Shown here one piece after another: positions 1 to 64,000 of a stretch of DNA of 64,000 bases. The DNA is from Rhodospirillaceae bacterium (GTDB lineage Bacteria > Pseudomonadota > Alphaproteobacteria > GCA-2731375). Within the stretch, counting starts at the first letter, position 1; each line of letters starts with the position of its first letter. The stretch lies in contig JABIRL010000320.1 of assembly GCA_018667855.1 (NCBI GenBank), forward strand, positions 1 through 64,000, given 5' to 3'. The notes under the pieces were generated by a model. That model saw nothing but the letters and a program-made list of their open reading frames with translations. It did no database searches and was not told the DNA's origin. A program made the position numbers and the translations under genes.

Positions 1-787
1 GCACAAAAAACGGAAACTTCTTGCGCAGACGCGCCGACGCTTCGCCATGGATCGGCAGCAGGGTAATATTGGTCTGCTCCGCCAGATCCTCCAGGGCCGG
101 GACCGGGGTACCGGCAATGATGAAAAACGCATCGATCTTGCCCAGGCGCAGGCGGTCGGCCGACTCGCCAAGGTCGAAATAAATCGCGGTATAGTCGTCG
201 AGTTTCAGACCGTGGGCCACCATGATTACCTCGGCATCCAAGGCCGTGCCCGAACCCACCACGCCCAACGATACGCGTTTGTCACGCAGATCCTCCACGG
301 CATAGATGCCGCTGTGTTTGCGCACCGCCAACTGCACCAATTCGGGATACAACGTGGCGATGACCCGCAGACCATCATAAGGCGCCCCACCCCGAAAGCG
401 GCCCAGGCCATGATAGGCCATATAGGCCACATCAGCCTGGCTAAGCCCGGATTCCACAGCGCCCTTGGCGATCAGGCCGACATTTTCCACCGACCCCTTG
501 CTGGCCCGGCCGACGGCAATTAGGCCCGGTACGCCGCAAGAGCCGCCATCGGCGCATTCGCGGGAGCCCGGCGGGTTCGATATGGCGGCGGCGATCAGGG
601 CGCCAATAGGGAAATATGTGCCATCCGTGGTGCCGGTCGCAATGCGGAAATAACCGCCGTTGTCGGCCCGGGCGCCGGGCGCCGCCGTGACCAGGGCAAG
701 GCCGCACAAAAGTCCCGCCAGCAGCAGAAATCGCCGCGATGTCGCCGGATTATTGCCGGCGCGAGCACAAACCGTACTTTTCCACAT
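1..787 (-). CDS. TAXI family TRAP transporter solute-binding protein (3' end truncated by window edge)
   Basis: Read by hand on the minus strand from ATG at 787: MWKSTVCARAGNNPATSRRFLLLAGLLCGLALVTAAPGARADNGGYFRIATGTTDGTYFPIGALIAAAISNPPGSRECADGG... signal peptide followed by the TAXI N-terminal pattern. Absent from the ORF track because it runs off the edge. Confidence 0.85.
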   Translation of the reverse strand, partial: MWKSTVCARAGNNPATSRRFLLLAGLLCGLALVTAAPGARADNGGYFRIATGTTDGTYFPIGALIAAAISNPPGSRECADGGSCGVPGLIAVGRASKGSVENVGLIAKGAVESGLSQADVAYMAYHGLGRFRGGAPYDGLRVIATLYPELVQLAVRKHSGIYAVEDLRDKRVSLGVVGSGTALDAEVIMVAHGLKLDDYTAIYFDLGESADRLRLGKIDAFFIIAGTPVPALEDLAEQTNITLLPIHGEASARLRKKFPFFV

Positions 788-893
788 AACGCGACTTATA
801 CGACCGAAATCCCCTCGCCGCCAGTGGTGAAAATCAGCCCGTTCCAGGACCTCAATTTGACAGCCGACGGGCGAGCAACCATTGTCATTTGTC

Positions 894-1316
894 ATGGAAT
901 TTGATTTCGAAAATATGGCCACATTGATGCGCAGCGGCATACCGCACATGGCGGAAGTGGGCCTGGAACTGCTCTCCATGGACGAGGGGGGCGCGGTTGG
1001 AAAAATACCGCATCGCGAGGAATTTGTCGGCGATCCCGAAACAGGCGTCGTTCATGGCGGTATTGTCACCGTGCTGCTGGATAGCTTGAGCGGCATGTGC
1101 ATCATCCCCCTGCTGGGTGGCATGGCGACGACGGCGACCTTGGACTTGCGCATTGATTATCTGAAGCCGGCGGCGCCGCGCGAAGATCTCTTCGCCAAGG
1201 TTCATTGTTATAAACTCACCCGCAACATCGCCTTTACCCGCGGTGTCGCCTATCAGAGCGATATTGACGATCCCATCGCCCATGCCGCCGGTTCCTTCAT
1301 GGTGACGCGATCATGA
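894..1316 (+). CDS. PaaI-family hotdog thioesterase
   Basis: Hotdog signature GVVHGGIVTVLLDSLSGMC...; ORF open from TTG 882, ATG at 894. Confidence 0.75.
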   Translation: MEFDFENMATLMRSGIPHMAEVGLELLSMDEGGAVGKIPHREEFVGDPETGVVHGGIVTVLLDSLSGMCIIPLLGGMATTATLDLRIDYLKPAAPREDLFAKVHCYKLTRNIAFTRGVAYQSDIDDPIAHAAGSFMVTRS

Positions 1317-1750
1317 AATTGAAGCTGTCAGACGGCATCAATGCCGCCAGGAAAAGTGGCGAACTGCAGCCTTTTATCCAGGCGGTGCCCTATTTCCGCT
1401 GGCTGAACCTGCGGGCGGAACGTCTGGGCGATGAATTGATTACCACAATGCCCTATCAGGACATGCTGATCGGCAATCCCGTACTGCCCGCCCTGCATGG
1501 CGGTGTGACCGGCGCGCTGTTGGAAAGCGCGGCGATGATATCCCTGATCGGCGCCATGGAAGAGCCGATCCTGCCTCGGATCATCAACATAACGGTGGAA
1601 TATCTGCGCCCCGGCCGGGCGGAGGACAGTTTTGCCACGGGTATTGTCACGAAACAGGGCCGCCGGGTCGCCAACGTCCGCGCCATGGCCTGGCAAGGCG
1701 ACCGGGCGAAGCTGATCGCCACCGCATCGGCCCATTTCATGATGACCTGA
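1313..1750 (+). CDS. PaaI-family hotdog thioesterase (second copy, ATGA overlap)
   Basis: PALHGGVTGALLESAAMISL hotdog motif; 4 bp overlap with the upstream thioesterase. Confidence 0.75.
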   Translation: MKLKLSDGINAARKSGELQPFIQAVPYFRWLNLRAERLGDELITTMPYQDMLIGNPVLPALHGGVTGALLESAAMISLIGAMEEPILPRIINITVEYLRPGRAEDSFATGIVTKQGRRVANVRAMAWQGDRAKLIATASAHFMMT

Positions 1751-1830
1751 GGGGCGTTACGGCCCAAATAGGTTCGCCTCGCTCTGCTTTCTGTTATGCT
1801 TACGGCCATGAAGTCGGAAGCGAAGTTATC

Positions 1831-2946
1831 ATGAAGCTGACCATTGAACGTTCCGCATTATTGGGCGCCCTGGGCCATGTCCAAAACGTTGTTGAACGGC
1901 GCAACATCATACCGATTCTGTCTAATGTGCAACTGGTTGCCGACGATACGGGCTTGAACGTGACCGCCACCGACCTTGATCTCGCCATGGTGGAAGCGGT
2001 GCCGGCCGAGGTTCAGCAGACGGGCGGCACCACGGCGCCCGCGCATATGCTGCACGACATTGTGCGCAAATTGCCCGACGGCGCCCAGGTTGAGCTGGAC
2101 AGCGGCAGCGAAGACGGCCGCATGACGGTGCGTGCCGGGCGCTCCAATTTCGCCCTGTCCTGCCTGCCGCAAGAGGATTTTCCGGTGATGGCGGAGGGTG
2201 ATTTACCCCACCGGTTCGCCGTAGCGGCAGTGGATCTGCAGCGTTTGATCGAAAAAACACGGTTCGCGATCTCCACCGAGGAAACCCGTTATTATCTGAA
2301 CGGTATCTATTTGCATGCCCCGGAAGGGGCGGGCGTCCTGCGCGGCGTTGCGACCGACGGCCACCGCCTGGCCCATGTGGAAATCGCCCTGCCGGATGGT
2401 GCCGCGACCATGCCCGGCGTAATCCTGCCCCGCAAGGCGGCGCTGGAAGTACAGAAACTGATCGAGGGCAGCGCGGGAGAGGTCGAGGTTGCGCTGTCCG
2501 ACAGCAAGATACGTTTTACGTTTGGCGAGATCGTTCTGACATCGAAACTAATTGACGGGACCTTTCCCGACTACCAACGGGTGATACCAACGGGCAATGA
2601 CAAGGTGATGGAGGTTGATTGCAAAAGTTTTTCCGCCGCCGTCGACCGCGTGGCGACCATCAGCTCCGAAAAATCCCGGGCCGTAAAGCTGGCTGCGCAG
2701 GGTGCCGCGGTGGTGTTGTCCGCCAGTAACCCCGAACAGGGCAGCGGTACGGATGAAGTGGCCGTGACGTTCAGCGGCGAGGAGGCCCTGGAAATCGGCT
2801 TTAACGCCCGGTATTTGCTGGATATCGCGGGCCAGATCGAAGGTGAAAACATTATTTTCGATCTTTCCGACGGCGCCTCGCCAACCATAATTCGTGATCC
2901 CGCCGATAGCGGTGCGTTGTATGTCCTCATGCCCATGCGGGTGTGA
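1831..2946 (+). CDS. dnaN: DNA polymerase III beta sliding clamp, copy 1
   Basis: 371 aa; MKLTIERSALL, RYYLNGIYLH, VATDGHRLAH, FPDYQRVIP, C-terminal YVLMPMRV, all diagnostic of DnaN. Confidence 0.97.
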   Translation: MKLTIERSALLGALGHVQNVVERRNIIPILSNVQLVADDTGLNVTATDLDLAMVEAVPAEVQQTGGTTAPAHMLHDIVRKLPDGAQVELDSGSEDGRMTVRAGRSNFALSCLPQEDFPVMAEGDLPHRFAVAAVDLQRLIEKTRFAISTEETRYYLNGIYLHAPEGAGVLRGVATDGHRLAHVEIALPDGAATMPGVILPRKAALEVQKLIEGSAGEVEVALSDSKIRFTFGEIVLTSKLIDGTFPDYQRVIPTGNDKVMEVDCKSFSAAVDRVATISSEKSRAVKLAAQGAAVVLSASNPEQGSGTDEVAVTFSGEEALEIGFNARYLLDIAGQIEGENIIFDLSDGASPTIIRDPADSGALYVLMPMRV

Positions 2947-3122
2947 CGAATATGGCTATTTTGAGGCCGGAAACCGAAGGCAAAAAGAGTGCGGTCGATG
3001 GCGCTTTCTGCTATGCTTTCGCCCCGACAAGGCCGGTTGTGATTCTCTAGCGCTTCGGCCTCGGCGGGACGGCACATTCCGCCGTAAAGCCGTTTATTGG
3101 GATCTATCATAGCGAAGAAAAC

Positions 3123-4238
3123 ATGAAGCTTACCATCGAACGATCAGCCCTTTTGCGCGCCCTTGGTCATGTCCAGAACGTGGTCGAACGGCGCAATACC
3201 ATCCCCATATTGTCCAATGTGCAATTGGTCGCGGACGAGGCCGGGTTGAGCCTGACCGCGACGGATCTGGATCTGGCCATCGTGGAAACGGTGGCGGCGG
3301 AAATCCAGCAGCCCGGCGGCACGACGGCACCCGCGCATATCCTGCACGACATCGTCCGCAAACTACCCGATGGGGCACAGGTGGAGCTGGACAGCGCGAC
3401 CGACGATGGCCGCCTGACGGTACGCGCGGCACGTTCGAAATTTGCCTTGTCCTGCCTGCCCCGGGAAGATTTCCCGGTCATGGCCGATGGCGATCTGCCG
3501 CATCAATTCGTTCTGCCCACCGCCGATCTGCGGCGCCTGATCGAAAAGACCCGTTTTGCCATTTCCACGGAAGAAACCCGTTATTACCTGAACGGCATCT
3601 ATCTGCATGCCCCCGATGATGCCCCTGTGCTGCGCGGCGTGGCGACCGATAGTCATCGCCTGGCTCATATTGAAGTACCCCTGCCGCAGGGCGCGGCCGG
3701 CATGCCCGGCGTGATCGTCCCGCGCAAGGCCGCCCTGGAAGTGCACAAATTGATCGAGGACGGCGACAGTACGGTGGAAATCGCCCTGTCGGACAGCAAG
3801 ATCCGCTTTGCCCTGGGCGACATTGTCCTGACCTCGAAACTGATCGATGGCACCTTCCCGGATTATCAACGGGTGATCCCGGTCGGCAACGACAGTCTGA
3901 TGGAGGTTGATTGTAAAAGTTTTTCGGCCGCCGTGGATCGGGTGGCGACCATCAGCTCGGAAAAATCCCGGGCCGTGAAGCTGGCGGTGAATGGCGATGC
4001 GGTGGTGCTGTCGGCCAATAATCCCGAACAGGGCAGCGGCACGGACGAAGTACCGGCCAATTTCAATGGACAGGACGGCCTGGAAATCGGCTTTAACGCC
4101 CGGTACCTGCTGGACATCGCCGGACAGATTGACGGCGAAAACGTCTGTTTCGATCTTTCCGACGGCGCCTCGCCAACCATAATCCGGGATGCCGCTGATC
4201 AGGGCGCGTTATATGTCCTGATGCCCATGCGGGTTTGA
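3123..4238 (+). CDS. dnaN: DNA polymerase III beta sliding clamp, copy 2
   Basis: 371 aa, aligns ungapped to copy 1 with about 66 substitutions by hand count (about 82% identity); same C-terminal MPMRV. Confidence 0.97.
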   Translation: MKLTIERSALLRALGHVQNVVERRNTIPILSNVQLVADEAGLSLTATDLDLAIVETVAAEIQQPGGTTAPAHILHDIVRKLPDGAQVELDSATDDGRLTVRAARSKFALSCLPREDFPVMADGDLPHQFVLPTADLRRLIEKTRFAISTEETRYYLNGIYLHAPDDAPVLRGVATDSHRLAHIEVPLPQGAAGMPGVIVPRKAALEVHKLIEDGDSTVEIALSDSKIRFALGDIVLTSKLIDGTFPDYQRVIPVGNDSLMEVDCKSFSAAVDRVATISSEKSRAVKLAVNGDAVVLSANNPEQGSGTDEVPANFNGQDGLEIGFNARYLLDIAGQIDGENVCFDLSDGASPTIIRDAADQGALYVLMPMRV

Positions 4239-5512
4239 GAGGGTTTTTGCTGGCCGCGCGGGAAAACATTATTGCGAACGGGCAGGCCGATGCCGATGCC
4301 GATACCGATTCTGGGGTCGCGACGCCCTGCCTTGTGCAGCGGTTACGTCTGCGCAATTTCCGCAATTACGGCCAACTCGCCCTGGACATCCGGGCCCCCG
4401 TGATAGTCTTGAGCGGCGCCAATGGTGCGGGCAAAACCAACTTGATGGAGGCCATTTCCTTCCTCTCTCCCGGCCGCGGTCTGCGCCGCGCCAAATTGCG
4501 CGACGCACAGAAATCCGGGACCGGCGATGACAATGGCAATGGCAATGGCGAAGTTGACAGCTGGGCGGTGGCCGCAACGGTTCTGACTCCCGGCGGCGTG
4601 GTAGGGATCGGCAGCAGTCTGGCAACGACGGAAAAAGGTACGGACCGGCGTCTGGCCCGCCACGACGGCCAAACGGTGCAACCCTCCAGCCTAGCGCAGG
4701 TGATCGGCGTGCAATGGCTGACGCCCCGGATGGATCGGCTGTTTCAGGACGGCCCAGCATCACGGCGGCGCTTTCTGGATCGTCTGGTATTGGGCCTGGA
4801 CCCGGATCATGGCCGCCGGGTCGGTGCCTATGAACGCAGTCTGCGGGAACGGGCCAAATTGTTGCGTGATAATCACGGGAATGGTGGTGGTGGTGGCAAT
4901 GGTCAGGGCGGCGACCCAGCCTGGCTGTCGGCCTTGGAAGCGCGCATGGCGGCCGATGGTGTCGCCGTGGCGGCAGCCCGGCGCGAGGCGCTGGAGCGGC
5001 TGCAACGGCTTTTAGCGGAAACGCCGGGGCGATTTCCCAAACCCGGATTGGCTATAGACGGCCGTTTGGAAGGCTGGCTGGACGAGCTGCCGGCGGTGGA
5101 AGTTGAAAGCCGTTTTGCGGCGCTTTTGGCCGACAACCGACGCCGCGATGGCGAACGGGGCGGCACCGGCGAGGGGCCACACCGTTCCGACCTGGTGGTC
5201 CGGCATTTGGACAAGGGTCAACCGGCTGCGATCTGTTCCACCGGCGAACAGAAGGCGCTGTTGATCTCCATCATTTTGGCCAATGCCCGGGCCGAGGCGC
5301 AACGCCGGGGCGCGGCGCCCATATTGTTGTTGGATGAAATCACCGCGCATTTGGATCGGCGGCGGCGCGAGGCGCTGTTCGACGAAATTTTGACTCTGGG
5401 CGGGCAGGCCTGGTTGAGCGGCACGGACCGGGATCTGTTCGATGGCTTGTCGGGCCCGGCGCAGTTCGTGGCTGTGAATGGCGGAAATGCCGTGTTGGAA
5501 GATAGTGTTTGA
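4235..5512 (+). CDS. recF: DNA replication/repair protein RecF (start uncertain)
   Basis: LRNFRNY, GANGAGKTNLMEAI Walker A, SLRERAKLLR, STGEQKALLISIILA signature, LLLDEITAHLD Walker B. Located between dnaN and gyrB. N-terminal about 33 aa are low complexity. Confidence 0.95.
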   Translation: MRGFLLAARENIIANGQADADADTDSGVATPCLVQRLRLRNFRNYGQLALDIRAPVIVLSGANGAGKTNLMEAISFLSPGRGLRRAKLRDAQKSGTGDDNGNGNGEVDSWAVAATVLTPGGVVGIGSSLATTEKGTDRRLARHDGQTVQPSSLAQVIGVQWLTPRMDRLFQDGPASRRRFLDRLVLGLDPDHGRRVGAYERSLRERAKLLRDNHGNGGGGGNGQGGDPAWLSALEARMAADGVAVAAARREALERLQRLLAETPGRFPKPGLAIDGRLEGWLDELPAVEVESRFAALLADNRRRDGERGGTGEGPHRSDLVVRHLDKGQPAAICSTGEQKALLISIILANARAEAQRRGAAPILLLDEITAHLDRRRREALFDEILTLGGQAWLSGTDRDLFDGLSGPAQFVAVNGGNAVLEDSV

Positions 5513-5543
5513 AGATAGTGCTGGAAGATTGTGTTGGAAGGTA
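5492..5543. repeat. 4 x 13-bp degenerate tandem repeat spanning the recF stop codon
   Basis: GTGTTGGAAGATA / GTGTTTGAAGATA / GTGCTGGAAGATT / GTGTTGGAAGGTA, contiguous. Confidence 0.9.
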
Positions 5544-5544
5544 G

Positions 5545-8016
<2,472 letters not shown>

Positions 8017-8019
8017 CTC

Positions 8020-9966
8020 GTGAGCGCGGCGCCGGCGCCGCAAGGCGGCTCGCGACGGGGCTGGCTGGGCCGCCTGATCTATTGGCTGCTGGTCTTCATG
8101 GTCTGGGGCATCATCGCCGTCATGGGCGTGATCGTCTGGTACGCCTACGACCTCCCCTCGGTCGATAAACTCTCGGCCATTCAACGCAAGCCTTCGATCA
8201 CGCTGTTGGACCATAAGGGACGCAAGGTCGCCGAATTCGGCGATGTCTACGGCGTGCCAGTGCAGCTGAACCAATTGCCCAAGCATCTGCCCCGCGCCGT
8301 TGTGGCGACCGAGGATCGGCGCTTTTACAGCCACTATGGTGTTGATCCCATTGGTCTGACGCGGGCCCTGGTCAACAACCTTTGGGCCGGGCGTATCGTT
8401 CAGGGCGGCAGCACCATCAGCCAGCAGTTGGCCAAGAATGTCTTTCTGACCCATCAGCGCACCTTGAAACGCAAGGTTCAGGAGTTTCTGCTGGCACTGT
8501 GGCTGGAAGCCAATTTTTCCAAGGATCAGATCCTGACCCTGTATCTGAACCGGGTTTACTTGGGCGCGGGCGCCTATGGCGTGGATGCCGCAGCCCGGCG
8601 CTATTTCTCCAAACCGGCGGCCAAGGTCAATCTGGCCGAGGCGGCAATGCTGGCAGGCTTGCTGAAAGCGCCCTCGCGCCTGGCGCCGACACGTAATCTC
8701 AAGGCGGCGCGGGCCCGGGCCGCCGTGGTGCTGAACAATATGGTCGATGTGGGCTTTATCGAACCGGCGGCGGCCCGGGCGGCCAAGACCAAACCGGCCG
8801 GCCTGCGCCGGGGCCGTGGCGGCGCCGTGCAGCCGGCGCGTTATTTCGCCGACTGGGTAATGGATCGTCTGACCGATTTTCTCGGCCCCACGGAACGTAA
8901 TCTTGTCATTCGCACCACCCTGGACCGCACCATGCAGGGCCACGCAGAGGCGGCAATGGCCAAGCTGTTCGCCGGACCGGCGGCCAAACGAAAGATCGGC
9001 CAGGGCGCGTTGCTGGCCATGGCGCCCAATGGCGCCGTTCGGGCCATGGTCGGCGGCCGGGACTATGGCAAAAGCCAGTACAATCGCGCCACCCAGGCTC
9101 GTCGGCAACCGGGCTCCGCCTTTAAACCGGTGGTCTATTTGGCCGGTCTGGAAGCGGGCATGCGACCCGATACGCCGTTCACGGACAAGCCTATTACCGT
9201 CGCCGGCTGGTCGCCGAAAAATTATGCCGAGAAGTATCGCGGCCGCCTGACGTTCAGCCAGGCCCTGGCCTATTCGTCCAACTCCGTCGCCGTGCAGATA
9301 TCCGAACGCGTGGGCCGGGACAAGGTGATCGGCGCTGCCCGGCGTCTGGGTCTGTCTTCGCGCCTGCCTTCGCATCCTTCCATCGCCCTGGGCGCGGCGG
9401 AAGTCGGCCTGCTGGAATTGACCACCGCATACGCCGCCCTGGCCAACAAAGGCATCGGCGCGCTGCCCCATGGCATTCTGGAAGTGCGCGACGGCCGCAA
9501 CAATCTCCTCTACCGCCGCCATGGCTCCGGCCGGGGGCAGGTGGCGCGGCCTTGGCATGTGGCTGAACTAAGTCAGATGCTGGCGGGCACGATCCGTGTG
9601 GGTACCGGCCGCAACGCCCGCATCGGCCGCCCGGCCGCCGGCAAGACGGGCACCAGCCAGGATTACCGGGATGCCTGGTTCCTGGGCTACACCGCGGAAC
9701 TTGTCGCCGGTGTCTGGTTGGGTAATGATAACGGCGCGCCCATGAACCGGGTCACGGGCGGCGGCGCACCGGCCCGGCTGTGGCGCGACTTCATGCTGGC
9801 GGCGCATAAGGGCAAGCCGGCCCGATCGCTGAAACAACCGACCGGCAAGGCGTCACCGGCGCGGCGCGGCGGCAACCTGTTTGACCGTCTGTGGAAGAGC
9901 CTTGGCGGTGGCGGCGGCGGGACGACCGAAAAAAATGACGAACACAACCGCAGAGGCGATCCATGA
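8020..9966 (+). CDS. PBP1A-family bifunctional transglycosylase/transpeptidase
   Basis: N-terminal TM; GT51 EDRRFYSHYGVDPIGLTRA and GGSTISQQLAKN; transpeptidase SxxK (PGSAFKPVVY), SSN, KTGTS. Confidence 0.92.
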   Translation: MSAAPAPQGGSRRGWLGRLIYWLLVFMVWGIIAVMGVIVWYAYDLPSVDKLSAIQRKPSITLLDHKGRKVAEFGDVYGVPVQLNQLPKHLPRAVVATEDRRFYSHYGVDPIGLTRALVNNLWAGRIVQGGSTISQQLAKNVFLTHQRTLKRKVQEFLLALWLEANFSKDQILTLYLNRVYLGAGAYGVDAAARRYFSKPAAKVNLAEAAMLAGLLKAPSRLAPTRNLKAARARAAVVLNNMVDVGFIEPAAARAAKTKPAGLRRGRGGAVQPARYFADWVMDRLTDFLGPTERNLVIRTTLDRTMQGHAEAAMAKLFAGPAAKRKIGQGALLAMAPNGAVRAMVGGRDYGKSQYNRATQARRQPGSAFKPVVYLAGLEAGMRPDTPFTDKPITVAGWSPKNYAEKYRGRLTFSQALAYSSNSVAVQISERVGRDKVIGAARRLGLSSRLPSHPSIALGAAEVGLLELTTAYAALANKGIGALPHGILEVRDGRNNLLYRRHGSGRGQVARPWHVAELSQMLAGTIRVGTGRNARIGRPAAGKTGTSQDYRDAWFLGYTAELVAGVWLGNDNGAPMNRVTGGGAPARLWRDFMLAAHKGKPARSLKQPTGKASPARRGGNLFDRLWKSLGGGGGGTTEKNDEHNRRGDP

Positions 9967-11567
9967 CCATCGAGACCTTTGACTACATCATCGTGGGCGC
10001 CGGCACCGCCGGTTGCGTGCTCGCCAACCGCCTGTCGGCCGACCCGAACACGACCGTGCTGTTGCTGGAAGCGGGGGGCAAGGACAATTATCACTGGATC
10101 CACATTCCCGTTGGTTATCTCTATACCCTGGGCAATCCGCGCACGGACTGGTGTTTTAAAACCGAAGCGGAAGCCGGCCTGAACGGCCGTGCCATTGACT
10201 ATGCCAGGGGCAAGGTCCTTGGCGGCTGTTCCTCCATCAACGGCATGATCTATATGCGCGGCCAGGCCCGCGACTACGATCAATGGCGGCAAATGGGCAA
10301 TGTGGGCTGGGCCTGGGATGACGTGCTGCCCTATTTCCGAAAGACCGAGGATCATTACGCTGGCGGCGACGACATGCATGGCGCGGACGGCGAATGGCGG
10401 GTCGAGGAGCCGCGGGTGAGTTGGGAAATACTGGCTGCCTTCCGCGAGGCGGCGGCCCAGGTGGGCATTCCCAAATCCGACGATTTCAATCGCGGCGATA
10501 ACGAAGGTTGCGGCTATTTCCAGGTCAATCAGCGCCGCGGCGTCCGCTGGAGCGCGGCCAAGGCTTTCCTGAAACCAGCCATGCAGCGGCCTAACTTAAA
10601 GGTCATGACCCACGCCCAGGCAACCCGCATCGTTATCGCCGACGGTCGCGCCACGGGCCTGGAATTCCGCCATGACGGCGCGCCCACTGAGGCCGCCGCG
10701 CGGGGCGAGGTGATTTTGGCCGGCGGCTCGGTCAATTCACCGCAATTGCTGGAACTCTCCGGCATCGGACAGGGGGAATTGCTGCAACAACATGGCATCG
10801 AGGTTCGCCACGAATTGCCCGGCGTTGGCGAGAACCTTCAGGATCATTTGCAGGTCCGCCTGGTTTACAAGGTGTCCAATACCAGGACCCTGAACCTGCG
10901 TGCCAACAGCCTGTTGGGGCGCATGGCCATGGGCGTGGAATACGGCCTGTTCAGGACCGGGCCCCTGACCATGGCGCCCAGCCAGCTCGGCGCCTTCGCC
11001 AAGTCCGACCCCAGCCGCGAGACCGCCAATCTGCAATACCACGTCCAGCCCCTGAGTACGGACAAACTGGGCGAGGATCTGCATCCGTTCGAGGCTTTCA
11101 CAGCCTCGGTCTGTAATCTGCGCCCTGACAGCCGGGGCAGCATCCATATCGCCAGTCCCGATGCCCTGGTCCAACCGGCCATTCGGCCCAATTATCTATC
11201 CACCGAAAGCGACCGGGCGGTGGTCGCCGACGCCATTCGCCTGACCCGGAAAATCTGCGCCGCGCCCGGCCTCGCCCCCTTTCATCCGGAAGAATTCCGC
11301 CCCGGCCCCACGGTCGGAGACGACGATGGCGACCTGGTCAAGGCGGCGGGGGATCTGGCCACCACGATATTTCACCCCGTCAGCACCTGCCGCATGGGTG
11401 ATGACAACAGGGCGGTGGTGGACGACCGCCTGCGGGTGCATGGCATTGATGGCCTTCGCGTCGCCGATGCTTCGATCATGCCGACCATTACGTCCGGCAA
11501 CACAAATTCGCCGGTCGTCATGATCGCGGAAAAGGCAGCGGAAATAATTATCCAGGATGGCCGTTGA
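9963..11567 (+). CDS. GMC family (choline dehydrogenase-like) FAD oxidoreductase
   Basis: DYIIVGAGTAGCVLANRLS, GKVLGGCSSINGMIYMRG, ILAGGSVNSPQLLELSGIG, STCRMG...VVDDRLRVHGIDGLRVADASIMP. Confidence 0.93.
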   Translation: MTIETFDYIIVGAGTAGCVLANRLSADPNTTVLLLEAGGKDNYHWIHIPVGYLYTLGNPRTDWCFKTEAEAGLNGRAIDYARGKVLGGCSSINGMIYMRGQARDYDQWRQMGNVGWAWDDVLPYFRKTEDHYAGGDDMHGADGEWRVEEPRVSWEILAAFREAAAQVGIPKSDDFNRGDNEGCGYFQVNQRRGVRWSAAKAFLKPAMQRPNLKVMTHAQATRIVIADGRATGLEFRHDGAPTEAAARGEVILAGGSVNSPQLLELSGIGQGELLQQHGIEVRHELPGVGENLQDHLQVRLVYKVSNTRTLNLRANSLLGRMAMGVEYGLFRTGPLTMAPSQLGAFAKSDPSRETANLQYHVQPLSTDKLGEDLHPFEAFTASVCNLRPDSRGSIHIASPDALVQPAIRPNYLSTESDRAVVADAIRLTRKICAAPGLAPFHPEEFRPGPTVGDDDGDLVKAAGDLATTIFHPVSTCRMGDDNRAVVDDRLRVHGIDGLRVADASIMPTITSGNTNSPVVMIAEKAAEIIIQDGR

Positions 11568-11619
11568 ATGATCATGAGATGGGTTGACCTGCCCCGAACG
11601 CAGGCTAAGCTGCGCGCCC

Positions 11620-11853
11620 ATGCTTAGCCTGCCAAAAATATTGCTGTTCCTGGCCGTCGTGGTCGTCGTGGTGATCGTATCGAAAGCCTTTCGCGGCGGC
11701 GGCGCCAAAGTGGTCGAAGACGACAAGGAACGGCCAAAAAATGACGCCCTGGACCTGAGTGCCTGCGCCGTTTGCGGCAACTATGTGGCGCCCGAGGGGG
11801 GTGGTTGCGAGCGGGACGATTGCCCCATTGCCAAGGGCGGGAGTGGCGATTAG
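11620..11853 (+). CDS. Small membrane protein with Cys-rich C-terminal motif (unknown function)
   Basis: MLSLPKILLFLAVVVVVVIVSKAF TM helix then SACAVCGNYVAPEGGGCERDDCPIAKGG; ATG at 11620 preferred over the annotated TTG. Confidence 0.7.
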   Translation: MLSLPKILLFLAVVVVVVIVSKAFRGGGAKVVEDDKERPKNDALDLSACAVCGNYVAPEGGGCERDDCPIAKGGSGD

Positions 11854-11955
11854 AGCAACCCGCGTTCATTCGAACGCGGAAAGTTGCTCTAACATTTAGA
11901 TTAGATCAAATTATCAGCCGAAAATCAGTTCCGATTTTAGGCTGTTTGATCTAGG
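11850..11955 (-). repeat. Palindromic dispersed repeat element, copy 1 (inverse orientation to copy 2)
   Basis: Hairpin TTAGAGCAAC-CCGCGTTC-ATTC-GAACGCGG-AAA-GTTGCTCTAA plus palindrome TAGATCAAA..CAGCC..GGCTG.TTTGATCTA; reverse complement aligns ungapped to 32159-32231. Confidence 0.85.
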
Positions 11956-12011
11956 TTGCGCCAAAATCTAAACCGCGACGACGTCGCCCATTCCACGGAA
12001 AAGTCAACGCC

Positions 12012-12917
12012 ATGACCGGCACGCCGAGCTTCAATACCAAGACCTTTCAGGGTCTGATCCTGGCCCTCCAGCATTATTGGTCGGAACAGGGCTGCGTCAT
12101 TCTGCAACCCTATGACATGGAAGTGGGCGCGGGTACTTTTCACTGGGCCACCACCTTGCGCTCCCTGGGCAGCAAAAGCTGGAATGCGGCGTATGTTCAG
12201 CCCTCGCGCCGGCCGACCGATGGCCGCTATGGCGAGAACCCGAACCGCTTGCAGCACTACTATCAGTTCCAGGTGATCATGAAACCGTCGCCCCCGGATT
12301 TGCAGGATCTGTACCTGGGCAGCTTGACGGCCATCGGTCTGGACGCCTCCAACCACGATATCCGCTTTGTCGAGGATGACTGGGAAAGCCCCGCCCTGGG
12401 CGCCTGGGGCCTGGGCTGGGAGGTCTGGTGCGACGGCATGGAGGTCAGCCAGTTCACCTATTTCCAACAAGTCGGCGGCTTTGACTGCAACCCGGTTTCG
12501 GGCGAGCTGACCTACGGTCTGGAGCGTCTGGCCATGTATGTCCAGGGCGTGGATCATTTCCAGCAGCTGGCCTGGAACGAACCGGGCAACGAGCGTTCGA
12601 AGTCCTACGCGGATGTCTATCTGGCGGCGGAACAGCAGTATTCCGCCTACAACTTCGATCACGCCAATACGGACATGCTGTTCCGCCATTTCAGCGATGC
12701 CGAGACGGAATGCGCTGCCCTGGTCGATGCCGCCTTACCCTTGCCGGCGTACGATCAATGCATCAAGGCCTCGCATCTGTTCAATCTGCTGGACGCACGG
12801 GGCGTTATTTCGGTTACGGAACGTGCCGCTTTTATCGGCCGCGTACGGGAGCTGGCGAAGGCCTGCGCCACTGCCTATCTGGCGGCCGAGGGCGAACTGG
12901 CTGAGGGGACGGCCTGA
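12012..12917 (+). CDS. glyQ: Glycyl-tRNA synthetase alpha subunit
   Basis: [42 protein letters not shown], highly diagnostic. Confidence 0.97.
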
Positions 12918-12918
12918 T

Positions 12919-14973
12919 ATGGCGGATTTGTTGCTGGAGTTGTTCGGCGAGGAAATCCCCGCCCGCATGCAGGCCCGCGCGGCCGATGATCTGAAGCGCC
13001 TGGTCTGCGACGGCCTGAAGGCCGCTGAATTGCCGTTCGAGACGGCCGCCGCCCATGTCACGCCCCGGCGTCTGATCCTGCATATCACCGGCCTGCCGGA
13101 GGCGCAGCCGGACGTGCGGGAGGAGAAACGCGGCCCGAAGGTTGATGCGCCAGAAACAGCCATCGAAGGCTTTCTGCGCGGCAACGGGCTGAGCCGCGAT
13201 CAATGCGAAGAGCGGGAGCTGCCCAAGGGCACATTCCTGTTTGCCGTCATCGAACGCCAGGGCCGGCCCACGGCGGAGGTGCTGTCGGAGATTTTGCCAA
13301 AGACATTTGCCGATCTGCCCTGGCCGAAATCCATGCGCTGGGGCCGGGGCACGACCCGGTGGGTACGTCCCCTGCAATCCATCCTGGCGCTGTTCGATGG
13401 CGCCGCGGTGCCCCTGACTTTCGCCGATGTTGAAAGCGGCGCCCAGACCCGGGGGCACCGGTTCCATGCGCCGGAGACCTTCACAGTCAGCGATTTCGCC
13501 GATTATCAGGGCAAGCTGGCGTCCGCCAATGTTGTCATTGATGCTGGTGAGAGGCGCCGGACCATTGCCGAGGGCGCCCGCCGCCTGGCCGGGGATGCCG
13601 GTCTGACCCTGGTGGAGGATGACGGCCTGGTGGCGGAAATCGCCGGTCTGGTGGAATGGCCCGTGCCTATGCTGGGTGGTTTCCATGCGAGGTTCCTGGA
13701 TGTCCCGGCGGAGGTTCTGGTCACCACCATGAAGGTGAACCAGAAATACCTCTCGCTCCGTGACGGCGACGGCAAGCTGGCGCCCAATTTCATCACCGTG
13801 GCCAATCTGGAGGCAGGGGACGGCGGCAAACAGATTATCGCCGGCAATGAATATGTCCTGACCGCGCGCCTGGCGGACGCCGAATTCTTCTGGACCCAGG
13901 ACAAGAAGAAGACCCTTGAAAGTCGCCTGCCCGCATTGGACGACATGGTTTTCCACGCCAAGCTGGGCAGTCTGGGCGACAAGGTCAGGCGTATTGAAAC
14001 CCTGTCCGCCGCCCTGGCCGAATTCATTCCCGGCGCCGATGGCGAGGCGGCCCGCCGCGCCGCGCATCTGTGCAAAGCGGACCTGGTTAGCGACATGGTC
14101 TATGAATTTCCCGAGGTCCAGGGCGTCATGGGCCAGTATTACGCCTTGAACGAAGGCGAAGCGGAAGATGTGGCCCAGGCTATCGCGCAACATTATTCCC
14201 CCGCCGGGCCATCCGATGACTGCCCCACGGCGCCCACCGCATTGTGTGTCGCCCTGGCTGACAAGCTGGATATTTTGGTGGGGTTCTGGGCCATCGACGA
14301 AAAACCTACCGGTTCCCGCGACCCCTTTGCGTTGCGCCGGGCGGCGTTGGGAATAATACGCATGGTGCTGGAGAACGAACTGCGTCTGCCCCTGCAAAAG
14401 GCATTTCGCCTGGCGTTGGCGTCATATGATTTTTCTGACGATCAGGATGACAGCCTGCTGGATTTCTTCGCCGACCGGCTGAAAGTGCATTTGCGGGAAC
14501 AGGGCGCGCGCCACGATCTGGTACAGGCCGTTTTCGCATTGGGTGGCGAGGATGACCTGGTGCGTCTGATCGCCCGGGTGCGGGCCCTCGACAGTTTTCT
14601 CGGCAGCGAGGATGGCGCCAATCTGTTGACCGCCTATCGCCGCGCCGCCAATATTCTACGCATCGAGGAAAAAAAGGACGGTGTTTCTCACGATGGCGCC
14701 GTTGACGCCGCCCTGTTGCAACAGGACGAGGAAACGGCCCTGGCTAGCGCGCTCGGGTCGGCGGTAGGGAAAATCGACGGAGCGTTGGCGGGTGAGGATT
14801 TCGCCCAGGCCATGGCCGCCATGGCCGGATTACGCCAGCCGGTAGATGACTTCTTTGACGGGGTAACGGTGAATGCCGATGACGGTGCCCTTAGGGGCAA
14901 TCGCCTTCGCCTGCTCTCACAAATCCGGACGACCTTGCACAAGGTTGCCGATTTCAGCGAAATCGAAGGCTGA
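12919..14973 (+). CDS. glyS: Glycyl-tRNA synthetase beta subunit
   Basis: ATG 12919: MADLLLELFGEEIPARMQ...; the track ORF from 12538 includes a spurious 5' extension inside glyQ. Confidence 0.96.
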   Translation: MADLLLELFGEEIPARMQARAADDLKRLVCDGLKAAELPFETAAAHVTPRRLILHITGLPEAQPDVREEKRGPKVDAPETAIEGFLRGNGLSRDQCEERELPKGTFLFAVIERQGRPTAEVLSEILPKTFADLPWPKSMRWGRGTTRWVRPLQSILALFDGAAVPLTFADVESGAQTRGHRFHAPETFTVSDFADYQGKLASANVVIDAGERRRTIAEGARRLAGDAGLTLVEDDGLVAEIAGLVEWPVPMLGGFHARFLDVPAEVLVTTMKVNQKYLSLRDGDGKLAPNFITVANLEAGDGGKQIIAGNEYVLTARLADAEFFWTQDKKKTLESRLPALDDMVFHAKLGSLGDKVRRIETLSAALAEFIPGADGEAARRAAHLCKADLVSDMVYEFPEVQGVMGQYYALNEGEAEDVAQAIAQHYSPAGPSDDCPTAPTALCVALADKLDILVGFWAIDEKPTGSRDPFALRRAALGIIRMVLENELRLPLQKAFRLALASYDFSDDQDDSLLDFFADRLKVHLREQGARHDLVQAVFALGGEDDLVRLIARVRALDSFLGSEDGANLLTAYRRAANILRIEEKKDGVSHDGAVDAALLQQDEETALASALGSAVGKIDGALAGEDFAQAMAAMAGLRQPVDDFFDGVTVNADDGALRGNRLRLLSQIRTTLHKVADFSEIEG

Positions 14974-14988
14974 CCCGAAAGGTATGCC

Positions 14989-17646
14989 ATGACGAAATGG
15001 GTTTACAGTTTTGGCGGCGGCAGGGCCGACGGCGGCGCGGATGACAAGAATCTGCTGGGCGGCAAGGGCGCCAATCTGGCCGAGATGTCCGGCCTTGGGC
15101 TGCCGGTTCCCCCGGGCTTTACCCTGTCGACCGAAGTCTGCACTGCCTATTACGACCAGGGCGAAACCTACCCCGACGGTCTGCGCGATCAGCTCGCGGC
15201 CGCCTTGGCGGCGGTGGAGCAAACCGTCGGCGCCACCTTCGGCGATCATGACAATCCGCTGTTGGTTTCCGTCCGCTCCGGGGCCCGGGCTTCCATGCCG
15301 GGCATGATGGACACGGTGCTGAACCTGGGCCTGAACGATCAAACGGCGGCCGGTCTGGCGACCCAAAGCGGCAATGAACGCTTCGCTTGGGACAGCTACC
15401 GCCGCTTTATCCAGATGTATTCCGACGTGGTCCTGGGCATCGATCATTTCCATTTCGAGGAATTGCTGGAGATCCACAAAGAGAACAAGGGCCTGCAACT
15501 GGATACCGATCTGTCGGCCGAGGATTTGCGTGATTTGGTGGGTCAGTTCAAGGCGAAGGTCGAGGAGGAAGGCGGAGGCAGCTTTCCCCAGGACGTCAAC
15601 GAGCAGCTTTGGGGCGCCGTTGGCGCTGTCTTCGGCTCCTGGCAGAATGCCCGTGCGGTGACCTATCGCCGCCTGCACGACATTCCGGCCAGTTGGGGGA
15701 CGGCGGTGAATATCCAGGCCATGGTATTTGGCAACATGGGCGATGACTCCGCCACCGGCGTCGCCTTCACCCGCGACCCTTCCACGGGCGAGCGGCGTTT
15801 TTTCGGCGAGTATCTCATTAACGCCCAGGGCGAGGATGTGGTGGCGGGCATTCGTACACCGCAGCATCTGACCCTGGCCGCGCGCCAGGCCGCCAACGAC
15901 GACAAACCGTCGTTGGAAGAGGTCATGCCGCAGGTGTTTAGCGAGTTGGAGGCGATCTATCAGCGCCTTGAAGCCCATTATCGGGATATGCAGGACATCG
16001 AATTCACGGTGCAAAACAACATTCTGTATATGCTGCAGACCCGGTCCGGCAAGCGCACCGCCGAGGCCGCTATCAGGATCGCGGTGGAAATGGCCAACGA
16101 GGGTTTGCTGGATCGGCGGGAAGCGATCCAGCGGGTAGATCCGAATTCCCTGGATCAATTGCTTCACCCCACGCTTGATCCCGACGCCGCGCGGCAGATC
16201 ATTACTCGCGGTCTGCCCGCATCGCCGGGCGCGACCACGGGCAAGGTGGTTTTTTCGGCAGACCAGGCCGAGGCGCAGGCGGAGCAGGGCGAGGATATCC
16301 TGTTGGTGCGGATCGAGACCTCGCCCGAGGATATCCACGGCATGCACGCCGCCCGTGGCATTCTTACGGCGCGCGGCGGCATGACCAGCCATGCGGCGGT
16401 GGTGGCACGCGGCATGGGCCGGCCGTGCGTTTCCGGTGCCGGGCAACTGCGTATTGATTATCAGAGCCAGACCATGCGGATTGGCGATATTACCGTTGCG
16501 GCCGGCGACATTCTGACCATCGACGGCGGCACCGGCGAAGTAATGCTGGGCGGCGTGGCCACCATACAACCCAAGCTTTCCGGCGATTTCGGTACCTTGA
16601 TGGGGTGGGCTGACGAAATCCGTCAACTCGGCATTCGGACGAACGCGGAAACGCCGGCCGAGGCGGAGGTCGCGCTGAAATTCGGCGCCGAAGGAATTGG
16701 TCTGTGCCGGACCGAGCATATGTTCTTTGATGCCGACCGTATTCTGGCGGTGCGGGAAATGATCCTGGCCCGGGATTTGGCGGGTCGAGAGGCCGCATTG
16801 GCAAAAATTCTGCCCATGCAGCGCCAGGATTTCGTTGATCTGTTCACCATCATGGCCGACCTGCCCGTGACCATCAGGCTGTTGGACCCGCCGTTACATG
16901 AATTCCTGCCAAATTCCGATGACGAACTGGCCCAGCTGTCGGCGGTGACGGGCGCCACGGCGGATGATCTGCGCCATCGGGCCAATGAACTGCACGAATA
17001 CAATCCCATGCTGGGCCATCGCGGCTGCCGCCTGGGCATTTCCCATCCGGAAATCTATGAGATGCAGGCCCGTGCGATTTTCGAGGCGGCTGCGATCGTT
17101 GGCGCCGAACAGGGCCGGAGCGTAGTGCCTGAGGTGATGATCCCGCTGATCGCGGGCAAGGAGGAGTTCACCTTTTTGCAGGCACGAATAGCGGTCGTGG
17201 CCGAGCAGGTGGCGGGCGAAAAGGGTGTTGAACTGGATTACTTGATCGGCACCATGATCGAATTGCCCCGCGCGGCCCTGCGCGCCGGAGAGATCGCGGA
17301 GGCGGCGGAATTCTTTTCTTTTGGCACCAATGATCTGACCCAAACCGTATTCGGTATCAGCCGCGACGATTCCGCCGGATTCCTCGAAGACTATAACCAC
17401 AAGGGCATTTTGGATGCCGATCCCTTCGCGACCTTGGATATAGATGGCGTCGGTGAATTGGTGCGCCTGGCGGCGGAACGGGGGCGGCGGACCCGGGAAG
17501 ATCTAAAACTGGGCATCTGCGGCGAACACGGCGGCGACCCCGCTTCCATTCGCTTTTGCCATTCGATCGGCCTGGATTACGTCTCGTGTTCGCCATTCCG
17601 GGTGCCAATCGCCCGTCTTGCGGCAGCGCAGGCTGCGGTAGGTTAA
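14989..17646 (+). CDS. ppdK: Pyruvate, phosphate dikinase
   Basis: GGKGANLAEMSGLGLPVPPGFTLSTE, GGMTSHAAVVARGMGRPCVSG active site, EGIGLCRTEHMFF. Confidence 0.97.
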   Translation: MTKWVYSFGGGRADGGADDKNLLGGKGANLAEMSGLGLPVPPGFTLSTEVCTAYYDQGETYPDGLRDQLAAALAAVEQTVGATFGDHDNPLLVSVRSGARASMPGMMDTVLNLGLNDQTAAGLATQSGNERFAWDSYRRFIQMYSDVVLGIDHFHFEELLEIHKENKGLQLDTDLSAEDLRDLVGQFKAKVEEEGGGSFPQDVNEQLWGAVGAVFGSWQNARAVTYRRLHDIPASWGTAVNIQAMVFGNMGDDSATGVAFTRDPSTGERRFFGEYLINAQGEDVVAGIRTPQHLTLAARQAANDDKPSLEEVMPQVFSELEAIYQRLEAHYRDMQDIEFTVQNNILYMLQTRSGKRTAEAAIRIAVEMANEGLLDRREAIQRVDPNSLDQLLHPTLDPDAARQIITRGLPASPGATTGKVVFSADQAEAQAEQGEDILLVRIETSPEDIHGMHAARGILTARGGMTSHAAVVARGMGRPCVSGAGQLRIDYQSQTMRIGDITVAAGDILTIDGGTGEVMLGGVATIQPKLSGDFGTLMGWADEIRQLGIRTNAETPAEAEVALKFGAEGIGLCRTEHMFFDADRILAVREMILARDLAGREAALAKILPMQRQDFVDLFTIMADLPVTIRLLDPPLHEFLPNSDDELAQLSAVTGATADDLRHRANELHEYNPMLGHRGCRLGISHPEIYEMQARAIFEAAAIVGAEQGRSVVPEVMIPLIAGKEEFTFLQARIAVVAEQVAGEKGVELDYLIGTMIELPRAALRAGEIAEAAEFFSFGTNDLTQTVFGISRDDSAGFLEDYNHKGILDADPFATLDIDGVGELVRLAAERGRRTREDLKLGICGEHGGDPASIRFCHSIGLDYVSCSPFRVPIARLAAAQAAVG

Positions 17647-17671
17647 CCTCGGAAGCTCAATTATTCCTGCC

Positions 17672-17703
17672 CGGATTTAGTCTTGTTCGGATTTAGTCTT
17701 GTT
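17672..17703. repeat. Perfect 2 x 16-bp tandem repeat spanning the response-regulator stop codon
   Basis: CGGATTTAGTCTTGTT CGGATTTAGTCTTGTT. Confidence 0.95.
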
Positions 17704-18406
17704 CAATGGTGCCGGTAAATTCGTAGCCGATACCACGGACTGATTTGATCAGATTTCCCTTGGAACCGTCGCCGTCCAGTTTACGCCGCAGACGGCCCAC
17801 CAGAACATCAATATTGCGGCTGCTGTCCTGCATATCGTAACCCAGTGCGTCGCGATGCAAGGTATCCCGCGATACAGTCGTGCCGGCATTGTCAATCAAG
17901 GTTTGCAGCAATCGAGATTCGCCGGCCGTCAGCACCGAATCTTCGCCCTCGGGATCGGTCAGGCGCTGAAAGGCGCTTTCAAAGCGCCAGCCCTGAAATT
18001 TTACAATGCCGCCCCCCGTTTTCGGTTTGCTCTCCCGGGCCTGCTTGGTGCGGCGCAAAACGCTGCGAATTCGGGCCAGCAACTCGCGCGATTTGAACGG
18101 CTTGGCAACATAATCATCGGCCCCGACTTCCAGCCCGACGACCATATCAACCGTGGTGCCCTTGCCGGTCAGCATAACGATGCCGGCATCGGTCTTATCA
18201 CGCAGGACCTTGGCCAGATGCAGGCCATCCTCGTCCGGCAACTGCAGATCCAGGATGACTAAATCCACTTCTTCCTCGGCAATCACGGCACGCATGTCGG
18301 CGCCGTCGGCGGCATCGAGAACTTCGAAGCCTTCCGGCTCCAAGTGCTCCCGCAGAACCAAGCGCATATCGGGATCGTCATCTACGACTAGTATTCGTCC
18401 CAGCAT
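17693..18406 (-). CDS. OmpR/PhoB-family response regulator (no adjacent kinase)
   Basis: RILVVDDDPDMRLVLREHL receiver, DLVILDLQLPDEDG phospho-Asp, C-terminal winged helix ...LVGRLRRKLDGDGSKGNLIKSVRGIGYEF. Confidence 0.93.
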   Translation of the reverse strand: MLGRILVVDDDPDMRLVLREHLEPEGFEVLDAADGADMRAVIAEEEVDLVILDLQLPDEDGLHLAKVLRDKTDAGIVMLTGKGTTVDMVVGLEVGADDYVAKPFKSRELLARIRSVLRRTKQARESKPKTGGGIVKFQGWRFESAFQRLTDPEGEDSVLTAGESRLLQTLIDNAGTTVSRDTLHRDALGYDMQDSSRNIDVLVGRLRRKLDGDGSKGNLIKSVRGIGYEFTGTIEQD

Positions 18407-18555
18407 CTTTCGTCGCGTCCAAACCTCTCGTCCGTGGTCTGCCTGACCACCAATTCAGCGGCGTACATTTGTCATGAATAATACGCGCCATGGATCCTGA
18501 CATCATGTTAGCGCACTTTTTGTTACGTTACAAATCAACCCTGAATAACATGAAT

Positions 18556-18593
18556 ATGACAAATTTGGGCTCCAAAGTCGCCAAATTGTCATG
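18556..18593. promoter_or_regulatory. Candidate operator: inverted repeat TGACAAATTTGG-N12-CCAAATTGTCA
   Basis: Near-perfect inverted repeat in the AT-rich gap between ftsY stop and the regulator start; a further TTTGTCATGAAT lies at 18468-18479. Confidence 0.5.
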
Positions 18594-18669
18594 TATGGCC
18601 GGTAAGGTAATTTATTTGTTACCAACTATCAGGCTCTGACCCTTGGAACGGTCCCTCGGGCAGGTGGCG

Positions 18670-19602
18670 CTATTCGTCCGAACCGGCGATCGCGCGGGCA
18701 AAATCCGGAGCTGCGAAAGGCTGCAGATCATCGATACCCTCGCCAATGCCGATATAATGCACCGGTAGGGCAAAGCGCTCCGCCACTGCGACCAGAACGC
18801 CGCCGCGGGCCGTGCCGTCTAGTTTGGTCATGGCCAAACCGGTAACGTTGCAGACTTCGGCAAAGACCTCAACCTGACGCAGGGCGTTCTGACCGGTCGT
18901 GGCGTCAAGCACCAATAAACAGTCATGGGGGGCATCCGCATCCAATTTGCCCAGGACCCGCACCACTTTCGCCAACTCGTCCATCAGACCGGTTTTATTC
19001 TGCAGCCGCCCGGCGGTGTCCACCAAAAGTACATCGGCGTCGAGCTCCTGAGCCCGTTTCAGGCCTTCGTACGCGACCGCCGCCGGATCCGCGCCCACGT
19101 CGCGCCGGACGACCGTCGCACCCGTTCGATCACCCCAAATCTGTAACTGATCGATGGCGGCGGCGCGAAAGGTATCGGCGGCCGCCAGCACCACCGATTT
19201 GCCGTCGGCCGCCAGATTATGGGCGATTTTTCCGATCGTCGTGGTTTTCCCGGTGCCGTTGACACCGACCACCAGGACCACATGCGGGCGGCGCCCCGGA
19301 TCGATGGTCAAGGGTTGGGCTACCGGCTCCAGTATTTCCGTCACCACGCCGGCCAGGGCGTCCTTGATTTCCTCTTCGCTGATTTCCTTATCGAAGCGGT
19401 CTTCGGCCAGTTTGCCGCTGACCCGGGCCGCGACGGCGGGGCCCAGGTCGGCCGCAATCAGCAGATCCTCCAGCTCTTCCAATGCCGCGGCATCCAGCTT
19501 GCGTTTGGTGAAGACCGACGTAATAGAGTTGCCGAAATTGCCCGCCGTGCGGCTGAGGCCCGCCTTCAAGCGGGAGAACAAGCCGGGCTTACCGTCGCTC
19601 AT
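18670..19602 (-). CDS. ftsY: Signal recognition particle receptor FtsY
   Basis: VGVNGTGKTTTIGKIAHNL, DTFRAAAIDQL, LVDTAGRLQNK, TKLDGTARGGVLVA. Confidence 0.97.
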   Translation of the reverse strand: MSDGKPGLFSRLKAGLSRTAGNFGNSITSVFTKRKLDAAALEELEDLLIAADLGPAVAARVSGKLAEDRFDKEISEEEIKDALAGVVTEILEPVAQPLTIDPGRRPHVVLVVGVNGTGKTTTIGKIAHNLAADGKSVVLAAADTFRAAAIDQLQIWGDRTGATVVRRDVGADPAAVAYEGLKRAQELDADVLLVDTAGRLQNKTGLMDELAKVVRVLGKLDADAPHDCLLVLDATTGQNALRQVEVFAEVCNVTGLAMTKLDGTARGGVLVAVAERFALPVHYIGIGEGIDDLQPFAAPDFARAIAGSDE

Positions 19603-20855
19603 GCGGCAACTTGCCCAATCAGGCGGTCAGGCGCCGCGGCTACGATGCGCACGTCCACGATGCCATTGACCGGTGCGGTGGCGGCGGGCTGGTCAAGTTC
19701 GATCAAGGCGAACTGCTCGTTGCGTCCCAGACCGGGGCGCTCCAGCAACATACGGCTGCGACTGCCCACCTGGCCGGCCAGAAAGCCGGCCAATGCCGCC
19801 GCGCCCTTTTCCCGCAACAGGGCAGCCCGTTGGCGGCGTACGGGGCCTGGTACCTGGGGCATGCGGGCAGCCGGTGTGCCCGGCCGCTCGGAATAGGGAA
19901 AGACATGCAGATAAGTCAGACCGCAATCGTCAATAAGAGCCAGGGAATTTCCGAACTGCGCCTCGGTCTCCGTCGGGAAACCGGCGATCAAATCGGCGCC
20001 AAAAACCATATCGGGCCGGCCCGCGCGCAGGCGTTCACACAACGCCACCGCCTGGGCCCGGTTGTGGCGCCGCGCCATGCGTTTCAAGATCATATCGTCG
20101 CCCGATTGCAGGCTAAGATGCAGGTGCGGCATCACCCGTTCCTCGTCCAACAAAAGTTGTTCCAGATCCGGATCGATTTCAACGGCGTCCAGGGATGACA
20201 GACGCAGCCGGGACAATTCGGGGACCGCCGCCAACAAATGGCGCAACAATTGCCCCAATGTGGGCCGGTCCGGCAAATCGCTGCCATAGGCGGTGATATC
20301 GACACCGGTCAGAACCACCTCGCCATAGCCATGGTCCACCAGGGTCCGGATCTGCCGCACGACGGCGTCCATGGGCACGGATCGAGAGGGGCCGCGGGCA
20401 AAGGGGATGATGCAGAAGGTACAACGGTGGTCGCAGCCCTGTTGCACCTGCACGAAGGCCCGGGCCCGGCCGTCGAAACCAGGCACCAGATGACCGGCCA
20501 GCTGCTGCACCGACATGATGTCATCGACCAGAATTTTTCCCGCTAATGGAGCGACGAAATTTGCGCCCTGCAGTTTTTCCCGGTTGCCCAGAACCCGGTC
20601 CACTTCATCCATGGCGGCAAAGGATTCCGGTTCCAATTGCGCGGCGCAGCCGGTTACCACAATGGTCGCTTCGGGATGTTGCCGCCTGGCCTTGCGGATG
20701 GCCTGGCGCGCCTGGCGCACGGCCTCGCCCGTGACCGCGCAGGTGTTGATGATCACCGCATCCCGCAGCCCGGCATCCCGGGCCTGATCGCGCATGACCT
20801 GGGCTTCATAAGCGTTCAGACGGCAGCCGAAATTTATGACCTTCGGCCCGCTCAT
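19599..20855 (-). CDS. mtaB: tRNA (t6A37) methylthiotransferase MtaB
   Basis: [33 protein letters not shown], radical [24 protein letters not shown]. Confidence 0.95.
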
Positions 20856-21736
20856 GCCGCCGACCGTGCCGCCAGTCCCATAAGACTGTCATCCAAAAGC
20901 CCGGAAAATGCCGTCGCCGCGCCACCGCTCATCAGAACGTGGCCGTCGCCTTCCCGCCATTCAATGGTCAAATCACCACCATCAAGCTGTAAATGGGCCC
21001 GACGGCCGCATAGCCCGCGGCGAAAAGATGCCACCAGTGCCGCGCACGCGCCGGAGCCGCAGGCCAGCGTCAACCCGGCGCCGCGCTCCCATACCCGCAA
21101 GCGCAATTGGTCCCGGCCCAGAACCTGAACGAAACCGATATTGGCCCGCTCGGGGAACAGCTCGTGGTGTTCAAGAACCGGGCCCACATTAGGAATATCA
21201 ACGGCGTCCATATCGTCGACAAAAAATACGGCGTGGGGATTACCCATGCCCACGGCGCAGGGATCTGCCAGCCTGGCGCCGCGATCCGGTTGAAACGAAA
21301 GATCCAGGCTCAAACTGTCCATGGCACGGGCCAGGGGAATGTCCCGCCAGTCCAGATAGGCGGGGCCCATGTCCACCTCGATCAAGCCTTCTTCAGTCCA
21401 ACGGCTGGGCAACAAACCGGCGCGGGTTTCGATCACCGCCTCGGCCCGGCCGCTTTCGGCGAACAGCAGACTGGCGACGCAGCGGGTGCCATTGCCGCAG
21501 GCCTGCGCTTCGCTGCCGTCGGGATTGTGGATGCGCATGAAGACATCGCCCCGTTCGGACGGCTCCAGCGAAATAACCTGATCGCAGCCGACGCCTTTTT
21601 GACGGTCAGCCAGGGCGCGGGCCAGGGCAGCGTCAACGCGCAACGGCAAAAGGCGAAGGTCGAGCACGACAAAGTCGTTGCCCGCGCCGTGCATCTTCAG
21701 AAATGGCTGCCGTGTCTCGGTCATGATAAGCCGCAT
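20852..21736 (-). CDS. dapF: Diaminopimelate epimerase
   Basis: [44 protein letters not shown]. Confidence 0.96.
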
Positions 21737-21781
21737 ATAGGCAATTCCCGGGCCCAGGTCCAGGGCCTTGCGGCGCCGGGT

Positions 21782-21796
21782 TTAAGAGATTTTTAA
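21782..21796. promoter_or_regulatory. Perfect CtrA-type box TTAA-N7-TTAA
   Basis: TTAAGAGATTTTTAA, 46 bp upstream of dapF and upstream of the divergent PAS gene. Confidence 0.45.
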
Positions 21797-21904
21797 CCCG
21801 TTCGGCCAATAATTAAGCCGTTGAGGGCATCCAAGACTCAATGTGTGAGCTGCATTGAAAACAGGATGTACATGAGTATTTTGTATTTGCGTACCAGTAC
21901 GGCA

Positions 21905-21924
21905 CAGTTGATGGTAATCAACTG
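21905..21924. promoter_or_regulatory. Inverted repeat CAGTTGA-TGGTAA-TCAACTG upstream of the PAS gene
   Basis: Perfect 7-bp arms with 6-bp spacer about 50 bp upstream of ATG 21973. Confidence 0.4.
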
Positions 21925-21972
21925 GTATATAAGAGTTTTCATAGCCAAGCGCCGCGATTCCGGAGTCCCGCG

Positions 21973-22473
21973 ATGGCTGTGAGCATAATTTCCACATCCC
22001 TCCCCCTGTCCGAAGCACCCGACGCGTTCAAGGACTTGACCGAGTCCTGGCGGGCGTTATCCGGCGCCCGGAAATATCCCTCCCGGCGGGACATCAGACC
22101 CGAGAATTTGCGTGCCTATCTGGGCTATATCTGCATTCTTGAAGTCAAGCATGAGCCGCCCGATTTTGTTTATCGTCTATATGGCAGCGGCATAGCGGAT
22201 TATTTGCAACAGGATTTAACCGGAATGAGTGTCCGGGAGTTGCGGCCGGCTGAGTTGGGGCAAAGTATTATTGACCAAATTCAGGATACCATCCAATCCG
22301 GCATGCCTGTCCACTACCGTGTGGAAGTGATCTATGGCAGGACCCTTCGAAGGTCGACATCATACCGTCTGACCTTGCCTCTGTCCGACGATGATCAGAT
22401 CGTCAGCCAGGTCATGACCTATAGCCGGTTCGATGCGGCCCACCGGGACATCTGGTCTAATTTCCCCGATTGA
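21973..22473 (+). CDS. PAS-domain protein (PAS_5-like, unknown function)
   Basis: RPENLRAYLGYICILEVKHEPPDFVYRLYGSGIADYLQQDLTGMSVREL pattern of short alphaproteobacterial PAS proteins. Confidence 0.7.
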   Translation: MAVSIISTSLPLSEAPDAFKDLTESWRALSGARKYPSRRDIRPENLRAYLGYICILEVKHEPPDFVYRLYGSGIADYLQQDLTGMSVRELRPAELGQSIIDQIQDTIQSGMPVHYRVEVIYGRTLRRSTSYRLTLPLSDDDQIVSQVMTYSRFDAAHRDIWSNFPD

Positions 22474-22475
22474 AA

Positions 22476-24824
22476 TCAACCCTTGCGATCCGCCGCCTGG
22501 ATTGCCGCCCAGACCCTTTGCGGCGTTGCCGGCATGTCGATGTGGCGAATTTCATAGTCACGCAAAGCATCGACCAAGGCATTGATCACCGTGGGCGGCG
22601 ATCCGGCCGCGCCGGCCTCGCCACAGCCCTTTATGCCCAGGGGGTTTTGCGGACTGGGCGTAACCTGGGCTAAAAAATTTAGGTCCGGCAGATTGGCGGC
22701 CCTGGGCAGGTGATAATCCATGAACGAACCGGCCAGCAGCTGGCCGTCATCACCATAGGCGGTGTGTTCCATCAAGGCCTGGCCGATACCCTGGGCCAGG
22801 CCGCCCTGCACCTGACCGGCGAGCAGCAGCGGGTTTACCACGACGCCGAAATCATGCAGGCAGTTATAGGCCACCAGTTCGATCGCGCCGGTTTCGGGAT
22901 CGACCTCCACCTCGGCGATATGACAGCCATAGGGATAGGTGAAATTATCAGGAATGAACCGGGCCTCGGTATCCAGACCCGGCTGCTCGCCTTCCGGCAA
23001 TTTCGCCGGGTCACGGCTGGCCTGGACGACGGCGGTCCAGGCCACCGTAAGATCCGTGCCCGCCACGCTGAATTGCCCGTCCGCGAATTCCATATCCGCT
23101 GCCGCGGCCTCCAGCAAATGGGCGGCGATACGCTTGGCTTTTTCAATCACCTGCTCGGACGCCAGGCTGATGGCGCCGCCGCCCAGGGTCAAGGACCAGG
23201 AACCGCCCGTGCCCGTGCCCGTATGGATGATGTCCGTATCGCCCTCGATCACGCGGATTTTTTCGAACGGCAGATCGAAATAATGGTTGAGAATTTGACT
23301 GAAGGCGGTTTCGTGGGCCTGACCGTTGGCCATGGAGCCCGAATAGACCGTCACCCCGCCGCCATCGTCGATTTCCAGGCGCGCGGCCTCGCTCAAGCCC
23401 GCGCCGCCGCCGCAGCGTTCGATATAATTGGCCATGCCGATGCCCCGCAGGCGGCCCCGCGCCTTGGCTTCCCGCCGCCGCGCTTCGAAACCAGGCCAAT
23501 CAGCCTGCTGCATGGCGCCGTCGATCACGGTTGCGAAATCGCAAGCGTCGTAATTCAGTCCGGTGGGCGAGGCATAGGGAAAATCTTCTGGCGGGATCAG
23601 ATTGCGCCGGCGCAATTCCACCCGGTCGATCTTCATCTGATCCGCGGCGACATCCATCATCCGCTCGATCATGAACAGCACCTCCGGCCGGCCCGCGCCG
23701 CGATAGGGATCGGTTGGTACGGTGTTGGTATAACGGGCCCAGACCTCGGCATACATCAAGGGGATGCGATAGCAATTCGACAGCATGATCATACCGTTGA
23801 CCGGTGATACGACGCCCCGTCCCGCCGCATAGGCGCCCATGTCGGCCTGGCTGGCGACGCGGATGGCCAGAAAATGGCATTCGTCGTCGAACGCCATTTC
23901 AGCCCGCATGATATTGTCCCGGCCATGGAAGTCGGTCACGAAGGCGTCCCCCCGTTGGCCGATCCATTTCACCGCCCGGCCCAACTGTCGCGCCGCCAGC
24001 AGGCACAACGGATATTCGGGAAACAAGGAATTCTTGCCGCCGAAACCACCGCCCACTTCGTGCACCAGAACGCGCACCTGTTCCCGCGCCACGCCCAGGA
24101 TCTGATCAGCCAATTGTTCACGCATGGGATTGGGCATCTGTGTTGTCGTGGTCAGGGTATATTTGCCCCGGCCCTCGCAGCCGTCCGGATCATATTCCGC
24201 CAGGGCGCCACGGGTTTCGATGGCGGCCAGTACCACGCGATTATTGATGAGATCGAGAGAGACATGGTGGCGGGCGGCGGCAAAGGCTTCCTCCACCGTG
24301 CTCCGGTCGCCCATTTCCCATTCGAATGAAAGTTCGTCCGCGCCGGCTTTATCACAGCCGATAACCGCCGCCAGGGGTTCGTATTCAACGATAATAGCCT
24401 CGGCTGCATCCTGGGCCTGGGCCGGGGTTTCTGCCACCACGAAGGCGACGCTGTCGCCCACATACTGCACGGTGTCGGCCGCCAGGATGGGTTGTTCGCG
24501 GGATTGAAATTCATTGCCTTCACGGGGGCTGGGCAGGGCGACGGGTTGAATGGCGCCGATCCCGGCTGCTGCCAGATCGGCGGCGGTATAGACCAAAAGG
24601 ACACCGGGCATGGCATTGGCTTGGGTGACATCGATAGCGGTTATCCTGGCATGGGCATGGGGCGCCCGCAGGACATGACCATGCGCCAGTCCGTCCGGCG
24701 CCAGATCATCGATAAAACATCCCGCTCCCCGCAACAGCTTGTCGTCTTCGCGCCGCAGCACCGGCTGACTGATACCAAACTCACCCATATACCTCTGACG
24801 CTCCATAGTCGTTATAATCCGCAC
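22476..24824 (-). CDS. Xanthine dehydrogenase/CO dehydrogenase family molybdopterin-binding large subunit (CoxL form II-like)
   Basis: GISQPVLRREDDKLLRGAGCFIDD, VHEVGGGFGGKN, PYRGAGRPEVLFMIER, GIKGCGEAGAAGSPPTVINA. Confidence 0.92.
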   Translation of the reverse strand: MRIITTMERQRYMGEFGISQPVLRREDDKLLRGAGCFIDDLAPDGLAHGHVLRAPHAHARITAIDVTQANAMPGVLLVYTAADLAAAGIGAIQPVALPSPREGNEFQSREQPILAADTVQYVGDSVAFVVAETPAQAQDAAEAIIVEYEPLAAVIGCDKAGADELSFEWEMGDRSTVEEAFAAARHHVSLDLINNRVVLAAIETRGALAEYDPDGCEGRGKYTLTTTTQMPNPMREQLADQILGVAREQVRVLVHEVGGGFGGKNSLFPEYPLCLLAARQLGRAVKWIGQRGDAFVTDFHGRDNIMRAEMAFDDECHFLAIRVASQADMGAYAAGRGVVSPVNGMIMLSNCYRIPLMYAEVWARYTNTVPTDPYRGAGRPEVLFMIERMMDVAADQMKIDRVELRRRNLIPPEDFPYASPTGLNYDACDFATVIDGAMQQADWPGFEARRREAKARGRLRGIGMANYIERCGGGAGLSEAARLEIDDGGGVTVYSGSMANGQAHETAFSQILNHYFDLPFEKIRVIEGDTDIIHTGTGTGGSWSLTLGGGAISLASEQVIEKAKRIAAHLLEAAAADMEFADGQFSVAGTDLTVAWTAVVQASRDPAKLPEGEQPGLDTEARFIPDNFTYPYGCHIAEVEVDPETGAIELVAYNCLHDFGVVVNPLLLAGQVQGGLAQGIGQALMEHTAYGDDGQLLAGSFMDYHLPRAANLPDLNFLAQVTPSPQNPLGIKGCGEAGAAGSPPTVINALVDALRDYEIRHIDMPATPQRVWAAIQAADRKG

Positions 24825-24869
24825 AATGATAAGCTAGGGAAAAGCTGAAGACGAGAGGAAGCGTTAGTC

Positions 24870-26036
24870 ATGAAGATCAAATCCGTTGATGCTACCTGGC
24901 TGCGGGTGCCCATACCGGAGGAAAAACAACATACCTCCGACTTTGGGCGCATGCGGTCGTTCGACACGGTACTGGTGCGGATCGAGACGGTGGGCGGCCT
25001 GGTTGGCCATGGCGAGGCCAAGGCTGGGGTCGGTAACCTGGGCGACGGCCGTGCCCTGGTGGCGCTGATCGGCGAGGAACTGGGCGGGCAACTGATCGGC
25101 AAGGACGCCAGCCGGATCGCCGGTCATTGGGAAGAGATGTATAACGGTAGCCGGGCCCATTTCGCAATTGAACGCGGCCATGTCTTTCCCGCGCTGGGCC
25201 GGCGCGGATTGACCATTTCGGCCATCAGCGGCATTGATATCGCGCTATGGGATATTTTGGGTCAGTCCCTTAATGTGCCGATCTGGCAGCTATTGGGCGG
25301 CAAGTGCCGGGATGATCTGGCGGCTTATGCCTCGGGCGGCTGGGCCCCTGCCGAGGCTATCGGCGAACAGCTAGCCGGCTACATCGAAGCGGGCGGCTTC
25401 GGTGCCGTGAAGATGCGGGTTGGCTCCGCCGACGGCGATGCCCTGACCTCGGCCCGCCGCGTGGCCGCCGCGCGCAAGTATCTGGGCGAAGACGTGGGCA
25501 TCATGGCCGACGCCCATGGCACATTCGATAGCGCCGAGGCGAAGCGGTTCTGCCGTCTGGTCACCGACTATAACCTGGCCTGGTTCGAGGAGCCGGTGAC
25601 GGCGGACGATATCCCCGGCTGCGCCGAAGTGCGCGCCAGCACCGATATCCCCATCGCGGCCGGGGAGAGTATTTTTACCCGTTTTGACTACCGTGACCTG
25701 GCCTTGGCCCGCGCCGTGGATATCTTCCAACCGGATCTGGCCATTTGCGGCGGCATCACCGAGGCCATGCGCATCGCCGCCCTTGCGACCAGCCACCAGA
25801 TCCGCCTGGCCCCCCATATGTGGGGCGGGGCCATCATGTTCGCCGCCGGCCTGCATATCTGCGCCACCGCACCGGCGGCCTTTATTGTGGAATATTCCCT
25901 GGGCCATAATCCCCTGATGCATGATCTGGTGGCCGAGAATTTCCCGGTGGTGGACGGCCGTATCGAAGTATCCGACCGCCCCGGTCTGGGTTTGACCATA
26001 GACACGGATTTTGTCCGCGCCCACGCGGTGAGTTGA
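24870..26036 (+). CDS. Mandelate racemase/muconate lactonizing enzyme family (enolase superfamily)
   Basis: SGIDIALWDILGQSLNVPIWQLLGGK, VKMRVG, GIMADAHGTFD, WFEEPVTADD, AGESIFTRFDY, PHMWGG. Confidence 0.92.
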   Translation: MKIKSVDATWLRVPIPEEKQHTSDFGRMRSFDTVLVRIETVGGLVGHGEAKAGVGNLGDGRALVALIGEELGGQLIGKDASRIAGHWEEMYNGSRAHFAIERGHVFPALGRRGLTISAISGIDIALWDILGQSLNVPIWQLLGGKCRDDLAAYASGGWAPAEAIGEQLAGYIEAGGFGAVKMRVGSADGDALTSARRVAAARKYLGEDVGIMADAHGTFDSAEAKRFCRLVTDYNLAWFEEPVTADDIPGCAEVRASTDIPIAAGESIFTRFDYRDLALARAVDIFQPDLAICGGITEAMRIAALATSHQIRLAPHMWGGAIMFAAGLHICATAPAAFIVEYSLGHNPLMHDLVAENFPVVDGRIEVSDRPGLGLTIDTDFVRAHAVS

Positions 26037-26058
26037 TCGCTTTAAAAGGAGAGTACAA

Positions 26059-27165
26059 ATGAAACTTGGCATGTTCATGATGCCCTTGCACAACCCGGCC
26101 CGCAGCCTGACGGATGTGCTGGCGGAAGATCGCGAGGCCGTCATCCTCGCCGACAGCCTGGGCATGGCGGAAGCCTGGTGCGGCGAACATATATCTTCCA
26201 CCGCCGAGCCTATCGCCTCATCCCTGATGTTCTTCGCCTCGGTGATCGCGCAGACCAAGACTATCAACTTCGCTTCGGGCGTCCTGAACCTGCCGCAGCA
26301 GCATCCCGCGCAAACCGCCGCCCAGGTGGCCAATTTTGATCATTTTTCCCGGGGCCGCTACATCATGGGAATCGGGCCGGGCGGTCTGATCAGTGATTTC
26401 GAACTATTGGAATTGACCGAAGAACCCCGGCGTCGGGAGATGATGCTGGAGGCCATCGACACCATTCACAAGATCTGGTCCGCCGGTCCCGGTTATGACA
26501 TTGACGGCAAATACTGGCCGGTCAGGATTCAGGACGCGGTCATGCCCCATCTTGGCATCGGGCAGATTTGCAAGCCCTACCAGGAACCTTATCCAAAGGT
26601 TTGTCTTTCCATCGTTTCGCCCCATTCTTCCTCCGCCACCCATGCCGCCGAACAGGGGTGGGAAATCGTCTCCGCCAATTTCATTCAATCCCGCTATATC
26701 CAAAGCCATTGGCAGGCCTATCTGGAAGGCTGCGGCAATGTCGGGCGGCGGCCCGATCCGGGCGTCTGGCGCATCGCCCGTTCCATCCTGGTCACCGACG
26801 ATGCCCAAAGGGCGGAGGACTACATAGCCGATCCGGACGGCGGTCTGAGTTTCTATTTCCGTTACTTCATGGATCTGTATCGCAGCCGGGGCATTCTGAA
26901 GATGCTGAAGCCCGATCTGGATGTGGCCGATGATGATCTGCTGTTGGACGATGTCATCCGCTCCATGGTGACCTTTGGCGATGCGGGTTCGGTTCTGGAT
27001 CAGCTGGTCGCTCTGTGTGAACAATGGGGCCAGTTCGGCACCTTGCTGATGGTTGGCCACGACTGGGATGATGCGCCGATCTGGCGCCGTTCCATGACAT
27101 TGTTGGCGGAAGATGTCATACCGCGATTGAACCAGCATCTGGAAAGCCGTTCAGCGGCGGAATAG
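26059..27165 (+). CDS. LLM-class flavin-dependent oxidoreductase
   Basis: MKLGMFMMPLHNPARSL, ADSLGMAEAWCGEHISS, FASGVLNLPQQHPAQTAAQVANFDHFSRGRYIMGIGPGG. Confidence 0.92.
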   Translation: MKLGMFMMPLHNPARSLTDVLAEDREAVILADSLGMAEAWCGEHISSTAEPIASSLMFFASVIAQTKTINFASGVLNLPQQHPAQTAAQVANFDHFSRGRYIMGIGPGGLISDFELLELTEEPRRREMMLEAIDTIHKIWSAGPGYDIDGKYWPVRIQDAVMPHLGIGQICKPYQEPYPKVCLSIVSPHSSSATHAAEQGWEIVSANFIQSRYIQSHWQAYLEGCGNVGRRPDPGVWRIARSILVTDDAQRAEDYIADPDGGLSFYFRYFMDLYRSRGILKMLKPDLDVADDDLLLDDVIRSMVTFGDAGSVLDQLVALCEQWGQFGTLLMVGHDWDDAPIWRRSMTLLAEDVIPRLNQHLESRSAAE

Positions 27166-27170
27166 CCGCC

Positions 27171-28346
27171 ATGGGCCTGCGTCCCCCGTTAATTCTAATC
27201 CTGACGGCGGGCGTCGGGCTGCTCTGTATATCGCTGTCGGTTGGTTATATTTCCCTGTGGCATGGTGACCGGGATGGCTTGAAGCATGCCGTGGGGCGGG
27301 ACTTCATCAATATGTGGACCGCCTCCCGCCTGGTGGAGGCGGGGCGTACGTCGGAAATCTTCGATCAGGACCTGTTCGCTGCCGCCCAGCGCCAGCATTT
27401 GGGCGATGACTTCCCGTTTCATTTCTGGTCCTACCCGCCGCACACCTTGTTGCTGACCTGGCAGCTGTCCAGCCTGCCCTATCGTTGGGCCTTTGCTGTC
27501 TGGACCCTGTCCGGTCTGGTCCTGATGCTCTACGCGGCGCGGAAATTCTGGCCCGACGGACCATGGATTTGGTTGTTGTTGCTGGCGCCATCGACCTTCG
27601 TAAACATTTTCCTGAGCCAGAACGGCTTTCTGACCACGGCCCTGGCCCTGGGCGGTTTCGCGCTGCTGCCCCGGCGTCCGGTCATCGCCGGAATTCTGTT
27701 CGGATTGCTGACGTTCAAGCCGCATTTGGGCCTGTTGATTCCCATTGCCCTGATTGCCATGCGGCAGGGAACCGCCTTCGCCGCCGCCGCCATCACCGCC
27801 CTACTGTTCGCCGCCGCATCCGTCCTGGTTTACGGCGTTGATGTCTGGCTGTGGTTTTGGGATTCGACCCTGCCCCATCAGATGCGCTTCATGGCGGAAG
27901 GCGAGGGACCGTTTCAGCTGATGATGCCAAGCTGGTTCATGGCCGGGCGTATCATGGACTTGCCGCTTTGGCTGGCAAATTCAGTCCAGGCGGCCTTGGC
28001 CCTGGGCGCCGCCGCGTTGGTCTATGGGGTTTTCCGAAGCGCCGGCGATTGGCGTCTGAAAGTCGCGCTGCTGTTTGTGGCGACGTTCGCAGCCTCTCCC
28101 CAGGGCTTCAATTACGACATGGGCCTGGTTTCCGTTGCCGCCATATGCCTGGCAAGCGTGGCGATGGATCAGGGCTGGCGGCGGGGCGAGTTCATTGTTG
28201 CCGCGATGTGCTGGATCCTGCCCCTGACCATGATGCCGTTGAATGCGGCCGGGCTGCCCATGGCGCCGTTATTTTTGCTGGCCCTGCTGGGCTATCTGTA
28301 CCGCCGGCGGCATATGGCGATGAAACCAGGCGGCCACATCAACTAG
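27171..28346 (+). CDS. Multipass membrane protein, GT87/DUF2029-like glycosyltransferase
   Basis: About 10 hydrophobic helices; GRDFINMWTASRLVEAGRTSEIFDQDLFAAAQ...FHFWSYPPHTLL, typical of DUF2029. Confidence 0.75.
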   Translation: MGLRPPLILILTAGVGLLCISLSVGYISLWHGDRDGLKHAVGRDFINMWTASRLVEAGRTSEIFDQDLFAAAQRQHLGDDFPFHFWSYPPHTLLLTWQLSSLPYRWAFAVWTLSGLVLMLYAARKFWPDGPWIWLLLLAPSTFVNIFLSQNGFLTTALALGGFALLPRRPVIAGILFGLLTFKPHLGLLIPIALIAMRQGTAFAAAAITALLFAAASVLVYGVDVWLWFWDSTLPHQMRFMAEGEGPFQLMMPSWFMAGRIMDLPLWLANSVQAALALGAAALVYGVFRSAGDWRLKVALLFVATFAASPQGFNYDMGLVSVAAICLASVAMDQGWRRGEFIVAAMCWILPLTMMPLNAAGLPMAPLFLLALLGYLYRRRHMAMKPGGHIN

Positions 28347-29270
28347 GGCTGGGTGTTTCAGGGCTTCATCGAGACGTCGCCATAGACGCGGCAGATGCTC
28401 CAGATAGCCATTCTTACCCTGGCTGGCCAGACGGTTGAAAATAGCGATGACCCGCGTGTGGCGCTGGGCCGCCATGACGGCGTAGGAGGCGTTGAAGGCA
28501 ACCGTATCCAATTCGGGAAAAGCCGCGAGATAGCTCTTCAGGCAAGCGGCTGTCACCCCTTCGGCGACATCGCGGCGGGCATCCTGCAACAGCGAAACCA
28601 GGTCATAGGTCACGGGGCCGATACCGGCATCCTGAAAATCGATCAGGCCGCAGGCCCGTACCCCATCGCGATCCGGCAAATGAAACAGGTTGCCGGCATG
28701 AAAATCCCGCAACAGAAGAGACCGTGGCACGGCCATGGCATTCGCCAATGGTGCTTTCCAGGCTTGCCGGAAACTTTCGGCAAGCCGGTTGCTCTTGCCA
28801 TCGGCCAGGTCAGGTAGGCAGATTTCGGCGAACAGCATGCTTTGTTCCAGAAATCGATCGCTACCGAAATCCGGCAGCCCCTGGGCGCCAGTGAACTCGA
28901 GATTGAATCCCTGATGCAGATGGATCAAGGTGCGGGTAGCTAATTCATAAAGTGGCCCAGCCGCCGTGCCCCTATCCAACAGGGCGGTGTAGGTGTCGTC
29001 CCCGAAATCTTCCAGCAGAATCAGGCCCTGCTCCGGCACCGCCGACAGGATGCGCGGCGCTGATAGCCCCAAACCGGTCAGTATTTCATCGATCATGACG
29101 AATTCCGCCGTCATGGCATCCAGGGGCGCCTGCATCAGGATTGCGGTGTCCGGACCGCGGGTCAGACGGATGTAGTGGCGGGTTGAGGCGTCGCCCGCCA
29201 GGGGTGCCCGCTCCGCCCGGCCCCAACCCTGGCGCCCAAGAAAGTCATCGGTCTCCGTTGTCTTCACCAT
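28269..29270 (-). CDS. Aminoglycoside phosphotransferase-family kinase (AmgK-like)
   Basis: GDASTRHYIRL, LLLRDFHAGNLFHLPDRDGVRACGLIDFQDAGIGPVTYDLVSLLQDARRDV; adjacent to tsaE. Confidence 0.85.
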   Translation of the reverse strand: MVKTTETDDFLGRQGWGRAERAPLAGDASTRHYIRLTRGPDTAILMQAPLDAMTAEFVMIDEILTGLGLSAPRILSAVPEQGLILLEDFGDDTYTALLDRGTAAGPLYELATRTLIHLHQGFNLEFTGAQGLPDFGSDRFLEQSMLFAEICLPDLADGKSNRLAESFRQAWKAPLANAMAVPRSLLLRDFHAGNLFHLPDRDGVRACGLIDFQDAGIGPVTYDLVSLLQDARRDVAEGVTAACLKSYLAAFPELDTVAFNASYAVMAAQRHTRVIAIFNRLASQGKNGYLEHLPRLWRRLDEALKHPALVDVAAWFHRHMPPAVQIAQQGQQK

Positions 29271-29737
29271 GGCTCTCGCCAGCGTTCGGCTCCGGGCCCC
29301 ATGGCGCGCAAGGTCATATGCCGGCTATCGCCGCTCTCGGTCTCGGTAAGGTGGATCTCGATCCGGTCTTCGGGCAGCCAGCTACCGAGGCGGTCCGGCC
29401 ACTCGATTAGGCAGATGCCTTCGGCGAAGGCGTCATCGATACCCAGTTCGATCGCTTCCTCCCGCGCGCTCAACCGATACAAGTCGAAATGCCAGACAGT
29501 GCCCCGCGGGGTGTCGTAGGTCAGCAGCAGATTGAAGGTTGGGCTGGGAATATCGTCCCTTACGCCAAGGGCGCGCAGGAAACCCCTGGCGAACATGGTT
29601 TTGCCCGCTCCCAGATCGCCGATCAGGCAGAATATGTCCCCCGTCCCGCACAGCGCCGCCAGTTTGGCGGCGGCGGCCTCGGTCGCCGCCGGATCCGGCA
29701 ACGGGCATGCCGCCTCGATTGTTCCGGAAACACTCAA
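29264..29737 (-). CDS. tsaE: tRNA t6A threonylcarbamoylation ATPase TsaE
   Basis: LIGDLGAGKTMFARGFLRALG Walker A, SPTFNLLLTYDTPRGTVWHFDLYRL. Confidence 0.95.
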   Translation of the reverse strand: MSVSGTIEAACPLPDPAATEAAAAKLAALCGTGDIFCLIGDLGAGKTMFARGFLRALGVRDDIPSPTFNLLLTYDTPRGTVWHFDLYRLSAREEAIELGIDDAFAEGICLIEWPDRLGSWLPEDRIEIHLTETESGDSRHMTLRAMGPGAERWREPW

Positions 29738-32124
29738 TCCCCGTCACCGGCGGCGGATTTGCCCTCACCCTGTCGTGGCAGCAGGAAACAGGTCACCTTG
29801 GTGCCTTCGCCCAGAGTTGAGTCCAGTTGCACCCGTCCGCCATGCAACTCAACGAAACTTTTCACCAGGGACAGACCCAGGCCAACGCTACGCTGTCGAT
29901 CGGGCGGGGCGGCCCGTCGAAAGGTTTCGAATACCACTTCCTGGTCCGCATCGCTGATGCCGACACCATTGTCGGCGATGGATAGGGCTACGTCATCGCC
30001 ATGATACGCGGCCGCGATGACGATCTTGCCACCGGTGTTGGAGAATTTCAGGGCGTTGCTCAACAAACGATACAGCACCTGCTTGATCCGTCGCTCATCG
30101 CCTTCGATGACACCAAAATCAACCGGACAATCCAGAACCATCTCCAGTTTCTGTTTGGTGGCGGGTTCATAGGCCAGGGCCATGACGTTCTCCAACACCT
30201 CATGAACGTCGAACCGTCTGAGTTCAAGGTCCAGTTGTCCAGCCTCGACGCTGGCCAGATCAAGAATATTGTTGATCAGTTCCAGCAGCTGGTTCGAGGA
30301 ATGCAGGATGTCGGCCGTATATTCCTTTTGCCGGTCGTTCAAGTCACCGAAGAATTCATTGCCCAGCACTTCCGTGAAGCCAATGATGACATTCAACGGG
30401 GTGCGCAGCTCGTAGCTGACGTTGGCCAGGAACTCCGACTTCAGGCGATCGGCGGCCTCCAGCGCTTCGTTCCGTTGCAACAGGGCATGTTCCACATTGA
30501 CGCTGTCGGTGACATCCACATAGGTGAACAAGGCATTACCATCCGGCAATGCAACAGAGGCGAAATCAATCACCACGTCGCCGCGCCGGCGCATCCGCCC
30601 GGAAATATTCTCTCGCGCGGTCGCCTGGGCAATCAAAATATCACGTATTTCGGACCAATCCCGCGTGCTTACCAGATTGCCGCGAACCGCTTCGACTACT
30701 TCTGAAATATGGGGCTCGCCTTGCAACTGGTTTTCATCCAATCCCCATATGCGTGCAAAGGCGGAATTGGCCAGCTTCAGGCGGCCGTCGCCGCCGTACA
30801 CCGCGACGCCTTCATAAAGATTATCCAGAGTTTCCTGTTGCACGGCGATCAAGGTGTTATACGACCGCTCCAACACCAGGGCATCTGTGATGTCCTCTGC
30901 CAGAAAAAATAATCCGCCAAAGGGGTGCGGGCTGATTACCTGGCGCAGGACCCGGCCGTCGGGGGCATAAATGACATCCTCGCGGGTTTCCAACAGGTCA
31001 TTGTAAAGCCGCATGAAACCTTGCTTATAAGCCGGGAAGTCAGCCTGTTCCGGGATCCGCCTGTTCTCGCGCAACTCATCCAGTACTTCACCATGGGTGG
31101 GCCCACGATGCAGCCAATCCTCATCCATCTGCCACAGCTCGGCAAAGGCATTGTTAAAGTAGTCGAGCCGCTTGTCGGGTCCGAATATCGAGATCGCGGT
31201 GGAGAGATTGTTCAGGACTTCGGCATGGGCGTCGATATGACGGCTCAGCTCTACATCGGCTTCCTCGATATGGGTTATGTCGCGGACAAAGCCGATAATA
31301 TTTTCGCTAACCGCCCCCGGCACTTCGGTCACATCCAAGGTACGGCGCTGGCCGCCGACCACGAAATGACGGCTCTCGCTGACGCTTTCGCCACCACCGC
31401 GAACAGCCTCCGCCAGGGTTTGCGCCTGATTGGGCATCAAGGGTGTTTCGATTTCAAAGCCCTTTGACGCGATCACTTCCTTAACCGTTGAATTGACCAA
31501 CGTCGCATAGGCTTCGTTGCACCAATCCATGACCAGATCGGGGCCGCGGCGATAGACGGGCACCGGCAGATCCGCCAGCAGGGCGGTATAGCCGTCAAGC
31601 TGGCGGGAGGTTTCATCCAGCGTAGTCGCGGTCCGCTGCTGCGCCGCCCGCGCTTCGTAAACAGGCGCGCCAATATCGCGCAGCCATACGATCGCCGTGA
31701 ATATTCCGTCCTCGTCACCCGGCTGTCCCTTGGCTTCGATAATCCTTTCACCGTCACCGGGACGTAGTTCAAGACGAAAACTCATACCCTCCTGGCGCAA
31801 TAGGGTGGTTATCTCAACCAACGCAGAATATTCGTCCTCGGCAAGAAATGGCGACAAATCTTCCAAAGACGTAACCGTATCGGGGGAAATATCGAACAGC
31901 GTTGCCAGACCGCGCGACCAAATTGTGCCATCGGGCAGCCAGGCAATAAAACCGCCATCGCTCAAGGCCTCCAAGGCGCGTTGACGCGCGGACTGGTCCG
32001 CCGCGCCGGCGTCAGCTAGAGCCAGGCGCTGCTTCGCCTTTTGTACTTGCAGCCACATGACACCGGCGAGCGCGAACCCCAGTCCCGTTGCAATGGCCAA
32101 CAATATGGTCCACCCGACCATCAT
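29734..32124 (-). CDS. divL: Multi-PAS sensor kinase, DivL-like (Tyr at the phospho-acceptor position)
   Basis: N-terminal TM, multiple PAS segments, H-box reads FLANVSYELRTPLN, N-box LLSNALKFSNTGGKI, G-boxes DNGVGI and GLGLSLVKSFVELHGG; tsaE/amgK and ahcY neighbours. Confidence 0.85.
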   Translation of the reverse strand: MMVGWTILLAIATGLGFALAGVMWLQVQKAKQRLALADAGAADQSARQRALEALSDGGFIAWLPDGTIWSRGLATLFDISPDTVTSLEDLSPFLAEDEYSALVEITTLLRQEGMSFRLELRPGDGERIIEAKGQPGDEDGIFTAIVWLRDIGAPVYEARAAQQRTATTLDETSRQLDGYTALLADLPVPVYRRGPDLVMDWCNEAYATLVNSTVKEVIASKGFEIETPLMPNQAQTLAEAVRGGGESVSESRHFVVGGQRRTLDVTEVPGAVSENIIGFVRDITHIEEADVELSRHIDAHAEVLNNLSTAISIFGPDKRLDYFNNAFAELWQMDEDWLHRGPTHGEVLDELRENRRIPEQADFPAYKQGFMRLYNDLLETREDVIYAPDGRVLRQVISPHPFGGLFFLAEDITDALVLERSYNTLIAVQQETLDNLYEGVAVYGGDGRLKLANSAFARIWGLDENQLQGEPHISEVVEAVRGNLVSTRDWSEIRDILIAQATARENISGRMRRRGDVVIDFASVALPDGNALFTYVDVTDSVNVEHALLQRNEALEAADRLKSEFLANVSYELRTPLNVIIGFTEVLGNEFFGDLNDRQKEYTADILHSSNQLLELINNILDLASVEAGQLDLELRRFDVHEVLENVMALAYEPATKQKLEMVLDCPVDFGVIEGDERRIKQVLYRLLSNALKFSNTGGKIVIAAAYHGDDVALSIADNGVGISDADQEVVFETFRRAAPPDRQRSVGLGLSLVKSFVELHGGRVQLDSTLGEGTKVTCFLLPRQGEGKSAAGDGD

Positions 32125-32158
32125 CCGCGCCCTCGAATTGTCTTTTCAGTTCGCGAGA

Positions 32159-32231
32159 TTAGATCAAACAGCCGGAAAACGGAATCGTTTTCCGGCTGAT
32201 AGTTTGATCTAATTCAAAGAGTTAGAGAGCA
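32159..32231 (+). repeat. Palindromic dispersed repeat element, copy 2
   Basis: TTAGATCAAACAGCCGGAAAACG-gaat-CGTTTTCCGGCTG-atag-TTTGATCTAA followed by TTCAAAGAGTTAGAGAGCAA. Confidence 0.85.
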
Positions 32232-32266
32232 AGCCGCGCCGGCAAGACCAGCGCAGGCGCGTCGGA

Positions 32267-33562
32267 TCAATAACGGTAGTATTCAGGCTTGAACGGGCCT
32301 TGTGTTCCCACACCGATATAACCGGCCTGCTCGTCGCTCAATGTTGTCAGATGCACGCCCAGCTTTTCCAGATGCAGATCGGCGACTTTCTCGTCCAGAT
32401 GCTTGGGCAGGGTATAGACCTTGGCCTCGTATTCGGCATGCCGTTCCCACAATTCAATCTGCGCCAGAACCTGGTTGGTGAACGAGGCGCTCATAACGAA
32501 GCTGGGATGACCGGTGGCGCAACCCAGGTTTACCAACCGCCCTTCAGCCAGCACGATCAGGCGGCGGCCATTGGGGAATTCAACCTCGTCCACTTGAGGT
32601 TTGACGTTGTGCCAGGGGTGGTTACGCAGGGCCTCGATCTGAATTTCGCTGTCGAAATGACCGATGTTGCAGACAATGGCCCGGTCCTTCATCTCGCGCA
32701 TATGCTCAATGGTGATGACGTCCTTGTTGCCGGTGCAGGTGACGAAGATATCGCCCAGCGGCGCGGCTTCTTCCATGGTGACGACCTGATAGCCTTCCAT
32801 GGCCGCCTGCAGGGCGCAAATGGGGTCGATTTCCGTAACCATGACCCGTGCACCCTGGCTGCGCAGTGAGGCGGCGGAGCCTTTGCCTACATCGCCAAAG
32901 CCGCAAACCACGCCAACCTTGCCGGCCATCATCACGTCGGTGGCCCGCTTGATGCCGTCGACCAGGCTTTCCTTACAGCCATAAAGGTTGTCGAATTTCG
33001 ACTTGGTGACCGAATCGTTGACGTTGATGGCGGGGACCGCCAGGCTGCCGTCACGCTCCATCTCGTACAGACGATGCACGCCGGTGGTGGTTTCCTCGCT
33101 CAGGCCACGGATTTCTTTCATCAATTCGGGATATTTATCGTGCATCAGGCCGGTCAGATCGCCACCGTCATCCAGGATCATGTTGGGGCGCCAGCCATCA
33201 GGGCCCTCGATGGTCTGCTCAATGCACCACCAGAACTCCTCTTCCGACTCGCCCTTCCAGGCAAAGGTGGGAATTTCGGCGGCAGCCATGGCAGCGGCGG
33301 CCTGATCCTGGGTGGAGAAAATGTTGCAGGACGACCAGCGTACTTCCGCGCCCAGGGCAATCAAGGTTTCCATCAGCACAGCAGTCTGAATGGTCATATG
33401 CAGGCAGCCCGCGATGCGGGCGTCCGCCAGGGGCTTGCTGGCGCCGAACTCATCGCGCAAGGCCATCAGGCCCGGCATTTCCGTCTCGGCGATGGCAACT
33501 TCCTTGCGGCCCCAATCGGCCAGGGAAAGATCGGCAACCTTATAGTCGGTAAACGTGCTCAT
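32267..33562 (-). CDS. ahcY: Adenosylhomocysteinase
   Basis: [72 protein letters not shown]-terminal FKPEYYRY. Confidence 0.97.
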
Positions 33563-33619
33563 GAATGGTCTCCCAGGGGCGAAGTCCGCAGCCTCTTTCG
33601 TGGTGGATTTCGGCCCATG

Positions 33620-33645
33620 TCGGTTAAATGCGTCGGTTGAATGCG
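33620..33645. repeat. 2 x 13-bp tandem repeat upstream of ahcY
   Basis: TCGGTTAAATGCG TCGGTTGAATGCG (one mismatch). Confidence 0.85.
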
Positions 33646-33751
33646 TGGGCTTATACGACGGTCAAAAACATAACCGTCTAAGCCTGCGGCGCTGTGTAGC
33701 AAACAGACCGCCCGGACGCAAGCATAAAAAAATCTTTATATGTTTAATCAT

Positions 33752-34936
33752 TCATTTACCCTTCAGTTGAAGCGCCATGGCGAACATAGCGCCGTTCAAG
33801 GCCAACGCAGCCATCCACCAGGTTTGCCAGATGCCGAAACTCAGGTGCGCCAGGGCCAATACGCTCACAAGCAGCCCGGCGGCAGCGGCGCGCTGGTATC
33901 TCTCCTTTAGTGTCGAGGCCCGCCAAAAAAGCGCGGCCAAGGCCATGGCCGCCAGCACCGCGCCGATGGCGCCCAATTCCAACCAGATCTGCAGGCTGGC
34001 GTTATGGGGATGAACGCTCATGACATTTCCGCCGCCGGCCAATTTGGTGTCACCGCCCGGAATGCGGCGGGATGCATCCATGCCCCAACCCAGAATTGGC
34101 GCTTCGGCAATGCGTTCCGCGGTGAATTCCCAGATATGCAGACGATGCAGGGCGGAATACTGATGTTCGCCGAATTGCCCCGACCATCGATCCGGGGAAA
34201 GATATGTCCCTGGCAACAACGGCGCCGCCAGCATGGATAGGAAGACCAAAACCGCCAGCCCGCGCAGAAACCAAACACCAAAATAATGCGCGAATGGCAG
34301 GCATATCAACGACAAAGCCATGGCCAAGGCGCTGCTATTGGACACGCCGATCCCGATGCTGATGATGGCTGCCAGAATTGGCGCGAAACCCCATAACCCG
34401 CCCTTCAATTGCCACACTACCAGAGCCGTGGTCCATGCCATCATGAACAACATTGCCTCCGCCCGATTGAGGACCGTCTCATCGAACTGATCTTTGCGTC
34501 CCTGAAACTCATAAAACCATTTATGCGCGGCGGCACCCGAAAGGCTTTCAGAAACAAGTAATATCGCGGCGATGGCGAACGCACCGATTAACGCGCGCCG
34601 CAACGGCTCGTGATCTTCCCGCGAAATGTCCCGGATGCCATCCACGAGCAACAATGTCGAAAGCAATACCGCCGCCAACTTGGCGACCGTGATCAGGGCG
34701 GCCTGCGGGTCTAAAGCCCAGAATGCCGAAGCCAGGGCCCAGACAATGATCGCGGCGGCGGGAATGGCGGCGGAACTCCGGAAAGGTCGCCAAAGCTGCC
34801 CCGACCGCAGGCGATGAATTATCATCCAGGACGCGGCGAGAGCCAGCAATGGGACAACCACCTTGGGCGCGATAACGCCCAGCGGGGCGAACAAGGCCGC
34901 GAGCAGAAACAGCGGGCGGGCCGGGGCGGTGGGCAT
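33752..34936 (-). CDS. O-antigen ligase family protein (Wzy_C-like)
   Basis: Multipass; central ILGWGMDASRRIPGG...VHPHNASLQIWLELGAIGAVLA typical of O-antigen ligase/polymerase. Confidence 0.87.
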   Translation of the reverse strand: MPTAPARPLFLLAALFAPLGVIAPKVVVPLLALAASWMIIHRLRSGQLWRPFRSSAAIPAAAIIVWALASAFWALDPQAALITVAKLAAVLLSTLLLVDGIRDISREDHEPLRRALIGAFAIAAILLVSESLSGAAAHKWFYEFQGRKDQFDETVLNRAEAMLFMMAWTTALVVWQLKGGLWGFAPILAAIISIGIGVSNSSALAMALSLICLPFAHYFGVWFLRGLAVLVFLSMLAAPLLPGTYLSPDRWSGQFGEHQYSALHRLHIWEFTAERIAEAPILGWGMDASRRIPGGDTKLAGGGNVMSVHPHNASLQIWLELGAIGAVLAAMALAALFWRASTLKERYQRAAAAGLLVSVLALAHLSFGIWQTWWMAALALNGAMFAMALQLKGK

Positions 34937-36072
34937 CAGGTTCGCCCGCCAACCATGTCGTAGGCGGCCAGGGTGTCGGCGACAAAGGCCTCCACCGTGA
35001 ACTCATCCAACGCCATTTGGCGGGCGGCCCGGCCCATGGACCGGCGTAGTTCGTCATCCTCCAGCAACGTGCCGATCGCTGCTGCCGTGGCGGGGCCGTC
35101 GCGAACCGGGACCAGCAGGCCGCTTTCCCCTTGGCGCACCACTTCACGGCAGCCCGGTACATCCGCCGTGACGATGGGCAGACCGCAGGCCGCCGCCTCG
35201 ATCAAACCACGGGGCAAACCTTCGCGATAACTGGGCATGCAGATGATATGGGCCTGTTGCAGGACCTGGGGCATATCGGTGCGGAAGCCCCACCATTCAA
35301 TCAGACCATCGAGTTCCCAACCCCGAACGACGGCTTCCGGTACGTCGGTGGGATTGGCGGGATCCCGGCGCCCGACCAGAACAAACCTGGCCTGGCTGCC
35401 GGCGTCCTTAAGGGTACGGGCGGCATGGATGAATTCATGCACCCCCTTGTCGCCCAGAATGCGGGCCGGGAACATCACGACAATGCGCCCCTCGGGCGGC
35501 GGTACGGGAGCGAAGGTGGTCATATCCACGCCGCAGCCCTTAATCATCAAAGTGATGTCTTCGCGTACCAGACGGCGTTGCAAAAACATTCCCAGATCGT
35601 CCGGATTCTGAAAAATAACCCGGGCGTTGGGATGCCCCAGGGCATAACGGTAAAGCGGCATGATCAAGGTCCGGATCGATCTGGCCAGCCAGTCATTGGA
35701 TATGAACAGAAACCCCATACCGGTGATGGCATGCACGACGCCGGGCACGCCCAGCAAGCGAGACGCAAGGCCGCCGAAGATCACCGGTTTCATGGCGACG
35801 TGATGCACCAGATCGGGTTTGATGCCACGGATCAGGCCAAAGCAGCGGCTCAACAGACGCAGCTCACCCAGCAGGTTGCGGCCGCCCCGTTTCAGGGGCA
35901 GGTCGTGATAGTGAAAGCCGCAACCGCGAATGACGGCGACCGATCCTGCTTCATGGGGGGCCGCGACATGAACTTCATAACCGGCTTCCTGGGCCGCCAG
36001 GGCCACGGGCAGGCGGTGGGTGGTAAAGAACAGCGCTTCGTTCATCAGGAACAGCAGGCGCGGCGGGCTCAT
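34936..36072 (-). CDS. Glycosyltransferase family 4
   Basis: [97 protein letters not shown] 36072 gives an ATGA overlap with asnB. Confidence 0.92.
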
Positions 36073-37982
36073 GTCGATTGGCCGTCCAGCCAGGACTGGA
36101 ACATCAGAATATCCCACAACTGATGCTGCCAGTTGCGCCGTCCCGACAAATGTTCGGTCCAGGGGCGGCGGATCGGGGCCGGGTCGAAATAACCGTCACC
36201 GGCCAGTCGCGCGGGCGACAGCAGATCCTCGGCCCAGTCCCGCAAGGGTCCGCGCAGCCAGTCATGGATCGGCACGGCGAAACCCATCTTGGGCCGCTCG
36301 ATCAATTCTTGCGGCACATGGCGGTACAGCACCTGACGCAACAGCCGCTTGGATTGGCCGCCGCTCAATTTCATGGCCAGGGGCAGCGACCAGGCGAAGG
36401 CCACCACCCGGTGGTCCAGCAAAGGTACCCGCGCTTCCAGGCTGACGGCCATGGAGGCGCGGTCGACCTTGGTCAGGATGTCGTCGTGCATATAGGTCAT
36501 GGCGTCGAGATACATCATCTCGTGGGCCGCATCTGTCAGATCGGCGCCCCAATGCCGGGGCAGATCGCCGGATCTGTTCAACACCATGCTTTCGGCCCCG
36601 GCCCAATGGCTGGTCAGCCCCTCGTACATCTGGCCCGCGTCACGGGCATGCAGAACGCCGGCCAGCTTATGCAGTTTGTCACCGGGATTGCGCTGGCCCA
36701 GCAGATGCGCCAGGCGATCCCATTGATGCGGCGGCAGCATCGTCATGAGGCGCGCCAGGAAATGTTTCGCGGGCCCCGGCAACCAGCGCGTGGCCCTGAT
36801 CACCCGCTCAACCCACAGATAACGGTTATAGCCGCCAAACATCTCGTCCCCGCCGTCGCCGGACAACGCCACCGTGACATGCTCCCGCGCCATTTTTGAA
36901 ACCAGGTAGGTGGGAATTTGCGACGAATCGGCGAACGGCTCATCATAGATTTGCGCCAGGCGGGGCACCACGTCCAGGGCGTCCGCATCGGTCACATAAA
37001 GTTCGTGGTGATCCGTGCCCAGATGCCGGGCCACGGCCTTGGCATCCACCGCCTCATCATAGCCGGTATCGCTGAAGCCGATGGAGAATGTTTTGACGGG
37101 TTGGTCCGATTGCCGCTGCATCAGGGCCGCGACGGTGGATGAATCGATGCCGCCGGACAAAAACACCCCCAACGGGACGTCGGCCACCATGCGGCAGCGC
37201 ACGGCCTCGGCCAGCAACCTCTCCAATTCCGCCGCCGCCTCCTGTTCACTGCCCTGAAACAGCGACGCCTGGCCCCCTTCCGCCACCTGGCGCAGGTTCC
37301 AATAGGGGGAGAGCGCGATATCGCCCTTGGGCCCGCAACGCAGGATCGTTCCCGCCGGCAGCTTGCGCACATCGTCATAAATTGTTTGCGGTGCCGGCAC
37401 GCAATTCCGCTTCAAATACAGCGCCAGGGCATCCCGGTCGATGGCGCCCGCGAAGGCAGGATGGGCCCGCAGGGCATGCAGTTCCGAGGCAAAGACCAGA
37501 TGCCTGCCGAACTGGGCGTAATACAGCGGTTTGATGCCCAGGCGGTCCCGGGCCAGGATCAATTCCTGTTCCTGGCGGTCCCACAGGGCAAAGGCGAACA
37601 TGCCGACAAAGCGACCCACGGCGGCCTCCACACCCCATTCGGATATGGCCGTCAGGATTACCTCCGTGTCGGAATGACCCTTGTATTGATGCCCCTTGGC
37701 GGCAAGTTCCGCACGCAGTTCCGGAAAATTATAGACTTCGCCATTGTAGGTGATGACATAGCGGCCGTCGTGGGAGGTCATGGGCTGGGCGCCCGCGGGG
37801 GACAGATCGATGATCGCCAGGCGGCGAAAACCCAGCGCGATGCCGCTTTTAGCATCAATCCATTGGCCGTCGGAATCCGGTCCCCGGTGATGCAGGGTAT
37901 CGGCCATGGCCTTGATCTGACGGCTTAATGTCTCCGCCGGCGTGGCCGGTTCGAACTCCAGCGATCCCGTCAGGCCGCACAT
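36069..37982 (-). CDS. asnB: Glutamine-hydrolysing asparagine synthase-like amidotransferase
   Basis: MCGLTGS Cys2 nucleophile, [48 protein letters not shown]. Confidence 0.94.
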
Positions 37983-38786
37983 CTAGGCCGACCCACCAAG
38001 GCTAAGGGGGGAAAAATCGACGCCGGGATAGTGCCGGGTCAGGGCCTGAATCTTTGATTTCTGCGCCGTATCCAGTTCCTCTCCACCGCGCCCGGCGACA
38101 CCCTGATTGAACCGGCTGTCATCGCCCTTGGCGTGGATTAACGACCGTTCGATGACCGCCTGATCTTTTTCAAGCCCATGGAAGCTCAGGATCCGGCCAA
38201 CCGTGTTCGCGCCATTGGCAACCAAGTCCTCGTATCGCAGCCAAAGGCAATCCTGATCGGCGCGCGTCCAGTCGGCGGTGAAGCGGATATACCAGGGCAT
38301 GACCAGATCGATGACCATGTCCAGGCGCTCCTCGCGCTGCCGGTGCATGAAATCTGTGGGTACATTCAACAGCGGCGTTTCGGACGATTCCGTTTCCAGA
38401 TGGTCCGTAAAACTGACGACGGCGTCATAGGCGTTGCGGGTCAGAATGATGGGACGGATGGCAAATTGCTCCATCAACGCCAGGTTCGGTGCGCTGGGGC
38501 GGGTATGTTGATGGCTGATGACATCCATGGACCAGGCATCGATCAGATTGGGCAGATACAGATCCTGTTCATTGAGCTGATGATAGCCCAGGAAAAAGCT
38601 TTGAAAGCCGGTCACTTCAGCCAGGGTCTTGACCAGAAAGGTGGAGCCGGATTTCGGCAGGGCGGAGATAAAGATCGTCTTGCCGCGCCGGCGAAAGAAT
38701 TTTTTCAGGCGCAGGTTCAGGCGCAGGCCACGGCGCGAGGTGGTCTTCAGGCCACGTTCCAGACGTTGGGCGGCGGTACGGCTCAT
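37983..38786 (-). CDS. Sulfotransferase family protein
   Basis: KTIFISALPKSGSTFLVKTLAEVTGF PAPS-binding P-loop; IRPIILTRNAYDAVVSFTDHL; ATG 38786 (ATGA overlap). Confidence 0.87.
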   Translation of the reverse strand: MSRTAAQRLERGLKTTSRRGLRLNLRLKKFFRRRGKTIFISALPKSGSTFLVKTLAEVTGFQSFFLGYHQLNEQDLYLPNLIDAWSMDVISHQHTRPSAPNLALMEQFAIRPIILTRNAYDAVVSFTDHLETESSETPLLNVPTDFMHRQREERLDMVIDLVMPWYIRFTADWTRADQDCLWLRYEDLVANGANTVGRILSFHGLEKDQAVIERSLIHAKGDDSRFNQGVAGRGGEELDTAQKSKIQALTRHYPGVDFSPLSLGGSA

Positions 38787-40141
38787 ACCGCCAAGCAGTA
38801 GCATTGATGGGCCAGCGGTTCCACATGAACAGCCCCAAACCGGCCCGATGCCGTTTGCATACCGGCCAGCTCCCGCCGCATTTCGGACAGATCCAAGCCG
38901 GGGAATTTCTGACGGCCATAGGCCGCCGCCGCTGGCCGCAAGATCCGCCGGGCCAGGTTCCGCGCCGGAATATGAAGATGTCCGGACAGCCGCCCCAGTT
39001 GATGGCTCAAACCGCTGGGTTGAGGCAATGACAGATCCAGCCCATCTATAGCCTCGAGAACCCGTTCGCAGGCCGCCGCCCCTTCGATCGCGGCATAATA
39101 GTTCGCTGCCGCCGACCTGCCATCCGCGCCGCCATCCACCGCGCCGCCTTCCAAGGCATCTCCGACAGCCTGTACGAGGGCCTCGAGGTTTTCGGCAGGA
39201 TGGCTGACCACATTGGGCAGATAGGAATCATAGATCTCCGATCGAACCGGCTGATAGGCAATTACCGGCCGATCCAGTAAATAGCCCTCCAATCCGGTGG
39301 TGCAGGAATTGTGGATCAGCACCTTTGCCGCCAACAGCCAGGGCACCACATTGCCCTCGAACACCACGGAAACATTATCCAGGCCGTCGCATTCCCCCCG
39401 CCAACGTTCATGGTTCTCGGAAGGATGGGGGCGCAGGATTATCTGGTGATTGGGAAAGGCCCGGGACAGCGGTTCCAACATGGCGGCGAAGGCATGATAC
39501 ATCTGACCCAGGAAATCCCGCCAGGCGACCAGGAACGCTTCCTGCGCCTCGGTCTCCACCGTACCCCGCTGACGCTGAACCGCCAACAGGTTGTCCTCGC
39601 CATGGAAATGGTTGTAGCGGGCAAAATTGGAATTGATCAGGATGAAATCGCCATGACGTTCGCGAAGGGCTTGGGTCTGGGCGGCGAACAAATCACGATA
39701 GGCGGGGCGCAACAAATCGAAACGGGGATTGCCTGTCGGCACAAGTTTGTCGGCCCCGGTCGAGACCTTGCCGGCGATGTCGGACCGCTGCACATCGCCC
39801 CAGCAGAAAAACCGCTCAACCTCGGCCAGACTGTCGAGGCTAACCCGCTGTTGCAGATAGGCGTCCCGATCACGATAGACCAAACCTTCTTCGCACCAGG
39901 CAGCTACCTTGTTGCCCCGCTGGCGCAAACGTCGAAAGTGAGCGGTCTTAGTCGCCGCGACGGATTTGTCCACGTACAGGCCGCGCGGCAGATGATCAAT
40001 TTGGCGCACCATGGCGTTCTGCTCGCCCAGCACGACGGAATACCCCCGTTCCGCGGCCATGGCGCCCAGCAGCAGCTTGGCATGAAACTCCCGGGACTTG
40101 GTTTCCACGGGCAATAACAGCCATGGCTTCTCCTGGCTCAT
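38783..40141 (-). CDS. Surface carbohydrate biosynthesis protein (GT-B-like)
   Basis: SLAEVERFFCWGDVQRSDIAGK, LINSNFARYNHFHGEDN, HQIILRPHPSENHERWRG, LLAAKVLIHNSCTTGLEGYLLDRPVIAYQPVRS; ATG at 40141. Confidence 0.75.
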   Translation of the reverse strand: MSQEKPWLLLPVETKSREFHAKLLLGAMAAERGYSVVLGEQNAMVRQIDHLPRGLYVDKSVAATKTAHFRRLRQRGNKVAAWCEEGLVYRDRDAYLQQRVSLDSLAEVERFFCWGDVQRSDIAGKVSTGADKLVPTGNPRFDLLRPAYRDLFAAQTQALRERHGDFILINSNFARYNHFHGEDNLLAVQRQRGTVETEAQEAFLVAWRDFLGQMYHAFAAMLEPLSRAFPNHQIILRPHPSENHERWRGECDGLDNVSVVFEGNVVPWLLAAKVLIHNSCTTGLEGYLLDRPVIAYQPVRSEIYDSYLPNVVSHPAENLEALVQAVGDALEGGAVDGGADGRSAAANYYAAIEGAAACERVLEAIDGLDLSLPQPSGLSHQLGRLSGHLHIPARNLARRILRPAAAAYGRQKFPGLDLSEMRRELAGMQTASGRFGAVHVEPLAHQCYCLAV

Positions 40142-40145
40142 AACG

Positions 40146-41543
40146 TCAGGATTCGCCCCGGGCGGCATCGATCTCCGCCAGGACAGCCTGGCGCACGCGG
40201 TCGGACGCCTTGCCATCGGGATTGCCGGTCCATTTTTCCAGCAACGCGAAGGTCGATGGGGACAATTCGACACCCGGGCCGGGGCGTTCCAGGCTGGCGT
40301 TCAGCTTGTCGATCAAATCATCACCGGATGTGGCGTAATCGGCGGCGTCCTCGAAATCCACGATGAACGGTCTATAGGCCGGGTCTAGGGCCTCGGCGAA
40401 GTTCGGCACCACGATGTGCTTGCCGGCGGTCATCGCCTCGAACAGCCCGGTGGTGTTGAAGCCGCCAACCGTATGCGCCGCGACCATCAATTGGAACGGA
40501 TCGCCCTTGCTGACAAGTTTCAGATTGTCCGGCCAGCCCGATGCTGGTCCCAGCAGTTCGAACACCGGTTCGTAGTCCCGTGGCCGTGGTTTGGTCTTGA
40601 TCACGACATCAATATCGGGCCGCTCCCGGGCCAGACGCAAAATCGCCTGATGGCTGTCCCGGAACAGCGTCTCCCAGGACAATTGCCCGATAGCATCTTC
40701 CATGGGTTCTGCCAGGTTGGCGTATCCGGCCCGGCTTTTCCGGCGGATCTGCGGCAGACCGGTCTTGATGGTGAAGGAAAAGAACAGAACCTGTTTGCGC
40801 CCCATATCGTTGGCGGCTTTGTTTTCCCGAACATTCGCGGCGTCGCGACGCCAGGCGTGTACCCGGTCCAAACGCGGCATGCCGCAGATTGTGACGCGGT
40901 CGGGCGCGATGATTTCGGCCGCCGTTTGCACCACCCGTTCGAATTCGTTGTAGACCAGGATGCGCCGGCCCGTGAACGGGCCCCGGCGGTTGCGGTACAG
41001 ATCGGTGAAAAAATCCATCCGGCCGGGGCTTTTCAGGTTTTCCTTGTGCAAGGCCAGGAACGGCACGCCCAGGGATTCCAAGGCGCCGGCGAATTCCCGC
41101 TCGGCATAATAGCCAAAATTGCCGGACACCACGGCGTCGATGGGCATCAACCGGGACAGCACGGCCCACATCCTGGTGATGAAAGCACCGTATTCCTGTT
41201 TGGAACGGATCGTCGCCGGCTCATCGCTGACATAGTAATTGTCATCCAGTTCGGGGGGCAGAAAGGCCGCTGCGATGGATTTCACGACCACCCGATTGGC
41301 GACATGAACGCGCACGTCCTGGGACGCGCCCAATGAGGCGAGGACGTCTTCATAAAACGTGTTCTTGTCGAACATCAGCACGTGATAGCGTTTCTTGCCG
41401 CCATGATCATGGGGGCCCGGCATGCGCCGGATCAGCACCCGGAACAGGATCGCCACAAGGGTTGCTTGCCGATAGCCCGCCAACAGACGCAGCAGGCGCT
41501 CAACCGCGCTTCTGGCAACCACATGGACAAGAAAATTTTTCAT
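40146..41543 (-). CDS. Uncharacterised surface-glycan locus protein, GT-B-like (paralog of 45097-46647)
   Basis: VHTVGGFNTTGLFEAMTAGKHIVVPNFAEALDP and LEKWTGNPDGKASDRV shared with 45097-46647. Confidence 0.7.
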   Translation of the reverse strand: MKNFLVHVVARSAVERLLRLLAGYRQATLVAILFRVLIRRMPGPHDHGGKKRYHVLMFDKNTFYEDVLASLGASQDVRVHVANRVVVKSIAAAFLPPELDDNYYVSDEPATIRSKQEYGAFITRMWAVLSRLMPIDAVVSGNFGYYAEREFAGALESLGVPFLALHKENLKSPGRMDFFTDLYRNRRGPFTGRRILVYNEFERVVQTAAEIIAPDRVTICGMPRLDRVHAWRRDAANVRENKAANDMGRKQVLFFSFTIKTGLPQIRRKSRAGYANLAEPMEDAIGQLSWETLFRDSHQAILRLARERPDIDVVIKTKPRPRDYEPVFELLGPASGWPDNLKLVSKGDPFQLMVAAHTVGGFNTTGLFEAMTAGKHIVVPNFAEALDPAYRPFIVDFEDAADYATSGDDLIDKLNASLERPGPGVELSPSTFALLEKWTGNPDGKASDRVRQAVLAEIDAARGES

Positions 41544-41593
41544 AGTCGACCGGCCAACCGTTCCATGGATTGACCACCTGGCGTAATTTGCTT

Positions 41594-42229
41594 ATGAGCC
41601 CGACATCCCGGACCGAATCGGTAAATCATAGAATGACCATTTTGCCCCGCAAGCTGAGACTTTCCCTGAAACCGTCGAAGCAGCTGTTGTGGCTGTGGCT
41701 GTGGTGGGAAATGCGGGCCAGCCGGGGCCGGGCGGTCGGCATCGATGCGGGCTGCGGCCTGATGCAGAACCGCATGTTTTTCGACACGGACGATTATGTG
41801 GGGATCGACGTCGACCAGGAACGACAAGATGCCAATCAGGCCCGTTTTCCCGGCGTGCGCACGGTCTGTGCCGAGATTGAACAAGCGACCGATCTTACCG
41901 GCGACGTGGTGCTGTGCGTGCAGGTCATGCATAACCGATTTTTCACGACCGAGCGTACGGTGCCGACCATAGCCGCCATGTGCGGGATGTTGCGGCCGGG
42001 CGGCATGCTCATTTTCAACCTCGGCCAACGGAACATGCCGTTCGAGGGTGAGATCGACGCCCTGTTGCGGGAGAAGTTCGCAACGGTGAAGAAGCGGCCC
42101 TATGGCGCCCTTTCCGATCGGGAGACATATCTTTCGCCATTGCTGGCGGGTTTGATGTTTCTGCTGCCGCCCCTGCGTCTGCTGGGCGGGGCCCGTAAGA
42201 TATTCTACGTTTGTCACGACGCCCGATGA
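41594..42229 (+). CDS. Class I SAM-dependent methyltransferase-like protein
   Basis: AVGIDAGCGLMQNRMFFDTDDYVGIDVDQERQDAN and MCGMLRPGGMLIFNLGQRN; start uncertain (ORF opens at 41570). Confidence 0.75.
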   Translation: MSPTSRTESVNHRMTILPRKLRLSLKPSKQLLWLWLWWEMRASRGRAVGIDAGCGLMQNRMFFDTDDYVGIDVDQERQDANQARFPGVRTVCAEIEQATDLTGDVVLCVQVMHNRFFTTERTVPTIAAMCGMLRPGGMLIFNLGQRNMPFEGEIDALLREKFATVKKRPYGALSDRETYLSPLLAGLMFLLPPLRLLGGARKIFYVCHDAR

Positions 42230-42242
42230 TCCGATTTTGTCT

Positions 42243-43991
42243 CTAACTTTCATCGGCATCCGCCAGATCGATTTGTTCGCTGGAGGCGCCGATGCGATAG
42301 ATCGCGTCGGCATGTTCTATGGTCGACAGCCGGTGCGCGATCATGATCACCGTGGCTTCGCCTTCCAGGGCCTTGACGGATTCCTGAACTAATCGTTCTG
42401 AATCATGATCCAGCGCCGAAGTAGGCTCGTCAAAGATAAAGATATCCGGTTTGCGGACGATCACCCGGGCCATGGCCAGGCGCTGACGTTGACCGACCGA
42501 AAGCGCGTTGCCCCGATCGCCCACCTCGCTGTCATATTGTTGCGGCAACCGGGTGATGAATTCGTCCGCATGGGCCGCCTTCGCCGCCGCCTTGCAGGCC
42601 TCGTCCGTGGCTTCCGGCCAGCCCATGCGGATATTCTCCATCACCGTGGTGTCGAAAATTTCCGGTTCCTGTGTCAGGTAGCCGATACGCCGGCGCAGGC
42701 TGGATAGGCTGTAGTCGCGCAGATCGTGGCCATTCAGGATGACCTGTCCGCTTTGCGGTCGGCGAAACCCGGTCAGGATATCCACCAGGGTGGATTTACC
42801 CGCGCCCGACGGCCCGACCAGGGCCGTGGTCTTGCCCTTTGAAATGATCAGGTTAAGGCCCTCAAAAACTTCCCGGCCGTCGGCATAGGCGAAGCTTACA
42901 TCCTCGCAGACCAGATCGGTTTCCAGACCTTCGAAAGTCAGGCCGTTTTCAATATTCTCCCGGTTCGGGGCATCCTGTAATAGTTCATAGATCAAATGCA
43001 GTGACGGCAGGGCGGAACCGATGATCATGCGGCGTGATGTCAGATAGGTCACGTTGGACATCAGCCGTTGCGCGATCAGGATGAAAAATCCCAACAGCAC
43101 GGCCACGCTTTGCACATCCTGCCCGGCCACCTGCCGCACCCAGATCAAGGCGCCCGCGACCAATATAATGACCGCCAATTCGGTGGTTTGTTTGGGGATC
43201 TCGCTGACCGCTTGAAATATAGCCGCCGCATCGGCAAAGCGGCGCAGACGGTCGTGGAACATATCGTAGCGCTGCTCGTACAGACCAAACAGCTTGATCT
43301 GGCGCATGCTGTGGAGGGATTCCGTCGCGATGACGGAAATCTGCCGGGCCAGGCGAATGCGGATCTTGCCGAACCGCAGGGAATAGCCAGCCAGCCCTTT
43401 TCGGATCAGCGCCAGCAGCACAAGCGCGACAGCGCCGATCACCAGGGTCGCCTGCCAATGCACCGCCAATAGAACGCAGAACAACAGGACCGACAGAATC
43501 AGTTTGTTCACGAACTGCACGATATTGGTCATCACCTTGGCGCCGATCTGGGTCTCGTTCAGTACGTTCTGGATCAACGCGCCCTGGGGCTTCTGGTCCA
43601 GATAGGCGTAGTCGGCATGCAAATAGTGCTGCAACAGCTTGCTGGCCCAATCCTGGCGCAGGCGAAACGCGAACAGGGCGCTGAGCCCCCGATTAAGCAC
43701 CAGCAAGGCGCCCTTGATGGTGAAGACAATGGCGAACAGCACCAACAGGCCCTCGATCTGCGCGTCATCGGGCAATAATGCCAATAGACCGGAAATGACC
43801 TCGGACAAGCGGCCTTGATCGCCGTCACCCAGACCCATCAGAGAGTTCAGCAAGGGCAGAACCAGGGACAGGCCCACGCTTTCCGCCAGGGCACCGATGA
43901 ACATCGCCAGCAGCAGTACCGCGGCGAACCGTTCCCGCCCTGCGATCAGGCGAAAAAGTTTGGTGAACTTATTGGTGGCCTTATCAGCCAT
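42243..43991 (-). CDS. ABC transporter, fused permease-ATPase (exporter type)
   Basis: Six-TM N-terminus; ALVGPSGAGKSTLVDILTGF, LSVGQRQRLAMARVIVRKPDIFIFDEPTSALD. Confidence 0.94.
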   Translation of the reverse strand: MADKATNKFTKLFRLIAGRERFAAVLLLAMFIGALAESVGLSLVLPLLNSLMGLGDGDQGRLSEVISGLLALLPDDAQIEGLLVLFAIVFTIKGALLVLNRGLSALFAFRLRQDWASKLLQHYLHADYAYLDQKPQGALIQNVLNETQIGAKVMTNIVQFVNKLILSVLLFCVLLAVHWQATLVIGAVALVLLALIRKGLAGYSLRFGKIRIRLARQISVIATESLHSMRQIKLFGLYEQRYDMFHDRLRRFADAAAIFQAVSEIPKQTTELAVIILVAGALIWVRQVAGQDVQSVAVLLGFFILIAQRLMSNVTYLTSRRMIIGSALPSLHLIYELLQDAPNRENIENGLTFEGLETDLVCEDVSFAYADGREVFEGLNLIISKGKTTALVGPSGAGKSTLVDILTGFRRPQSGQVILNGHDLRDYSLSSLRRRIGYLTQEPEIFDTTVMENIRMGWPEATDEACKAAAKAAHADEFITRLPQQYDSEVGDRGNALSVGQRQRLAMARVIVRKPDIFIFDEPTSALDHDSERLVQESVKALEGEATVIMIAHRLSTIEHADAIYRIGASSEQIDLADADES

Positions 43992-44042
43992 GGTTACCGC
44001 TTTGTCCGCATGGTTTGCTGCCTTGATGGCGCCCGCATCCTA

Positions 44043-45152
44043 TCAGGATGGTGAAATTTCGCTATTGCCATGGGCCTCGGCCAAATCGGCGGCCCGCTGC
44101 TTTGCCGCCCCGTCCGGTGCGTATAGTAATCCCGTCAACAAGCGATCCAGGTATTTAATTGGCGTGCCCTTGATGGCCTGGCGCCAGCCATGACCGAGAC
44201 GCCGGTCCAGACCGCTATTGGTGTTCGTTGACGGCGATGTCGATCCCGGCTTTCGCCGCGCCACCAGCGTCAGGTACCGCGGGATCAGGGCCGAACTGGG
44301 CCGTCCCGAAGCGCGCAGGGAAATAATCTCAAAGCCATTGCCGCCATATAGCTGCGTCAGCGAGGCGCGGGAAAAGCAATAAGGGTGATAGATGTGGGTG
44401 GAATTCTGCACCGTCGAATTCGGCGTTTCCATCAAGACAACGCCGCCGGGCGACAGCCAACGGTCGATAGCGGCGAACACCTTGTTCAGATCTACCACGT
44501 TCTCCATGACGTGGGAGAACAGGATCAAATCCATCCCCTCTCCCTCGCCGGGCTCCATCTCGCCCAATTGCTCGATGGTCGGGGCGATGACCTGAACCCC
44601 GCCAAGGGAGTTGGCGAAGCCGGCGGCCAGTTCGGACGGCTCCACCCCGAAGGCCCGGGCCTGATAGCGATCCGCGATGGTGGAAATAATCAAGCCAAAG
44701 GCGCAACCGATCTCCAGAATGCGACCACCGGCAGGCGGTGCGCAGCCGGCGGCATTCAGGGCAGCGCACAGTTTCTCGGTGCGCTGCAATTCCTTGATCA
44801 GCTGTTTTTGCCGCGCCGTATTCGCCTCTTCCGCCGCTTTGGCGGATTTGGTTTCCCAAAACGCCTGGCCATACAAACGATCGTACCAGGCTTGATTGGG
44901 CACCGGGTTCATGAACACCAGATCGCAGCCCCGGCAGCGCTGATAGGGGATGGTGATCTCGTGAAAGACCAATTCCTCGTATGGCACCAGATCATCGCCG
45001 CCGCATACCGGACATTGATGGTACGGGATAACGTCATCGGCGGTCAGGGCGATGGCGGGAGCGTTTTTGGCGACGGTCAAAGGCTTAACCACCAACTCAA
45101 CTGCCAATGGCCTGGGCTTCTTGGGCGATGGCCGCATCCGGGGCCTGCGCAT
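44043..45152 (-). CDS. Class I SAM methyltransferase with N-terminal zinc-ribbon (start uncertain)
   Basis: CPVCGGDDLVPYEELVFHEITIPYQRCRGCDLVFMNPVPNQAWYD; GGRILEIGCAFGLIISTIADR; SPGGVVLMETPN. Confidence 0.85.
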   Translation of the reverse strand: MRRPRMRPSPKKPRPLAVELVVKPLTVAKNAPAIALTADDVIPYHQCPVCGGDDLVPYEELVFHEITIPYQRCRGCDLVFMNPVPNQAWYDRLYGQAFWETKSAKAAEEANTARQKQLIKELQRTEKLCAALNAAGCAPPAGGRILEIGCAFGLIISTIADRYQARAFGVEPSELAAGFANSLGGVQVIAPTIEQLGEMEPGEGEGMDLILFSHVMENVVDLNKVFAAIDRWLSPGGVVLMETPNSTVQNSTHIYHPYCFSRASLTQLYGGNGFEIISLRASGRPSSALIPRYLTLVARRKPGSTSPSTNTNSGLDRRLGHGWRQAIKGTPIKYLDRLLTGLLYAPDGAAKQRAADLAEAHGNSEISPS

Positions 45153-46647
45153 TTTGCCGGCGTCTTTGCACCAGATCCATGATCAACTGGCTGACCCGGG
45201 CACCGGCCTGGCCGTCGGGGTTGCCGATCCATTTTTCCAGGGTCTGGAAATTTGTCTGGCTCAATTCGCCGGCGCGGTTCCTGGCCGGGCGTTCAAGGGC
45301 CTTGGCGGCCAGCATGGCAATCAGTTCATCGACCGAACCGGCCCGCGTCGCAGCGCCGCCCAGATCGACCACATAGGGCATGGTCAAAGGTTCCGCCGCC
45401 TCGTCAAAATTCGGCACCACCACATCCACATTGGCCGACAGCGCCTCGAACAGGGATGTGCTGTTGAAGCCGCAGATGACATCGCAGGAAACGATCAATT
45501 CAAACGGATCGCCGCCGATGACAATCTCCAGATTATCCGGCGCCTCGAAATCCTTGCCGAAACCATCCTGCAGCGCCGCCATGGCCAGGCCGTGGTTCTT
45601 GGCCTTCACGATGACCTGAATTTCCGGATGCTCCACGGCCAGACGGACCATGGCGCCGTGGCTGTTGCGCACCAGATTGCGCCAGTTAATCCGTTCCTGT
45701 TCCGGGTCCAGGGCCTCGAACCGTTCGTCGCCGCGACGGCCAATGATAGGACAGCCAGCCTTTTCGTTGAACGACATGAACAGAACCGTCGGCCGACCGT
45801 CGCGGGATTGATCCTGACCCGCATGCTCCCGGCGCCAATCGTGCATGCGGTCCAGCCGCGGCGCGCCGGAGGCGACGATACGATCCGCGGGCGCGACGCC
45901 GGCATTGATCTGGATGCGCCGTTCGATTTCGTTATAGGTGCTGATCAGCCGGCCCTGAAACGGCATCTTCCGTTCGCTATAGGTGTATTCGTAGAACGGC
46001 TCCACGCCAGGGGTCTTCAGGCATTCCTTATGCATGGCGACCACGGGAATGCCGAAATGATCCAGCGCCGCTGAAAATTCCTGTTCGGCGTAGAAACTGA
46101 AGTTCGCCGTTAACGCGACGTCCAGGTTCAGACGCGGTATCAGATGCCGGCAGACCTCGATCATGAAGCGGCGGTAGCTTACTTTCCGGGCCGTAATGGC
46201 GGCGTCTTCCTGGCGGTAGTTGTTGTCGTCTACCAGCTCGCCAAAAAAACAATTCGCGATTGTCTTCACCGCTTTGCGGTGCAGCGCCATGACCGTGTAA
46301 CGACCGTCCCGCACCAGCGAGGACTGCACATCCTCGGCAAAGCCGCTTTTGGGCAAAATCAATGCGATGATCGGCCTGCCGCCCATGGTCGCCCGGCAGA
46401 CGGGCCGCACCTGCCAGGCCAACAGCCAGGCGGCCAGCCGGGGTAAATTCCGGCGCGCCGCCAGGACCAACAGACTTTTGCTGGCCATGACGCCAAACAT
46501 ACCTGGCTTGGTCGCCATGCCAACAACGCGGCGGCGTAGGATATGAAAGCCTGAATTGGCCTTGCGCAAAAGCTTCATGAACGGCGTGTCCCGCAGAATT
46601 CCGTGATGAATTCCATATTGGATTCGATTTGGAATATTATGGCTCAT
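45097..46647 (-). CDS. Uncharacterised surface-glycan locus protein, GT-B-like (paralog of 40146-41543)
   Basis: VICGFNSTSLFEALSANVDVVVPNFDEAAEP, FQTLEKWIGNPDGQAGARV; shared domain layout with 40146-41543. Confidence 0.7.
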   Translation of the reverse strand: MSHNIPNRIQYGIHHGILRDTPFMKLLRKANSGFHILRRRVVGMATKPGMFGVMASKSLLVLAARRNLPRLAAWLLAWQVRPVCRATMGGRPIIALILPKSGFAEDVQSSLVRDGRYTVMALHRKAVKTIANCFFGELVDDNNYRQEDAAITARKVSYRRFMIEVCRHLIPRLNLDVALTANFSFYAEQEFSAALDHFGIPVVAMHKECLKTPGVEPFYEYTYSERKMPFQGRLISTYNEIERRIQINAGVAPADRIVASGAPRLDRMHDWRREHAGQDQSRDGRPTVLFMSFNEKAGCPIIGRRGDERFEALDPEQERINWRNLVRNSHGAMVRLAVEHPEIQVIVKAKNHGLAMAALQDGFGKDFEAPDNLEIVIGGDPFELIVSCDVICGFNSTSLFEALSANVDVVVPNFDEAAEPLTMPYVVDLGGAATRAGSVDELIAMLAAKALERPARNRAGELSQTNFQTLEKWIGNPDGQAGARVSQLIMDLVQRRRQNAQAPDAAIAQEAQAIGS

Positions 46648-46791
46648 TTAGGCCAGCAATTCATCTGATGCAAGCAAAGCCTGAGCGGATTGTTTCCGCC
46701 AAGTCTGATTTTATCTTTTCCCGGTTCATGGACAGACGCCTGGGTGTTTTGTTAGGTTCCGCCGCAGCAGTATCCAGGCTAGGAAGCCACC

Positions 46792-47724
46792 ATGAGCCTT
46801 GCAGTTGAAGCCAACGCCCCCAGCCTTGATCTCGGATTGAGCAAAGACCGAATTGCCGAGACATTCGCGCCATTCGTGGCCCGGGATATCGGGCCGGGAG
46901 AGACAGCGGAATGGAGTGCGCTGATCGCCGGACGGGGCAAGAAAATCCTGAAGCGGCGCCTGCGCCGACAGTTGCTGGGCTGGATGTCCGGGGCCGGGCG
47001 GCCGCCGGAGGTGGTCGAAGGCGTCTACGAAAAAACCTGGACGCAAACGTCCCTGGATAATCTGGTCGACCCGAAAGCCCGCGCGGTTCCTTGTGTCTGG
47101 GGCCCGCAACGGATGATGGCGGCGGGACAAGGCCTGAAACGTGTGCATCTGTTGCATCTGATGCGCCTGATCGAACAGCTGCAGCCCAAATCGGTGCTGG
47201 AAGTGGGCTGTGGTATCGGCATCAATCTGTTGATTTTGGCGGCAAGGTTTCCCGACATTACCTTTAACGGCATCGATTTGACGGCGCGCGGCATCGCCTC
47301 GATCCAGGAAATTTCCGCCCAGGACACCCTGCCGCAAGTGTTGCTGGACTATTCGCCCGAACCCGCCCGGGATGCCGCCGCCCATCGCCGGATCCAGGTG
47401 CAACAGGGCAGCGCGGCGGCGATGCCCTATGGTGACAACGAATTTGATCTGATCTATTCCGTGGCGGCGCTGGAACAGATGGAGGCCATCCGCCCCCGTG
47501 TGATGGCGGAATTGAAACGCGTTTCCAGGGGTCACGTGGCCATGGTAGAAGCCTTCCGCGATTGGAATTTATCGGGCATGCGGCGCAATTACATTGTTGC
47601 CCAGGATTATTTTTCCGCCCGTCTTAGCGATTTGCCGAAATACGGTTTGCAGCCCGTTCTGGCCACGGATGATATGCCCACGAAGGTCAATATGGGCCTG
47701 GGCCTGGTGGTCGCGGCCACCTAA
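46792..47724 (+). CDS. Class I SAM-dependent methyltransferase
   Basis: SVLEVGCGIGINLLILAARFPDITFNGIDLTARGI, NEFDLIYSVAALEQME. Confidence 0.85.
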   Translation: MSLAVEANAPSLDLGLSKDRIAETFAPFVARDIGPGETAEWSALIAGRGKKILKRRLRRQLLGWMSGAGRPPEVVEGVYEKTWTQTSLDNLVDPKARAVPCVWGPQRMMAAGQGLKRVHLLHLMRLIEQLQPKSVLEVGCGIGINLLILAARFPDITFNGIDLTARGIASIQEISAQDTLPQVLLDYSPEPARDAAAHRRIQVQQGSAAAMPYGDNEFDLIYSVAALEQMEAIRPRVMAELKRVSRGHVAMVEAFRDWNLSGMRRNYIVAQDYFSARLSDLPKYGLQPVLATDDMPTKVNMGLGLVVAAT

Positions 47725-49802
47725 AGCATACCTGAGCCGTCCAGGGTGGCATGGCGGAACAGCTTTTTCACATGAACCTTGGACAGAATCCGGCTGATGG
47801 AAACCGGCGATGTGCCGTAGATGCCGATGTTTCTTTCGATCAAGGCAATTTGGGTCGCATCCAAAACAAAATTGTATTTGCGCGATGCCGGCAACTTGAA
47901 GGTTTCGTACCCCTGATCCTGGTCGGAAGCCAGATAAGCTTGAATATCATAATCAAATGTTTCCGACGGCGTTTGTTCAATGCCGACGAACAAATGACTG
48001 GCGCGGAGGCAATGAAATCTTAGGGCCTCGTCCATAAAGTGGAATAATTCCTCCGAATCGCAATCTGCTTCGCTGAGCAATGTTTGCATTGTGTCGCGGG
48101 CGAATTCGGCAAGATCCTCGAAATAGGTGGTGATGGCCTGTGTCTTGTGACTGAACAGCAAATTGTTGCCCAGCTCGCCATCGATATACTTTTCTACGTT
48201 GCCGGGCTGTCGGACAAACGCCTCCAAGCCGCTCTTATCAGTCCAAAGCTCCTCCCGTGTTGCCGTCTCGAACGACTCAAATAGCGGCGCCAAGGCCGGT
48301 GGAATGGATGATTGCAAAAGAATTTCGATCCACCGGAATTCGGACAGGCCCATTTGCCGGATGACCTTCAACAACGTCTCGAATACGCCGTCATTGTAAA
48401 ATATGGTCACCAGCAGATGCAGCCGCCGTGCCTCGAGGTAGTCCTCGTAAGACAGCGTCGCGTTGGAAACGCAGATTTCCTCGATTTCCGCAGCCACGAC
48501 AGGGTCGCCCAAGACCTCGAAATGGCCATAACAGCGTGGCAAGACCCGGTATCGCGTCTCCATGGCGAAGCGCCGTTTGCAATCGTCCGTCGCCATATCC
48601 GTGCCGGGCAAAAGCATCAGTTGGAACAGATAGATGTTGTTGAAGCCTGCCTCCATCACGGTCTTCACGGTGGACAAATGCGCCTTGAGCGAATCACCCG
48701 GCAGGGCGAGAATGATTTCGCTGTAGGTGTTCGCGCCGACCTCGGCCGCCTTCAGACCCAGATCGAACAGATCCTGGGCATCGATATTGGTCCGCTTGAT
48801 ATTTTCCAACACGCCGGGATCAAGGCTTTGCACGGAGCCTGAAAGACGCAGCGCGCCGTCGACGATCCTGGAGACTTCCAGGACCCGTTCTTTTTGGTTC
48901 TTGCCGGTGGCGACGTTGATATATTCCGGCCATTGGTAGGCCTGCCGCGTACGGGCGAGCGAGTGGGCGGTGTGCACGTCGTCGGCGTACATGCCAAAGT
49001 TTGAATCGGCGATAAACAGATCGTTGCGGCCGCCGTCATCGCGCCGTTCCTGCATCTTGCGTCCGATGTACTGCAATTCGGCGTCTATTTTCTCCACTCC
49101 GTTCTTGCGAACCTTGTTGTAGTACCCGACGCCCTCGACACAGAAGGTGCAACTAAACGGACAGCCCCGGTTGGTCTGCAGAATAGGCAGCAACTTACCG
49201 TCGAAAAATTCATCCAGGCGGCCGGAAAGGTATGGCGAAGGGATTTCCGTCAGGTCGGTCAGACGATCGACCACCGGTGTAAGAATGGCCGTGCCTTGGC
49301 TGGGTCTAAAATGTACCGAGCCGAGTTCGCGGCCCATGACGGCGTCCACATCACCCTCATCCGCGATGATGGCGGCCAGAAGATTGGTGAACGCCACCTC
49401 GCCTTCCTTGATGATGTAAAAATCGATCAGCGGATTTTCGGCGAGGTATTCCGCCTGTTCCTCGCCGTCCGTGGGATAGTTCGGGCCGCCGAAAACGATG
49501 ATCGTATCGGGATAATGCTTCTTGATCGCCTGGGCGAAGGCATACGCCAAGTCCCCATTCCAGACATAATTGGAAAAGCCGATGACATCCGGCCGTTCGC
49601 CGGCATTCAAGGCGTCCTGCAAGGCCTCCGGGTACTTAAAGATCTTGATTGGCGTCGTCAGGGACAATTTGCTTTCGGCATAAGTCGCGATGCCGCCGAT
49701 GGCAGTGGGGATGACGTCGGCGGCGATGGTTTGCTGCGTGTAGGTCAGATCCGCGAGCCAAACGATCAGATCGGAAGGTTGGGTCATGCCCGGCAATCCC
49801 AT
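47721..49802 (-). CDS. B12-binding domain radical SAM protein
   Basis: N-terminal B12-domain pattern (VIGFSNYVWN, IIVFGGPNYP), NRGCPFSCTFCVEGVGYYN CxxxCxxC motif. Confidence 0.92.
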   Translation of the reverse strand: MGLPGMTQPSDLIVWLADLTYTQQTIAADVIPTAIGGIATYAESKLSLTTPIKIFKYPEALQDALNAGERPDVIGFSNYVWNGDLAYAFAQAIKKHYPDTIIVFGGPNYPTDGEEQAEYLAENPLIDFYIIKEGEVAFTNLLAAIIADEGDVDAVMGRELGSVHFRPSQGTAILTPVVDRLTDLTEIPSPYLSGRLDEFFDGKLLPILQTNRGCPFSCTFCVEGVGYYNKVRKNGVEKIDAELQYIGRKMQERRDDGGRNDLFIADSNFGMYADDVHTAHSLARTRQAYQWPEYINVATGKNQKERVLEVSRIVDGALRLSGSVQSLDPGVLENIKRTNIDAQDLFDLGLKAAEVGANTYSEIILALPGDSLKAHLSTVKTVMEAGFNNIYLFQLMLLPGTDMATDDCKRRFAMETRYRVLPRCYGHFEVLGDPVVAAEIEEICVSNATLSYEDYLEARRLHLLVTIFYNDGVFETLLKVIRQMGLSEFRWIEILLQSSIPPALAPLFESFETATREELWTDKSGLEAFVRQPGNVEKYIDGELGNNLLFSHKTQAITTYFEDLAEFARDTMQTLLSEADCDSEELFHFMDEALRFHCLRASHLFVGIEQTPSETFDYDIQAYLASDQDQGYETFKLPASRKYNFVLDATQIALIERNIGIYGTSPVSISRILSKVHVKKLFRHATLDGSGML

Positions 49803-49804
49803 TC

Positions 49805-50722
49805 CTATTTGGCCCGTCCAGCCAAAATCATGGTGCGAAGACGGTCATCCTCAAACCGCCCCTGGGCGAAATCGAATATGGGCCCGCCTTCAAATTCACG
49901 GGCGCCTTTGCGAATTTTCAAATCAGGTACGGTGACATAGTGGAACATCAGGACCACCCGGCTCGACCGCCGGGCCCGGCTGCCAAAATGCACGCAGCGG
50001 GCGGTATCGACGAAAGCGCCATGGCCGGGTGCACCCATCAGAACATGTTTTTCATGGTCGCGGCAAACGGAGGCGATATCTCCATCATCATAGCGGTAGG
50101 CACCCCAGGGACGGCCCAGTTGTTGCTCAACCAGGGCCGAGGCATTGGCGTCGTAGAAGGTGAAGGGGCCGTTGTCTTCGTCCACATCCACCAGATTGAT
50201 GAAACATTTGACCTGGCGGAAATCGTCTCCGTCGAAATGGAACAGCTGCGACGATTTCAGGCTTTCGTTTGGCGGCGAGATATAAAGCCCCACGCCCATC
50301 AACCGCGGCACCGTCCCCAGATAACCTGTTACAGAGCGCACCACGGCGTCGCTAAGGACAAAATCCATGATTTCCGGATGCGCCTGCAAGTCATCGGGCT
50401 CCAGTATATTGGCGAAGAATGGCTTGCGTTCCATGCGGTCGGCCTGCTCCGCCAGCCGGGTTTGATATAGCGCCTGACAAGCCGCAACCACTTCATCGAT
50501 GCCCGGCAGATCCGACGGTCCGAAGGGCTGGAAGCCCTCGGCCTTCGGGATGAAATCCGCCCAGGATGTTTCGGTCCCCAGGTCCGCGGCGCCGCGCTTG
50601 TACGAGAAGTAGGTGCCTGGCGCGGCGGCGATGCGCAACGCCTTGAGGGCGGAGCCAAAGGTGTGATGGCTGACCTTCAGGCGTTTGGCCTGTTTGTTCA
50701 AAAGCACCTCAAGCCGACGCAT
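49805..50722 (-). CDS. Phytanoyl-CoA dioxygenase (PhyH)-like Fe(II)/2OG oxygenase
   Basis: SQLFHFDGDDFRQVKCFINLVDVDEDNGPFTFYDA (HxD), GHGAFVDTARCVHFGSRARRSSRVVLMFHY (distal His and Arg). Confidence 0.85.
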   Translation of the reverse strand: MRRLEVLLNKQAKRLKVSHHTFGSALKALRIAAAPGTYFSYKRGAADLGTETSWADFIPKAEGFQPFGPSDLPGIDEVVAACQALYQTRLAEQADRMERKPFFANILEPDDLQAHPEIMDFVLSDAVVRSVTGYLGTVPRLMGVGLYISPPNESLKSSQLFHFDGDDFRQVKCFINLVDVDEDNGPFTFYDANASALVEQQLGRPWGAYRYDDGDIASVCRDHEKHVLMGAPGHGAFVDTARCVHFGSRARRSSRVVLMFHYVTVPDLKIRKGAREFEGGPIFDFAQGRFEDDRLRTMILAGRAK

Positions 50723-51680
50723 TTTGCCCGCTCTCCATTTCCATCCCGGCGGCGACCAGTGCATCCACTTCGTTGGTATTGCAACGGTTCAGCAAAAAAG
50801 GTGACAAGCCGCCGGTGTTCCAGGCCCGCTTCAGGGTAATTGCCAGCTCGAAACCATGCGCCGGGCAGACCATATCGGCATTGTCAGGTATGGCCCAATC
50901 GCTGCCCCAGGGATAGGCCAGCCAATTGATCGGTTGCTCCACGATGGCCGCGAGGCAATCCACGCTTTGCCGCAGATCATCGTCAAGAGCGTCGGCCGTC
51001 ATGCGGCTCATGGGCTGATGGGAATGGCCGTGACTGCCGATGCGATGGCCCATCCGTTCCAGTTCCGCCAGATGTTCGGCGTTCATGTACAGATCGCGGC
51101 AAAAATCCGCTTCCTCGACACCGCGTTCACCCAGCATCAGGGAGGTGATTTCATCCACCAAATCATAAGGCAGGTGAAAATTGATCATGTATTTCAGCTG
51201 GGCGATTTCCGGCGGATCATAAAGATTGGTTTCCCCAGCCGCACGGGCCAGTTTCGGATCATCCAGCTTGGCGCGCCATTCGCCGGGCAGGCGGGCCAGG
51301 AAGTTCTCGCGAAAGGTTTCCGGCGCCGTCGTTGCCCGCAGCCAATGCAGCTTGTGGGTGCTGATGGCCTTGCCCTCAAGCAGGGGGCGGGAGCAGACGA
51401 AATAGGCGGCCTTGATATTCCGCGGTGCCAGAACCTCACGAGCGGCATGGATATGATCCACCATGCCGTCATCGAAGGTCAGAAAGAACGACGGCCCCGG
51501 CAAGCGGTCATCACCGGCGGCATAAGCGGCGAATTCATCCAGGCTGGCGGGATGCAGATCACGGCACAGGCCGTCAACCTGATCGGCGAAGGCCTGCATG
51601 GAAATAGGGTGAATGCCTGGGTGGGGATGGCCGTTGGGATCGCGGATATAGTGATAATTGATCAAGAGGAGCGGCGTCAT
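50709..51680 (-). CDS. Polysaccharide deacetylase family protein
   Basis: FFLTFDDGMVDHIHAAREVLAPRNIKAAYFVCSRPLLEG, GHRIGSHGHSHQPMSRM, NWLAYPWGSDW. Confidence 0.88.
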   Translation of the reverse strand: MTPLLLINYHYIRDPNGHPHPGIHPISMQAFADQVDGLCRDLHPASLDEFAAYAAGDDRLPGPSFFLTFDDGMVDHIHAAREVLAPRNIKAAYFVCSRPLLEGKAISTHKLHWLRATTAPETFRENFLARLPGEWRAKLDDPKLARAAGETNLYDPPEIAQLKYMINFHLPYDLVDEITSLMLGERGVEEADFCRDLYMNAEHLAELERMGHRIGSHGHSHQPMSRMTADALDDDLRQSVDCLAAIVEQPINWLAYPWGSDWAIPDNADMVCPAHGFELAITLKRAWNTGGLSPFLLNRCNTNEVDALVAAGMEMESGQNASA

Positions 51681-52612
51681 CAGGCGGCTCCCGCCTCGAT
51701 CCGCGCAAACAAAGGCCCCAGGCCGCGCCCCGCCACGATTTCACGGGCCACGGCCATCTCGTCGTCCGACAGGCTTTGCCGGCCCAGGCCGACCCGGTTG
51801 CCGCTCAATGGCTTGGCGATCTGCTCCAGCGTGGTGGAGGAATGGCCGGTCAGGCCTAGCACCCGTTCGTGCTCGTCCTCCTTGCCATCGAAGCGGCTGA
51901 CCGCGTCCTCCCACGCCTCGCCCAGAAAGGCCAGCACGGTTTTCATCTCTGCCACCGGGTCGCGCACCAAAGCCTCGTACTGCTGTTCTAGATAATTTTC
52001 CGGGCCCAGGGACAGCTCCCGCTTGAAACGTTCCACATCGCCCAGATAATCGCACCACAGGTTGGCGAAATCCTCGACCCCGCCGTATTTGTTGCTGCGC
52101 CGGAATGAAGCGAAAACATCCCGCGGATCGCGGGTGATATGGATGATTTTCGCCTCCGGCCAATGGGCCAGGACGCGATCAAGGTGGCGAATGTTGCCGG
52201 TGGTTTTCTCCGCCCAGCGCCGTTTGCCATCACGCTGCATCACGAAATTCATGAACAGATCCAGAAACGACAGGGCATCATCCGACGCCGCCATCATCTC
52301 GTCCACCGGTCCGGCGGCGATTTCGAAAAAATCACCGATTCGGTGCAGATACTCCCGCAACGGCTCGCCCCCGCGGGCCTGCTGGTTGGGCCAGTCGATA
52401 TCGAACCAATGGGTTTCCAGACCGGACGCGATGGCCGAATGCTGGGACAACATGGCCCGAAACAGCGTGGTGCCCGAGCGCATCAGACCGCCGATGAATA
52501 TGGGTGATGTATTGCTCAAAATTACCTGTCTCCCTGTCCGGGTAACGATTGGCGGCACGCGCACATTCGGACTATATAGTGCCATGTCCTGGATCAAGCA
52601 AAAACTCGCCAT
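51680..52612 (-). CDS. Sulfotransferase family protein (start uncertain)
   Basis: PIFIGGLMRSGTTLFRAMLSQH P-loop, AKIIHITRDPRDVFASFRRSNKYG 3'-PB loop. Confidence 0.9.
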   Translation of the reverse strand: MASFCLIQDMALYSPNVRVPPIVTRTGRQVILSNTSPIFIGGLMRSGTTLFRAMLSQHSAIASGLETHWFDIDWPNQQARGGEPLREYLHRIGDFFEIAAGPVDEMMAASDDALSFLDLFMNFVMQRDGKRRWAEKTTGNIRHLDRVLAHWPEAKIIHITRDPRDVFASFRRSNKYGGVEDFANLWCDYLGDVERFKRELSLGPENYLEQQYEALVRDPVAEMKTVLAFLGEAWEDAVSRFDGKEDEHERVLGLTGHSSTTLEQIAKPLSGNRVGLGRQSLSDDEMAVAREIVAGRGLGPLFARIEAGAA

Positions 52613-53243
52613 CGCCTATCGCAAGGCCGGCGTCGCCGTGTTGAATTATCAAGGCCGCCGGGCCTTGGATCGCCTTGGCTATCTGTCGTTGTTCGATGGC
52701 CGGCCGGCTGATGCCAAGCCGCCGGTGTGGTCCGATCTGTGGGCAATTTACAGCCAGGTGCGGGCCCGCAAGCCAAAGGTCCTGCTGGAATTTGGCAGCG
52801 GTTGTTCGACGATCATCTATGCCCAGGCCCTGGCCGACAATGAGGCGGAGGGCGCGCCGGGGTTCCTGCATTCCCTGGACGCGGATAGCCATTGGGGCCA
52901 AGTCACCATCGATTCCATGCCCGATCACCTGCGCCAATATTGCGACATCACCCTGACCGAGCGGGTGGAGGGCATGCTGGGCGATGTGCCTGTCTGGCGC
53001 TTCGCCCAGGTGCCCGACGTGGTGCCCGATATGATCTATCTGGATGGCCCGGCCCTGACGCCCGAACGCCGCGCGGCTATCGATGTGCTGGATATGGAGG
53101 ATCGTTTCCCCCCCGGTTTCCGCCTGCTGGTGGACGGCCGCAGCTTTAACCGCGCGCTATTGGAAAAACACTTCAAGCGCCGCTATGACCGCCACCACCG
53201 CCCCATCCTGAAAAGCACCACCTACGACTTACGTCCGGACTGA
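52584..53243 (+). CDS. Class I SAM methyltransferase-like protein (paralog of 58832-59515)
   Basis: PKVLLEFGSGCSTIIYAQALADN, DMIYLDGPALTPERR, RFPPGFRLLVDGR; true start ATG 52584, the track ORF from 52062 is over-extended. Confidence 0.8.
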   Translation: MSWIKQKLAIAYRKAGVAVLNYQGRRALDRLGYLSLFDGRPADAKPPVWSDLWAIYSQVRARKPKVLLEFGSGCSTIIYAQALADNEAEGAPGFLHSLDADSHWGQVTIDSMPDHLRQYCDITLTERVEGMLGDVPVWRFAQVPDVVPDMIYLDGPALTPERRAAIDVLDMEDRFPPGFRLLVDGRSFNRALLEKHFKRRYDRHHRPILKSTTYDLRPD

Positions 53244-53253
53244 GCGCCGACGG

Positions 53254-54471
53254 CTACCAGTCACTCTCCGCCAGCGCCTTCAACTCGGCCAGTAGCTCCG
53301 GGTTTTCGTGGCCCAGGTTTTCACGTTCGCCGGGATCATTCGACAGATCATGGAGAAACTCAAAACCGCCGTCCCACAGATATTTCCATTGCCCCCGGCG
53401 CACGGCGCGCTGGGCGCGGGCCCGCCAGTTGGCGTGCAAGTCGGGCAGATCGCTGCGCCAGTGCAGGGTTCGTTCGCCGGCGTCGGCATCGGGCGCTAAC
53501 AGATCACGGCCATCGATGGTCTGATCCGCCGCCAGCCCCGCCGCGCCCAGCAACGTGGGCACCAGATCCATCCCGATCGCCGGTTCCGACACGATCGAAC
53601 CGGGCGCCGCCGGACCGTTGGGCCAATGCAGGATCATGGGCACCCGGATGCCGCCTTCCCACAAGGTGCCGAAGCCATGAAAGAACGGCCCCTTAGTGGC
53701 CAGTTCGGCCCCGCCGTGGTCATAGGTCAGCAAGACAACGGTGTCGTCGCGCAGCCCTTGTTCATCCAAGGCGTCCATGATGCGACCGACGCTCAGGTCC
53801 AGATGTTCAACGGCGGCCACATAGTCCGCCCGGTTGCCATTCTTCCACGTGTCATGGGTGGCATGGTCGTCTTCGCGCCCCGGCGGGCTGTAGGGTGGCA
53901 GGGCGGCGTTGTAGCCCACATAGAGGAAATATGGTGCCTGGCCCTTTTGCCCGATGAATTCCACGGCGCTATCGGTGAACAGATCCGTGGTATAGCCCTC
54001 CCGTTGGATCAGCGCCGTATTGTGATACAGCGCCGGCGCACCCTCCCGGGAATTGTGAGAATAATAGTCGATATTCCATTCATGGAAGCCCACGAAGTCA
54101 TCGAAGCCGTGGGCATTGGGCCCATCCGCCACTTCGTAGCCCAGGTGCCACTTGCCATAGAGGGCGGTGCTGAGACCACCGTCCTTGAAATACCGCGCCA
54201 GTGACTTGTCCGCCACCGACAGCCCCGGCTCCCCATGATAGATATTGTTCTCGATCCCCAGATGGCGCGGATAGCGCCCCGTCAGCATCGCCGCCCGGCT
54301 CGGCACGCAAATCGGCGCCGCGCTATAGAAATCAGTGTATCGAACGCCAGTCTTAGCCAAGGCCCGGATATTCGGTGTGCGAATTTCCGACTGCCCGAAT
54401 GGCTCGATATCGCCATAGCCCATGTAATCGAAAACGATCAGAACGACATGTTTGGCGGGCGAGTGGTTCAT
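53254..54471 (-). CDS. Sulfatase (alkaline phosphatase superfamily)
   Basis: ATG 54471: MNHSPAKHVVLIVFDYMGYGDIEPFG; CVPSRAAMLTGRYPRHLG formylglycine signature; the track start 54816 overlaps the cytidylyltransferase and is spurious. Confidence 0.9.
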   Translation of the reverse strand: MNHSPAKHVVLIVFDYMGYGDIEPFGQSEIRTPNIRALAKTGVRYTDFYSAAPICVPSRAAMLTGRYPRHLGIENNIYHGEPGLSVADKSLARYFKDGGLSTALYGKWHLGYEVADGPNAHGFDDFVGFHEWNIDYYSHNSREGAPALYHNTALIQREGYTTDLFTDSAVEFIGQKGQAPYFLYVGYNAALPPYSPPGREDDHATHDTWKNGNRADYVAAVEHLDLSVGRIMDALDEQGLRDDTVVLLTYDHGGAELATKGPFFHGFGTLWEGGIRVPMILHWPNGPAAPGSIVSEPAIGMDLVPTLLGAAGLAADQTIDGRDLLAPDADAGERTLHWRSDLPDLHANWRARAQRAVRRGQWKYLWDGGFEFLHDLSNDPGERENLGHENPELLAELKALAESDW

Positions 54472-55190
54472 GAATTCCGTCCGTTGGTTTCCCGCGCCAA
54501 AAGCCATTCGGCCAGTTCCAACTCGAACGGCTCGTCGATGTTGACGATGGGGCGGTCGATGATGACGGCGATGCAGTCGTCTTCCATGATGTGGCCTTCG
54601 TCCACCAATGTCTTGCGGCGCAGGGCGTAGCAGATGCCGTTGCAGTGGTAATAATCGGGGATGGATTGCCGCAAAGCTGTGCGGCCGTCTTCCAGATAAG
54701 GCGCCAAGTTGCCCTTGCCGTCCAGTTTCAGGGTTTTGTTTGGCGTGAAGTGGGCCGGCGTGGGGCTCAGGGTGGCGGCGGCCTTGTGACCGCTGTCGAT
54801 CAGGGTGCGCACGCACAGGGTAACGTCATCGGCCCGGCGCATGGGGCTGGTGGGTTCCAGCAGCACGGAAATGTCGAAACTCATGGCGTAATGTTCCTCC
54901 GCCGCCAGCCAGGCGTGGCGCCACATATCGGTGGAGGTGGCTTTGTCGCCGGCCAGATCATCGGGGCGCTGGAACGGCGCCTCCAGGCCATGGCGGGTGG
55001 CTTCAGCGGCGATTTCCACGTCGTTGGTGGAGATTATGGCGCGATCGATCCAATCCAGCCCGGCGGCCAGCTGCCCGGCGCGCCCGACCAGGGAGATCCC
55101 GCCCACCATGGCCAGGTTCTTGCGGGGAATGGATTTGGAGCCGCCCCGCGCCGGCACCACCGCCAAAACCGTCTGTCCGTCCATCGCCAT
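54468..55190 (-). CDS. Acylneuraminate/CMP-sugar-type cytidylyltransferase
   Basis: VLAVVPARGGSKSIPRKNLAMVGGISLVGRA, LLEPTSPMRRADDV, GICYALRR; ATGA overlap with the sulfatase. Confidence 0.92.
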   Translation of the reverse strand: MAMDGQTVLAVVPARGGSKSIPRKNLAMVGGISLVGRAGQLAAGLDWIDRAIISTNDVEIAAEATRHGLEAPFQRPDDLAGDKATSTDMWRHAWLAAEEHYAMSFDISVLLEPTSPMRRADDVTLCVRTLIDSGHKAAATLSPTPAHFTPNKTLKLDGKGNLAPYLEDGRTALRQSIPDYYHCNGICYALRRKTLVDEGHIMEDDCIAVIIDRPIVNIDEPFELELAEWLLARETNGRNS

Positions 55191-55196
55191 GAGCTA

Positions 55197-56192
55197 TCAA
55201 TCCAAGATTATGCGCCGGCCCGTATCGTGGCTTTGCCGGGCGGCTTCCAATAACGCCATGACGCCCAGGCCATCGTCGATGCCGCAGGTCGATACCGGCG
55301 CGCCGTTCAGGACGGCCAGATATTCCTCGGCCACGCCCACGAACATATCGTTACGCTCGCACTCAAAACGTTCCTCCGCCCAGTTCTCTCCGGCCTCCAC
55401 ACAGATCGCGATCTGGTTGGGGGCTTCGGACCAGAGTATGGTGCCGCCGTCGCCAATGAAGCGGATCGATTTCCGGTGCGGCCGGCCATACAGATCCAGG
55501 TGCAGATTGGCGCGCAGGCCGTTGGCGAAGTTGATCATCATGTCCACGTTGTCATCGGACGTGATATCGAGATCAGAAATCTTTTCGACCCGTGCCGAGA
55601 GGTTTTCCGGCCGGCCGAAGAACCACAGCATCAGATCCACCCAATGGCTTTCGTCCAACAGCGCGCCGCCGCCCAGCTCGGCGGACGACATGAAAAACTC
55701 CTCCAACGGCTCCCCCGGATGCCAGTCTTCCAGATGCGCCGACATGGTGAAATCGACAAACCGCATCGTGCCGACGGCTTTCTCCGCCAGCAACTGCCGC
55801 ACCCGCGCCAGGGGCGGCCACCAGCGCCAAGTATAGCCCAGCAACAGCGGTGTATCGGTACGGCGGATGGCTTCGGCCAGGACTTCCGCCTCGGCCAGGG
55901 TCTTGGCGACCGGTTTTTCCAGCAAGACCGGCAGGCCTTCCTTTAGCGCCGGCAGGCATTGTTCAACGTGAAACCGCGTCGGCGAACAAACGGCGACGCC
56001 GTCCAAAGTACTGCCGGCAAGGGCGGTGGCCAGATCCTCGAACGTCGCCGCATCAAACTCTTCGGCGAAAGCGGCGCGGCGGTCCGGGCGCGGGTCCATG
56101 CCGCACACCGTGGCGCCCAGGGCCGTAAGGTTGCGGCCGTGGCGCATGCCGATGCTGCCCGTGCCGACAATCAGAATATGCTTCTTACTCAT
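55197..56192 (-). CDS. Gfo/Idh/MocA family oxidoreductase
   Basis: HILIVGTGSIGMRHGRNLTALG Rossmann, VLLEKPVAKTLAEAEVL, SSAELGGGALLDESHWVDLMLWFFG. Confidence 0.92.
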   Translation of the reverse strand: MSKKHILIVGTGSIGMRHGRNLTALGATVCGMDPRPDRRAAFAEEFDAATFEDLATALAGSTLDGVAVCSPTRFHVEQCLPALKEGLPVLLEKPVAKTLAEAEVLAEAIRRTDTPLLLGYTWRWWPPLARVRQLLAEKAVGTMRFVDFTMSAHLEDWHPGEPLEEFFMSSAELGGGALLDESHWVDLMLWFFGRPENLSARVEKISDLDITSDDNVDMMINFANGLRANLHLDLYGRPHRKSIRFIGDGGTILWSEAPNQIAICVEAGENWAEERFECERNDMFVGVAEEYLAVLNGAPVSTCGIDDGLGVMALLEAARQSHDTGRRIILD

Positions 56193-57718
56193 CGGATACC
56201 TCGTACCATGTCCTGGTAGGCCTCCGCATCCATGGCCAGTTCGGCGAACAGAGGGCCGTCCGACGGCTGCCAGTCCGCTAAGATCCCAGTCAGACCGCCG
56301 CTGTTATCGGCGGTGTCGGTGGTGAAACCAATGCCGTCGAAGGCGCCGCGCCAGGACGCGCCGGGCTCCAGCATGGGGGCCTGGGTCAGGCCGTCGGCGA
56401 TAGCCCTGGTGCGGACAGAGCCATAACCGCCGTCGGTCATATGCAACACCGCCAGGGGCAAATTGAGACGTTGGGCCAGGCGTGCCTCGGCGAAAAATGG
56501 CGCGATGCCGCCGTCGCCCACGGCCAGAATTGTGGGCACGGTGGGATCATGGATTGCCCCTGCGATGGCCTGGGGCAGACCGATGCCCATGTAACGGCCG
56601 GAGCCCGAGGACAGGCACCAGTTACCCTTTGGCGCCTGCCAGATATGTTCGCCGATGGTGCAGAAATATCCCGTATCGATCACCATGCGGACGCCGTTGG
56701 GAAAGGCGCTGGCGACGGCGGCGAAGGCGGCGGCGGGCAGAAACGCTCCGGGCCGCAACAGATGTTGGCGCAGCCGCGCCGTGGCGTTGGCGGTTTCCTC
56801 CACGCCCCAGGCTTTTTGCGCCAACAGGGCAAAGGCGGCGGCGGTATCCCGCGCCATGCCTTCGAAGGCGAAACCGTCCTGCCCCGGGGCATCCACCGGG
56901 TCCAGATTGACGGCGCCGCAATGGAACGGGCCCACGGCCAGCACTTCGCTGGGACGCAGCCCGATGCCGACCACCAGATCGGCGCGGGACAACAAATCAC
57001 CCTCCGGCACAAGGTCCTGGCCCACGCCGGTATAGACCCCCGCCGCATGGGGCAGCCCTTCATGCACGGCGCCCTTGGCGGCGGCGGTGGAGAATACGGG
57101 GATCTGCATCACGTTCAGTGCCGGCGACAGGGCCTGACGCAGGGCATAAGTTCCGGCGATGATCACGGGGCGTTCGGCCCGTTCGATACGGCCCAGGACG
57201 TCGCCCGTATCCGCCAACGCCGGCGCGGCGGGGATGTTCTCCGCTTCGTCGATCTGTCCGGCCAGCTCGAGCAAGACCGGCCCGGGCGTTTCCGCCTGCG
57301 CCCAGGCGGCCAGGTCATCATAACCGGGGCCGTTCGCGGCCAGAAAACGCCGGCCCTTGGAAACCGCGGCGGTCAGGGCGCCCTGGTCCAAGCGCTTGTG
57401 AGCCTTGGCCGGGGAGACATCGGGACCATAGGCCTCCGCCACCGCCAGCATGGGCAGGTTTTCATAAGTGCAGGCCGCCATGCCGCCGACCATGTTGGCC
57501 AGACCGGGCCCCTTGATGGCGATGGCCAGGGCGGCCCGGCCCGACTGGCGGCCCACGGTTCCGGCCATGATGGCCGCCGCCCCTTCGTGGTGGACCGAAT
57601 GAAAGCTGACGCCGTTGCTTTCAAGTGCGTGGATCAGTTCCAGGCTTTGGCCCGATCCCGGCACGCCAAAGGCGTGTTTCGTTCCCGCCGCTGCCTGGGC
57701 CAGGGCTTGCAGAGGCAC
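56189..57718 (-). CDS. ThDP-dependent (acetolactate synthase-like) enzyme
   Basis: FGVPGSGQSLELIHALESNGVSFHSVHHEGAAAIMAG (catalytic Glu), GDGGIAPFFAEARLAQRLNLPLAVLHMTDGGYGSV ThDP motif. Confidence 0.9.
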   Translation of the reverse strand: MPLQALAQAAAGTKHAFGVPGSGQSLELIHALESNGVSFHSVHHEGAAAIMAGTVGRQSGRAALAIAIKGPGLANMVGGMAACTYENLPMLAVAEAYGPDVSPAKAHKRLDQGALTAAVSKGRRFLAANGPGYDDLAAWAQAETPGPVLLELAGQIDEAENIPAAPALADTGDVLGRIERAERPVIIAGTYALRQALSPALNVMQIPVFSTAAAKGAVHEGLPHAAGVYTGVGQDLVPEGDLLSRADLVVGIGLRPSEVLAVGPFHCGAVNLDPVDAPGQDGFAFEGMARDTAAAFALLAQKAWGVEETANATARLRQHLLRPGAFLPAAAFAAVASAFPNGVRMVIDTGYFCTIGEHIWQAPKGNWCLSSGSGRYMGIGLPQAIAGAIHDPTVPTILAVGDGGIAPFFAEARLAQRLNLPLAVLHMTDGGYGSVRTRAIADGLTQAPMLEPGASWRGAFDGIGFTTDTADNSGGLTGILADWQPSDGPLFAELAMDAEAYQDMVRGIR

Positions 57719-57721
57719 GGC

Positions 57722-58663
57722 CTATATCTCCAACTTCGCCATGATCTTCTCCGCCGCCCGGCGGCAGACCACGCGCACCGCATCGGGGCTGAAGCCGCCG
57801 ATATGTGGCGTGACGATCAGGTTATCGTGGTTGCGGCTGTAGTTGATCAAGGGATGGTCATCGATCTCCGGCTCACCATCCAGAACATCCAGCCCGGCGG
57901 CACCGATGCGGCCGCTTTCCAGTCCGGCCAGCAAGGCTGCCTCGTCAATAATGGCGCCCCGCGAAGTATTAACGACAATGGCGCCCGGTTTGATGCCGGC
58001 CAGCAGTTCCGCTGACAACAGGCCTCTGGTTTCGTCACTCAAATGAACGTGTACCGAAATAACATCCGAACTCGAAACCAGTTCCGCCAGGTCGGTTTGT
58101 TCTATCCCCGCCGGCCAGGACTCAATATAGGGATCGTGGCCCAAAACACGTAGCCCGAACGCGGCGCCGTAGCGGGACATCCACTGCCCGAGACGACCGC
58201 AGCCGATCAGACCGAGCGTGCGGCCGTTCAGCATGGTGCCGGGAAATTCCTCCCGCACCCAACTGCCCGAGCGGGTGTGCGCGGCGGCGGCGGGCAGGCG
58301 GCGGGCGCAGGCCAGTACCAATGCCCAACTCAGTTCCGCTGCCGGGGTGATGCCCAGCAACAGCTCGCCATCTTCGCGCAGGGTATGAATATTGATGCCG
58401 CGCCGGTCCGCTTCATCCCGCGCAATATGGTCAGAGCCGGTGGTGGCGCATGAAATCACCGCCAGATCGGGCGCGGCGGCGATCATGGCATCATCAATGC
58501 GCACCTTCATGGAAGCATCCAACAGGCCGTGGGCGCCGGCCAAGGCCTGGCTCACGGCCGCCGGTTCGGCTTCGACATGTTTACATTCGGCGCCGCGGGC
58601 GGTTTCGACCAAAGCCTCGAAGCCCTCGGGCGCGCCGATATAGATGATGGTTGGTTTGGACAC
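57722..58663 (-). CDS. NAD-dependent D-2-hydroxyacid dehydrogenase
   Basis: LGLIGCGRLGQWMSRYGAAFGLRVLGHDPY, NTSRGAIIDEAALLAGLESGRIGAAGLDVLDGEP, VTPHIGGFS. Confidence 0.93.
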   Translation of the reverse strand: MSKPTIIYIGAPEGFEALVETARGAECKHVEAEPAAVSQALAGAHGLLDASMKVRIDDAMIAAAPDLAVISCATTGSDHIARDEADRRGINIHTLREDGELLLGITPAAELSWALVLACARRLPAAAAHTRSGSWVREEFPGTMLNGRTLGLIGCGRLGQWMSRYGAAFGLRVLGHDPYIESWPAGIEQTDLAELVSSSDVISVHVHLSDETRGLLSAELLAGIKPGAIVVNTSRGAIIDEAALLAGLESGRIGAAGLDVLDGEPEIDDHPLINYSRNHDNLIVTPHIGGFSPDAVRVVCRRAAEKIMAKLEI

Positions 58664-58736
58664 GTTCTGGCAACTTCCCGTCTGACAGGTCTGTGTTGGA
58701 CCTTATAGCAGCCCCTGCCGTGATGGACAGGGCCAT

Positions 58737-58781
58737 GGCGCGATGATAAATGGTGCGATGTTAAACGGTGCCATGATAATT
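58737..58781. repeat. 3 x 15-bp degenerate tandem repeat in divergent intergenic region
   Basis: GGCGCGATGATAAAT / GGTGCGATGTTAAAC / GGTGCCATGATAATT. Confidence 0.8.
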
Positions 58782-58831
58782 CGCGCCGTCGGCGGGCGAT
58801 GCCCTTACCCTTGTTGAAGTGATCCTGATCC

Positions 58832-59515
58832 TTGAGCTCTTCCCCCTCCCTTTGGCGCCACCTGGCTTGGATGTTCGCCCGGCCCCTGCTGCGTGGGGCC
58901 CGTAATGTCGCCAATTTGCACGGCTCCTGGCGGCTGGGGCGCTTGGGCTATCTTGATTTCGCGGCAAACCGTCCGGCCGGCGCCCTGGCGCCCCAGGGCG
59001 GTGATTTGTGGTTCCTCTATTCGCTGGTGCGGGCCCGCAAGCCGCGTCTGATCATTGAATTGGGCAGTGGCTGTTCCACGGTCATTTTTGCCCAGGCCCT
59101 GTACGACAATGCCCGGGAAGATCCCGCCCATGCGGGGCGCATTATCAGCCTTGATGGAATGGCCCAATGGGCCGAGGTCACCCAAGCCTCGATACCCGGC
59201 CATCTGGCGCCGTTTTGCGATATCCGCCATGTAGAGGCCGTGGCGGAAGACCAGGGCAATGATCTGGGCTTCCGTTACGAAGCCCTGCCCGACGGCGAGC
59301 CTGATTTCCTTTACGTGGATGGCCCGGCGCTGCAGCCTGGTCGGAAAATCTGTTTCGACGCCCTGCATTTGCAGGATCGCTTTCCGCCCGGCTTCACCAT
59401 GGTGGTGGACGGCCGCCACGACACCGTCCGCTACCTGCGCAAGCATCTGGCCGGAACTTACCGTGTCACGCCGAACCGATGGCTGCATAACACCCGCTTC
59501 GACCTATTGCCTTGA
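58832..59515 (+). CDS. Class I SAM methyltransferase-like protein (paralog of 52584-53243)
   Basis: PRLIIELGSGCSTVIFAQALYDN, DFLYVDGPALQPGRK, RFPPGFTMVVDGR. Confidence 0.8.
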   Translation: MSSSPSLWRHLAWMFARPLLRGARNVANLHGSWRLGRLGYLDFAANRPAGALAPQGGDLWFLYSLVRARKPRLIIELGSGCSTVIFAQALYDNAREDPAHAGRIISLDGMAQWAEVTQASIPGHLAPFCDIRHVEAVAEDQGNDLGFRYEALPDGEPDFLYVDGPALQPGRKICFDALHLQDRFPPGFTMVVDGRHDTVRYLRKHLAGTYRVTPNRWLHNTRFDLLP

Positions 59516-59586
59516 CCGCTGTTTGATCTGATCGGCGCAAACCCCTACCATGCCGGGCACTGGGAACAGAACGCCGGAACATCAAT

Positions 59587-59997
59587 ATGGCTGACTTGGA
59601 CATACCGTTGCTTGACCCCGACGCCCCCGTGGAATGCGCGGAATGCGAATGGACCGGCAAATGGGACCAGGCCGGGTTACGGATCGACGACATTGCGACC
59701 CTTGTTTCCATCGCCGATCGGGTCCCGGCCGGCCTTTGCCCCGAATGCGGCAAACTGGCTTTCTTGAATATTCAGGACGGGGTCGGCGATCACGGCCTGG
59801 CCTATGCCGCCCGATCGCTGTTTCCACATTTCTGCGCCCTGCAGTCCGGTCTGGCGAAGCTGATGGCCGAGGGCGCGCTATCGGCCGACAATATGGGCGA
59901 ACACTGGATTTGGCTGAAAACCACGATTGAGCGTTTGGAAATGGAAGAGCATGAAGCCTTGGTCGCGGAGTTGGAACGTATCCTCGACGACGATTAG
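59587..59997 (+). CDS. Hypothetical protein with zinc-ribbon-like CxxC pairs
   Basis: VECAECEWTGKW...GLCPECGKLAFL; good initiation context, no family recognised. Confidence 0.6.
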   Translation: MADLDIPLLDPDAPVECAECEWTGKWDQAGLRIDDIATLVSIADRVPAGLCPECGKLAFLNIQDGVGDHGLAYAARSLFPHFCALQSGLAKLMAEGALSADNMGEHWIWLKTTIERLEMEEHEALVAELERILDDD

Positions 59998-60140
59998 GAA
60001 CCCTCTGGCTTGTTCGCCGGCGGTTTGGTGAATTCGGCGGGGCATCACTCTCATTCAGTTTTCCGTCGAAGTTTGCCTATAATATTGGCCGCAAGCAGCG
60101 GATATCGGTATGGGCCGGGTCGATCTAGAAAGGTGCATCG

Positions 60141-61247
60141 ATGACGAACACGATGACCACAAAGGGAACCGATGCCATGACCGATCAAAGCCGCTGGCAA
60201 GCCGTACAAGGGCGGGACAATTCCGCCGACGGCCGCTTCGTTTACGCCGTGACCTCCACCGGTATCTACTGCCGGCCCACCTGCGCCTCGCGCCGGCCCT
60301 TGCGCCGCAACGTGCGCTTCTTTGACCTGCCGGAAGCGGCCGAACAGGAAGGTTTCCGCCCCTGCAAGCGCTGCCGACCGACCGAGACCGTGCCCAGCGA
60401 TGGTAATGTTGCGAAAACCCGGCTGATCTGTCGGTTCATTGATGAAGAGCTAGAACAGGGCGCCGACGGCAGCCCCTCGTTGGCGGCCATCGCGGAAAAG
60501 GTCGGGGGCAGCCCGCACCATCTGCAACGCACATTCAAGCGCCTGATGGGTGTGACACCGGCGCAATATGGCGATGCCCGCCGCCTGATCCGTCTCAAGA
60601 ACGGCCTGAAACAGGGGGAAAGCGTGACCAACGCCATGTACGATGCCGGCTATGGCGCGGCCTCCCGCCTGTATGAACGCTCCAACAGCCAGCTCGGTAT
60701 GACGCCGGCCAGTTACGCCAAGGGGGGCAAGGGCGCGCGCATGGGCTATGCCATTACCGCCTCGCCCCTGGGTCGTCTGATGGTGGCGGCGACGGAACAA
60801 GGTGTTTGTTTTCTGTCGCTTGGTGATGACGACCATCTGATCGCCGAGTTGCATAAGGAATATCCCCTGGCGGAAATCGTCGCCGACGAAATCGTGCTGG
60901 GCGAATGGGTGCGCACGGTAGTGGCCTATCTGGAAGGCGCCATACCGCACCCGCATTTGCCCCTTGATGTGCAGGGCACGGCCTTTCAACGCCGCGTCTG
61001 GCAGGAGTTGATGCAAATTCCCGCCGGTGTTACCCGGACCTACAGCGAAATGGCCGAGACCATCGCCGGTAAAGCCTCCGCCCGCCGGGCCGTGGCCAGG
61101 GGCTGCGCCACCAATCCTGTGTCCCTGATCATCCCCTGCCATCGGGTCGTGCGCGGCGACGGCGGCTTGGGCGGCTATCGCTGGGGTCTGGAACGCAAAA
61201 AGGCCCTGATCGCGGCGGAGCGGGAACGTCGGGATAACGCGGCGTAA
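60141..61247 (+). CDS. ada: Bifunctional Ada: DNA alkylation-repair transcriptional activator and O6-methylguanine-DNA methyltransferase (start may be internal)
   Basis: TSTGIYCRPTCASRRPLRRNVRFF...GFRPCKRC zinc domain, AraC HTH, IPCHRVVRGDGGLGGYRWG active site. Confidence 0.95.
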   Translation: MTNTMTTKGTDAMTDQSRWQAVQGRDNSADGRFVYAVTSTGIYCRPTCASRRPLRRNVRFFDLPEAAEQEGFRPCKRCRPTETVPSDGNVAKTRLICRFIDEELEQGADGSPSLAAIAEKVGGSPHHLQRTFKRLMGVTPAQYGDARRLIRLKNGLKQGESVTNAMYDAGYGAASRLYERSNSQLGMTPASYAKGGKGARMGYAITASPLGRLMVAATEQGVCFLSLGDDDHLIAELHKEYPLAEIVADEIVLGEWVRTVVAYLEGAIPHPHLPLDVQGTAFQRRVWQELMQIPAGVTRTYSEMAETIAGKASARRAVARGCATNPVSLIIPCHRVVRGDGGLGGYRWGLERKKALIAAERERRDNAA

Positions 61248-61297
61248 ATTTCAGGCGCAAATTTCAAGTATCAATTCCAGGTGTCGATTTCAGGCTG
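61246..61297. repeat. 4 x 13-bp degenerate tandem repeat starting at the ada stop codon
   Basis: AAATTTCAGGCGC / AAATTTCAAGTAT / CAATTCCAGGTGT / CGATTTCAGGCTG. Confidence 0.8.
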
Positions 61298-61355
61298 CAC
61301 TGGGACGATTGTCGGGTTATTCTCCCCCCAGATGATTCCGTGGGAGGAAACGGCG

Positions 61356-62219
61356 ATGCTTAGCAATCGTACATTGATCTGCGCCGGGTTGGGCGTTCTG
61401 ATGGCTGTGGCGACAACGTCGGGGCAAGCTGGGACCAGGGGCGGCCTGTATGACATGAACGCCATGATCAACGAGGGCCATCCGTTTGCCGCTACCAGCC
61501 GGGGCCTGCCGCCCGCCAGCATGCCGCCCAGACCGTTCATGACGCCGATCGCGCCACCGCCGCCCACCTTGCGCTATACCCAGCCGCCCCGACCGCCCTT
61601 GTCGCCAATGACGACAGCGCAAACGGGCGCCCGATCCATGTCGCAGCCCTATCGCCCGTTCGGTGACGGCATGGCCGATGACTGGTTTAATAACTTCTAT
61701 ATCTCCGCCGGCGGCGGCCTGCACCTGTTGCATGATCTGGAAGGCAGCGCGTCCGCGGGTGGGGCGCTGACCATCGAATCCGATCCGGGCTTTGTCCTGC
61801 AAGGCGCGATAGGGACTTATCTGGGGCGCAATTTCCGCATCGAGGCGGAGGGTGCCTACCGTACGGCGGACTATAACGAAGCCCGCGCCGGCGGCGCCAC
61901 CGTCACCCCGACCGGCGAACTGAAAATGGCCACGGGCATGATGAACCTGCACTACGATATTGATATCAATATGGGTTCGTTCAGGCCTTATGTGGGTGCG
62001 GGCGCCGGTCTTGCACAGATCGAAAGCACCGCGGCCTCGGCCGGCGGTATATCTTTCGCGGCCAAGGAATCAACGGAATTCGCCTACCAGGCCATCATCG
62101 GCGTCGCCTATGATATTTCCGACGAGTGGACCCTTGGTCTGGATGGCCGGTATGTCGGGACTTCCGACGAGGACGTCTCCGCCACCGCGATTACCCTCAA
62201 CATTCGCCACAGTCTGTAG
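61356..62219 (+). CDS. Outer-membrane beta-barrel protein
   Basis: RBS GGGAGGAAA; signal peptide MLSNRTLICAGLGVLMAVATTSGQAGT; Pro-rich linker; FYISAGGGLHLL..., GSFRPYVGAGAGLAQI..., C-terminal ...ITLNIRHSL. Confidence 0.85.
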   Translation: MLSNRTLICAGLGVLMAVATTSGQAGTRGGLYDMNAMINEGHPFAATSRGLPPASMPPRPFMTPIAPPPPTLRYTQPPRPPLSPMTTAQTGARSMSQPYRPFGDGMADDWFNNFYISAGGGLHLLHDLEGSASAGGALTIESDPGFVLQGAIGTYLGRNFRIEAEGAYRTADYNEARAGGATVTPTGELKMATGMMNLHYDIDINMGSFRPYVGAGAGLAQIESTAASAGGISFAAKESTEFAYQAIIGVAYDISDEWTLGLDGRYVGTSDEDVSATAITLNIRHSL

Positions 62220-62237
62220 AATTCCAGAGACATCGGT

Positions 62238-63059
62238 CTATTGATCGTCGGCAAAGCGGCCGTCGCGCCAGGCGATGGCGGCATTGACGCCCTGTTCCTT
62301 GCGGATGCGGGCGAATTCCTGCTTTTCCCATGACGGCGTGGAATTGATCTCCACATCCAGATCCAGACCACTTAACAAAGCCTGCCGCATGCCCATGATC
62401 TCGTAGCTGCGATTGATGGCCTGTTTGGACAGCCGAACCGAGACCGAGGAAGAGCGCGCGATCTTGGTGGCCATGGTTCTGGCGCGACCCGACAGGTCTT
62501 CTTGCGGCACCAGGCGATTGACCAGGCCCATACGCAAAGCATCTGCCGCCGACAGACGGTCCTCGCCGGTTAGCATTAACTCCTTGGCCTGTTTCGGGCC
62601 GGTCACCCAGGGCAGCAGCATGGCCACGGCGCCGGTGCCGAAGCGCACCTCTGGCTCGCCAAAAACCGCGTCGTCACTGGCGATGGTGATATCGCAGGCC
62701 AGGGAAACCTCGAACGCGCCGGCCAGGCAGAAGCCGTGCACGGCGGCAATCGTTGGCTTTGGGTTATCCCAGAACTTCATGATGAAATCGAACTGCAAGG
62801 CCATCTGCGCCCGCACTTTGTCGATGCTGTCCAGCTTGCGCTCGCCGGAGGCCTGCAGATCGAAGCCGGCGGAAAAGGCGCGCCCGGCACCGGACACGAC
62901 AATCGCATGAACATCTTCATCGATGGCGAATCCGTCCATGGCGGCCATGGCCGCCGTCATTAATTCGTTGTTGAAGGCATTCAGCTTTTTCGGGCGATTG
63001 AAGGTCAGGAAGCCGATACCGTCGTCGCGCTCCGTCGTGATGAGATCTTGTTCAGGCAT
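62238..63059 (-). CDS. Enoyl-CoA hydratase/isomerase family protein
   Basis: GIGFLTFNRPKKLNAFN, AIVVSGAGRAFSAGFDL, AAVHGFCLAGAFEVSLACDITIASDDAVFGEPEV; ATG 63059 preferred. Confidence 0.93.
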   Translation of the reverse strand: MPEQDLITTERDDGIGFLTFNRPKKLNAFNNELMTAAMAAMDGFAIDEDVHAIVVSGAGRAFSAGFDLQASGERKLDSIDKVRAQMALQFDFIMKFWDNPKPTIAAVHGFCLAGAFEVSLACDITIASDDAVFGEPEVRFGTGAVAMLLPWVTGPKQAKELMLTGEDRLSAADALRMGLVNRLVPQEDLSGRARTMATKIARSSSVSVRLSKQAINRSYEIMGMRQALLSGLDLDVEINSTPSWEKQEFARIRKEQGVNAAIAWRDGRFADDQ

Positions 63060-63069
63060 TGGCAGCTCC

Positions 63070-64000
63070 TTAAGGGCCAAGGGAATAGGATAGGCAATTC
63101 TCTAATGCGCCGGCCAATTGGCGCAGGACTTGACCGTAAGCGCCCAACCCTGGCCGCACCCGCAATCCTATGGGGTCCAGTGTGGCGACGCGGATATCAG
63201 ATCCTTCCGTCAGCGTGGCAACAATATTGCTATTGAATTCAGCTTCCTGAAACAGGCAGCGTACGTTGCCTTGCCGCAAACGTTGTCTGATGGCCGCGAT
63301 ACGCCGGGCCCCGGGTTTGCGGTCCGGCGAAATGGCGATTGCGCCAACGCCATTGGTCCGAAAACGAGCCTCGAAATACTGATAGGCGTCATGCAATACC
63401 AGATAGGGCAAGGTACGGACCGGCGCCAACAGGCGATGCAGGTCGGCCTCCAACACACTCAGCCCATACAGCATCCCATCGCCATTTTGCGAATACAGAT
63501 GGCCATTGTCCGGGTCAACCTTGCGCAAAACCATGACGGCCTGCCGCACGATGGCCTGGGCGTTGCGAGGGTCGAGCCAGAAATGGGGGTCGCTGTCATG
63601 ATCGCCGCCCGCTTCGTGGTCCTCGCCGCCCGCTTCGTGATCATGGGGCCGCCAAATACCGCTCCGCCGGGCGGGCAAAATGCGCAGTTCAGGATTGTCC
63701 AGCAAGGTGACAATTTGTGCCTTGGCGGCGATGTTCGACAATGGTCTTTGCAAGTATCTTTCGAGTTTCGCGCCGACCCAGAACACCACCTCCGCCGACG
63801 CCAGACTGCGTGCCTGCGATGGCAGCAGGGCGTGACTGTGCGGGTCGGCGACCGCCGCCAACAACAGTCCGGGTTCGCCGACGCCCGCCATCACCCCGGC
63901 GATCAGGCCGTGCACCGGTTTCAGGGACACCACGACGTTGGGCGCCTTGGCCAGGGCAGGCGTGATGAAAAACAACGCCATGACCATGCATAGCCAGCGG
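63070..64000 (-). CDS. znuA: ZnuA-like zinc ABC transporter substrate-binding protein (5' end probably beyond window)
   Basis: VVVSLKPVHGLIAGVMAGVGEPGLLLAAVADPHSHALLPSQARSLASAEVVFWVG, His-rich loop HDHEAGGEDHEAGGDHDSDPHFWLDP; frame stays open (RWLC...) to the window end. Confidence 0.88.
   Translation of the reverse strand, partial: RWLCMVMALFFITPALAKAPNVVVSLKPVHGLIAGVMAGVGEPGLLLAAVADPHSHALLPSQARSLASAEVVFWVGAKLERYLQRPLSNIAAKAQIVTLLDNPELRILPARRSGIWRPHDHEAGGEDHEAGGDHDSDPHFWLDPRNAQAIVRQAVMVLRKVDPDNGHLYSQNGDGMLYGLSVLEADLHRLLAPVRTLPYLVLHDAYQYFEARFRTNGVGAIAISPDRKPGARRIAAIRQRLRQGNVRCLFQEAEFNSNIVATLTEGSDIRVATLDPIGLRVRPGLGAYGQVLRQLAGALENCLSYSLGP

Follow-up and report, generated by a model that had tools for sequence, protein, structure and literature searches.

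Two closely related beta clamp genes in tandem at the dnaN locus of a Rhodospirillaceae bacterium

To our knowledge, almost all bacteria use one clamp. The dnaN–recF–gyrB locus analyzed here, part of a 64,000-nucleotide stretch of contig JABIRL010000320.1 (the window), carries two dnaN genes in a row. It raises the question of whether both encode functional clamps, how the second copy arose, and what a cell may gain from keeping the two.

Two intact clamp genes before recF

The genes of the locus are arranged as follows:
1313–1750, forward strand: thioesterase-superfamily gene upstream of dnaN1
1831–2946, forward strand: dnaN1, the upstream beta clamp copy (371 aa), intact with ATG start and stop codon
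3123–4238, forward strand: dnaN2, the downstream beta clamp copy (371 aa), intact with ATG start and stop codon, at the canonical place before recF
4235–5512, forward strand: recF (TIGR00611, 226 bits), the start of which overlaps the dnaN2 stop
5551–8016, forward strand: gyrB (TIGR01059, 970 bits)

Pairwise alignment of the two proteins yielded 66 differing residues and no indels (82.2% identity). The initial annotation, which had described two 371-aa clamp ORFs without indels and with about 66 differences, was thus exact in its count and right in its coordinates. The VDRVATISSEKSRAVKL segment and the MPMRV C-terminus, which it had read as common to both copies, were found to be identical. 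At the nucleotide level, the genes were 78.3% identical, and 170 of the 242 differing bases (out of 1116) were at third codon positions. Gene conversion between dnaN1 and dnaN2 was considered and rejected, as windowed identity displayed no broad tract. A single 36-base run near the 3' ends (window 2856–2891 and 4148–4183) was identical between the copies; it could be a short gene-conversion tract or chance.

Family assignment gave a uniform picture. Against TIGR00663 (DnaN equivalog, curated cut-off 137.65), dnaN1 scored 287.2 bits and dnaN2 295.3 bits, and both matched the three Pfam clamp domains (PF00712, PF02767, and PF02768). Sequence comparison of dnaN2 with the Caulobacter clamp 5wce resulted in 421 bits. 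Judged by family score, the three domains, and the pocket residues, dnaN1 and dnaN2 are ordinary DnaN clamps. The AlphaFold2 model of dnaN1 (pLDDT 92.1, pTM 0.87) matched the Caulobacter crescentus clamp 6jir with TM values of 0.96–0.97, and dnaN1 is accordingly predicted to adopt the clamp fold. A third dnaN was absent from the rest of the 5.3-Mb genome (371 contigs searched).

Distribution and history of the duplication

The genus comparison comprised 11 genomes, the genome of the window being G000. The order thioesterase–dnaN1–dnaN2–recF–gyrB was present in three of them (G000, G001, and G008), and the other eight had a single dnaN. The downstream copy was closer than dnaN1 to these single-copy orthologs, with 88–92% identity for dnaN2. 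Compared with the rest of the genus, both G008 genes (dnaN1, L121:7194–8366; dnaN2, L121:8596–9756) had additional insertions of Gly-rich loops, partly at the same positions in the two copies (after residues 39 and 214).

An assembly or binning artefact, in which the dnaN genes of two strains were joined on one contig, would mimic such a tandem. The assembly is fragmented (371 contigs), and the genus does include one such false duplicate: in G003, an apparent tandem turned out to be a single locus overlapping at contig ends, with the same dapA-like gene upstream on both contigs. The copies in the window, however, are only 78% identical in DNA and lie on one contig with the same flanks; moreover, the same gene order is found in two other species, together with a copy-specific phylogeny. 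We consider the artefact extremely improbable. The initial annotation had raised this objection and had proposed a search for tandem dnaN in related genomes; the tandem recurs in the assemblies of two further species, G001 and G008.

The region upstream of the clamp genes differs between the tandem species and their relatives. In the single-copy genomes, with the exception of G005, a further gene separates the thioesterase-superfamily gene from dnaN:
G002, G003, G004, G006, G007, G009, and G010 (e.g., L117:5959–6861), directly upstream of dnaN: dapA-like gene

We found no close ortholog of this gene in G000, G001, G008, or G005, where the best matches were at most 60%. The place of the relatives' dapA-like gene is taken by the additional dnaN in the tandem clade. 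The thioesterase-superfamily genes themselves form an overlapping tandem pair (window 882–1316 and 1313–1750), the members of which are only about 30% alike; this pair was observed in all genus members whose contig extends that far.

In a tree built from gyrB, recF, and the gene for the penicillin-binding protein, G000, G001, and G008 formed one clade (support 95–100). In the clamp trees, the copy-1 genes grouped together and the copy-2 genes grouped together, with moderate support. Independent duplication in each species was rejected by the AU test (p = 0.0007 for nucleotides and p = 0.0003 for proteins), which allowed both a duplication inside the three-species clade and an older duplication with later losses. 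The phylogeny, by which the initial annotation had suggested dating the event, points to one duplication before the split of the three tandem species. Within each genome, the dS between dnaN1 and dnaN2 was around 1. Since this level is similar to that of orthologs between species, the duplication does not appear to be recent.

A short element accompanies each copy:
1786–1801, forward strand: promoter-like element upstream of dnaN1, GCTTTCTGTTATGCTT, exact match
3003–3018, forward strand: promoter-like element upstream of dnaN2, GCTTTCTGCTATGCTT, exact match

Exactly one copy of the 16-base element GCTTTCTGYTATGCTT was located upstream of each dnaN. Allowing up to two mismatches, we obtained two sites in the window against 0.03 expected, and two sites in the whole genome, where the reversed control pattern had four matches. 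Every genus member compared had a recognizable form of the element in front of dnaN. A scan with the sigma-70 consensus yielded nothing useful. The element resembles a dnaN promoter region that was duplicated along with the gene, its promoter role being presumed. In the scenario that we propose, dnaN would have been duplicated once together with this element, before the three-species clade diversified; the dapA-like gene would have been lost from the tandem clade, with the extra dnaN now in its place.

Selection on the two copies was assessed by pairwise Nei–Gojobori values. Among the three species, dN/dS was 0.083–0.106 for dnaN1 and 0.052–0.077 for dnaN2, and the mean for the single-copy dnaN of the genus was 0.044. 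These low ratios indicate that both copies are under strong purifying selection, which is somewhat less strict for dnaN1. Pseudogene decay was ruled out at a dN/dS of about 0.09. A copy evolving free of purifying selection, with dN/dS near 1, would have spoken against the initial annotation, and values of about 0.09 and 0.06 were found instead. The relative-rate test of this genome versus G004 revealed 46 unique changes in dnaN1 and 11 in dnaN2 (p = 4e-6). The imbalance in G001 and G008 had the same direction and was weaker (p = 0.006–0.11, depending on the outgroup). By these counts, dnaN1 is the faster-evolving copy.

Pocket, dimer interface, and possible roles of two clamps

Dimer-interface and DNA-contact positions were selected according to what is generally known about the E. 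coli structure. Residues were assigned to their counterparts in E. coli beta (K-12 dnaN), and the list of pocket residues was adopted from the literature (PMC11139829). Only five sites were fixed different between the copies, including residues 177 and 73:
2047–2049, forward strand: dnaN1 codon 73, Met where dnaN2 has Ile; counterpart of E. coli Lys74 at the dimer interface
2359–2361, forward strand: dnaN1 codon 177 (GGC), retaining the ancestral Gly
3651–3653, forward strand: dnaN2 codon 177 (AGT, Ser), E. coli Gly174 position, pocket subsite I

The pocket residues of subsites I and II were identical in dnaN1 and dnaN2, except at the E. coli Gly174 position. This residue was Ser in dnaN2 of all three species, with the codon AGT throughout. 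It was Gly in all dnaN1 genes, all single-copy relatives, and 99 of the 99 other loci scored; in the wider count of loci, Ser occurred at this position only in dnaN2. Gly174 in E. coli belongs to subsite I and occupies one of the two pocket sites described as non-conserved among bacteria (PMC11139829). Ser at this position is normal in B. subtilis and in at least one other solved clamp. Since Ser is normal in B. subtilis and the site is non-conserved across bacteria, the Gly-to-Ser change may be nearly neutral. The E. coli G174A mutation touches the cleft, yet the mutant is viable alone (PMC4045847). With Ser natural in B. subtilis and G174A supporting the growth of E. coli, it is more probable that the change in dnaN2 tunes the pocket than that it disables it.

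Among the mapped sites of the dimer interface, the Lys74 position was the sole one fixed different between the copies. Partial differences were observed at the Arg103 and Arg105 positions (Asn/Lys at Arg105), and the remaining mapped interface residues were identical. The DNA-contact residues were the same or nearly so in both copies. Because the interface residues are nearly identical, heterodimers of dnaN1 and dnaN2 are expected if both are expressed. In E. coli, mixed clamps with one defective pocket form in vivo and support growth (PMC3022782). The initial annotation had held that homodimers and a heterodimeric clamp are all possible; the near-identical interfaces do predict such mixing, but an enforced heteromer is unsupported. 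Its further proposal, a bacterial route toward PCNA-style subunit specialization, did not hold up in its strong form: the interfaces have hardly diverged and predict random mixing. An obligate heteromer of that type is disfavored, as ordered assembly needs diverged interfaces and those found here are near-identical. A preferred β1–β2 heterodimer, in which the Gly177 and Ser177 pockets serve different partners on each protomer, would be a natural asymmetric clamp. We regard this arrangement as doubtful.

The reading toward which we lean, with modest confidence, is that of two functional clamps, which would mix into homo- and heterodimers and differ mildly in partner binding. Both clamps would be made and both loaded, and the matching interfaces would lead to a mixture of homodimers and heterodimers. 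The cell may thus run on two clamp kinds, or on mixed rings. With less certainty, the altered dnaN2 pocket and the accelerated evolution of dnaN1 might stem not from plain dosage but from a partial division of labor, with different partners on the two protomers, for example, the replicative polymerase versus translesion or repair polymerases. The dnaE and Y-family polymerase counts were similar across the genus (1–2 matches each in the tandem species, as in the relatives); therefore, there is no partner change to explain a division of labor. Extra replicative or Y-family polymerase copies in the tandem species were considered, and none were seen relative to the relatives.

Plain dosage or redundancy is a serious rival, and we judge it possible, if less probable. 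Here, two equivalent clamps would be kept for a higher clamp supply, and Ser would be drift within the tolerated range. The otherwise unchanged pocket, DNA-contact, and interface residues are consistent with equivalent clamps, as are the promoter-like element kept at both copies, the natural Ser of B. subtilis, and the viability of E. coli with G174A alone (PMC4045847). However, the copies have diverged to a dS of around 1 without homogenizing, and copy 1 evolves faster. The sole pocket change, moreover, affects a site that is otherwise invariant in the sampled loci, and it is fixed in three species.

The position of this change in the pocket also brings resistance by target duplication into consideration. 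One copy would then be a resistant clamp against a clamp-binding inhibitor, comparable to griR/mypR of actinomycetes; the griselimycin and mycoplanecin producers owe their self-resistance to a second DnaN gene (PMC10817943). Whereas griR/mypR sit in NRPS clusters near transposases, the pair described here is at the home locus and is vertically inherited, and the remainder of its pocket is unchanged. A scan limited to ten large ORFs of the window detected no NRPS domains. We consider this explanation unlikely, and return to two functional, mixing clamps as the preferred reading.

Three points go beyond the initial annotation: the Gly-to-Ser change in dnaN2, the doubling of the promoter-like element, and the confinement of the tandem to a three-species clade. 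Engineered mixed clamps have been used in E. coli to study pocket sharing among clamp partners. The clade represents a natural experiment, with two near-identical clamps per cell that differ mainly at one pocket residue, and with single-copy sister species as controls. It would allow one to ask if bacteria split clamp work between subunits.

Other clamps in the class and known systems

We sampled 289 genomes of the class for further second copies. Outside the genus, most of these were 27–36% identical and lay elsewhere in the genome; no unfused tandem of close clamp paralogs was detected among the placeable second copies in this sample. In G029, G065, G066, G170, G296, G303, and G310, the second clamps were divergent (27–36% identity with the query) and none formed a tandem with dnaN; G066 had two divergent clamps with identical scores.

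In two genomes from a different genus of the class, two clamp matches fell inside one reading frame:
L135:3630–6044 and L136:3457–5892, both reverse strand (also L138–L140 and L142): fused double clamp ORF, 804–811 aa

The fused ORF was present in six of the seven genomes searched of its genus. It is located at the dnaN place, after a gene read as dnaA and before a recF-position gene and gyrB, the neighboring dnaA and recF being assigned by eye and not by profile. The same query gave no separate clamp match in the genomes with the fused ORF, and no match at all in G332. The matches in the sister genera were single clamps of ordinary length. The fused protein consists of two complete clamps head to tail, the halves of which are 43% identical. 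The subsite I residues were kept in each half, and the halves differ at the Asn320, Val344, and Arg365 positions. The structure model (pLDDT 66, pTM 0.38) was too poor for showing a closed ring. Judged from its sequence, the ORF looks like a natural single-chain double clamp, possibly with two different pockets. It would then be a second, independent departure from the scheme of one gene forming a homodimer.

Among the known systems, the bacterial DnaN proteins of C. crescentus (6jir/5wce) and E. coli (2pol) are likewise three-domain clamps with conserved pocket residues. Whereas the usual DnaN is encoded by one gene, the home locus described here carries a tandem pair of closely related paralogs. 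We found no report of close tandem dnaN genes at the home locus in the literature searched, and their absence is not thereby proven. A wide survey reports several clamps per genome (PMC8357120). The griR/mypR clamps are also encoded by a second dnaN, but they are tied to an NRPS cluster and transposases, neither of which was seen here (PMC10817943). In B. anthracis and its relatives, dnaN-2 encodes a second clamp; loss of dnaN-1 leads to a mutator phenotype, loss of dnaN-2 has no such effect, and the double mutant was unobtainable (PMC3290774). Those genomes also have two clamp genes, but the Bacillus copies are about 40% alike, whereas the present ones are 82% identical and adjacent.

In the PCNA ring of Sulfolobus, diverged interfaces bring the subunits together in a defined order. 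This archaeal heterotrimer is built from several clamp paralogs (cited in PMC8357120). Paralogs might share one ring in the tandem clade as they do in Sulfolobus, but the interfaces are diverged there and near-identical here.
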